34,910 nucleotides of DNA from Gammaproteobacteria bacterium. GTDB taxonomy: Bacteria > Pseudomonadota > Gammaproteobacteria > Arenicellales > CAJQKF01. Below are positions 1 to 34,910 of the stretch, one piece after another. The notes under the pieces were generated by a model. The model was not told the origin of the DNA, ran no database searches, and was given only the letters and a program-made list of their open reading frames with translations. The position numbers and the translations under genes are program-made. The stretch covers positions 1 through 34,910 of the forward strand of contig JAUIDF010000006.1 of NCBI GenBank assembly GCA_030429125.1, read 5' to 3'. Each line of letters opens with the position of its first letter. The stretch's first letter is position 1.

Positions 1-1
1 G

Positions 2-595
2 GGCGACGAGGGGCCGTTCGCGGAGGTCACCGGCTACTACGCGAAGGTGGCGCCGCGGCCCGTGGTCCACGTGCGCGCCGTGCACGTGCGACCCGGCGCG
101 GTGTTCCAGACCATCCTGTCAGGCGTGGAGGTGTGGAACTCCGTTGGCCTGCTCGGCGAGGCCAATGTGCTGGCGACACTTCAGCGCCAGGTACCGGGAG
201 TGAAGGACGTGTACTTCAGTCACGGCGGCTGCGGCTTCTACCACTGCGTCGTGCAACTCGCACAGAAACGCGCGGGTTGGGCCAAGCAGGCCATCATGGC
301 CACGTTCGCCGCCTTTCCGCCGCTGAAGATCGTCACCGTGGTGGACGACGACGTGGACATCAGGAACCCGATGGACGTCGAGTGGGCCATGGCCACGCGC
401 CTCGACCCGGCGAAGGGCGTCTTGACCATCGACAACGTCTTCGGCCACGGACTCAATCCGGGCTTTCCGAATTACCTCGGCTCGAAGATCGGCTTCGACT
501 GCTGCCGCCCATTCCCCTTCACGTACGAGTACGAGCGCGCGAAGTACAAGGACGTGGACGTCGGCACCTACGACATCGTTGAAGGGAAAAGCTGA
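2..595 (+). CDS. UbiD-family prenyl-FMN-dependent decarboxylase, C-terminal part
   Basis: The frame is open from the window edge, so the start codon and N-terminal part lie outside; about 197 residues are visible. UbiD enzymes reversibly decarboxylate aromatic or alpha,beta-unsaturated carboxylic acids with prenylated FMN. The visible part begins with a GDEGPFAEVTGYY stretch, matching the family's EGPFGE-TGYY motif, and continues with VVDDDVDIRNPMDVEWAMATR, the conserved C-terminal acidic segment preceding a WA-TR motif. The prenyl-FMN synthase gene ubiX lies 2.8 kb downstream on the same strand, which supports the cofactor assignment. The family is well recognised, but substrate (4-hydroxybenzoate-type, phenolic or other acid) cannot be decided from this fragment, so no gene symbol is given. 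Confidence 0.9.
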   Translation, partial: GDEGPFAEVTGYYAKVAPRPVVHVRAVHVRPGAVFQTILSGVEVWNSVGLLGEANVLATLQRQVPGVKDVYFSHGGCGFYHCVVQLAQKRAGWAKQAIMATFAAFPPLKIVTVVDDDVDIRNPMDVEWAMATRLDPAKGVLTIDNVFGHGLNPGFPNYLGSKIGFDCCRPFPFTYEYERAKYKDVDVGTYDIVEGKS

Positions 596-615
596 CCCGG
601 CATGGTGACAAGCGC

Positions 616-642
616 CGCGGTCTGAAATCTCGTCAGACCGTG
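616..642 (+). other. Hairpin just after the UbiD-family stop codon
   Basis: An 8-bp perfect stem (618-625 with 633-640, sequence CGGTCTGA and its complement) encloses a 7-base loop. One G-T and one C-G pair extend it outward to 616/642. It starts 21 bases after the decarboxylase stop, where a terminator or 3'-end-stabilising hairpin would be expected. No T-run follows, so it is not a canonical intrinsic terminator. It could equally be part of the degenerate edge of the repeat array that follows. Confidence 0.45.
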
Positions 643-1340
643 GGGCGAATGAGCCGGAGCCGTAATCCGACGAAGAACGAGCGATGGTTTCGTTCGATGC
701 CGCGTCGGATTACGCCGCCGCTACGCGGGGTCTAATCCGACCTACGGTGCCCCGATTTGAAACCACGGCAACGTGTAGGTCGGATTAGCCGAAGGCGTAA
801 TCCGACGAGGAACGGGCGGTGGTTTCGTTTGACGCCTACGGTGCCCCGAAGTGAAACCACGGCGACTTGTAGGTCGGATTAGGCGAAGCCGTAATCCGAC
901 GAGGAACGGGCGGTGGCCTCGCTCAACGCCGCGTCGGATTACGTCCCCGCTGGCGCGGGGTCTAATCCGACCTACGGTGCGACGGTGCCCCGATTTGAAA
1001 CCACGGCAACTTGTAGGTCGGATTAGGCGCAGCCGTAATCCGACGAGGAACGGGCGGTGGTTTCGTTCGATGCCGCGTCGGATTACGTCCCCGCTAGCGC
1101 GGGGTCTAATCCGACCTACGGTGCGACGGTGCCCCGATTCGAAACCACGGCGACTTGTAGGTCGGATTAGGCGCAGCCGTAATCCGACGAGGAACGGGCG
1201 GTGGCCTCGTTCGATGCCGCGTCGGATTACGTCCCCGCTGGCGCGGGGTCTAATCCGACCTACGGTGCCCCGGACTAAAACCGCGGTAACTTGTAGGTCG
1301 GATTAGGCGCAGCCGTAATCCGACGACGGACGGGCGGTGC
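641..1340. repeat. Tandem array of REP-like palindromic repeats (period 144/136 bp)
   Basis: Near-identical units begin at 869, 1013, 1157 and 1293 (spacing 144, 144, 136). A shortened 94-bp unit begins at 775, and a more diverged, 5'-truncated unit spans about 641-774. Each full unit carries two hairpins. The first (873-881 with 892-900) has stem GTCGGATTA. The second (933-941 with 963-971) has the same stem in opposite order plus an inner CCCCGC/GCGGGG stem (945-950 with 955-960). The unit ends form a 13-bp inverted repeat, 869-881 against 963-975. The unit at 775 has lost the second hairpin. Units at 869 and 1013 share an extra 8-base GACGGTGC that the others lack. The array fills the gap between the convergent decarboxylase and trpB2 genes. 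The layout is that of REP/BIME elements moved by RAYT-type transposases, but no such transposase gene is in the window. Confidence 0.9.
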
Positions 1341-1366
1341 CGAAGGATACAAACCCCCGGCCTGTC

Positions 1367-2734
1367 TCAACCCGTTGCCACCGACGGCAGGCCCGCCAGC
1401 GCCATGGCCAGTTCGGCCTCGTCGTACTGCTGGTCGACGATCTTGCCGTCGAAGAAGTCGATATAGGCCTGCATGTCGAAGTGGCCGTGGCCGCACAGGT
1501 TGAACAGGATGGCCTCGGACTTGCCCTCCTCCTTGCAGCGCAGCGCCTCGTCGATGGCTCCCTTCACCGCGTGGGTCGCCTCGGGCGCCGGCACGATGCC
1601 CTCGGCACGGGCGAACTCGACACCGGCCTCGAAGCACGCCACCTGGTGGTAGGCGCGCGGCTCGACGTAGCCGAGATCGACGACGTGGCTGACCAGCGGC
1701 GCCATGCCATGGTAGCGCAGTCCGCCGGCGTGAAAGCCCGACGGCACGAACTGCGAGCCGAGGGTGTGCATCTTCACCAGCGGCGTCATCTGCGCGGTGT
1801 CGCCGAAGTCGTAGGCGAACCTGCCCCGGGTCAGTGTCGGGCAGGCGGCGGGCTCGACGGCGACGATGCGGGTCGAACCGCCGTCGCGCAGGTTGCGGCC
1901 GAGATACGGAAAGGCAATGCCGGCGAAGTTGCTGCCGCCGCCGGTGCAGCCGACGATGACGTCGGGGTAGTCGTCGGCCATCTCCATCTGCAGCACCGAC
2001 TCCTCGCCGAGCACCGTCTGGTGCATGAGCACGTGATTGAGCACGCTGCCGAGGGCGTACTTGGTGTCGTCCGCCATGGCCGCCTGCTCCACCGCCTCGC
2101 TGATGGCGATGCCGAGGCTGCCGGTGCTGTCCGGGTGCTTCTCGAGGATGGCGCGCCCGGCCTGGGTTTCGTCGCTCGGGCTGGCGACGCAGGTGGCGCC
2201 ATAGGTCTGCATCATGGCCTTGCGGTAGGGCTTTTGCTGGAAGCTCACCTTGACCATGAACACCTTGACCTCGATGCCGAACACGTGGCCGGCATAGGCC
2301 AGCGACGAGCCCCACTGGCCCGCGCCCGTTTCCGTCGTGAGGCGCTTGATCCCGGCCGCCTTGTTGTAGAAGGCCTGGGGCACCGCGGTATTCGGCTTGT
2401 GGCTGCCGCTGGGGCTGACGCCCTCGTACTTGTAGTAGATCCGCGCCGGCGTATCCAGCGCCTTCTCCAGGCGTCGCGCGCGGAACAGCGGCGTGCAGCG
2501 CCACTGGCGGTAGACCTCGCGCACCGGCTCCGGAATGTCGATGTGGCGCTCCGTCGACACCTCCTGGACGATGAGGTCCATGGGGAACAGGGGCGCGAGA
2601 TCGTCCGGCCCGATGGGCTGGCCGGTGCCCGGATGAAGCACCGGCGACAGCGGCGTCGGCAGGTCGGCCTGGATGTTGTACCACTGCTTCGGAATGGCCG
2701 ATTCATCGAGAAGGTACTTGATGCTGTCGCTCAT
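1367..2734 (-). CDS. trpB2: TrpB2-type tryptophan synthase beta chain
   Basis: A PLP-dependent enzyme of 455 residues that condenses indole (or possibly another nucleophile) with serine or phosphoserine to give tryptophan. The PLP lysine is K113 in the motif GSHKPNTA, and the cofactor phosphate loop is CTGGGSNF. Length and the GSHK-N form fit the TrpB2 subfamily rather than the canonical TrpB1 that partners TrpA. The open frame runs on to 3178, but ATG at 2734 is chosen: a GGAG lies 11 bases upstream, the residues before it do not resemble the family, and a GTG at 2746 would overlap that ribosome site. There is no trpA or other trp gene nearby, so it stands alone, as TrpB2 genes often do. It is divergent from the flavoprotein gene at 2896. 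Confidence 0.9.
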   Translation of the reverse strand: MSDSIKYLLDESAIPKQWYNIQADLPTPLSPVLHPGTGQPIGPDDLAPLFPMDLIVQEVSTERHIDIPEPVREVYRQWRCTPLFRARRLEKALDTPARIYYKYEGVSPSGSHKPNTAVPQAFYNKAAGIKRLTTETGAGQWGSSLAYAGHVFGIEVKVFMVKVSFQQKPYRKAMMQTYGATCVASPSDETQAGRAILEKHPDSTGSLGIAISEAVEQAAMADDTKYALGSVLNHVLMHQTVLGEESVLQMEMADDYPDVIVGCTGGGSNFAGIAFPYLGRNLRDGGSTRIVAVEPAACPTLTRGRFAYDFGDTAQMTPLVKMHTLGSQFVPSGFHAGGLRYHGMAPLVSHVVDLGYVEPRAYHQVACFEAGVEFARAEGIVPAPEATHAVKGAIDEALRCKEEGKSEAILFNLCGHGHFDMQAYIDFFDGKIVDQQYDEAELAMALAGLPSVATG

Positions 2735-2833
2735 CGGTTTTGTCACTCCGGTTTTTTTGGGCCCGTCGGGCGCGAGAATCGGTCGGGAGGCAGGATTCTC
2801 CCCGATCCGGCCGCGATATGCCAACATGCGACC

Positions 2834-2871
2834 CGGGCGTCGCGCCGGCCCCGAGGAAGGCGCGACGCCCG
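2834..2871. promoter_or_regulatory. 13-bp inverted repeat in the trpB2/flavoprotein divergent region
   Basis: A perfect 13-bp stem, CGGGCGTCGCGCC at 2834-2846 pairing with 2859-2871, surrounds a 12-base loop. It ends 24 bases before the ATG at 2896 and lies 100 bases upstream of the trpB2 start. It could be an operator for a dimeric regulator of both genes, or an RNA hairpin in the leader of the plus-strand gene. There is no T-run after it, so intrinsic termination is unlikely. Function is inference; the symmetry is directly visible. Confidence 0.55.
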
Positions 2872-2895
2872 ACAACCGACTTCGAGGACCCGTGA

Positions 2896-3327
2896 ATGAC
2901 CCCTTGGGAATGGCTCGACCAGCAGAACGTGATGACCCTTGCCACCACCGGCCCCGACGGCCCGTGGGCGGCCGCGGTGTACTTCGCGCGTGACGATCGA
3001 CGACTGGTTTTCCTGTCCTCGGCCCGCTCGCGTCACGCCGTCGACCTGTCGCTGGACCCGCGATGCGCGGCCACCGTGAACGGCGACGCGCCTGACTGGT
3101 CGAGTATTCGCGGTGTCCAGATCGCCGGTCGCGCGCGGCAGCTCGACCGCGACGAGGCCGACGTCGCCCGCGCGGCATGGTTTGTCCGGTTCGCCGACAT
3201 GATGCGGGCCGCCGACCCGGTGCTGGGTGCGGCGCTCGAACGCATCGACTGGTTCGAACTGGTGCCCGAGCGCTTGCTGTTCATCGACAACTCGAAGGGG
3301 CTCGGTTACCGGGAGAACGTCCTGTAA
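2896..3327 (+). CDS. Pyridoxamine 5'-phosphate oxidase-like flavin-binding protein
   Basis: A 143-residue protein with the split-barrel fold pattern of the PNPOx-like superfamily: an N-terminal MTLATTGPDGPWAAAVYF strand pair, VFLSSARSRHA, a central VQIAGRARQL segment and a C-terminal DWFELVPERLLFIDNSKGLG ending. Small proteins of this type bind FMN or F420/heme and are mostly uncharacterised, so no reaction is assigned. It is too short for the biosynthetic oxidase PdxH, and the PdxH C-terminal signature is not seen. GAGGA lies about 8 bases before the ATG. ubiX follows 80 bases downstream on the same strand, so the two may share a transcript, which would fit a link to flavin chemistry; that link is inference. 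Confidence 0.8.
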   Translation: MTPWEWLDQQNVMTLATTGPDGPWAAAVYFARDDRRLVFLSSARSRHAVDLSLDPRCAATVNGDAPDWSSIRGVQIAGRARQLDRDEADVARAAWFVRFADMMRAADPVLGAALERIDWFELVPERLLFIDNSKGLGYRENVL

Positions 3328-3407
3328 CGCCGCGCCACCGCGAGCACACTCCTGCTATGCTTGAATATTCCACCGTTCCCGCCCACTGACGAAGATCGTA
3401 CGACGAC

Positions 3408-4016
3408 ATGAAGAAACTCATCGTCGGCATGTCCGGCGCCAGCGGCGCGATCTATGGCATCCGGCTGCTCGAGGTACTGCGAGACATCGACGATGTCAGC
3501 ACGGAGCTCGTGTTGTCCAACGCCGCGCGCCAGACCATCGCCCTGGAAACCGACTGGCGCGTCGACGACGTCAAGGCGCTGGCCGACCGCACCCACCCGG
3601 TCAACGACATCGCCGCGACCATCTCCTCGGGCTCATATCGCACTTGCGGCATGGTCATCGTGCCCTGTTCGGTTCGCACGCTGTCGGCCATCGCCGACTG
3701 CGTCAGCGACACCCTGCTCACTCGCGCGGCGGACGTGGTGCTGAAGGAACAACGGCGCCTGGTGCTGGTGCTCAGGGAAACCCCGCTTCACCTCGGCCAC
3801 GTGCGCAACATGGAAAAAGTCATCGAGATGGGCGCGCGACTGGTGCCCGCCATGCCCGGCTTCTATCACCGGCCGCAGACGGTGGACGATCTCGTCAACC
3901 AGCTCGTCGGACGCATCCTCGATCAGCTCGACATCGAACCGAAGCAGGACCTGTTCCGGCGCTGGGAAGGCGCGCGGGCGTCGCGATCGGCAAGCGTCGA
4001 AAACGCCGACAGCTAA
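3408..4016 (+). CDS. ubiX: UbiX flavin prenyltransferase
   Basis: The 202-residue enzyme joins a dimethylallyl group to FMN to make prenyl-FMN, the cofactor of UbiD-family decarboxylases. Visible family motifs are the N-terminal FMN loop GMSGASGAIYGIRLLE (7-22), PCSVRTLSAIA (86-96), LTRAADVVLKE (104-114), RETPLHLGHVRNM (123-135, with the conserved Arg-Glu) and MPGFY (149-153). Length matches the family. The cofactor user is likely the UbiD-family protein at the window start, although the repeat array, trpB2 and the small flavoprotein lie between. The stop codon is only 28 bases from the end of the convergent livF. Confidence 0.95.
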   Translation: MKKLIVGMSGASGAIYGIRLLEVLRDIDDVSTELVLSNAARQTIALETDWRVDDVKALADRTHPVNDIAATISSGSYRTCGMVIVPCSVRTLSAIADCVSDTLLTRAADVVLKEQRRLVLVLRETPLHLGHVRNMEKVIEMGARLVPAMPGFYHRPQTVDDLVNQLVGRILDQLDIEPKQDLFRRWEGARASRSASVENADS

Positions 4017-4044
4017 GGAGAGCTCGCGCAGGCCGCGAATCGCC

Positions 4045-4758
4045 TCAGTTCACCACGCCGATCAATCGTTCGAGCAACGCGTCGTCGGCACGCAGGGCCG
4101 CACTGTCGCCGTCATAAGCAACACGTCCTCCGCTCATGACGATGCAGCGATCGGCGAATTCGAGCGCGACGCGGGAATTCTGCTCGACGAGCAGGATGGT
4201 CATGCCGGCTTCGTCGCGAAGCCTCGCAAATGTCACTTGCAACTCCTCGACAATCACCGGGGCGAGGCCCTCGGTGGGTTCGTCCATGAGCAATACGCGG
4301 GGGTTGCCGACCAGGGCACGGGCAATGGCGAGCATCTGCTGCTCGCCACCGGACAGGCGGTTGCCGAGGTTCGTCCGGCGCTCATGGAGCCGCGGGAACA
4401 ACTCGTAGATGCGGTCGTCGTTCCAATCGCCGGCCCGGCGCGCGACGGCGAGATTTTCCTGCACCGTGAGACTCGGAAAGATCTCGCGTTCCTGGGGCAC
4501 GAGGCCGACGCCGGCGCGCACGCGTCGCCACGTACGGGTACGGGAAACATCGTTTCCGTCCAGTTCGACCCGACCGCCGTGCAGTCGCGTGAAGCCCATC
4601 ACCGTCGACAGAAGGGTCGTCTTGCCCATGCCGTTGCGTCCGATGATGCTTGCCGAGCCGCCGGCGGCAAGTGAGAACGAGATACCCTCGAGCACCACGG
4701 TCCGTCCGTAGCCCGCCGAGACGTCCTCGAGCGCAATGGCAGGCACGTCAGCGGCCAT
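4045..4758 (-). CDS. livF: Branched-chain amino acid-type ABC transporter ATPase LivF
   Basis: The 237-residue second ATPase of a Liv-type importer, acting on the cytoplasmic face of the membrane. Walker A is GRNGMGKTT (40-48), the ABC signature is LSGGEQQ, Walker B is RVLLMDEPTEGLAP (the EGLAP tail is typical of LivF), and LLVEQN follows. ATG at 4758 is chosen because GGTGAG lies about 7 bases upstream; a GTG at 4770 is an alternative. The gene overlaps the end of livG by 11 bases and is the last gene of livKHMGF. It runs toward ubiX, ending 28 bases from it. Confidence 0.93.
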   Translation of the reverse strand: MAADVPAIALEDVSAGYGRTVVLEGISFSLAAGGSASIIGRNGMGKTTLLSTVMGFTRLHGGRVELDGNDVSRTRTWRRVRAGVGLVPQEREIFPSLTVQENLAVARRAGDWNDDRIYELFPRLHERRTNLGNRLSGGEQQMLAIARALVGNPRVLLMDEPTEGLAPVIVEELQVTFARLRDEAGMTILLVEQNSRVALEFADRCIVMSGGRVAYDGDSAALRADDALLERLIGVVN

Positions 4759-5506
4759 GGCGGTTCTCACCAAGATAGACCTCGCGCACCGCGGCGTCTC
4801 GGGCAATCTCCTCGGGCGTGCCTTCCACCAGGATGGCGCCGGCCACAAGTACGCTGATGCGCTGCGCGATGCGAAACACGAAGTCCATGTCGTGCTCGAT
4901 GACGAGCACGGCGATATCGGGATCCAGCGCCTCGATGGCGTCGAGAATAAGGCGGCTCTCCGCGCCCGGCACGCCCGCGGCCGGCTCGTCGAGCAACAGC
5001 ACGCGCGGCCGCGACGCCAGCGCGATGGCGATCTCCACCAGTCGCTGCTGGCCGTAGGCGATTTCCTGCACCGGACGCGCGGCGAGATCGGCCACGCCGA
5101 GATTCGCCAGCAGCATCATGGCCTCGTCGACCAGGTCGGTGTGCCGGCCCAGCGGCGCGAGGCAATGCCAGGCGCGGCCCGCGCGCTCGGTCAACGACAA
5201 GAGCACGTTCTCGAGCGCCGTCAGCGAGGGAAACAGCTGGTTGATCTGGAACGTGCGCGCCAGCCCCCGGCGGCAGCGCGCCTCGGGCGACGCACGGGTC
5301 ACGTCCTCGCCATCCAGACGCACGGTGCCGTGGTCGGGCCTGAGCACCCCGGTCAGCAGGTTGATGAAGGTGGTCTTGCCCGCGCCGTTGGGTCCGATCA
5401 GGCCATGACGGGCACCCTTCGCGAGGGCGAAGTCGATATCCTGCGCCACCGTCAACGCGCCGAAGCGCTTGCTTACCGAGACGGTCTCGAGCGCCATGGC
5501 ATTCAT
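4748..5506 (-). CDS. livG: Branched-chain amino acid-type ABC transporter ATPase LivG
   Basis: The 252-residue first ATPase of the importer. Walker A is GPNGAGKTT (38-46), followed by the Q-loop region RTFQINQLFPSLT, a signature region reading AYGQQRLVEIA (a LivG-typical variant of LSGGQ), Walker B RVLLLDEPAAGV, and the switch histidine in VLVIEHDMDFVF. ATG at 5506 is preferred over 5497 because it overlaps the livM stop as ATGA, indicating translational coupling. A longer frame extends to 6445, but its upstream part is the shadow of livM. Confidence 0.93.
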   Translation of the reverse strand: MNAMALETVSVSKRFGALTVAQDIDFALAKGARHGLIGPNGAGKTTFINLLTGVLRPDHGTVRLDGEDVTRASPEARCRRGLARTFQINQLFPSLTALENVLLSLTERAGRAWHCLAPLGRHTDLVDEAMMLLANLGVADLAARPVQEIAYGQQRLVEIAIALASRPRVLLLDEPAAGVPGAESRLILDAIEALDPDIAVLVIEHDMDFVFRIAQRISVLVAGAILVEGTPEEIARDAAVREVYLGENRHGR

Positions 5507-6495
5507 CGCGAGCGCTCCGTGATCAGCGACAGGAGCCGGTCGAACAGGCCGAGAATGCCGTTGCGCGCGAACAACACCACCAGCACCAGCGCCAGGCCCA
5601 CGCCGAACTCCCAGAACTCGGGTGTCAGGCGCGCCAGCTCGTCTTCCAGCACCATGAAGACGATGGCCCCGACGAAGGCGCCGTACAGGCGCCCGGTGCC
5701 GCCCAGGATGAGGATGATCATGATAATGCCCGAGCGCGCGAAGCCCAGCACGTCCATGGTCACGAACGTGTTGGCCTGCGCAAACAGCGCCCCGGCCAGG
5801 CCGGCGATACCGGCCGACACGGTGTACACCGCCACCTGGCGGCGAAATACCGGCGCGCCGATGGCATGCATGCGCAGCGGGTTCTCGCGGATGCCGACCA
5901 GCGAGCGGCCGAACGGCGAATACACGATGCGCCGCGCGATCACGAACACGATGGCGAGCCACGCCAGCGCGTACCAGTAGTGGGTGTGGCTCCACAGGTC
6001 GTACTCGAAGACGCCGAATACCGGTTGAAAGGAAATGCCGGTGAGGCCGTCGAAGCCGCCGGTAAAACCGCTGTAGGTATTTGCCAGTTCCTGCAGCAGA
6101 ATGGCGACCGACAGCGTGAGCATGAGTAGTGTCAGGCCGTGGTATCGCATCAGCACCAGGCCCGACAGCCAGCCGACCAGCGCAGCCACCAGCGAGGCGG
6201 CGAGCAGCGCGGAGATCGGCTCGGTCCAGCCGAGGTGCGCCGACAGCATGCCGCAGGCATAGGCGCCGACGCCGAAGTAGGCGGCGTGACCGAGGGTGAT
6301 GATGCCGGCGAAGCCGAGGATGAGATCCAGCGACAGGGCGAACATGACGGTGATGACGATCTGCGTGCCGAGCGTCATGTAATCCGGCAGCAAAAAGAAG
6401 GCGACGACCGCCACCAGCCATGGCGTCGCTTCGACCGCTCGCCAACGGTGCGCCCGCAGCACGTGGGCGGTGGCGTTCGTGTCCGCTTCAGTCAT
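5503..6495 (-). CDS. livM: Branched-chain amino acid-type ABC transporter permease LivM
   Basis: The 330-residue inner-membrane permease has many hydrophobic segments and the LivM signatures GFAGIITLGHAAYFGVGAYA in the N-terminal half and GRSLVGIRENPLRMHAIG, the cytoplasmic loop that contacts the ATPases. A short hydrophilic N-terminal extension of about 25 residues precedes the first membrane segment. It overlaps livH by 8 bases and livG by 4, so the permease and ATPase genes are translationally linked. Substrate specificity is set mainly by the binding protein and is not evident here. Confidence 0.93.
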   Translation of the reverse strand: MTEADTNATAHVLRAHRWRAVEATPWLVAVVAFFLLPDYMTLGTQIVITVMFALSLDLILGFAGIITLGHAAYFGVGAYACGMLSAHLGWTEPISALLAASLVAALVGWLSGLVLMRYHGLTLLMLTLSVAILLQELANTYSGFTGGFDGLTGISFQPVFGVFEYDLWSHTHYWYALAWLAIVFVIARRIVYSPFGRSLVGIRENPLRMHAIGAPVFRRQVAVYTVSAGIAGLAGALFAQANTFVTMDVLGFARSGIIMIILILGGTGRLYGAFVGAIVFMVLEDELARLTPEFWEFGVGLALVLVVLFARNGILGLFDRLLSLITERSR

Positions 6496-7348
6496 GGGAC
6501 TTGCCGAACAGGCCGGCGGGACGCACCAGCAGGATGCCGATGGTCACGGCGTAAATGATGAATGCGCCGCCAGCCGGCCACAGGTACTTGCCGGCGTTGT
6601 CGATGACGCCGAGCACCAGCGCCGCCACCAGCGTGCCCTTGATGGTGCCGAGCCCGCCCACCGACACCACGATCAGGAACAGCACCAGGTACTGGATGGC
6701 GAAGCCGGGACTGACGCCGAGCACCTCGACCGCGAGACCGCCACCGAGCGCCGCCACGCCACTGCCGAGGGCGAAGGTGAAGCGGAACAGGCTGTCGACG
6801 TCGATACCCACGCTCTCGGCCATGCGCCGGTTGTCCACCGCGGCACGAATCCGCGCGCCGATGGTGGTGCGCTCGACGCCGTACCACAGCACGAAGGCGA
6901 GCATCGCGCCCACCGCGATGAGAAACACGCGATAGGTGGGGAAGGTCCTGAAGCCGGCATCGAGCTGGCCCGAGAGATAGCCAGGCACGTCGATGGACAC
7001 CGGCCCCGGGCCGTAGACGAAAGTGAATGCCGCTGACGCCATGAGCACGATGCCGATGCTGAGCAACACCTGGTCCAGCTCGCGGGCGCGGTACAACGGG
7101 GCATAGAGCAGGCGCTCGAGGACGACGCTGGCGGCGCCCACGAGCAGCGCCGCGCACGGCAGGGCGAGGAGGAACGGCAGACCCATGGCGACCATGGCGC
7201 TGACGGTGAAGTAGCCGCCGGCCATGGCGTACACGCCGTGGGCCAGGTTGACGAACCCCATCATGCCCATGGTCACCGACAGGCCCACGGAGATGATGAA
7301 CAGGATCATGGCATAGGCGACACCGTCGAAGACGATGCTCACGGCCAT
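6488..7348 (-). CDS. livH: Branched-chain amino acid-type ABC transporter permease LivH
   Basis: An inner-membrane permease of 286 residues from ATG 7348, with the LivH motifs GLSVTMGMMGFVNLAHGVYA near the N-terminus and GARIRAAVDNRRMAESVGID in the ATPase-contacting loop. GGAGA sits about 11 bases before ATG 7348. A TTG at 7366 would add MLETLF, which aligns better with typical LivH N-termini but has no clear ribosome site. The frame is open to 7426; the extra residues look non-coding. It is separated from livK by 200 bases containing a strong hairpin, and overlaps livM by 8 bases. Confidence 0.92.
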   Translation of the reverse strand: MAVSIVFDGVAYAMILFIISVGLSVTMGMMGFVNLAHGVYAMAGGYFTVSAMVAMGLPFLLALPCAALLVGAASVVLERLLYAPLYRARELDQVLLSIGIVLMASAAFTFVYGPGPVSIDVPGYLSGQLDAGFRTFPTYRVFLIAVGAMLAFVLWYGVERTTIGARIRAAVDNRRMAESVGIDVDSLFRFTFALGSGVAALGGGLAVEVLGVSPGFAIQYLVLFLIVVSVGGLGTIKGTLVAALVLGVIDNAGKYLWPAGGAFIIYAVTIGILLVRPAGLFGKSHD

Positions 7349-7479
7349 GTTGAAAAGTGTCTCCAAGATCAGCGAATCCGCACAGACTGGCAACGCGCGC
7401 CGAGGCGCACCGAGGCGTCGCGGCACTCACTCGAGGCAATCGTCACGCCGCCTTCCCGTCGTTGACGTTGACCGGACCG

Positions 7480-7502
7480 CCCGGCCGCCGAGGGCGGCCG
7501 GG
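7480..7502 (-). other. Intra-operon hairpin between livK and livH
   Basis: A perfect 10-bp GC stem (7480-7489 with 7493-7502, arm CCCGGCCGCC) has a 3-base loop. It lies 46 bases after the livK stop in the direction of transcription and 132 bases before livH. No T-run follows, so it probably acts as an RNA-processing or 3'-end-protecting stem that keeps the binding-protein message abundant rather than as a full terminator. This role is known for many binding-protein operons and is inferred here. Confidence 0.7.
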
Positions 7503-7548
7503 TCGTGCCGTCAAACCGTGCGTGGTGGCGAGATGCGCCGCGCCCCCG

Positions 7549-8760
7549 CTACTCGCCGCACTTGCCGATCTTCAGCGCCTTGCAGGGATCCTTGACCTGG
7601 GCGATCGAATCCACCACCTTGATCTTCAGACGATCGCCGTCCTTGACCACCTCGTGCACGTGCTCGTCGTGCACGATATCGCGCGTTTCCGCGTCGATCA
7701 TGATGGGCCCGCGCGGGCTGTCGAAGGTCCAGCCGGCCAGCGCCTGCATCGCCGCATCGGCGTCGATGTCGCCGTCCAGCGTCTTCACCACGTGGGCGAT
7801 GGCCGCCATGCCGTCCCAGCCGGCCACCGCCATGAAGTCCGGCGTCGAGTCCGCGCCGTAGGCCGCCTTCCACGCCGACACGAAGGCCTGGTTCTCGGCA
7901 TTCTCGTAGTCCGCCGAGTAATGATGCATGGTCACCAGGCCGACGGCGTCGTCGCCCATGCCCTGCAGCTCGGTATCCTGGGTGATGTCGCCCGGGCCGA
8001 TGAGCTGGATGCCGGCCTCGCGCATGCCGAGATCGGCAAACGTCTTGGTCACGGCGCTGGCGTGGTTGCCGGACGGCACGAACACGTACAGGCAGTGCGG
8101 ACCCGCGTCCTTCACGCGCTGGAAGAACGGGGTGAAGTCGGGCACCTCGCGCGGGCCGCCCATGGGAATGGCGTCCACCACCTTGCCGCCGGCGCCCTCG
8201 AAGCCGGTCTTGAAGGCGTCCAGCGAATCCTTGCCCGGCGGGTAGTCGGTGTAGCCGACCGCCGCACTCTCGCAGCCGAGCTTCTCCTTCGCGTAGATGC
8301 CCATGGGGTGACCCGACTGCCACATGGTGAAGGACACGCGGGCGATGTAGGGCGAGAGGTTCGTGATCCAGGCGGTGCCCGCGTTCATGACGATCATCGG
8401 CACCTTGCCCTGGCTGACCAGCTCGGCCGAGGCGATGGCATTGGGCGAGAACACGAAGCCGGCCAGCAGGTCGACCTTGTCGCGGGTGATCAACTCGCGC
8501 ACCGCCGCCTTGGCGACATCGCCGCCGGGATGCTTGGAGTCGCGCTTGATCAACTCGACGGTATGGCCACCGAAGGCATCGGGATGCTCGGCCATGAACA
8601 GCTCCATGCCCTGGCTGATCTGCTGGCCGAAGATCGCGGCGCCCCCGGAAAACGTGAGTACGACGCCGACCTTCACGGTGGCGGCGCTGGCCGCGACCGG
8701 CAGCAGCATGGCGGCAGTCGCCGCGATCGCGAGCGTTCGCAACGGTTTTTGCTTGAACAT
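7549..8760 (-). CDS. livK: Periplasmic solute-binding protein LivK-type
   Basis: A 403-residue type I periplasmic binding protein (Peripla_BP_6 family). A Sec signal peptide covers residues 1 to about 27, with a charged start, a hydrophobic core, and cleavage expected after AASA. The mature protein starts VKVGVVLTFSGGAAIFGQQISQG, the ligand-binding N-terminal lobe signature; a C-terminal KDPCKALKIGKCGE tail carries two cysteines that could form a disulfide. AGGAG lies 5 bases before the ATG. It leads the livKHMGF operon. Ligand is unknown: amino acids are the family default, but many relatives bind aromatic or short carboxylates, and ubiX/ubiD are nearby. Confidence 0.92.
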   Translation of the reverse strand: MFKQKPLRTLAIAATAAMLLPVAASAATVKVGVVLTFSGGAAIFGQQISQGMELFMAEHPDAFGGHTVELIKRDSKHPGGDVAKAAVRELITRDKVDLLAGFVFSPNAIASAELVSQGKVPMIVMNAGTAWITNLSPYIARVSFTMWQSGHPMGIYAKEKLGCESAAVGYTDYPPGKDSLDAFKTGFEGAGGKVVDAIPMGGPREVPDFTPFFQRVKDAGPHCLYVFVPSGNHASAVTKTFADLGMREAGIQLIGPGDITQDTELQGMGDDAVGLVTMHHYSADYENAENQAFVSAWKAAYGADSTPDFMAVAGWDGMAAIAHVVKTLDGDIDADAAMQALAGWTFDSPRGPIMIDAETRDIVHDEHVHEVVKDGDRLKIKVVDSIAQVKDPCKALKIGKCGE

Positions 8761-9027
8761 GGTATCTCCTCGTTATGATAATTCGTGGTACGCCGCCAGC
8801 CCTAGTGCGACGCCGGCGCCGAATGCGTACAAGCTTACCTCAACTCGGAACGCCGCCTCCACGGATCGTCCCTGGCTGCATCCCGCTCGCACATATTACA
8901 CGCGCCACGAGACGCGCCCAAGTCAGGCGCCGATGCAGAAGGGCAGATGCTCGCCGGCACGGGCGAGGAACCCGGTGCGCCGTGCGCTGTCGAAAGCCGG
9001 ACAACCCACTCGAGGAGCAGGAGCATC

Positions 9028-9504
9028 ATGCAGTTTTTTCGTTCGTACGGATTTTTCCACGCCATCGCCGCCCTCGTCCTTGCCACCGCTGCCGCCACGG
9101 CGCACGCCGCCGAACCGGGCCTCGTGGTGATGGACAGCCCGCATGCCGTCGACGAGACGGCGGACCGACTCGAGGCAGCGCTCGACGCCAGGGGCATGAC
9201 CGTGTTCGCACGCATCGACCACGCCGGGGGCGCCCGCGACGCCGGGTTGCAGCTGGCGCCCACGGAACTCGTCATCTTCGGCAATCCGAAGGTCGGCACG
9301 CCGCTGATGAACTGTACGCGCAGCGTGGCCATCGACCTGCCTCAGAAAATGCTGATCTGGGAGGACGACGCGGGACAGGTCCGCGTGGCCTACAACGACC
9401 CGGCCTACCTGAAGTCCCGTCACGGCGTCGAGGGCTGCGACGAGGTGTTCGCGCGCGTCGCCGGCGCCCTGGACAGTTTCGCGAAGGCCGCCATCTCACC
9501 GTAG
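9028..9504 (+). CDS. DUF302-domain exported protein
   Basis: 158 residues with a signal peptide (about 1-26, ending AHAAEP) and one DUF302 domain. Visible family features are VDETADRLEAALDARGMTVFARIDHA, the ELVIFGNPKVGTPLM segment, and the late LPQKMLIWEDDAGQVRVAYNDP stretch. The biochemical function of DUF302 is not established. Start 9028 is chosen over 8947 because an AGGAG sits just upstream and the signal peptide begins there. It is divergent from livK with a 267-base gap in which no convincing promoter was seen. Confidence 0.87.
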   Translation: MQFFRSYGFFHAIAALVLATAAATAHAAEPGLVVMDSPHAVDETADRLEAALDARGMTVFARIDHAGGARDAGLQLAPTELVIFGNPKVGTPLMNCTRSVAIDLPQKMLIWEDDAGQVRVAYNDPAYLKSRHGVEGCDEVFARVAGALDSFAKAAISP

Positions 9505-9591
9505 CGAGAGTTCATCCGCATCACGCGGCGGGGTTGTACCGGCGGGACGACGGGCTAGACTCGGGGAATGCCAGTGAACGGAGCCCCCTTG

Positions 9592-9882
9592 ATGTCCCGA
9601 CATGCCTCTCTACATCTCGCCGTGCTTGTCGTATGCCTCGCCCTGGGATTTGGCACGACCCTGGCTGCGGGCAACAAACCCCGGTTGTCCAACGAGCTAT
9701 CGGCCGCCCTCGAAACCGGCGGCGTGGAGGCGGCACGACAGCGCTTCGCCGACATCTATCCGGCGAACACCCTCACTCACTACCAAGGTCCGACGCCCAA
9801 TGATCATCGTGGTCCTGATCCTGATCGGGGTTTGCACCATGCTACCGCTCTGGTTCGCATGGACGATCGTGCGACTCGATGA
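9592..9882 (+). pseudogene. Signal-peptide ORF, probable truncated gene remnant
   Basis: From ATG 9592 (GGAG 8 bases upstream) the frame encodes a convincing signal peptide, RHASLHLAVLVVCLALGFG, cleaved near LAAG. A helical stretch, LSNELSAALETGGVEAARQR, follows. After about residue 66 the composition turns to low-complexity Asp/Arg/His/Pro residues. From base 9800 the frame overlaps the start of the M23 peptidase by 83 bases. The N-terminal part looks like a real exported protein whose original C-terminus has been lost. It could still be expressed as a 96-residue protein. I do not recognise a family. Confidence 0.45.
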
Positions 9883-10702
9883 GCCGACGCCGTCAGGGTG
9901 GCTTGCCGCCATGCTCGAGAAACTGACCTTCGTGATGCTGGTGATGCTTGTCGGGCGGTGGGACATCGCCGGCACGTGGACCCGAACGGCGCTGTTGGTC
10001 GTTACGGTGACGGCGGCGTGCATCTCGTGGTGGCGTCATGTCAATCGGCCATGGCGCGGACCATCCCGAGATATTCGCGCGCGCGATCGCGCGGTTCGAT
10101 TCGGTACCCTGGCGATCTACCTGGCGGCGGCCGGCTACCTTCTCGTCACCATGGTGCCCAGCGCGGAAATCCACGACATCGCCCTACCGCTCGATGACGG
10201 ACGGTTCGTCGTCGCCCAGGGCGGCGGCAACGCGCTGCTCAATCACCACAACGGGCACCGGGCACAGCATCATGCCGTCGACATCACGGCGGTCAACGCC
10301 GCCGGCTTCCGCGCCGCCGGCATCCTGCCTGCCGACCCCCGCGACTACGCGATATACGGAGCCGACGTCGTCAGTCCGTGCGACGGAACCGTACTGCAGG
10401 TCGAGGACACGCATGCGGACCTCTCACCGCCGAATCGGGACCGGGACAATCCCGCCGGAAACCGTATCGTGATCGACTGCGACGGGCTGGAAGTGGAGAT
10501 GGCGCACTTGCGCCAGCATAGTATCCGGGTCTCGGCGGCCGACACCGTCGTACTCGGCCAGGCACTGGCCGAAGTGGACAACTCGGGGAACACCAGCGAG
10601 CCGCACTTGCACGTGCACGCCACCGATCCACGCACCGGCGCCGGCATCGCCCTGACCTTCGACGGCGACTACCCGGTTCGCAACCGCGTGTATCGGCGGT
10701 AA
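9800..10702 (+). CDS. Membrane-anchored M23-family metallopeptidase
   Basis: A 300-residue protein with about four hydrophobic segments in the first 125 residues (the first is IIVVLILIGVCTMLPLWFA), then a C-terminal LytM/M23 peptidase domain. Zinc-site motifs are visible: HHAVDI for the H-x3-D site, HLRQHS, and SEPHLHVHA for the HxH site. A GNTSEPHLH context is typical of M23. Family members cut peptide cross-links of peptidoglycan or related peptides in the periplasm. ATG 9800 is chosen because the membrane segments begin there; the frame upstream to 9602 is the shadow of the remnant ORF. A multi-pass rather than a single-span anchor is less common in this family. Confidence 0.85.
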   Translation: MIIVVLILIGVCTMLPLWFAWTIVRLDEPTPSGWLAAMLEKLTFVMLVMLVGRWDIAGTWTRTALLVVTVTAACISWWRHVNRPWRGPSRDIRARDRAVRFGTLAIYLAAAGYLLVTMVPSAEIHDIALPLDDGRFVVAQGGGNALLNHHNGHRAQHHAVDITAVNAAGFRAAGILPADPRDYAIYGADVVSPCDGTVLQVEDTHADLSPPNRDRDNPAGNRIVIDCDGLEVEMAHLRQHSIRVSAADTVVLGQALAEVDNSGNTSEPHLHVHATDPRTGAGIALTFDGDYPVRNRVYRR

Positions 10703-10727
10703 GAGTGTCGGAAAGCGGATTCCGCAA

Positions 10728-11351
10728 TCAATCGGCCAGGCGCAGGCCCAGGCCGATCAATGCCGATCCCCCAAGCCAGCGCGCGGCGATCTGCCACGCG
10801 CCGCTGCGCGACGCGCGTTGCCGCGCCATGGAGGCGATCAGTACCGCCGTCACGTCGCCGACCGAGAAGATCACGTTGACGATCACGCCGAGGATGGCGA
10901 ACTGGGCCCAGACCGGGACGGCGCCGGCCGGGTCGATGAACTGCGGCAGGAAGGCCACGTAGAAGAAGATCGTGGTCGGGTTCAGGATTTCGACCAGCAC
11001 CCCCTGGGCAAACGTGGCGGGATACTTGCCGGGACGGGCTTCGACGTCATCGTCCCGGCGCGTGCGCGAACCGACAATGGTGCGCAAGCCGAGCCACACG
11101 AGGTAGGCTGCGCCCACGATTTTCAGGACGTCGTAGAGCACCGGCACCACTTCGAACAGCAGGCTCAGGCCGGCGGCCGAGGCGATCACCGCGGCGTAGC
11201 CACCGACGTGAAGGCCCAGGGCGCCGAGCAGTGCGGCGGATCGATCACGCAGCACGGCCTGGGTCGCAACGTACGCGGTGCCCGGACCGGGCACGACCGC
11301 GTAGGCCAGGGTTGCCGCGAAGAAAGCCAACAGGAGGTCGCCGGATGCCAT
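10728..11351 (-). CDS. LysE-family amino acid/metabolite exporter
   Basis: A 207-residue inner-membrane protein with about six hydrophobic segments and the LysE/RhtB family start AFFAATLAYAVVPGPGTAYV (the PGP motif) and the LNPTTIFFYVAFLPQFI segment. Family members export amino acids or related small molecules by secondary transport. GGTGAG precedes the ATG. It lies downstream of the EamA transporter in the same direction with a 75-base gap, and its stop is 25 bases from the convergent M23 peptidase. Substrate is not assignable. Confidence 0.92.
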   Translation of the reverse strand: MASGDLLLAFFAATLAYAVVPGPGTAYVATQAVLRDRSAALLGALGLHVGGYAAVIASAAGLSLLFEVVPVLYDVLKIVGAAYLVWLGLRTIVGSRTRRDDDVEARPGKYPATFAQGVLVEILNPTTIFFYVAFLPQFIDPAGAVPVWAQFAILGVIVNVIFSVGDVTAVLIASMARQRASRSGAWQIAARWLGGSALIGLGLRLAD

Positions 11352-11426
11352 CGAATCTCACCGCGAAGGGATCAGTCGCAAGACCGGCGAGTCTATAGCC
11401 CACCGCAACCCGGGGCAACGAACCGC

Positions 11427-12326
11427 TTATCCTCGACCGCCGCCCAGGATCAGCCCGGTCCCGGCCACGCAGATCACCGCCCCGATCCATGCGCCGGCGC
11501 TCGGGCGCTGGCGCGTAATGACCCACAGGAGCGGCAGCACCATCACCGGCGACGTCGTCGACAGGATGGAGGCAATGCCGGCATTGCCGTGGGCGAACGC
11601 GTAGAGCAACAGGCTCATGCCCATGGCCATGCCGATAATGCCCGCCAGGGTCGCGCGCAGGAACATGTCGACGTTGAGCGCGTTGCGCGGATGAATCACG
11701 GCGAGCGGCAGCAGCAACGAGGCGTGAAGCGCCAATGCCGATACGCCGACACGCACCGCGGTCACCGCCACCGGGTCGGCGCCACTCATCAGGGCGGGCT
11801 TGGCCATGAGTGCGCCGACGGCCTGGCACAGCGCCGCCAGCAGGCCGATCAGCACGCCCGGCCATAGTGTTCCCTGGACGGTTTCCAGCGCGTGACCGGC
11901 GCCGGCGCCGCGCGCGTAGAAGATGGCGATGGACACGCCCGCCGCGACCGCGGCACAGCCGAAAATCTCGTATGGCCCGAGCGACTCGCCGAACCAGATC
12001 CACGCGATCACCACCGTCATCGGCGCGTTGGTCGCGAACAGGACGCCGGTACGGCGGGGTCCGAGCCGGGCCATGGCGGTGAACAATGCGGTGTCGCCGA
12101 CGAAAATACCGATGAGCCCGGAAAGAATGATTGCGGGCCACGCATCGGCACCGATGGTGGCGAGCGCGCCGGTCGGTACCACCCATGCCATCATCAGCAC
12201 GAAGACGATGAGCATGCGGATGCGCGTGTAGGCGATACCGCCCAGGTAGCGTGCCGGCGCGGTGGAAATGATGCCGGTCAGCGACCAGCACAGGGCCGAG
12301 CCGAGCGCGGCCAGTTCGTAGGGCAT
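11427..12326 (-). CDS. EamA/DMT-family membrane transporter
   Basis: A 299-residue protein with about ten hydrophobic segments in two repeats, each with the EamA pattern. The first half has GSALCWSLTGI near the start and TNAPMTVVIAWIWFGESL before its end. The second has LAALCQAVGALMAKPAL and LSTTSPVMVLPLLWV. Members export metabolites or amino acids; substrate is unknown. It lies 84 bases after pyrC in the same direction, with a second exporter (LysE family) following. No clear ribosome site precedes the ATG. Confidence 0.9.
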   Translation of the reverse strand: MPYELAALGSALCWSLTGIISTAPARYLGGIAYTRIRMLIVFVLMMAWVVPTGALATIGADAWPAIILSGLIGIFVGDTALFTAMARLGPRRTGVLFATNAPMTVVIAWIWFGESLGPYEIFGCAAVAAGVSIAIFYARGAGAGHALETVQGTLWPGVLIGLLAALCQAVGALMAKPALMSGADPVAVTAVRVGVSALALHASLLLPLAVIHPRNALNVDMFLRATLAGIIGMAMGMSLLLYAFAHGNAGIASILSTTSPVMVLPLLWVITRQRPSAGAWIGAVICVAGTGLILGGGRG

Positions 12327-12410
12327 GGGTTGGCGGAAGCGTGAATACGCGGCGCGACGCCGCCGGGGCCGCGATTATGTCACCGGCCGGCAGTTTTCGG
12401 CAGGGTGCGA

Positions 12411-13451
12411 TCAGTGCGTGCGAAGACGCCAGCCAAGCGTCTCGCCCGCGCACAGGGGAACCAGCTCGTCGTCTCCGTAGGCAAACGCGGCGGGCACCAC
12501 GTGCCCGGCACGCTCCAGCGTGACGGTATCGGTATTGCGCGCCAGGCCGTAGAAATCGGCGCCGTGGTGGCTGGCGAATCCTTCCAGCGCCGCCAGGGCG
12601 CCGGCGGCGTCGAACACGGCCGCGTACAGTTCGAGCGCATGATAGCCGCTGTAGCAGCCGGCGCAGCCGCAGTCGGCCTCCTTGGCGTAGCGCGCGTGGG
12701 GCGCGCTGTCGGTGCCGAGAAAGAACCGGCGGTCGCCACCGGTGGCTGCGTCGACCAGGGCAGTACGGTGCGTCTCGCGCTTGAGCACCGGCAGGCAGTA
12801 GTGGTGAGGCCGCAGGCCGCCGGTGAACAGGGCGTTGCGGTTGTACATCAGGTGCTGAGGGGTAATCGTCGCGGCGACGCGGGACGATGCCGCGCTCACG
12901 AACTGCACGGCATCGGCGGTGGTGACGTGTTCGAAGACGACGCGCAGTGACGGAAAGTCGCGCAGCAGGGGAATCAGCACCGCGTCGATGAACCGCGCCT
13001 CGCGATCGAAGACGTCGACGGCGGCATCGGTGACTTCGCCATGCACGCACAGCACCATGCCCTGTTTTTCCATCTCGGCGAGTACGTCCGAGACGTTCGC
13101 GATGTCGGTAACGCCGCGATCGGAGTTCGTCGTCGCACCGGCCGGATACAGCTTGCAGGCGGGGACGTGGCCGCTCGCCATCGCCGTGCTGATCTCGGCG
13201 GGATCGGTGTTGTCGGTGAGGTAAAGGGTCATCAACGGGTCGAATGACAGCCCGTCGGGAACAGCTGCGAGGATGCGGTCGCGGTAGGCGAGCGCGGCCT
13301 GCGTGGTGGTGACCGGCGGCACCAGGTTGGGCATGACGATGGCGCGCGCGAACTGGCGCGCGGAATGCGGCACGACAGTGGCGAGCGCCGGGCCGTCGCG
13401 CAGGTGCAAGTGCCAGTCGTCGGGGCGGGTCAGGACGAGGGAGTCGGGCAT
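12411..13451 (-). CDS. pyrC: Dihydroorotase (class II)
   Basis: A 346-residue zinc enzyme that cyclises N-carbamoyl-aspartate to dihydroorotate in pyrimidine synthesis. Zinc and catalytic residues are all visible: H14 and H16 in DWHLHLRDG, carboxylated K100 in [13 protein letters not shown]137 in VHGEV, H175 in FEHVTT, and D248 in LGTDSAPH. Spacing and length match the E. coli-type enzyme almost exactly. The ATG is the first in the open frame, without a strong ribosome site. A 398-base region with inverted repeats lies upstream; the transporter gene follows. Confidence 0.96.
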
Positions 13452-13595
13452 GATGGTTTGTTGTCGTTGGGTGAGGCGATGATAGCAGTCATCGCGGATT
13501 CACTCTGGATGTCATGGCAGTTTACGAGCGATCGGCCGGAACACGTCGATCGTATCGATGCACATCGGATGCGCTTCGTTTTCCGGCGTGCCGAA

Positions 13596-13699
13596 GGGGG
13601 CCACCCCGACCGCGTCGGGGGACGCCGTGAATCCATCCCTGGAGGCTTGAGCGCCGCATCCCTGCGGCGCACACCCCCGACGCGGTCGGGGCGACCCCC
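13596..13699. repeat. Composite inverted-repeat element with two inner hairpins
   Basis: Arms at 13596-13621 and 13674-13699 are 26-base inverted repeats differing only in a 3-base core (GGGGG, three bases, then CCCCGACCGCGTCGGGGG). Each arm contains its own palindrome, CCCCGAC with GTCGGGG. Between the arms are two hairpins with the same loop TCCC: TCCA/TGGA at 13632-13643 and GCGCCGCA/TGCGGCGC at 13651-13670. The design parallels but is not the same sequence as the array at 641-1340. It looks like a dispersed miniature element of the REP/MITE type. Confidence 0.75.
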
Positions 13700-13837
13700 T
13701 CCTTTGAACCCCCGCTAAAAAAACTATCGCCGGACAGGTTTGCTGAATTAACTTTCTGGCGTCGATTGAGACGGTACAGAGCCAAACAGCTTGGGGCGAC
13801 TGGAGCGACGGCGATCTGATCCGCTTGTAGTAAAAGA

Positions 13838-13849
13838 GGGGGGGGGGGG
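13838..13849. repeat. G12 homopolymer flanked by an 8-bp inverted repeat
   Basis: Twelve consecutive G on the plus strand immediately follow, on the coding strand, the TGA of the aldo/keto reductase. The flanks CGATCTGA (13812-13819) and TCAGATCG (13850-13857) pair perfectly; the reductase stop codon lies inside the right flank. A tract this long is prone to slippage and to sequencing error. It is outside the coding frame, so length change would alter only the 3' untranslated region. Confidence 0.85.
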
Positions 13850-14893
13850 TCAGATCGGCATCGGGTAACGTCGCCGAACGGCCTCGATGTCGTCCAGCAC
13901 GTCCTGCCCGAGTTCGAGATCGGCCGCTTCGAGGCTGTTGCCGAGGTGGTCCATGGAGGTCGCACCGAAGATGACCGAGGTGACGAAGGGGCGCGAGAGG
14001 CAGAAGGCCAGGGCCATCTGCGCCGGGTCGAGGCCGTGTCGGCGGGCGACCTCCAGGTAGGCGTCGATGGCGGGTATGGCGTGTTCGTTGTAGCGCCCGC
14101 CGACGGTTTCGTTCAGGGTGCGGCGCGAGCCGGCCGGCGTGCGGTCGCCCTGGTACTTGCCGGTGAGCACGCCGCCGCCGAGCGGCGAGAAGGCGAGCAG
14201 GCCGACGTTCTCGTGATGGGACAGTTCGGCGAGGTCGAGGTCGAAGTGGCGGCACAGCAGGCTGTACTCGTTCTGGATCGACACGACGCGCGGCAGGCTG
14301 TTGGCCGCGGCAATGGCGAGAAACCTCGAGGTGCCCCAGCAGGTCTCGTTGGACAACCCCACGTGGCGAATCTTGCCGGCCTCGACGAGGTCGTCGAGCG
14401 CCTCGAGGCATTCGCGAATATCGGCAAGGGTGCGCTCGCGCGACTGCGAAGACGGATCGTAGTGCCAGTTGCGCCGGAAGTGGTAGGAGCCACGGTTGGG
14501 CCAGTGCAGCTGGTAGAGATCGATGTAGTCGGTCTGCAGGCGCTGCAGGGAGGCGTCAACGGCATCGCGGATCACGCTGGGCGTGATGGGATCGCCGCCG
14601 CGAATGAAGGAGTGGCCTTCGCCGGTGACCTTGGTCGCCAGTATCACCTCCGAACGGCGGCCGCGCTTGGCCAGCCAGCTGCCGATGATGCGCTCGGTGT
14701 CGCCGCTCGTCTCCTTGCCCTGGGGCGTGGTGGGATACATCTCGGCGGTGTCGATGAAGTTGATGCCGGCATCGAGCGCGGCATCGATCTGCTCGTGACC
14801 CTCGGCCTCGGTGTTCTGCGTGCCCCAGGTCATGGAGCCGAGGCAGAGGGCGCTCACCTGCAGGCCGGTGCGGCCCAGATCGCGGTATTGCAT
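13850..14893 (-). CDS. tas: Tas-type NADP(H)-dependent aldo/keto reductase
   Basis: A 347-residue TIM-barrel oxidoreductase. The aldo/keto reductase tetrad is visible: D48, Y53 (DTAEMYP), K88 (LATKV) and H130 (YQLHWP). GSMTWGTQNTEAEGHEQ near the N-terminus, SNETCWGTSRFL and RRHGLDPAQMALAF in the C-terminal part match E. coli Tas closely. ATG 14893 starts the conserved MQYRDLGRTGLQVS; the frame upstream to 15001 is the shadow of pbpC. Tas was named for suppressing a tyrosine auxotrophy in E. coli, but its natural substrate is not clear. It starts 37 bases after pbpC and may be cotranscribed with it. Confidence 0.93.
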   Translation of the reverse strand: MQYRDLGRTGLQVSALCLGSMTWGTQNTEAEGHEQIDAALDAGINFIDTAEMYPTTPQGKETSGDTERIIGSWLAKRGRRSEVILATKVTGEGHSFIRGGDPITPSVIRDAVDASLQRLQTDYIDLYQLHWPNRGSYHFRRNWHYDPSSQSRERTLADIRECLEALDDLVEAGKIRHVGLSNETCWGTSRFLAIAAANSLPRVVSIQNEYSLLCRHFDLDLAELSHHENVGLLAFSPLGGGVLTGKYQGDRTPAGSRRTLNETVGGRYNEHAIPAIDAYLEVARRHGLDPAQMALAFCLSRPFVTSVIFGATSMDHLGNSLEAADLELGQDVLDDIEAVRRRYPMPI

Positions 14894-14930
14894 GGAGTCG
14901 GATTCCCGGTGGGTTGCCGGCGGCCGGTGG

Positions 14931-17078
14931 TCAGCCGCCGCGAACGGTAAACCTGACATGGTCGACGACGGTGCCGCCGGCGTCAACCAGCTCCAGGGCA
15001 TGCACGCCCGGTACGGGAGTCCAGCCGCGTGCGCCGTCGACGCGCTCGCCGTTGAGGCGCCACTGGTGATCGACCGCCGGCGACATTTCGAAGAACACGC
15101 GCTGATGGCCGGGCGGGATATCGGCGTCGACGGCCATGATCATGCCGTCGCCCGGATACACGATGCGCGGTGCGTCGGCGCGCGCCGGCAACGACATGAC
15201 GCGACGCGTCCCGGTACCGTCCAGGAACCACTCCGGGCGGGACGGCTCGAGCCCGTCGAAATCGACCTCGATCGATTCCACGCCAGCCGGCGGCCGCGAC
15301 GGAACGGCCGGATCGGACCGGTGCAGCTCGCGCATGATCCGCGCCCACACCGGCGCCGCGCCGCTCACGCCCGACACGTCGCGCATCGGTTCGCCATCGA
15401 AATTCCCCACCCAGACGCCGACGGTGAAGCGATGGCTGAAACCGATGCACCAGTTGTCCCGCATGTCCTTGCTGGTGCCGGTCTTCACCGACGCGGGAAA
15501 GGGCAGCTCGAGCACGTTGTCGAGGCCGAAGGTGGCGGCGCGCGCACCGCGATCGGCAAGAATGTCGGCGACGATGAACGCCGCGCCGTCTTGCATCACC
15601 GACACGCTCGCCGGCTCGCTGCCTCGTGGCGCCAGCGTCAGCGGCCAGTACGCACCGCCGCGCGCCAGTGCCCGGTAGGCGGCGACCAGCTGCCACAGGC
15701 TGACCTCCGCCGAACCGAGGGCCAGCGAGTAGCCGTAGAACTCGCCGGACTCGGTGACGTGTGAAAACCCGGCGGTGCGCAGCCGGTCGGCGAAGTCGTC
15801 CACCCCGGTCAGCATCAGGGTGCGTACCGCCGGCACGTTGACCGACCCGGCCAGCGCCGTGCGCACGCTGAGGAACCCGCGAAATCGGTTGTCGTAGTTC
15901 TGCGGTACGTAGGCGCCGGTCGGCGTCGAGAGGCTGACCGGCGAGTCGTTCAGCAGCGACGCCGCGGTGAGCCGGCGCTGCTCGATGGCGAGACCATACA
16001 GGAACGGCTTCAGCGTGGAACCCGCCTGGCGCGGCGCCTGCACGCCGTCGACGTAGTAGGTATCGGGATTACCGCCGGTGTTGCCGACGTAGGCGAGCAC
16101 CTCGCCGGTCGCCGTGTCCGCCACCAGCACCGCCCCGTCGCGCACGTTGCGCCCCTTGAGGCCGGCAACGGCCTCGCGCAATGCACGGTTCGCCGCCGAC
16201 TGTACGTCGCCGTCGAGGGTGCTGGTGACGTGGCGCGACGCGCCATGAAGCAGCCGGCGCGCGACGTGGGGCGCCTCGGCGACGCGCTGGCGCAGGTTGG
16301 CGCCGCGGTTGAAGGCGGCGGCGACCCGCGCCTCGATACCGGCGCATTGCACCGTCTCGTCCACGCGTCGCGCCACGCCGCAGGCGCGGCGGGCAACCCG
16401 CGATGCATCGGCGTTGGGTCCGCGCACCAGCGCCGCGAGGATGGCGGACTCGGCCGACGTCAGGGCAGCGGCGTCCTTGTCGAACAGGCCGAGCGCGGCG
16501 GCGGCGACACCCTGCAGCTCGCCGCGAAAGGTCACCAGGTTGAGATAGGCCTCGAGCACTTCACGCTTGTCGAGCACGTCCTCGAGCGCCATCGCCGCGC
16601 GCATCTGCAGCCACTTGTGATCGAGGTCGCGCTGCCCCGGCGCGCGGATGCGGCCATCGAGTAGCGCGGCGAGCTGCATGCTGATGGTGCTCGCCCCACC
16701 CCGTTCTCTCCCGGTGAACCACGCCGCGGCGGCGGCGAAGGCGGCGCGCCAGTCGACCCCGCGATGGTCGAAGAATCGCCTGTCCTCGGCGGCCACGATT
16801 GCCTCCACCAGCGCTGGCGAGATCGAACCGAGCGGCGTCCACTCGAGCCGCCGGCCGTAGGGATCGACACGCAGTTCGTGAACGACCCGACCGTGCCGAT
16901 CGAGCAGGCGCGCGTCGGAACTGGCGTGGGCAGCGCGAATGGTGTCGAAATCGTAGTCCGCGCGATAGGCGGTGTGACGCCAGCCGCCGATGGCGAGCGC
17001 CGCGAGCAGCGCCAACGCGGCGATGAAGACGAACGCGGCGCGCGGTATACGCGCGAGGCCGCGCCTGCTCGACGTCAT
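14931..17078 (-). CDS. pbpC: Penicillin-binding protein 1C
   Basis: A 715-residue class A-type peptidoglycan synthase, anchored by one N-terminal membrane segment (about 14-32). The glycosyltransferase domain holds catalytic E98 in AAEDRRFFDHRGVDW and the RGGASTISMQLA motif. The transpeptidase domain shows S354-x-x-K357 (GSTLKPF), S412-V-N414 and K532-T-G (KTGTS). The C-terminal part (about 620-715) fits the PbpC-specific BiPBP_C domain, with GDGMIMAVDADIPPGHQ. ATG 17078 overlaps the alpha-2-macroglobulin stop as ATGA. This gene pair is the classic bacterial arrangement, in which the protease trap and the cell-wall synthase are thought to work together in periplasmic defence and repair. Confidence 0.96.
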   Translation of the reverse strand: MTSSRRGLARIPRAAFVFIAALALLAALAIGGWRHTAYRADYDFDTIRAAHASSDARLLDRHGRVVHELRVDPYGRRLEWTPLGSISPALVEAIVAAEDRRFFDHRGVDWRAAFAAAAAWFTGRERGGASTISMQLAALLDGRIRAPGQRDLDHKWLQMRAAMALEDVLDKREVLEAYLNLVTFRGELQGVAAAALGLFDKDAAALTSAESAILAALVRGPNADASRVARRACGVARRVDETVQCAGIEARVAAAFNRGANLRQRVAEAPHVARRLLHGASRHVTSTLDGDVQSAANRALREAVAGLKGRNVRDGAVLVADTATGEVLAYVGNTGGNPDTYYVDGVQAPRQAGSTLKPFLYGLAIEQRRLTAASLLNDSPVSLSTPTGAYVPQNYDNRFRGFLSVRTALAGSVNVPAVRTLMLTGVDDFADRLRTAGFSHVTESGEFYGYSLALGSAEVSLWQLVAAYRALARGGAYWPLTLAPRGSEPASVSVMQDGAAFIVADILADRGARAATFGLDNVLELPFPASVKTGTSKDMRDNWCIGFSHRFTVGVWVGNFDGEPMRDVSGVSGAAPVWARIMRELHRSDPAVPSRPPAGVESIEVDFDGLEPSRPEWFLDGTGTRRVMSLPARADAPRIVYPGDGMIMAVDADIPPGHQRVFFEMSPAVDHQWRLNGERVDGARGWTPVPGVHALELVDAGGTVVDHVRFTVRGG

Positions 17079-20000
17079 CGCCCCACCTCGAGAACGTCGT
17101 TCGGCGACTCGCCGTGCATGCCCGGCGCGTACATCGCCTCGACCCGGGTCGGCGGCAACACGAACCTGCCGCGCGTGTTGTAGCGCACGCTGTAGCCGAG
17201 GCGCCATCGGCCCCGGGGCATGAGCGCGTAGTAGGCACGGAAGGCATCGTCCGCGCGCTCGACGTGGGCGGGCGCGAGATCGTCGACGCTGGCGACGTTC
17301 AGCAGGGCCGAATCGGTACCGAAGCCGGTGCCGAGAATGGACGCCCCCGACGGCACCGGGTCGTCGACCACCACCCAGGTGCGGTCGGCGGCGGCGTCGA
17401 TCTCGAGCGTGACGCGCGCCACGTCGCCGCGCCGCCATTGACCCGGCACTGCCTGCACCACCGGCTCGACGCTGCGTCGCACGGTATAGCCGCGCGATAC
17501 CGATTCGGCCAGCGGTACCGCGGCGAGACTCTCGATCGTGGCCCAGGGTGCGCCGCCGCCGTCGTGCCGCAGGCGCAACGTGGCCGGCGCAGCGGGCCAC
17601 GGCAGCTCGATCGCGCCGCCGTCGGGCGCCTCGGTCCAGTTCCAGTCACGCCCTCTCGACAGCGTCGTCCCGGTGACGCCCGACACGGGCTGCGCTTCGA
17701 AGCGGTCGGCGAACGTGCGGGCGGCCACCATGCCCCAGGCATTGGCCGTGGTGGTGTCCCAGCGACCGCCCTGGCGGCGCAATAGCAGCCCGCGCACGAG
17801 CCGCGGCAGATCGTCGGCCATCGACTCGTCGTCGAGCAGCGCCAGCAGCGCGCGCGCCGCGTTGACGTCGCCCGACACCATCAGCCACCACAGTTGGTCA
17901 CGCGATGCGGTGGAGAAGTCCATGACCGCGCCGCGAAAGTCGAGCCGTGCACGCAGCGCCTCGCGCGCCACGTCGAGTCGCCGCGCGCCATCGGCGATAC
18001 CGCCATCGCGGCCGAGCAGGTTGATCCAGTCGACCAGCGCCGATGTCGGCCATGCCGCCGGTGTAATTTCGAAGGTCGAGAGCCAGGCCGGATCAACGGG
18101 GCGGTAGCGGGCATAGGCGTCCATCGCCGCAAGCCGCCGCAGCGCCAGGTCGGCGGCACGCATCGGCGACGGCCTCGAAAGGCGCCCGTCGAGGAAGGCG
18201 GCGAGTCCGTCGAGCATGCGTTCGCGTGCCGACTCTGGCAATCCCCAGCCGGCGGCATGGGTGACGGCCAGCACGTAGCTGGTCAGGATGTCGTCGCCGC
18301 GCCGCATGGACGGCCAGTAGCGCGCCAGGCCATCGTCGTCGAGGTACGTGACCAGGGCCCCGTCGACCGCGGCCCTCGACGCCGCGTCGTCGAGCACGAC
18401 CGCTCGCGAGACACGTTGTTCCAGGCACGTGTAGGGGTAGCGACGCAGATAATCGAGTACGCCCGGCAGGTCGCCGATCAGCGACGGCGACAGCCCGATC
18501 CGCAGGCCGCCGCGACCGGGCCGCGCGCCCGCCGGCGGCGCCGCGGGCAGGTCGACAGGTTCGTCAAGCCGCACCATCGTGCCCTGCTGTACGCGCACTG
18601 GCACGGCGTCGATCACCCCGGCGCCGACGGCGACGCGGTCGGCGACCGCCCCGTCGACGCGGGCCTCTGCCTCGAAGTCGAATGCGTCCGCGCCGTCCGG
18701 CACGCTCATCCGCCAGGCGAGCTGTTCGGACTTGCCGGCCGGCAGGACCAGCCGTCGTCCGGGCAGGTCCACGCCGCCGGCACGCGCTTCGACCGAGACC
18801 TCGCGGGCGACGCCGTCGGCGGCCGCGTTGCGTACCGTGAGCACCGCGTCGAAGCGATCGCCGCGGCGCACGACACGGGGCAGGCCCGGGACGAGCATGA
18901 TGTCGCGCGCGGTTCGAATCGTCGTCTCGCCGGTGCCGAACAAGCCGGCGCCGGCGCTGGCCACGGCAACGATGCGAAAGGCGCTCAGGGAATCGTTGAG
19001 CGGGACCGCCACGCGCGCCCGCCCGCGGGCGTCGAGGCGCACCCGCCCCTGCCACTGCAGCAGCGTGCCGAACAACCGGCGCGTGGCATCGACCCCGCCG
19101 CCGCCGCCCGCGGCAACCGCCTTGCGGCCGAAATGGCGCTTGCCCACGACCTGCATCTGGGCCGTGGCCGTTTCCACTTCGAGACCGCGCCGTCCCATCA
19201 TCGACGCGAGCAGGTCCCAGCTCTCATTGGGCGCCAGCGCGAGCAGTCCCTCGTCCACCACCGCCAATGCGACCTCGGCGTCGCGTGCCGGCGGTAACCC
19301 GCCCGGCGCGGTCACCTCGATGTCGATGGTTGCCGTCGAACGGACCGGGTACGACCGTTGATCGCTCACCACCGTCACGTCGAGGCGGTGCGCCGCCCGA
19401 CCCACTTCGAGCTCGGCGAAGCCGAGACGAAACGCCGGCTTGTCGAGATCGACCAGCGCCGTCGGCATCGACTGGTCGGTGCGGCCGCGCACCGCGAGCA
19501 CCGAGACGAACACGTTGGGTGCGTAGTGGTCCTTGATGGGTACCTCGACCACGGCCGCGTTGCCGCGAAGCGTGGTGACGAAGGCGTCGAGGACGCCTTC
19601 GCGCTCCACCGTCACCAATGCCTCCGCCTCGCGAAACGGCATGCGCACCTGCAGCCTCGCGGTGTCGCCGGGTTCGACTTCCGGCTGCTCGGCGAGCACG
19701 TCCATGCGGTCCTCGTTGCCGACATCGAACCACCATTCGTCGCCGCCGGCGACCCAGACGTCGCGGTGGGCGCGGGACGCGCGGCCGGCATCGTCGACGG
19801 CCACGGCCTCGAGTACGAGGTTGCCGGAGGCGGGCGCGGCCACTTCGCAGGCGAGACGGCCGAACGCATCCGTTTCGCCCTCGCACAAGGTGCCGGCGCG
19901 AACGGTCTCGCGACGCGACTCGTAGGCGTAGAAGCCGCCCACGAGTCGCTTGCGATGGCTGTACACCTTGCGCGCGAAGGCGTCCACGCGCACGGCGCGC

Positions 20001-22870
20001 CCCGGCAGTGGCCTGCCGTCGAGGTCCAGGACCACCGCCTTGAAGGCGAGGCGGTCGCGGCTCGCCGCCCAGTCGTCGGGGCGAATGCCCGCGACCACCG
20101 CCGACGGCCACGCGGTCGCGCGCGCCGAGCGGGTGAGAATCTCGCCATTGGCGTCGGGGTATTCGACCTCGAGGCGCAGATCCACCGGCCGGTCGACGAC
20201 GGCCGGCGTCCCGACCGGTACCCGCGCGCCGCCCTCGTCGTCGAGCCGGACGGTTTGCGCGCCGGGTAACGGCATGACCGGTTCCGCCATGCCGTCGTGC
20301 TCGATGCCCTCGACCACGGCGCCGTTGCCCAGGCTGTAGTCCTGGTAGCCGTCGAAGCGCACCAGGTGCTCGCCGCTGGCGCTTCGCACCGTCACGTCGA
20401 GCCCGCCCGCACCACCGCCGTTGAGGTAGTTGAGCTGGATGTCCACCGAGGTACGGGTGGGCCGCACCGGATCGTCGAGCACCGCCTTCACGCGGGCCTC
20501 GAGGGTGGGTACGCGAAACGACGCGACGCGAAAATCGCCGGACTCGAGCGATACCTCGCCGCGGTCCGGGTCCTGTACCGATACGACGATACGATAGCGT
20601 CCCTGGCGCGCGCCGTCGGGGACCACCCAGGTGCTGTCGGCAAGTCCCGCGGCGTCGAACCACGCATCGACCTCGAAGGTATCGCCGCTGCCGTCATGGC
20701 GCAGCATCACGGATCGGGGCAATGCCGCCTGCGCCGGCAAGCGGAAGCCATCGGCGTCGTGCCGGCGCAGCACGTGTTTCATGTGCACCGTCTCGCCGGT
20801 GCGATACAGCGCACGATCGAGCACGGTGCTGGCAAGGTTTGGCGTGGTCCAGGCGGCGCGCGGCAGATCGAAGCGCCAGTTCTCGATGCCGTCGTTCCAG
20901 CCCGACAGCGTGAACGTCATGTCGCCGTCCTTGCGCACCGAGACGACGTAGTCGCCGCAGTGCGCCGGCAACGGCGGCAAGCCGCCGTCGACGCGCGCGA
21001 TGCCGTCGGCGCCACTGAGTCCTTCGAACAACAGGCGCCCCGCGCAGTCCGCGATGGTCACCCGCGCGCCGGCCAGCGGTTGCCCGCTTCGAAGTCGCGT
21101 GACCCACACCAGCGACGACTCCCGTCCATGCTTGAAGTGCGCGGCGAGATCGGTCACCAGTACCGCGGTCTGGGCATGGTAGGGCCGCTCGTCGCCGTAC
21201 AGCGCGCTGCCCAGGCGCGGGCTGGCAATCTCGACGAGATAGAAACCGGGCCGCTCGAAGGGAATGCCGATCACCTCCATTGCGCGACGTCCGCCCGGCT
21301 TGGGCAGGGTGAAGGCAGTCGTTTCGTCGTTGCCGTCGAACAGCGACCTTTCGCCGGGACGACTCGTCACCACCCAGCGCGACAGGCGCTCATCGTACCG
21401 GCCCTGCTCACGCTGGGACTCGCGCACCTCGTCGATGGCGCGCGCCGCGCTCGCGGGGTCGTCGAGGCGAAGCCAGCGGCCGTTGACCTCGGCGGGTTCC
21501 GGCCACACGGAGTCGCGGAAACGCTGATACCAGCGCCGGTACCAGGGCCGGTCGCGGGATCGATCCGCGGACGGATCCCCGGCCGGCGCCGCGACGTCTT
21601 GCGTCCCGGGCGCCAGCGGAATGACGGACTCGATGTTACGCAGCGTGACGGGCAGCGCCGCGCCCTCGAGGAACTCGACGATGCCGAACGGCGCCGGAAA
21701 CTTGATCAGCGCACTGGCCGGGTCGGTGTCGACGGACAGCGGGAATCGCGCCGCGTTCGCGAGCGTGCGACCGGCATCGTCGACGAGGTCGCGCGGCAGG
21801 TCGAGGGTATAGTGGGTGCGCTCGCGAAACGGGCCCGGAAAGCCGACCGAGTCGATCCAGTCACCCGTCTCGCCCTCGAGGTCGGGACCGAATGTATCGC
21901 CGTTGCGAGTGGATAGCGTGATGCGCGCCGCGTCGGCGCGATGCACCGGCGCGGTGAATCGCAGGGTCATCGGCAGAACCGGGTTGCATCCCGCGGCCGG
22001 TTGACTGCGCCGGCAGCCGAACTCGGCACGGAACGCATCGCGCGTGTGGAACGAGAGTCGGCGCGTATTGCCGGCGCGCAGGCCCGATGGCGACCGAATC
22101 GATTCGCCGAGGACCAGGGCGACATCGGAGTCGGGCGGCAGGTGGCGCTTGCATCGCAGGGCCAGGACGGGCGACGGCTCGGCGGCGAGGATGGCCTGCA
22201 TGCGCTCGTCCGCGCTGCCGCCGAGCGGTACGCCGTCGACGACCATGCCGATGGGCTGGCGGCCGTAGTCGGTCAGCACGCGGCGGTAGCCTTCCAGGAA
22301 GTCGGGGTAGTCGTCGAGCAGCGCGCGCTTCGTGCCGGCGTCGAGCAACTCGACGTCGACCCGCTCGGCGACACCCGCGATCTCGCACCAGGCGCCGGCG
22401 AGGACCGACCCGGTATCGACCGGCGCATCGAGGCCGAGCAGGAACACCTGGGCCTCGTCGATGGCATCGTGGGATTGCCATGGCTGCTGGAAGGCGAGGC
22501 CGGGGCCGCCGGTGTGGAAGGCGAACGCGGCCGACGGCACCGGGTCACCGTCGACGGTGGTGAGCGCCTCGCGCAGCGTGAATCGACACCGTACCGCCGC
22601 CGGCACCGGGTCATCGAAATCGTAGATCCAGTTGCGCCCGTCCACCCACTGGCCTTGTCCCGGCACCGGGCAGTCGACCTCGAACGGCGCCGGCGCCGCG
22701 GCATCGCCGAAGGCGACCACGGCGCGATCGAAACGCGCCCGCGCCTGGTGCACGTCGACGGCAAGGCCGGTGGGGGAGAAGCGAATGACCGTCGCCTCGT
22801 CGGCGACGCATGCGCCGGCGACGGCAAACAGTCCCAGGAGGAGGGCAACCAGCCGCGTGCTGTTGTTCAT
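17075..22870 (-). CDS. yfhM: Thioester-containing bacterial alpha-2-macroglobulin
   Basis: A 1931-residue exported protein from ATG 22870 (a GTG at 22885 is also possible). It has a signal peptide, LVALLLGLFAVAGAC; the cysteine could be a lipidation site, but the residue three before it is Ala rather than Leu, so this is uncertain. It contains repeated macroglobulin domains (ESSLVWVTRLRSGQPLAGARV, RALYRTGETVHMKHVLRR) and the reactive thioester motif CLEQ at residues 1482-1485 within YPYTCLEQRVSRAV. Such proteins trap attacking proteases in the periplasm. It is longer than E. coli YfhM (1653 residues). It lies immediately upstream of pbpC, with translational coupling. Confidence 0.95.
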   Translation of the reverse strand: MNNSTRLVALLLGLFAVAGACVADEATVIRFSPTGLAVDVHQARARFDRAVVAFGDAAAPAPFEVDCPVPGQGQWVDGRNWIYDFDDPVPAAVRCRFTLREALTTVDGDPVPSAAFAFHTGGPGLAFQQPWQSHDAIDEAQVFLLGLDAPVDTGSVLAGAWCEIAGVAERVDVELLDAGTKRALLDDYPDFLEGYRRVLTDYGRQPIGMVVDGVPLGGSADERMQAILAAEPSPVLALRCKRHLPPDSDVALVLGESIRSPSGLRAGNTRRLSFHTRDAFRAEFGCRRSQPAAGCNPVLPMTLRFTAPVHRADAARITLSTRNGDTFGPDLEGETGDWIDSVGFPGPFRERTHYTLDLPRDLVDDAGRTLANAARFPLSVDTDPASALIKFPAPFGIVEFLEGAALPVTLRNIESVIPLAPGTQDVAAPAGDPSADRSRDRPWYRRWYQRFRDSVWPEPAEVNGRWLRLDDPASAARAIDEVRESQREQGRYDERLSRWVVTSRPGERSLFDGNDETTAFTLPKPGGRRAMEVIGIPFERPGFYLVEIASPRLGSALYGDERPYHAQTAVLVTDLAAHFKHGRESSLVWVTRLRSGQPLAGARVTIADCAGRLLFEGLSGADGIARVDGGLPPLPAHCGDYVVSVRKDGDMTFTLSGWNDGIENWRFDLPRAAWTTPNLASTVLDRALYRTGETVHMKHVLRRHDADGFRLPAQAALPRSVMLRHDGSGDTFEVDAWFDAAGLADSTWVVPDGARQGRYRIVVSVQDPDRGEVSLESGDFRVASFRVPTLEARVKAVLDDPVRPTRTSVDIQLNYLNGGGAGGLDVTVRSASGEHLVRFDGYQDYSLGNGAVVEGIEHDGMAEPVMPLPGAQTVRLDDEGGARVPVGTPAVVDRPVDLRLEVEYPDANGEILTRSARATAWPSAVVAGIRPDDWAASRDRLAFKAVVLDLDGRPLPGRAVRVDAFARKVYSHRKRLVGGFYAYESRRETVRAGTLCEGETDAFGRLACEVAAPASGNLVLEAVAVDDAGRASRAHRDVWVAGGDEWWFDVGNEDRMDVLAEQPEVEPGDTARLQVRMPFREAEALVTVEREGVLDAFVTTLRGNAAVVEVPIKDHYAPNVFVSVLAVRGRTDQSMPTALVDLDKPAFRLGFAELEVGRAAHRLDVTVVSDQRSYPVRSTATIDIEVTAPGGLPPARDAEVALAVVDEGLLALAPNESWDLLASMMGRRGLEVETATAQMQVVGKRHFGRKAVAAGGGGGVDATRRLFGTLLQWQGRVRLDARGRARVAVPLNDSLSAFRIVAVASAGAGLFGTGETTIRTARDIMLVPGLPRVVRRGDRFDAVLTVRNAAADGVAREVSVEARAGGVDLPGRRLVLPAGKSEQLAWRMSVPDGADAFDFEAEARVDGAVADRVAVGAGVIDAVPVRVQQGTMVRLDEPVDLPAAPPAGARPGRGGLRIGLSPSLIGDLPGVLDYLRRYPYTCLEQRVSRAVVLDDAASRAAVDGALVTYLDDDGLARYWPSMRRGDDILTSYVLAVTHAAGWGLPESARERMLDGLAAFLDGRLSRPSPMRAADLALRRLAAMDAYARYRPVDPAWLSTFEITPAAWPTSALVDWINLLGRDGGIADGARRLDVAREALRARLDFRGAVMDFSTASRDQLWWLMVSGDVNAARALLALLDDESMADDLPRLVRGLLLRRQGGRWDTTTANAWGMVAARTFADRFEAQPVSGVTGTTLSRGRDWNWTEAPDGGAIELPWPAAPATLRLRHDGGGAPWATIESLAAVPLAESVSRGYTVRRSVEPVVQAVPGQWRRGDVARVTLEIDAAADRTWVVVDDPVPSGASILGTGFGTDSALLNVASVDDLAPAHVERADDAFRAYYALMPRGRWRLGYSVRYNTRGRFVLPPTRVEAMYAPGMHGESPNDVLEVGR

Positions 22871-23200
22871 TGTGATGGCGGGCACCGGGGAGAAGATCCA
22901 GAACGTCGCGACGACTCGTCGCCGTGCCTATTACATCACCGACGCATGGCGATCGCATGGCGATCGCGTGGATTGGCCGTGGCGCCGGCCGTCCCCCCGG
23001 CAACCGCTTTCGCGGGACGGGACACGCGTCCGGGCCAGGGCCCGTTCAAACCCTTCTGAACGGGCGGGTCTCGGGACTGTTGTTCGTATCCGGCGAAACG
23101 CTTCGAGGCGCCATCGCGTTTCCAGGGCGACGGGATGCAGCGCCATCGAACACCAGGAATGGACCGGAAGACCGCCGCCGGCGGACGGCGTGAACAGGTT
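22871..23200. other. Gene-free interval upstream of the alpha-2-macroglobulin gene
   Basis: No credible gene. It holds two overlapping copies of GCATGGCGATCGC at 22944-22956 and 22955-22967 (period 11), and a 9-bp stem with an 8-base loop at 23040-23065 (GCCCGTTCA and its complement). The stem lies 135 bases past the SDR stop and has no T-run in either direction, so it is at best a weak terminator. No convincing promoter boxes were found for the macroglobulin gene. Confidence 0.55.
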
Positions 23201-23968
23201 CTAGAGGGAGCTGACGACGTGTCCGCCATCGACGGTCAGCACCGCGCCCGTCATGTAGGCGCCGGCATCCGATGCCAGCAGCAGCAGCGGTCCGGAAAGT
23301 TCCGCGAGTTGGCCGAAACGGCGCAGCGGTACGCGCTTGCGCATTGCCTCGCCGGGCTCGGAGGCGAGGAAGTCGGCATTGAGCTCGGTTTCGACATAAC
23401 CGGGCGCAATGGCGTTGACGCGGATGCCGTGGCGCGCCCATTCCAGCGCCAGCGCCTTCGTCATCTGCACGATGCCGGCCTTGGACACCGCGTAGGGCAT
23501 CACCGCGCCGGCGACGCGCAGCGCAAGTATGGAGGCAATGTTGACGATGCTGCCGCCGACACCGGTCTCGACCATGCGCGAGGCCGCCTCGCGCGCCGCC
23601 AGCCAGGCGCCGCGCAGGTTGGTGTCGAGCACGGCATCGAACTCCTCGGCCGAGGTGTCCAGCGCCTTGCGCGTGCGCGCGACGCCGGCGTTGTTCACCA
23701 GCACGGTCACCGGGCCGCCGGCCGACTCGGCGGCGGCGAAGGCGTCGGCGACCGAGGCTTCCTGCGTCACGTCCATGGCCACGGCGCGTGCCGTGCCGCC
23801 GGTCGCGGCGATCCCGGCGACGACGGCATCGAGTGCGTCGAGGCGACGCGCGGCGAGCGTAACCGACGCGCCGCGCGATGCCAGTTCGCGCGCGAAGTAC
23901 GCACCCAGTCCGCTTGACGCGCCGGTCACCAGCACGTGTCGCGATGTCATGTCGAATAGGTCGGTCAT
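23201..23968 (-). CDS. SDR-family NAD(P)-dependent oxidoreductase
   Basis: A 255-residue classical short-chain dehydrogenase. The nucleotide-binding motif is TGASSGLG (about 15-22) with RR after the second strand (LAARR), favouring NADP(H). LVNNAGVAR and the catalytic S-x12-Y-x3-K (NIASILALRVAGAVMPYAVSK) are present. A C-terminal YMTGAVLTVDGGHV ends the fold. ATG 23968 is chosen over upstream frame extension because the dinucleotide fold begins directly after it. It resembles beta-ketoacyl-ACP/acetoacetyl-CoA reductase-like SDRs, but the substrate cannot be fixed. It is divergent from the pyruvyl transferase gene across 199 bases. Confidence 0.92.
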   Translation of the reverse strand: MTDLFDMTSRHVLVTGASSGLGAYFARELASRGASVTLAARRLDALDAVVAGIAATGGTARAVAMDVTQEASVADAFAAAESAGGPVTVLVNNAGVARTRKALDTSAEEFDAVLDTNLRGAWLAAREAASRMVETGVGGSIVNIASILALRVAGAVMPYAVSKAGIVQMTKALALEWARHGIRVNAIAPGYVETELNADFLASEPGEAMRKRVPLRRFGQLAELSGPLLLLASDAGAYMTGAVLTVDGGHVVSSL

Positions 23969-24167
23969 GATGGTTTGTGAAGCAGGTCGAATGAAGGCGG
24001 GGAATCGCGGGCTGCGACGGCGCATCACGTCGTCGGTGGGCACCCGGCTAATGACGCGAGCTTATCATGCGCATCCTCCGCGGGCGCGGAAACGAGCCGA
24101 TGCCGGCCGCCGGCGGTTACAATCGCCGATCGAATCGGTTCGTTCACTGAAAGCGGCTGCCCATGCC

Positions 24168-25253
24168 ATGAACACGGCAGAGTTCATCCACCATCACGGC
24201 GCGCAGGCCGAGCACACCGCGCGTGCCTTCCTCGACCGGGCGCGGCCTGCTGCCCACGTCCGCTTCGCCGATCCGTTCGACTTCGGCGCCGCGGGCATTG
24301 CCTGCGCCGAGATCGAACTGCTCGAGCGGGCGGGCATCGAGGTCACGGCGCGGTACGAAGCGGCCGATCTCGACGCCGGAACGCTGCGCCGGGCGCTGGG
24401 CGACGAAGGCACCGTGGTGTTCTCGGGCGGCCGGGATTTCGGCGACCTCGGCGGGCATCACGCGCGTCGCCTGGAAATCATTCGCGAGCTCGGCGCCAAC
24501 CCGGTCGTGCAACTGCCGCAATCGTCCGAGTTCCAGCGCGGCGGCTTGCTGGACGACACCGTGGCGGCGCTGGAATCGTGCGCGGACGTCACGCTGATGG
24601 CGCGCGAGGCGACGACGTGCGCGGCATGGATCGAGCACTTCGCGTCCGCGCGCGTGCGCGTAATCTCCTGCCCGGATATCGCCTTCGTCAGCGGCGGACG
24701 CGAGCGGCCCCTGAAACCCTCGTTCGACATCGTCGCCCTGCTTCGAACCGACGCCGGGTCACGCTATCACCGCGAGGGCGGACCGACCTTCGGCGAGGTG
24801 GCGCGCCAGCGCCTGGGCATCGGCCGCGAGGGCAACATCCGCATCAGCGGGAACGCGCCGGGGGGAGACGTCATCACCGCCGAGGTCGACGTGCTTTGCG
24901 ACGAACCGGGTTCCCTGCTGCTGACCGACTGGCCTCTGACCCGCATCGTCGAGGGCGAGCCGGCGTGGAATGCGCTTGCCTTCGCCGCGCGGGTGCGGCT
25001 CGGCCGGGACATCGCGGACAGGATCCTCTCACGTGCCCGCGTCGTCATCACCGACCGCCTTCACGCCCACGTCTTCGCCTTGCAACTCGGTATCCCGCAC
25101 GTGCTCGTCGACGACCGGTACGGCACGCTCTCGTCCTACTACCGAACCTGGACACGCCACTGCGACGGAGTGCGCTTCGCCGATACCCTGGACGATGCGC
25201 TGGACAAGGCGCGGGCGTTCTCGACTTCCCGCGACCAGTTCACATCACGCTGA
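24168..25253 (+). CDS. Polysaccharide pyruvyl transferase family protein
   Basis: A 361-residue protein with the family's two-lobed pattern. The N-terminal half has TVVFSGGRDFGDLGGHHARR and VVQLPQSSEF; the C-terminal half has SRARVVITDRLHAHVFALQLGIPHVLVDDRYGTLSSYY, the conserved C-terminal signature. Members transfer pyruvate from phosphoenolpyruvate to sugars of exopolysaccharide or cell-wall polymers. No glycosyltransferases or capsule genes are near, so the acceptor is unknown. ATG 24168 is the only plausible start; the frame reaches back to 23529 through the divergent SDR gene. Confidence 0.85.
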   Translation: MNTAEFIHHHGAQAEHTARAFLDRARPAAHVRFADPFDFGAAGIACAEIELLERAGIEVTARYEAADLDAGTLRRALGDEGTVVFSGGRDFGDLGGHHARRLEIIRELGANPVVQLPQSSEFQRGGLLDDTVAALESCADVTLMAREATTCAAWIEHFASARVRVISCPDIAFVSGGRERPLKPSFDIVALLRTDAGSRYHREGGPTFGEVARQRLGIGREGNIRISGNAPGGDVITAEVDVLCDEPGSLLLTDWPLTRIVEGEPAWNALAFAARVRLGRDIADRILSRARVVITDRLHAHVFALQLGIPHVLVDDRYGTLSSYYRTWTRHCDGVRFADTLDDALDKARAFSTSRDQFTSR

Positions 25254-25394
25254 GCGAACGCGATGTGGTGCACTCTTCACCTCGGACCAGGCGCATCGAG
25301 GCGTCATGGTGCTTCCACGGCAACGCGATGCAACCCCGTCGGGGCGACGCACAGGGACCGAACGATTGCCGCCAACGCGTGATGTGAGCCGGTC

Positions 25395-26768
25395 CTAGAC
25401 AGCCCGTTTCAATCGCGCCGCCCACTGCTCCTGCACGTAGCGGGTCGTCACGTTCACTCGCTGGAACTCCGGGTCGGAGAGCACGTCGCCGAGAAAGCCG
25501 AGATTGGTGCCGACGCCCTGGATGCGAGTCTGCGCCAGTACCTCGCGCATCCGCTCGATGGCCGCCGGTCGGTTCTCGCCCCGCACGATGAGCTTGGCGA
25601 TCATCGGGTCGTAGTACGGTGTAATGACATCTCCCTGGCGGACGCCGGAATCGACACGCACGTCGTCCCCGGACGCAAATGACAGTTGCGCCAGCCGGCC
25701 CGGGGATGGCAGGAAGTTTTTCTCCGGCCGTTCCGCGTACAAGCGGCACTCGAGCGCATGACCGCGACAGCAAAGGTCGTCCTGCCGGGGCAGGTTGAAG
25801 CGCCCAGCGGCCTGTTCGATCTGCCAGCGCACCAGGTCCACGCCCGTCACCATCTCGGACACCGCGTGTTCGACCTGGATGCGCGTGTTCATCTCCAGGA
25901 AGTAGAACTCGTCGCGATCGCGGTCGAAGATGAACTCCACGGTTCCGGCGCCCGCGTAGCGCTCGGCCCGAACCAGCGCAATGGCCGCCTCGCGCATGGC
26001 GCGCCGCACCCGGTCGGGTATGCCCGGCGCCGGCGCCTCCTCGATGACCTTCTGGAAACGTCGCTGCACGGTACAGTCGCGATCGAACAGGTGAACGCCG
26101 CGGCCGTCGCCGGCGCCGAAGACCTGGACCTCGACATGCCTGGCATTGGGAACGTAGCGCTCGAGGTATACCGTGGCGTCGGTAAACGCTCGCCCCGCCA
26201 GCGACTGCGTCTTCTCCACCTGGGCCGCCAGCTGGCCGGGATCGGCGACCGCCTGCATGCCGATACCGCCGCCGCCGGCGGCCGCCTTCACCAGCAGCGG
26301 ATAACCGATCGTGGCGCCGATCCGGGTCGGATCGACGGCCTCTCCCGGGGCAATGCGTTCGCTGCCCGGCAATACGGGCACGCCGACGGCGCGGGCAATG
26401 ACCCGGGCCCGTTCCTTGTCGCCCATGGCCTCGATGGTATCCGGCGCCGGGCCGATCCAGGCCAGTCCGCTGCCGGCCACCGCGCGCGCGAACGCCGCGC
26501 TCTCGGAGAGGAAGCCGTAGCCGGGGTGAATCGCATCGGCGCCGCTGCAGCGCGCCGCATCGAGCAGCTTCTCCTGGTCGAGATAGCTCTGCGTCGCCGG
26601 CGCCGGTCCAATGGGTACCGCCGCATCGGCGAGTGACACGTGAAGCGCGTCGGCATCGGCTTCGGACCAGACGGCCACCGTCTCGATGCCCATGGCAGCA
26701 CAGGTTCGCATGATGCGGCAGGCGATCTCGCCGCGATTGGCGACCAGGATACGTTTGAGTTCTCTCAT
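25395..26768 (-). CDS. Biotin carboxylase subunit of an acyl-CoA carboxylase
   Basis: A 457-residue ATP-grasp enzyme that carboxylates the biotin carried on the carrier protein. LVANRGEIACRI (8-19), HPGYGFLSESAAFA (81-94), the ATP lid glycine loop KAAAGGGGIGM (161-171) and EMNTRIQVEHAVSE (catalytic region near 290) are all present. It has no fused biotin domain, fitting the separate 73-residue carrier in the same operon. GGAG lies about 7 bases before ATG 26768. It is the last gene of the run, 43 bases after the TRAP permease. General fatty-acid AccC is the alternative, but the neighbours point to a dedicated catabolic carboxylase. Confidence 0.93.
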   Translation of the reverse strand: MRELKRILVANRGEIACRIMRTCAAMGIETVAVWSEADADALHVSLADAAVPIGPAPATQSYLDQEKLLDAARCSGADAIHPGYGFLSESAAFARAVAGSGLAWIGPAPDTIEAMGDKERARVIARAVGVPVLPGSERIAPGEAVDPTRIGATIGYPLLVKAAAGGGGIGMQAVADPGQLAAQVEKTQSLAGRAFTDATVYLERYVPNARHVEVQVFGAGDGRGVHLFDRDCTVQRRFQKVIEEAPAPGIPDRVRRAMREAAIALVRAERYAGAGTVEFIFDRDRDEFYFLEMNTRIQVEHAVSEMVTGVDLVRWQIEQAAGRFNLPRQDDLCCRGHALECRLYAERPEKNFLPSPGRLAQLSFASGDDVRVDSGVRQGDVITPYYDPMIAKLIVRGENRPAAIERMREVLAQTRIQGVGTNLGFLGDVLSDPEFQRVNVTTRYVQEQWAARLKRAV

Positions 26769-26811
26769 TAATGGACTCCGCCGAAAATTCGATAGTCGGG
26801 GCGTGGGGCGG

Positions 26812-28761
26812 TCACGACGAATCGGAGCCGTGGGCGGTGGCCACCGCGCGCCCGGATGCCGCCCGGAAGACGCGCCGGTTGAACAGGAAGATAACGCCCA
26901 CCAGCACCAGCGCGGACACGTCGATCCACCAGCGATCCGCTGCCACCAGGGCGGCCGTGGCGACGAGCGCGACGCCAAGCGGCCACGGCACGGGACGCCG
27001 GTAGAAGCGTCCGCCGCCGACCGCCATCAGGAACGACGCGACGAGCCCCATGAACAGCGACCAGCCGATCTCCAGCGCATCGGACTGCAATAGCACGGCC
27101 GGCCGGAACACGAAGAACAGCGGCAGGAAGTACTTCATCAGCGCCAGGCGAATCGAGGTGACGCAGATAGGCCACCAGTGTGTACGCGCAATCACGGCAG
27201 CGGTGAACACGGCAGTGCATACCGGCGGCGTCAGCGCGGACAGCAGCGCCGAGTAGAACACGACGAAGTGAGACACCAGCGGGTCGATGCCCAGGCTGAT
27301 CAACGCCGGGGCGGCCACGGCCGCGGCCACCAGGTAGGCCGCCGTCGTCGGCATGCCCATGCCGAGCACCAGGGCGACGACCATGGACAGCAGCACGCTG
27401 GCCAGCAGGTGACCCCCGCCACCGCTGATGATCAGTTCCGACAACTTGATGCCGACACCCGTCAGCCCGATCAGCGACAATGCCATCTGCGCGGTGACGA
27501 GCAGTGCGAGGATGCCGGTGATGCTGAAGGCGGCGGAGATCGCACCGTTGAACAGCGACAAACATCGCACCTTGATGGCCCGGGTGCGCCAGGAACCCAG
27601 CAGCAGATACAGCCCGACGTTGGTGCAGATGCCGTAGAAGGCGGCCAGCGTGGGCGTGTTGCCAGAGAACATGCTGCCGAGGACGACGGCCAGGGTCAGC
27701 AGCAGCGGACCCACCTTCATCGGCGCCAGCACGGTGCGGGCATCGGGAATGAGGTCGTCGTCGACCGCGCGCATGTTCTCCCGCCGCGCCTCGACGTCGA
27801 TCGACATCCACACGCAGACGAAGAACAGGATGGCCGGGATGGTCGCGGCGTAGACGATGTCGAGGTAGGGCACGCCCAGCAGTTCGGCCATGACGAAGGC
27901 GCCAGCGCCCATGATCGGCGGCGTGATCTGGCCACCCGAAGACGCGGTCGCCTCGACCGCACCGGCGAAGGCCGGCTTGTACCCGAGACGCTTCATCGTG
28001 GGGATGGTGAACGCGCCCGTCGTCGCCACGTTGGCCACCGCGGCGCCGTTGAGCATGCCGAACATCATGCTCGATATCGTCGACACCTTGGCCGCACCGC
28101 CGGGAAACCGCCCCGCCGCCAGCAGCGCGAGGTCCATGAACGTCTGCGCCGCGCCGGTCGCCAGCAGGAAGGCGCCGAAGATGATGAAGATGGCGATCAG
28201 ATCGGCCGACAGACCGGTGACGGTACCCCAGATCCCCTCGGTGCCGAGGTACAGGTGCTCGACGAGGTACTGAAAATCGAACCCCGTGTGGCCCCAGTAG
28301 CCGGGGATGCGCTCGCCGAACGCGGTGTAGAGCAGCATGCCGATGGTCAACAGCGGCAGCGCCATGCCCGTGGTGCGCCAGGCAGCGACCAGGAGTCCCA
28401 CGCTGAGCGTGACGCCGAGCACCAGGTCGGGACTCGACGCGGCCACCGCGAACGACTCGGTGATCCGCGCTTCCTGGGTCACGATGTAAACCGTCGTCAC
28501 GACCGCGAGGACGGCGGCCAGGTAGTCGAGGCAGCGACGAAGCGTCCCTGCCCTGCCGTCGCCGGCAAGACGCGACAGGCCGAGAAATACCACCGCGAGG
28601 CCGAGGCCGACGTGCACCGCACGCTGCGACAGTGGCGGCAGCTGGCCGAAGCCCGCTGTCACGACCTGGAAAACCACCAGCGACGCACACAGCGAATACA
28701 CCAGTATTCGCACCGGGCGCGGCAAGCCGTCGAGGTCTTCCCTCGAATCGATGCTGCTCAT
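26812..28761 (-). CDS. Fused TRAP transporter permease (TAXI-type, DctQ-DctM fusion)
   Basis: A 649-residue inner-membrane protein with many hydrophobic segments. The first about 160 residues form the small four-helix DctQ-like part and the rest the large DctM-like part, the usual fusion in TAXI-TRAP systems. Diagnostic motifs are AAVANVATTGAFTIPTMKRLGY, EATASSGGQITPPIMGAGAF, and GMGMPTTAAYLVAA. TRAP systems import carboxylates and related acids driven by ion gradients with a periplasmic binding protein. The binding protein gene lies directly upstream. The permease starts 111 bases after the TAXI stop, across a strong hairpin. Confidence 0.94.
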   Translation of the reverse strand: MSSIDSREDLDGLPRPVRILVYSLCASLVVFQVVTAGFGQLPPLSQRAVHVGLGLAVVFLGLSRLAGDGRAGTLRRCLDYLAAVLAVVTTVYIVTQEARITESFAVAASSPDLVLGVTLSVGLLVAAWRTTGMALPLLTIGMLLYTAFGERIPGYWGHTGFDFQYLVEHLYLGTEGIWGTVTGLSADLIAIFIIFGAFLLATGAAQTFMDLALLAAGRFPGGAAKVSTISSMMFGMLNGAAVANVATTGAFTIPTMKRLGYKPAFAGAVEATASSGGQITPPIMGAGAFVMAELLGVPYLDIVYAATIPAILFFVCVWMSIDVEARRENMRAVDDDLIPDARTVLAPMKVGPLLLTLAVVLGSMFSGNTPTLAAFYGICTNVGLYLLLGSWRTRAIKVRCLSLFNGAISAAFSITGILALLVTAQMALSLIGLTGVGIKLSELIISGGGGHLLASVLLSMVVALVLGMGMPTTAAYLVAAAVAAPALISLGIDPLVSHFVVFYSALLSALTPPVCTAVFTAAVIARTHWWPICVTSIRLALMKYFLPLFFVFRPAVLLQSDALEIGWSLFMGLVASFLMAVGGGRFYRRPVPWPLGVALVATAALVAADRWWIDVSALVLVGVIFLFNRRVFRAASGRAVATAHGSDSS

Positions 28762-28812
28762 AAGACCGAGTTCCCGATTGTCATCCGGGCCGAGACCGGC
28801 ATGTCGAACTGA

Positions 28813-28852
28813 CGAACCACGGCGCGCGGCGATCGCCGCGCGCCGTGGTTCG
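28813..28852 (-). other. Intra-operon hairpin between TAXI binding protein and TRAP permease
   Basis: A 40-base perfect palindrome (18-base arms 28813-28830 and 28835-28852 around GATC). It begins about 20 bases after the TAXI stop and ends 51 bases before the permease ATG. There is no T-run after it. It probably protects or defines the 3' end of the binding-protein message, allowing more binding protein than permease. The equivalent position after livK also holds a perfect hairpin. Confidence 0.75.
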
Positions 28853-28872
28853 CACCGGGTGACGCCGTCGGG

Positions 28873-29862
28873 CTACTGCATCTCGGGCGGGACCAGCCGC
28901 TCGGGCACCTCGATGCCGCGCGAACGGTAGAACTTCACTGCGCCGGCATGCAGCGGAATGGTGATGAGGTCGACCGAGTCCTGCATGACGTCGAGCTTGC
29001 CGAAGGACGGGAACGCAGACACCTGCGGCTCCGGGTTGTCGACGATGCCCTCGAGAATGGCAATCACCTGGTCGTCGGTCAGGCTGTCCGACAGGGCGAA
29101 CTGGCCGATGACCTGTACCGGCGAGGTAAAGGCCGGGAAGTCGCGGACTTCGTCATCGGCATAGTCCTGGAAGTTGATGAACGGAAACTTCTCCTTGATC
29201 GTCGCCACCTGCCCGGCGCTGAAGCTCAACAGCCGGATGGGCGTGAAGGCCATGAGCTCCAGCGTGGTGCCGTCGAGTACCGCGGTGCCACCGGCCTTGA
29301 CGTAGCCGATGGAGCGGTTGTCCTTCACCGCCGCCACCGCGTCGGCGAGGCTGGCGCGGAACAGCTCCGGCTCGATCTGGAGTGCCTCGAGCATCTGGAT
29401 GCCCAGCTGCTCGGTAGCCGAGCCGCGCTGGCCCGGCGTAAACGGCTTGCCGGCCAGGTCTTCCAGGGTCTCGATGCCGGCGTCCTCGCGCACCACCCAC
29501 GCCTGCAGGGCCGGGGCATGCACCCACAGGCCGCGAAGCTTCTCCATCGGATTGCCTTCGAACTTGCCGATGCCCTTGTAGGCCTGGTAAATGGTGGCAT
29601 AGGTGCCAAGACCCATGTCTATCTGCCCGCGGCCGATGCGATTGAGATTGTCCACCGCACCGCCGGTGGAGATGACCGTGACCTGGACCTTGTCCGCGGA
29701 ATGCTCGTTGATGGCCTTGCCGGCGGCGGCGGCATAGGTGTAGTGAACGGACTTGAGCGCCGTGGTGCCGAACGCAATGCGGTCGGCCGCCTGCGCGGCA
29801 CTCGCGATAGCGAGCGCCGCGCACAACGATGCAATGCCGATGACTGCCTGTTTCGTTTTCAT
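28873..29862 (-). CDS. TAXI-family TRAP transporter solute-binding protein
   Basis: A 329-residue periplasmic binding protein with a signal peptide (1 to about 25, cleavage after AAQA). The mature protein starts DRIAFGTTALKSVHYTYAAAAGKAIN, the TAXI family N-terminus, and has VISTGGAVDNLNRIGRGQIDMGLGT and GQRGSATEQLGIQML. An ideal AGGAGG at 29871-29876 sits 8 bases before the ATG, the strongest ribosome site seen in this operon and consistent with high production. TAXI proteins typically bind dicarboxylates such as glutamate or 2-oxoglutarate, or other acids, so the ligand is open. Confidence 0.94.
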   Translation of the reverse strand: MKTKQAVIGIASLCAALAIASAAQAADRIAFGTTALKSVHYTYAAAAGKAINEHSADKVQVTVISTGGAVDNLNRIGRGQIDMGLGTYATIYQAYKGIGKFEGNPMEKLRGLWVHAPALQAWVVREDAGIETLEDLAGKPFTPGQRGSATEQLGIQMLEALQIEPELFRASLADAVAAVKDNRSIGYVKAGGTAVLDGTTLELMAFTPIRLLSFSAGQVATIKEKFPFINFQDYADDEVRDFPAFTSPVQVIGQFALSDSLTDDQVIAILEGIVDNPEPQVSAFPSFGKLDVMQDSVDLITIPLHAGAVKFYRSRGIEVPERLVPPEMQ

Positions 29863-29929
29863 CTTTGTTTCCTCCTGGGTGCTTGGTGTAAGTAGGTCTT
29901 CGACGACGTGTTGTCGTGTCTTGGATCTG

Positions 29930-31531
29930 TCAGGGCGATACGCCGAATTTCGGCTTCGGTCCGAGGCCGGTTCTCAGCCGGGTCTGCGCCAGCGCGACGT
30001 AGTCGCACAGCACCGGACGGGTCTCACGCGGATCGATGATTTCCTCGACGGCGAATGCCTCGGCAGTGCGAAAAGGCGACGCGTATGCCCTCAGCTCGGC
30101 CTCGAGCTCGGCCTCGCGCGCCTTCGGATCGGGGGCGCTGGCAATCTCGCGACGAAATGCCGCGGCCACCCCGCCCTCCACCGGTAACGACCCCCACTCG
30201 CCGCTCGGCCACGCGAGCTTCAGATCGATGTCGTTCTTGTTGCAGGTCGCCATGCCGGCCATGCCGTAGCACTTTCGAATCACCAGCGTCAGCGTCGGCA
30301 CGGTCAACTGGCCGGCAACGTAGACGGCGCGCATGCCCTCCCTGAGCGTCGCCTCCTGCTCCGCCTTCAGGCCCACCATGAAACCCGGCACGTCGACAAA
30401 GAACACCAGCGGAATGTGGAACGTGTCGCACAGCTCCATGAAGTGGATCTGCTTGCGGGCGGCCGCGGCGTCCATGGCGCCTGAATACACCCTGGGGTTG
30501 TTGGCGATCACGCCCACCGGGAAACCGCCAAGCCGGGCCAGGGTGGTGATCACCGAACGGCCGTGGGTCGGCTGGATCTCGAACATGGACTCGCGATCGA
30601 CGACCATCGACACGAGGTCGTGCATGGAATAGGGCCGTGTGCGCTGCGGCGGCACGATGTCGAGCAGCGCATCCTCGCAGCGGTCGACCGGGTCGTCGCA
30701 TGCCGCTACCGGGGGAAGCTCCCAGGCGTTCTGCGGCATGAATGACAGGAAGCGGCGGACCTGCGCGAAGGCATCGTCTTCCGAATCGGCCGCGTTGTGG
30801 ATCGTGCCCGCCTTGTCCACCGCCACCGCCGCGCCGCCGAGTTCCTCCTTGTCGATGTCCTTGCCGAGCGATCGCTTCACCACCGGCGGGCCGGCGGCGA
30901 ACACCTGGCTGGTGCCTCTCACCATCACCGAGAAATGGGAAAGTATGGCGCGGCCTGCCGGTCCGCCGGCCGCGGTGCCCATCACCGCCGACACCACGGG
31001 CACCTCGCCCAGCAGCTGCACGGAGCGCTCGAAGCCGTCGACGCCGGGAAACACCACGTAGCCGCGGCGCTTCGCCGAGGTCACCGTGCCGCCGGCGCCG
31101 TCGATGAGATTGACCAGCGGAATGCGGTAGTGGTGGGCGACGTCCTCGACGAAACCACCCTGGCCGCCCTTGCGGCGCAATGCCCCGAACGACGTGCCGC
31201 CGCGAACGGTGAAGTCCTCGCCGCCGATGGCGACCGGGCGGCCGTCGATACGCGCGGTGCCGGCGACGTAGGGCGCCGGCTTGACGCTGACCAGCCTGTG
31301 GTTCTCGTCGTATTCGCCGGAACCCGCCAGGGTGCCCACCTCGCGAAAGCTCGCGGCATCGGTCAGCCACCCGATGCGTTCACGAATCGTCAGGCGGCCG
31401 TTGGCGTGTTGCCGCGCGATCGCCTCCTCGCCGCCCATGGCGAGCGCGGCTGTGCGGCGGAACCGGATCTCCTCGAGGACCGGGTTCGTCGTGGTATCCG
31501 ACGGCCCGGGCTTCACGTCTCGATCCGGCAC
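29930..31531 (-). CDS. Acyl-CoA carboxylase carboxyltransferase subunit, chain 1
   Basis: A 533-residue enzyme with both N- and C-terminal carboxyltransferase domains, as in propionyl-CoA carboxylase beta. Motifs: LIDGAGGTVTSAKRRG, LSHFSVMVRGTSQVFAAGP, KEELGGAAVA, FFVDVPGFMVG, and LVIRKCYGMAGMATCN. In the last, the usual RKAYGGAYD reads RKCYGMAGM. Start is GTG 31531, which has GAGGAG 8 bases upstream; a second GTG at 31516 overlaps the carrier stop as GTGA and would shorten the protein to 528 residues. It is one of two different carboxyltransferases in the operon. Substrate is unknown. Confidence 0.92.
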   Translation of the reverse strand: MPDRDVKPGPSDTTTNPVLEEIRFRRTAALAMGGEEAIARQHANGRLTIRERIGWLTDAASFREVGTLAGSGEYDENHRLVSVKPAPYVAGTARIDGRPVAIGGEDFTVRGGTSFGALRRKGGQGGFVEDVAHHYRIPLVNLIDGAGGTVTSAKRRGYVVFPGVDGFERSVQLLGEVPVVSAVMGTAAGGPAGRAILSHFSVMVRGTSQVFAAGPPVVKRSLGKDIDKEELGGAAVAVDKAGTIHNAADSEDDAFAQVRRFLSFMPQNAWELPPVAACDDPVDRCEDALLDIVPPQRTRPYSMHDLVSMVVDRESMFEIQPTHGRSVITTLARLGGFPVGVIANNPRVYSGAMDAAAARKQIHFMELCDTFHIPLVFFVDVPGFMVGLKAEQEATLREGMRAVYVAGQLTVPTLTLVIRKCYGMAGMATCNKNDIDLKLAWPSGEWGSLPVEGGVAAAFRREIASAPDPKAREAELEAELRAYASPFRTAEAFAVEEIIDPRETRPVLCDYVALAQTRLRTGLGPKPKFGVSP

Positions 31532-31734
31532 AGCACCTGCTCCTCGTCGACGGATTCCTCGGGTTGGACCACGATCTCGGCAATGCGTCCGGCCGTGGGC
31601 GCCTCGACCGGGATCTCCATCTTCATCGACTCCAGGATCATGATGACGTCGCCTTCATTCACCGCGTCGCCGGCGGCCATCTCGACCTGCCAGACGGTGC
31701 CCGTGACGTCGGACTTCACTTCATGGATGGCCAT
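31513..31734 (-). CDS. Minimal biotin carrier protein (biotinyl/lipoyl domain)
   Basis: 73 residues, little more than one biotinyl domain. The biotinylation site is K38 in ESMKMEIPVEAP; the E-S/A-M-K-M motif with a following Glu is diagnostic of biotin rather than lipoate. There is no Pro/Ala linker or targeting extension of the kind seen in fatty-acid AccB. GGAGAA lies about 10 bases before the ATG. It starts 24 bases after the upstream carboxyltransferase gene and overlaps the next one by up to 19 bases. It carries CO2 from the biotin carboxylase to the carboxyltransferases. Confidence 0.95.
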   Translation of the reverse strand: MAIHEVKSDVTGTVWQVEMAAGDAVNEGDVIMILESMKMEIPVEAPTAGRIAEIVVQPEESVDEEQVLCRIET

Positions 31735-31758
31735 GTCTTGTCGTTTCTCCGATTGCTG

Positions 31759-33315
31759 CTAGTAGGTTGTCGGCCAGTTGGCGAGGTGGCGGCGACCCAG
31801 GCCGCCGCGGCTTCGCGCCTGGTGAATCTCGAGATGCTCGGCGAGGTAGCGACGTGTCGCCTGCGGCGCCAGCACGGTTTGCACCGCGTAAATCTCGGCC
31901 AGGCCGTAACAGGACGTATCGAACGACATCGATTCGCGAATGGCCTGCTTGTCCGAACCGGACACCTCTCGTCCCCACGTCACCACCTCGGTGGCAAAGT
32001 CCGCGTCCATGAAACTCACCTCGGCCGTGGGCCAGGCGGCCACTTCGTCCGAGTTCCGGCCGCCACCCATGTTCAGGTACGCCTGTCCGTAGCTCTTGCG
32101 CATGATCACGGACACCTTGGGCACCGTGCACATCTGCAACGCGGTCATGAAGTTCATGATCTTGCCCGGCGCCTTCTGCCGTTCCCCCTCGATGCCGATG
32201 ACGAAGCCGGGCGTGTCCACGAGCATCACCAGGGGCACGTTGAAGGAATCGCACGTGACCAGGAACCGGGTAACCTTCTCGCAGCCGGCCACGTCCAGTG
32301 CGCCGGCCTTGGCCACGGGGTTGTTGGCGACGATGCCGACCACGCGACCGCCGATACGGGCGAGACCGGTTACGGCGGTACGGCCGAAGCGCGGCTTGAA
32401 CTCGAAGAAACTCTGCGGGTCGACCAGGCACCCGATGATCTTGCGTACGTCGTAGCCGCGCTTGCGGCTGTCGGGCAGGATGTCGAGGATCGCGTCGACA
32501 TCGTCGTCGACCGGCAGGGGCTCGCCGTTCGGCGGCGGCTCGTTGCAGTGCGACGGCATGTAGGACAGGAAGCGGCGTATCTCGTCGAGCGCCGCCTCGT
32601 CGGTGTCGACCACCCGGTCCACCAGGCCCGTCACTTCGTCGTGCAGCTTCCATCCGCCGAGATCCTCGGCCTCGACCTTCTGTCCGATGGCGAGCGATGC
32701 AAGGGCGGGACTGGCAACGGCCATGATCGCGCCCTTGCGCATGACAGTGAAGTCCGCCATGCAGGAATACCAGGCCGACGATCCGAAGCACTGGCCGAGG
32801 ATGGCCGACGCCCAGGGCGTTTCGCGCCGACGCACGTACTGCTGCGGATCGTTACCGAGCATGGTGCCCATGCCGCGTGCACCCATGTTGTCCGGCATAC
32901 GCGCCCCGGAGGATTCGCCCAGCATGACAAGCGGCATGCCCCGCTCGGTCGCCACGCGCTTCACGTGGCCGATCTTTTTCATGTTGGTCAGGCTCGACGA
33001 CGCGCCCTTGACGGTGAAGTCGTTGGAGACCACCGCCACGCGGCGGCCGTCGATACGACCGAAGCCGGCGACCTTGCCGTCGGCCGGCGTGCGGGCGCGA
33101 TCCTTCTCGTTGCCGGCGGACACCGCGAGCAGCCCGCTCTCCGAAAACGAGCCCGGATCGACCAGCCGATCGATCCGGCTGCGCGCGTCGAGCACGCCCT
33201 GCCGGCGACGACGATCCAGCTTGGCCTCGCCGCCCATCTGGCGCGCCGCGTGCTCGCGCTCGGCCAGTTCAGCGAGGCGATCGGTCAGTGCCTTCGATTC
33301 GTTCGCGCGACTCAC
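31759..33315 (-). CDS. Acyl-CoA carboxylase carboxyltransferase subunit, chain 2
   Basis: A 518-residue carboxyltransferase with both domains. Motifs: LGESSGARMPDNMGARG, ADFTVMRKGAIMAVASP, AEDLGGWKLHDEVTGLVD, VDTPGFVIG and IMRKSYGQAYLNMGGG. The usual GPCAGGA loop reads GQCFGSSAW and RKAYGGAYD reads RKSYGQAYL, so both presumed oxyanion-hole regions differ from propionyl-CoA carboxylase. GTG 33315 overlaps the CoA-transferase stop as GTGA. It differs clearly from chain 1, so the operon encodes two distinct full-length carboxyltransferases, not a split alpha/beta pair. Confidence 0.92.
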   Translation of the reverse strand: MSRANESKALTDRLAELAEREHAARQMGGEAKLDRRRRQGVLDARSRIDRLVDPGSFSESGLLAVSAGNEKDRARTPADGKVAGFGRIDGRRVAVVSNDFTVKGASSSLTNMKKIGHVKRVATERGMPLVMLGESSGARMPDNMGARGMGTMLGNDPQQYVRRRETPWASAILGQCFGSSAWYSCMADFTVMRKGAIMAVASPALASLAIGQKVEAEDLGGWKLHDEVTGLVDRVVDTDEAALDEIRRFLSYMPSHCNEPPPNGEPLPVDDDVDAILDILPDSRKRGYDVRKIIGCLVDPQSFFEFKPRFGRTAVTGLARIGGRVVGIVANNPVAKAGALDVAGCEKVTRFLVTCDSFNVPLVMLVDTPGFVIGIEGERQKAPGKIMNFMTALQMCTVPKVSVIMRKSYGQAYLNMGGGRNSDEVAAWPTAEVSFMDADFATEVVTWGREVSGSDKQAIRESMSFDTSCYGLAEIYAVQTVLAPQATRRYLAEHLEIHQARSRGGLGRRHLANWPTTY

Positions 33316-34604
33316 GCCGTCACCTCCCGCCGCCCGCCGTCATCCTGCCCTGCTTCGCCATCGCTCGAGACGACCACGCCCGCGCGCTCGAGCGCGATGA
33401 TTTCCGCCTCGCTCAGGTTGAGGTCCTGCGACAGGACGCGCCGGGTATCGGTACCCAGGGCGCGACCGCTTCGCCACACGCAGCCGGGCGTGCGGGACAG
33501 TTTTGGCACCACGCCGGTCAAGGTGACCTCGCCGAGGTCCGGATCCGCCAGCTCGACGAGCATGTCGCGTGAACGGTAGTGAGGGTCGCGGAAAATGTCG
33601 GCGACGGTGAAGATGCGTGATGCGGGGACGCCGGCGGACTCGAGGACGGCCTCGATCCGGTCCATGGTTTCGCCGCCGGTCCACCCGGCGATCTCGGCAT
33701 CGCAGGCGTCGGCATGGTCGTTGCGCGCCAGCGCCGTGGCGAAGCGGGGATCGTCGGCCAGGTGCGGCTTGCCGATGGCCTCGCACAGCCGCCGGTACAC
33801 CGAGTCCGACGCCGCGGCGATCACGACATGCCCGCCGTCGGCGCTCGGGTAAATCGAGTTCGGAGTGTTTCCGGGGAGCCTCGGCCCGGCCCGACGGGCC
33901 ACCACGCCGAGCTGCTGATAGGCCGGGACGTGCGGCTCCATGAAGCTGAAGGAACCCTCGTACAACGCCGAGTCGACCACCTGCCCGCGACCCGTGCGGC
34001 GACGTTCGAGCACCGCCATGACGGCGCCGAAGGCGGCGTAGAGACCGGCGATGTAGTCGGCCAGCGAGGTCGCCGCGCGCGGCGGCGGGCGGTCCGGGTC
34101 GCCGTTGATCTCGCGCAGCCCGCTGACGGCCTCGCCGACCACGCCGTAGCCGCCGCGGTCGCTGTAGGGACCGTCCTGGCCGAAGCCGCTGATGCGCACC
34201 AGCACGAGTCCCGGGTTCGACGCCGACAGCACGTCGTATCCCAGCCCCCATCGCTCCAGGGTGCCGGGGCGAAAATTCTCCACCACGATATCCGCCTGTT
34301 CGCACAGTCGCCGCGCCAGGTCGCGTCCCGCCGGCACGCGCAGGTCGATGCTCGCCAGTTGCTTGTTGCGGAATATCGAGGCGCCATAGAGGGAATGACC
34401 GTCGCGCTGGCGACCCATGGAGCGCACCGCGTCGCCGCCGGGCTGCTCCACCTTGACCACCCGGGCGCCGAAGTCCGCCAGCAGTCGGGCGCAGAACGGC
34501 CCGGCCACGGTCGAACCGAGTTCCACCACCCGCATACCGGCGAGCGGGCCGCGCCCCGCGTCGGCGTGTGAATCTTGCACGTTGCGTTCCTGTTCTTCGC
34601 TCAC
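33312..34604 (-). CDS. Type III CoA-transferase (CaiB/BaiF family)
   Basis: A 430-residue enzyme that moves CoA between a donor thioester and a carboxylic acid. It has MRVVELGSTVAGPFCARLLADFGA at the start, KVEQPGGD, DIVVENFRPGTLERWGLGYD, and the catalytic aspartate D183 in SLADYIAG. Start is GTG 34604, which overlaps the regulator's stop codon as GTGA. Its place in the operon suggests activation of the imported acid before carboxylation, but the donor and acceptor are unknown. The C-terminus overlaps the next gene by four bases. Confidence 0.94.
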   Translation of the reverse strand: MSEEQERNVQDSHADAGRGPLAGMRVVELGSTVAGPFCARLLADFGARVVKVEQPGGDAVRSMGRQRDGHSLYGASIFRNKQLASIDLRVPAGRDLARRLCEQADIVVENFRPGTLERWGLGYDVLSASNPGLVLVRISGFGQDGPYSDRGGYGVVGEAVSGLREINGDPDRPPPRAATSLADYIAGLYAAFGAVMAVLERRRTGRGQVVDSALYEGSFSFMEPHVPAYQQLGVVARRAGPRLPGNTPNSIYPSADGGHVVIAAASDSVYRRLCEAIGKPHLADDPRFATALARNDHADACDAEIAGWTGGETMDRIEAVLESAGVPASRIFTVADIFRDPHYRSRDMLVELADPDLGEVTLTGVVPKLSRTPGCVWRSGRALGTDTRRVLSQDLNLSEAEIIALERAGVVVSSDGEAGQDDGGRREVTA

Positions 34605-34910
34605 AGCAGAAAATCCTGGTACTTGAGAAACCAGTCGCGCGCATTGCGAATGTTCTCGCGCTTGAGTTCCTCGGCACGTTCGGCTTCTCCGTCGCGCATG
34701 GCGCGCAGGATCTCCTGGTGCTGTCGCAGGCCCGCCATCGCCCGCCCCGGCACCAGGACGAGTCGCCGGGTCATGACCTGGACGCGATCGAAGATGCTGT
34801 CGAGCAGGCCGCGCAGCGTCTCGTTGCCGGCGGCATCGATGCAGGTACGACGGAATATTGCGATGGCATTGGTGTAGGCCGCGAAATCGTTGTCGACGAG
34901 ACGCCGCTCG
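34601..34910 (-). CDS. GntR-family (FCD domain) transcription regulator, C-terminal part
   Basis: The gene is cut by the window edge, so the DNA-binding N-terminus is not visible; the last about 102 residues are. The pattern is all-helical: FAAYTNAIAIFRRTCIDAAG, LRQHQEILRAMRDGEAERAE (the FCD-type H-x-x-I/L motif followed by D/G-x-x-x-A) and a final KRENIRNARDWFLKYQDFLL. This is the effector-binding FCD domain of FadR-subfamily GntR regulators, which respond to small carboxylates. TGA overlaps the CoA-transferase GTG, so regulator and enzymes are probably in one transcript and it is the likely regulator of the operon. Confidence 0.85.
   Translation of the reverse strand, partial: ERRLVDNDFAAYTNAIAIFRRTCIDAAGNETLRGLLDSIFDRVQVMTRRLVLVPGRAMAGLRQHQEILRAMRDGEAERAEELKRENIRNARDWFLKYQDFLL

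Follow-up and report, generated by a model that had tools for sequence, protein, structure and literature searches.

Ten REP palindromes, of which nine are complete and one is a half, form an array at positions 645–1340 of the window, by which we mean the whole stretch of 34,910 nucleotides analysed here. The array lies in the gap between two convergent genes, one of the UbiD family (plus strand, ending at 595) and one for a PLP enzyme (minus strand, 3′ end at 1367). Short-loop (y) and long-loop (z) hairpins, GTAG-tagged and in opposite orientation, alternate along the array (Table 1). The hairpin positions thereby confirm the two opposed hairpins per unit described in an earlier note on this DNA. 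Tandem repetition, also claimed there, agrees with the periods called by TRF, one of 144 (3.5 copies, 91% matches, 838–1339) and a second of 94 (741–916). The proposed unit length of 144 bp holds for two units only, since the array consists of units of 134 (with one 5′ hairpin half lost), 94, 144, 144 and 136 bases, followed by a 48-base tail. Likewise, the 13-bp inverted repeat GTAGGTCGGATTA/TAATCCGACCTAC is present as reported, but it closes the 107-bp y-z pair and not the 144-bp unit, which also holds the z-to-y spacer. Rfam at its gathering threshold gave no match in the window, and neither a T-run terminator nor a sigma-70-like promoter was found in 500–1450. TRF additionally called two short tandem repeats elsewhere in the window, at 10297–10325 and 22943–22971, with units of 15 bp and 11 bp.

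Table 1. Features of the array and its flanking genes (positions in the window).
Feature	Position	Strand	Details
Upstream flank, UbiD-family decarboxylase, C-terminal part	2–595	+	Contig starts inside the gene; Pfam PF20696 (E 1.6e-31), PF01977; 3′ end faces the array
Degenerate 5′-most y hairpin, left array boundary	645–671	+	Only the 3′ arm TAATCCGAC (663–671) remains, without a matching GTCGGATTA 5′ arm
z hairpin 1 with CTAC tag	704–745	−	38 nt, 704–741
y hairpin 2	775–806	+	GTAG + 28 nt
z-less spacer	807–868	+	y-z linker fused directly to z-y spacer at GACGCC/TACGGTGCC (831–845); z hairpin missing
y hairpin 3	869–900	+	
y-to-z linker (HH spacer)	901–932	+	32 bp
z hairpin 3 with CTAC tag	933–975	−	39 nt
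z-to-y spacer (TT spacer)	972–1016	+	45-bp form, which has the 8 additional bases; count takes in the CTAC and GTAG tags
Complete y-linker-z REPIN/BIME dimer	1013–1119	+	107 bp; 13-bp inverted repeat at the ends; predicted to fold as one long hairpin
Next complete dimer	1157–1263	+	y 1157–1188, z 1221–1263
Last y hairpin and partial linker, right array boundary	1293–1340	+	
Downstream flank, PLP-dependent enzyme family, PALP domain	1367–3178	−	ORF start uncertain; Pfam PF00291 (E 1.8e-37); 3′ end faces the array

The y hairpin is 28 nt long and consists of the GTCGGATTA stem around a 10-nt inner part, with the GTAG tag on its 5′ side. The z hairpin (38–39 nt) shares this stem, contains an extra GC-rich inner stem and carries a 3′ CTAC tag, which is GTAG on the other strand. 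GTAG was found at 82 of 85 y hairpins and CTAC at 47 of 63 z hairpins, one of the remaining z hairpins being cut by a contig end. Pairing is conserved through sequence change: one inner pair of y is C-G in 48, G-C in 34 and unpaired in 3 of 85 hairpins, duplicates included (Fisher p 3e-20, which is nominal because the copies are related), and compensatory changes occur in 6 of 16 pairs of the 39-nt z and in 2 of 16 of the 38-nt form. The 107-nt y-z dimer is predicted to fold as one long hairpin, with z-scores of −7.45 as DNA and −7.26 as RNA. In the dimer consensus, 1868 of 1900 cells hold standard pairs, the structure having been predicted from those same sequences. We also considered whether the two spacers (GGTGGTTTC/GAAACCAC) pair with each other, but the tabulated combinations show no obvious covariation and we do not claim such pairing.

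The repeat family in the bin and in other genomes

The window is contig C63 of a bin (G000) with 388 contigs and 3.69 Mb, 76% complete and with 5% contamination. The exact hairpin pattern occurs 125 times in this bin, in line with the earlier expectation of further genomic copies, and all 125 are contained in the stretches taken around the matches together with the window. A reversed control pattern gave 0 hits, and the exact arrangement y-N32-z was matched three times in the window versus 0 in 100 shuffles; together these comparisons exclude chance. With one mismatch per arm allowed, the count rises to 150 hairpins, 132 of which sit in 23 arrays of three or more. Within the arrays, y and z alternate in 102 of 109 neighbouring pairs. 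Family hairpins lie on at least 30 different contigs, and single y hairpins also occur alone. The linker from y to z measures 32 bp in all 51 cases. The z-to-y spacer is variable (25–63 bp, tags included), the most frequent forms being 45 bp (25 of 54) and 37 bp (9 of 54), which differ by the 8-bp step GGTGCGAC. A subfamily of arrays at L048 (C296) and L050 (C259) departs from the rest in its z-to-y spacer, here another sequence of 32 bp such as CTACCGGGCGCCGCGG.TTGAA.TTTCCGTAG, and in the inner stem of z; it seems to be a separately expanded lineage. At or beside single y hairpins at L058 (C56), L060 (C326) and L062 (C280) there is another REP class, related to the first, whose stems are GTCGGGTTA / CCAACCCGACCTAC and which may be an older generation of the family.

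Among the 60 nearest genomes, own genome included, both the 252-bp unit and hairpins of a relaxed GTAG pattern were found in the own genome only. In 398 genomes drawn from the phylum, the GTAGGTCGGATTA hairpin was present in three, namely the own genome (89), G233 (102) and G197 (6). REP copy number varies strongly within one genus, with 102 hairpins in G233, 6 in G197 and 0 in G129. Named genomes contain these REPs in pairs in at least 111 stretches, and the matches listed include Janthinobacterium, Marinobacter, Marinimicrobium and Aerophototrophica; some loci in other genomes have as many as 7 of them clustered together, most of these in the same orientation. None of the 127 other-genome loci scanned contains the linkers of the own genome. 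Exact y-N32-z was not found in collections of genome contigs and viral contigs, nor did blastn of 869–1340 match a plasmid, in collections that may omit the own and near genomes. The patchy distribution suggests recent acquisition or expansion of the family.

Searches of the bin at family and at protein level found no cognate RAYT; as the bin is 76% complete, this absence is weak evidence. A RAYT with the same stem at its flanks, as the earlier note envisaged, is thus missing from the bin as assembled but present in G233, a genome of the same class, where a RAYT of 173 aa (L087:1462–1983) has GTAGGTCGGATTA REPs on both sides. Relatives of the G233 RAYT occur in 208 of 369 genomes of the class, a count that takes in weak matches such as the gene on C25 described below. 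GTAG hairpins with varied stems lie near the gene in 19 of 30 such loci that were read, and in three of these the stem is GTCGGATTA. Among G233, G129 and G197, a RAYT with these REPs was found only in G233.

The sole Y1_Tnp gene of the bin lies on C25 (L009, 1207–1869, minus strand) and is the only match of the G233 RAYT in the bin, with 32% identity over part of its length. It is bounded by inverted GGGGACAGTATACTTA-type repeats, with a further direct copy 43 bp away, which are unrelated to GTAG REPs, and no GTCGGATTA was found within the 3.3 kb read around it. We therefore rejected it as the cognate RAYT. With its flanking inverted repeats it resembles the TIR-flanked RAYT class described in excerpts of PMC3733652, and not the GTAG REPs.

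Divergence, genomic position and alternative explanations

Units in the window are 84–94% identical in pairwise comparison, which is less than the near identity previously stated. Across the family, units differ by 9.0% within one array and by 13.7% between arrays (0 of 2000 label permutations as low), yet only 14 of 32 units have their nearest relative within their own array (chance expectation 5.7%). The history thus requires local duplication as well as movement or exchange between loci. The longer spacer with 8 additional bases is indeed restricted to two units of the window, 869–1012 and 1013–1156. Since the 45-bp spacer is the commonest form in the genome, these shared bases do not date a local duplication, and the recent 144-bp duplication deduced from them does not follow. 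The copy at 775 had correctly been described as lacking its second hairpin, z being absent from 775–868. Its junction, GACGCC/TACGGTGCC, is not unique to this copy, as it recurs on C305 and, with one base changed, on C38; z hairpins have been lost several times in the family, and the shared junction reflects either recurrent loss or one copied variant.

Greater likeness within arrays than between them, steps in spacer length and lost hairpins would also be expected if the family did not originate from a mobile element but arose solely by local, satellite-like amplification, slippage having duplicated one sequence that loci then came to share through gene conversion. We consider such an origin improbable, given the spread of family hairpins over at least 30 contigs and the presence of same-stem GTAG REPs in unrelated genera and at the flanks of a RAYT. 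Still less credit is due to repeated insertion of a MITE of a non-RAYT DNA transposon with 13-bp terminal inverted repeats: although an inverted repeat of this length closes the 107-bp dimer and copies are many, y hairpins occur singly, each half of the dimer is itself a GTAG-tagged palindrome, and the same tagged hairpin flanks the RAYT gene of G233 and is paired in many other genomes.

The position of the arrays relative to genes was analysed with gene calls from a home-made ORF scorer. No predicted gene spans any of the 36 hairpin clusters (60-bp edge tolerance). Of the 8 arrays whose flanking genes both lie within 600 bp, 5 have a convergent setting, compared with 13 of 83 array-free gaps (p 0.007); adding L039, where the gene on the left is 613 bp distant, makes this 6 of 9. 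Gene ends facing an array are 3′ ends in 28 of 32 cases (15 of 18 for interior arrays, 13 of 14 for those at contig ends), compared with 80 of 166 in array-free gaps. REPs in general likewise tend to lie at gene 3′ ends, according to the available text of PMC3733652.

Fourteen of the 23 arrays stop within 70 bp of a contig end; the repeats are therefore a probable reason why this assembly is in part so fragmented. These contig ends and the 5% contamination could point to an assembly artefact, a concern raised earlier, or to mis-binned repeat contigs, but we give this explanation almost no weight, because nine arrays, that of the window and eight others, are assembled through into both flanks, the copies in the window differ by 6–16% and the family is present on dozens of contigs of one bin.

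Relation to known REP systems and proposed mechanism

We conclude, with a probability of roughly 85%, that the array is a BIME-2-like tandem cluster of GTAG REP palindromes, in which y/z heterodimers of the REPIN type are repeated together with their spacers between convergent 3′ ends. Counting against this reading are the lack of a RAYT of this type in the incomplete bin and the failure to find the linker sequence in the 127 loci of other genomes. The palindromes are REPs of the GTAG superfamily, being tagged, present in many intergenic copies and marked by compensatory change. Tandem alternation of two opposed REP types with conserved spacers is the organization of BIME-2, and an inverted REP doublet with the predicted fold of one long hairpin has the structure of a REPIN. 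The REP/BIME identity proposed in the earlier note is thus supported by the tagged palindromes, their inverted heterodimers, their location between convergent genes and their many copies genome-wide.

The match to published BIME-2 and tandem REPIN clusters indicates that arrays of this kind are already known. Alternating Y and Z2 units form the BIME-2 of Escherichia coli (PMC2817692), which resembles the present array in having two GTAG palindrome types, inverted and in tandem; the stem sequence and the spacers are different. E. coli also has a known RAYT with units of this type on its flanks. In Pseudomonas fluorescens SBW25, inverted REP doublets are repeated in tandem with flanking sequence as they are here, and the accessible parts of PMC3116915 describe 16 tandem REPIN clusters, one cluster of more than 700 bp, and arrays of alternating GI and GIII REPs with up to 12 members. 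According to the same parts, most REPINs of SBW25 are single and RAYTs are present, whereas here arrays predominate and no cognate RAYT was found. Tandem BIMEs or REPINs are likewise described in portions of PMC3733652 and PMC8266576, so that tandem arrays are not as unusual among REP/BIME elements, said to be mostly scattered, as had been supposed.

GTAG REP families 1–24, as far as the available text of PMC3733652 describes them, share with the present family the GTAG tag, the 9-bp stem, the HH dimer with a conserved spacer and the TT dimer with a variable spacer, as well as heterodimers of different loop length, a location at gene 3′ ends and tandem reiteration of dimer clusters. The string GGTCGGATTA is absent from that text, the consensus list being placed in Figure 1 of the paper. 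A literature search with the stem string gave no REP-related titles among the matches listed; consensus strings often stand in figures. G233 has the identical REP stem and tag, with a RAYT between REPs. In the few loci of G233 that were read, the REPs form pairs and not long runs in which y and z alternate, and their linkers differ.

A RAYT (TnpA-REP, a Y1/HUH single-strand transposase) would have spread these units. In the proposed mechanism, this enzyme copies, or used to copy, both single REPs and REP dimers in trans, and it would recognise the GTAG tag and the hairpin on single-stranded DNA. For other REPs it has been established biochemically that TnpA-REP cleaves its cognate REPs when the DNA is single-stranded, as stated in excerpts of PMC8266576. 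Where a site had come to hold two or more units, tandem copies could be gained or lost by recombination or by replication slippage across the hairpins. Such gain and loss would account for the tandem repetition of units together with spacers, for the missing z hairpins and for spacer lengths that change in steps of 8 bp, and the unit steps suggest that the arrays grew by recombination or slippage. Sites at gene 3′ ends would be tolerated or favoured. Once transcribed, the hairpins may shield the 3′ ends, or gyrase or other proteins may bind to the DNA, and a 3′-end or topological role is plausible from the position of the arrays.

A more specific scenario, which we regard as possible but rather doubtful, is that the REP/RAYT system came from a distant lineage and that its RAYT has since disappeared or acts from some other place, while the repeats persist and multiply mainly as 3′-end tandem arrays through host recombination. 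If this were true, arrays rather than single REPINs would be the unit of inheritance. The present results add a strongly array-forming GTAG REP family that is confined to one species among the nearest relatives compared. Less usual features are the degree of array dominance and the missing cognate transposase in a bin that is incomplete. Arrays of this sort lend themselves to studying how tandem BIMEs expand and contract.
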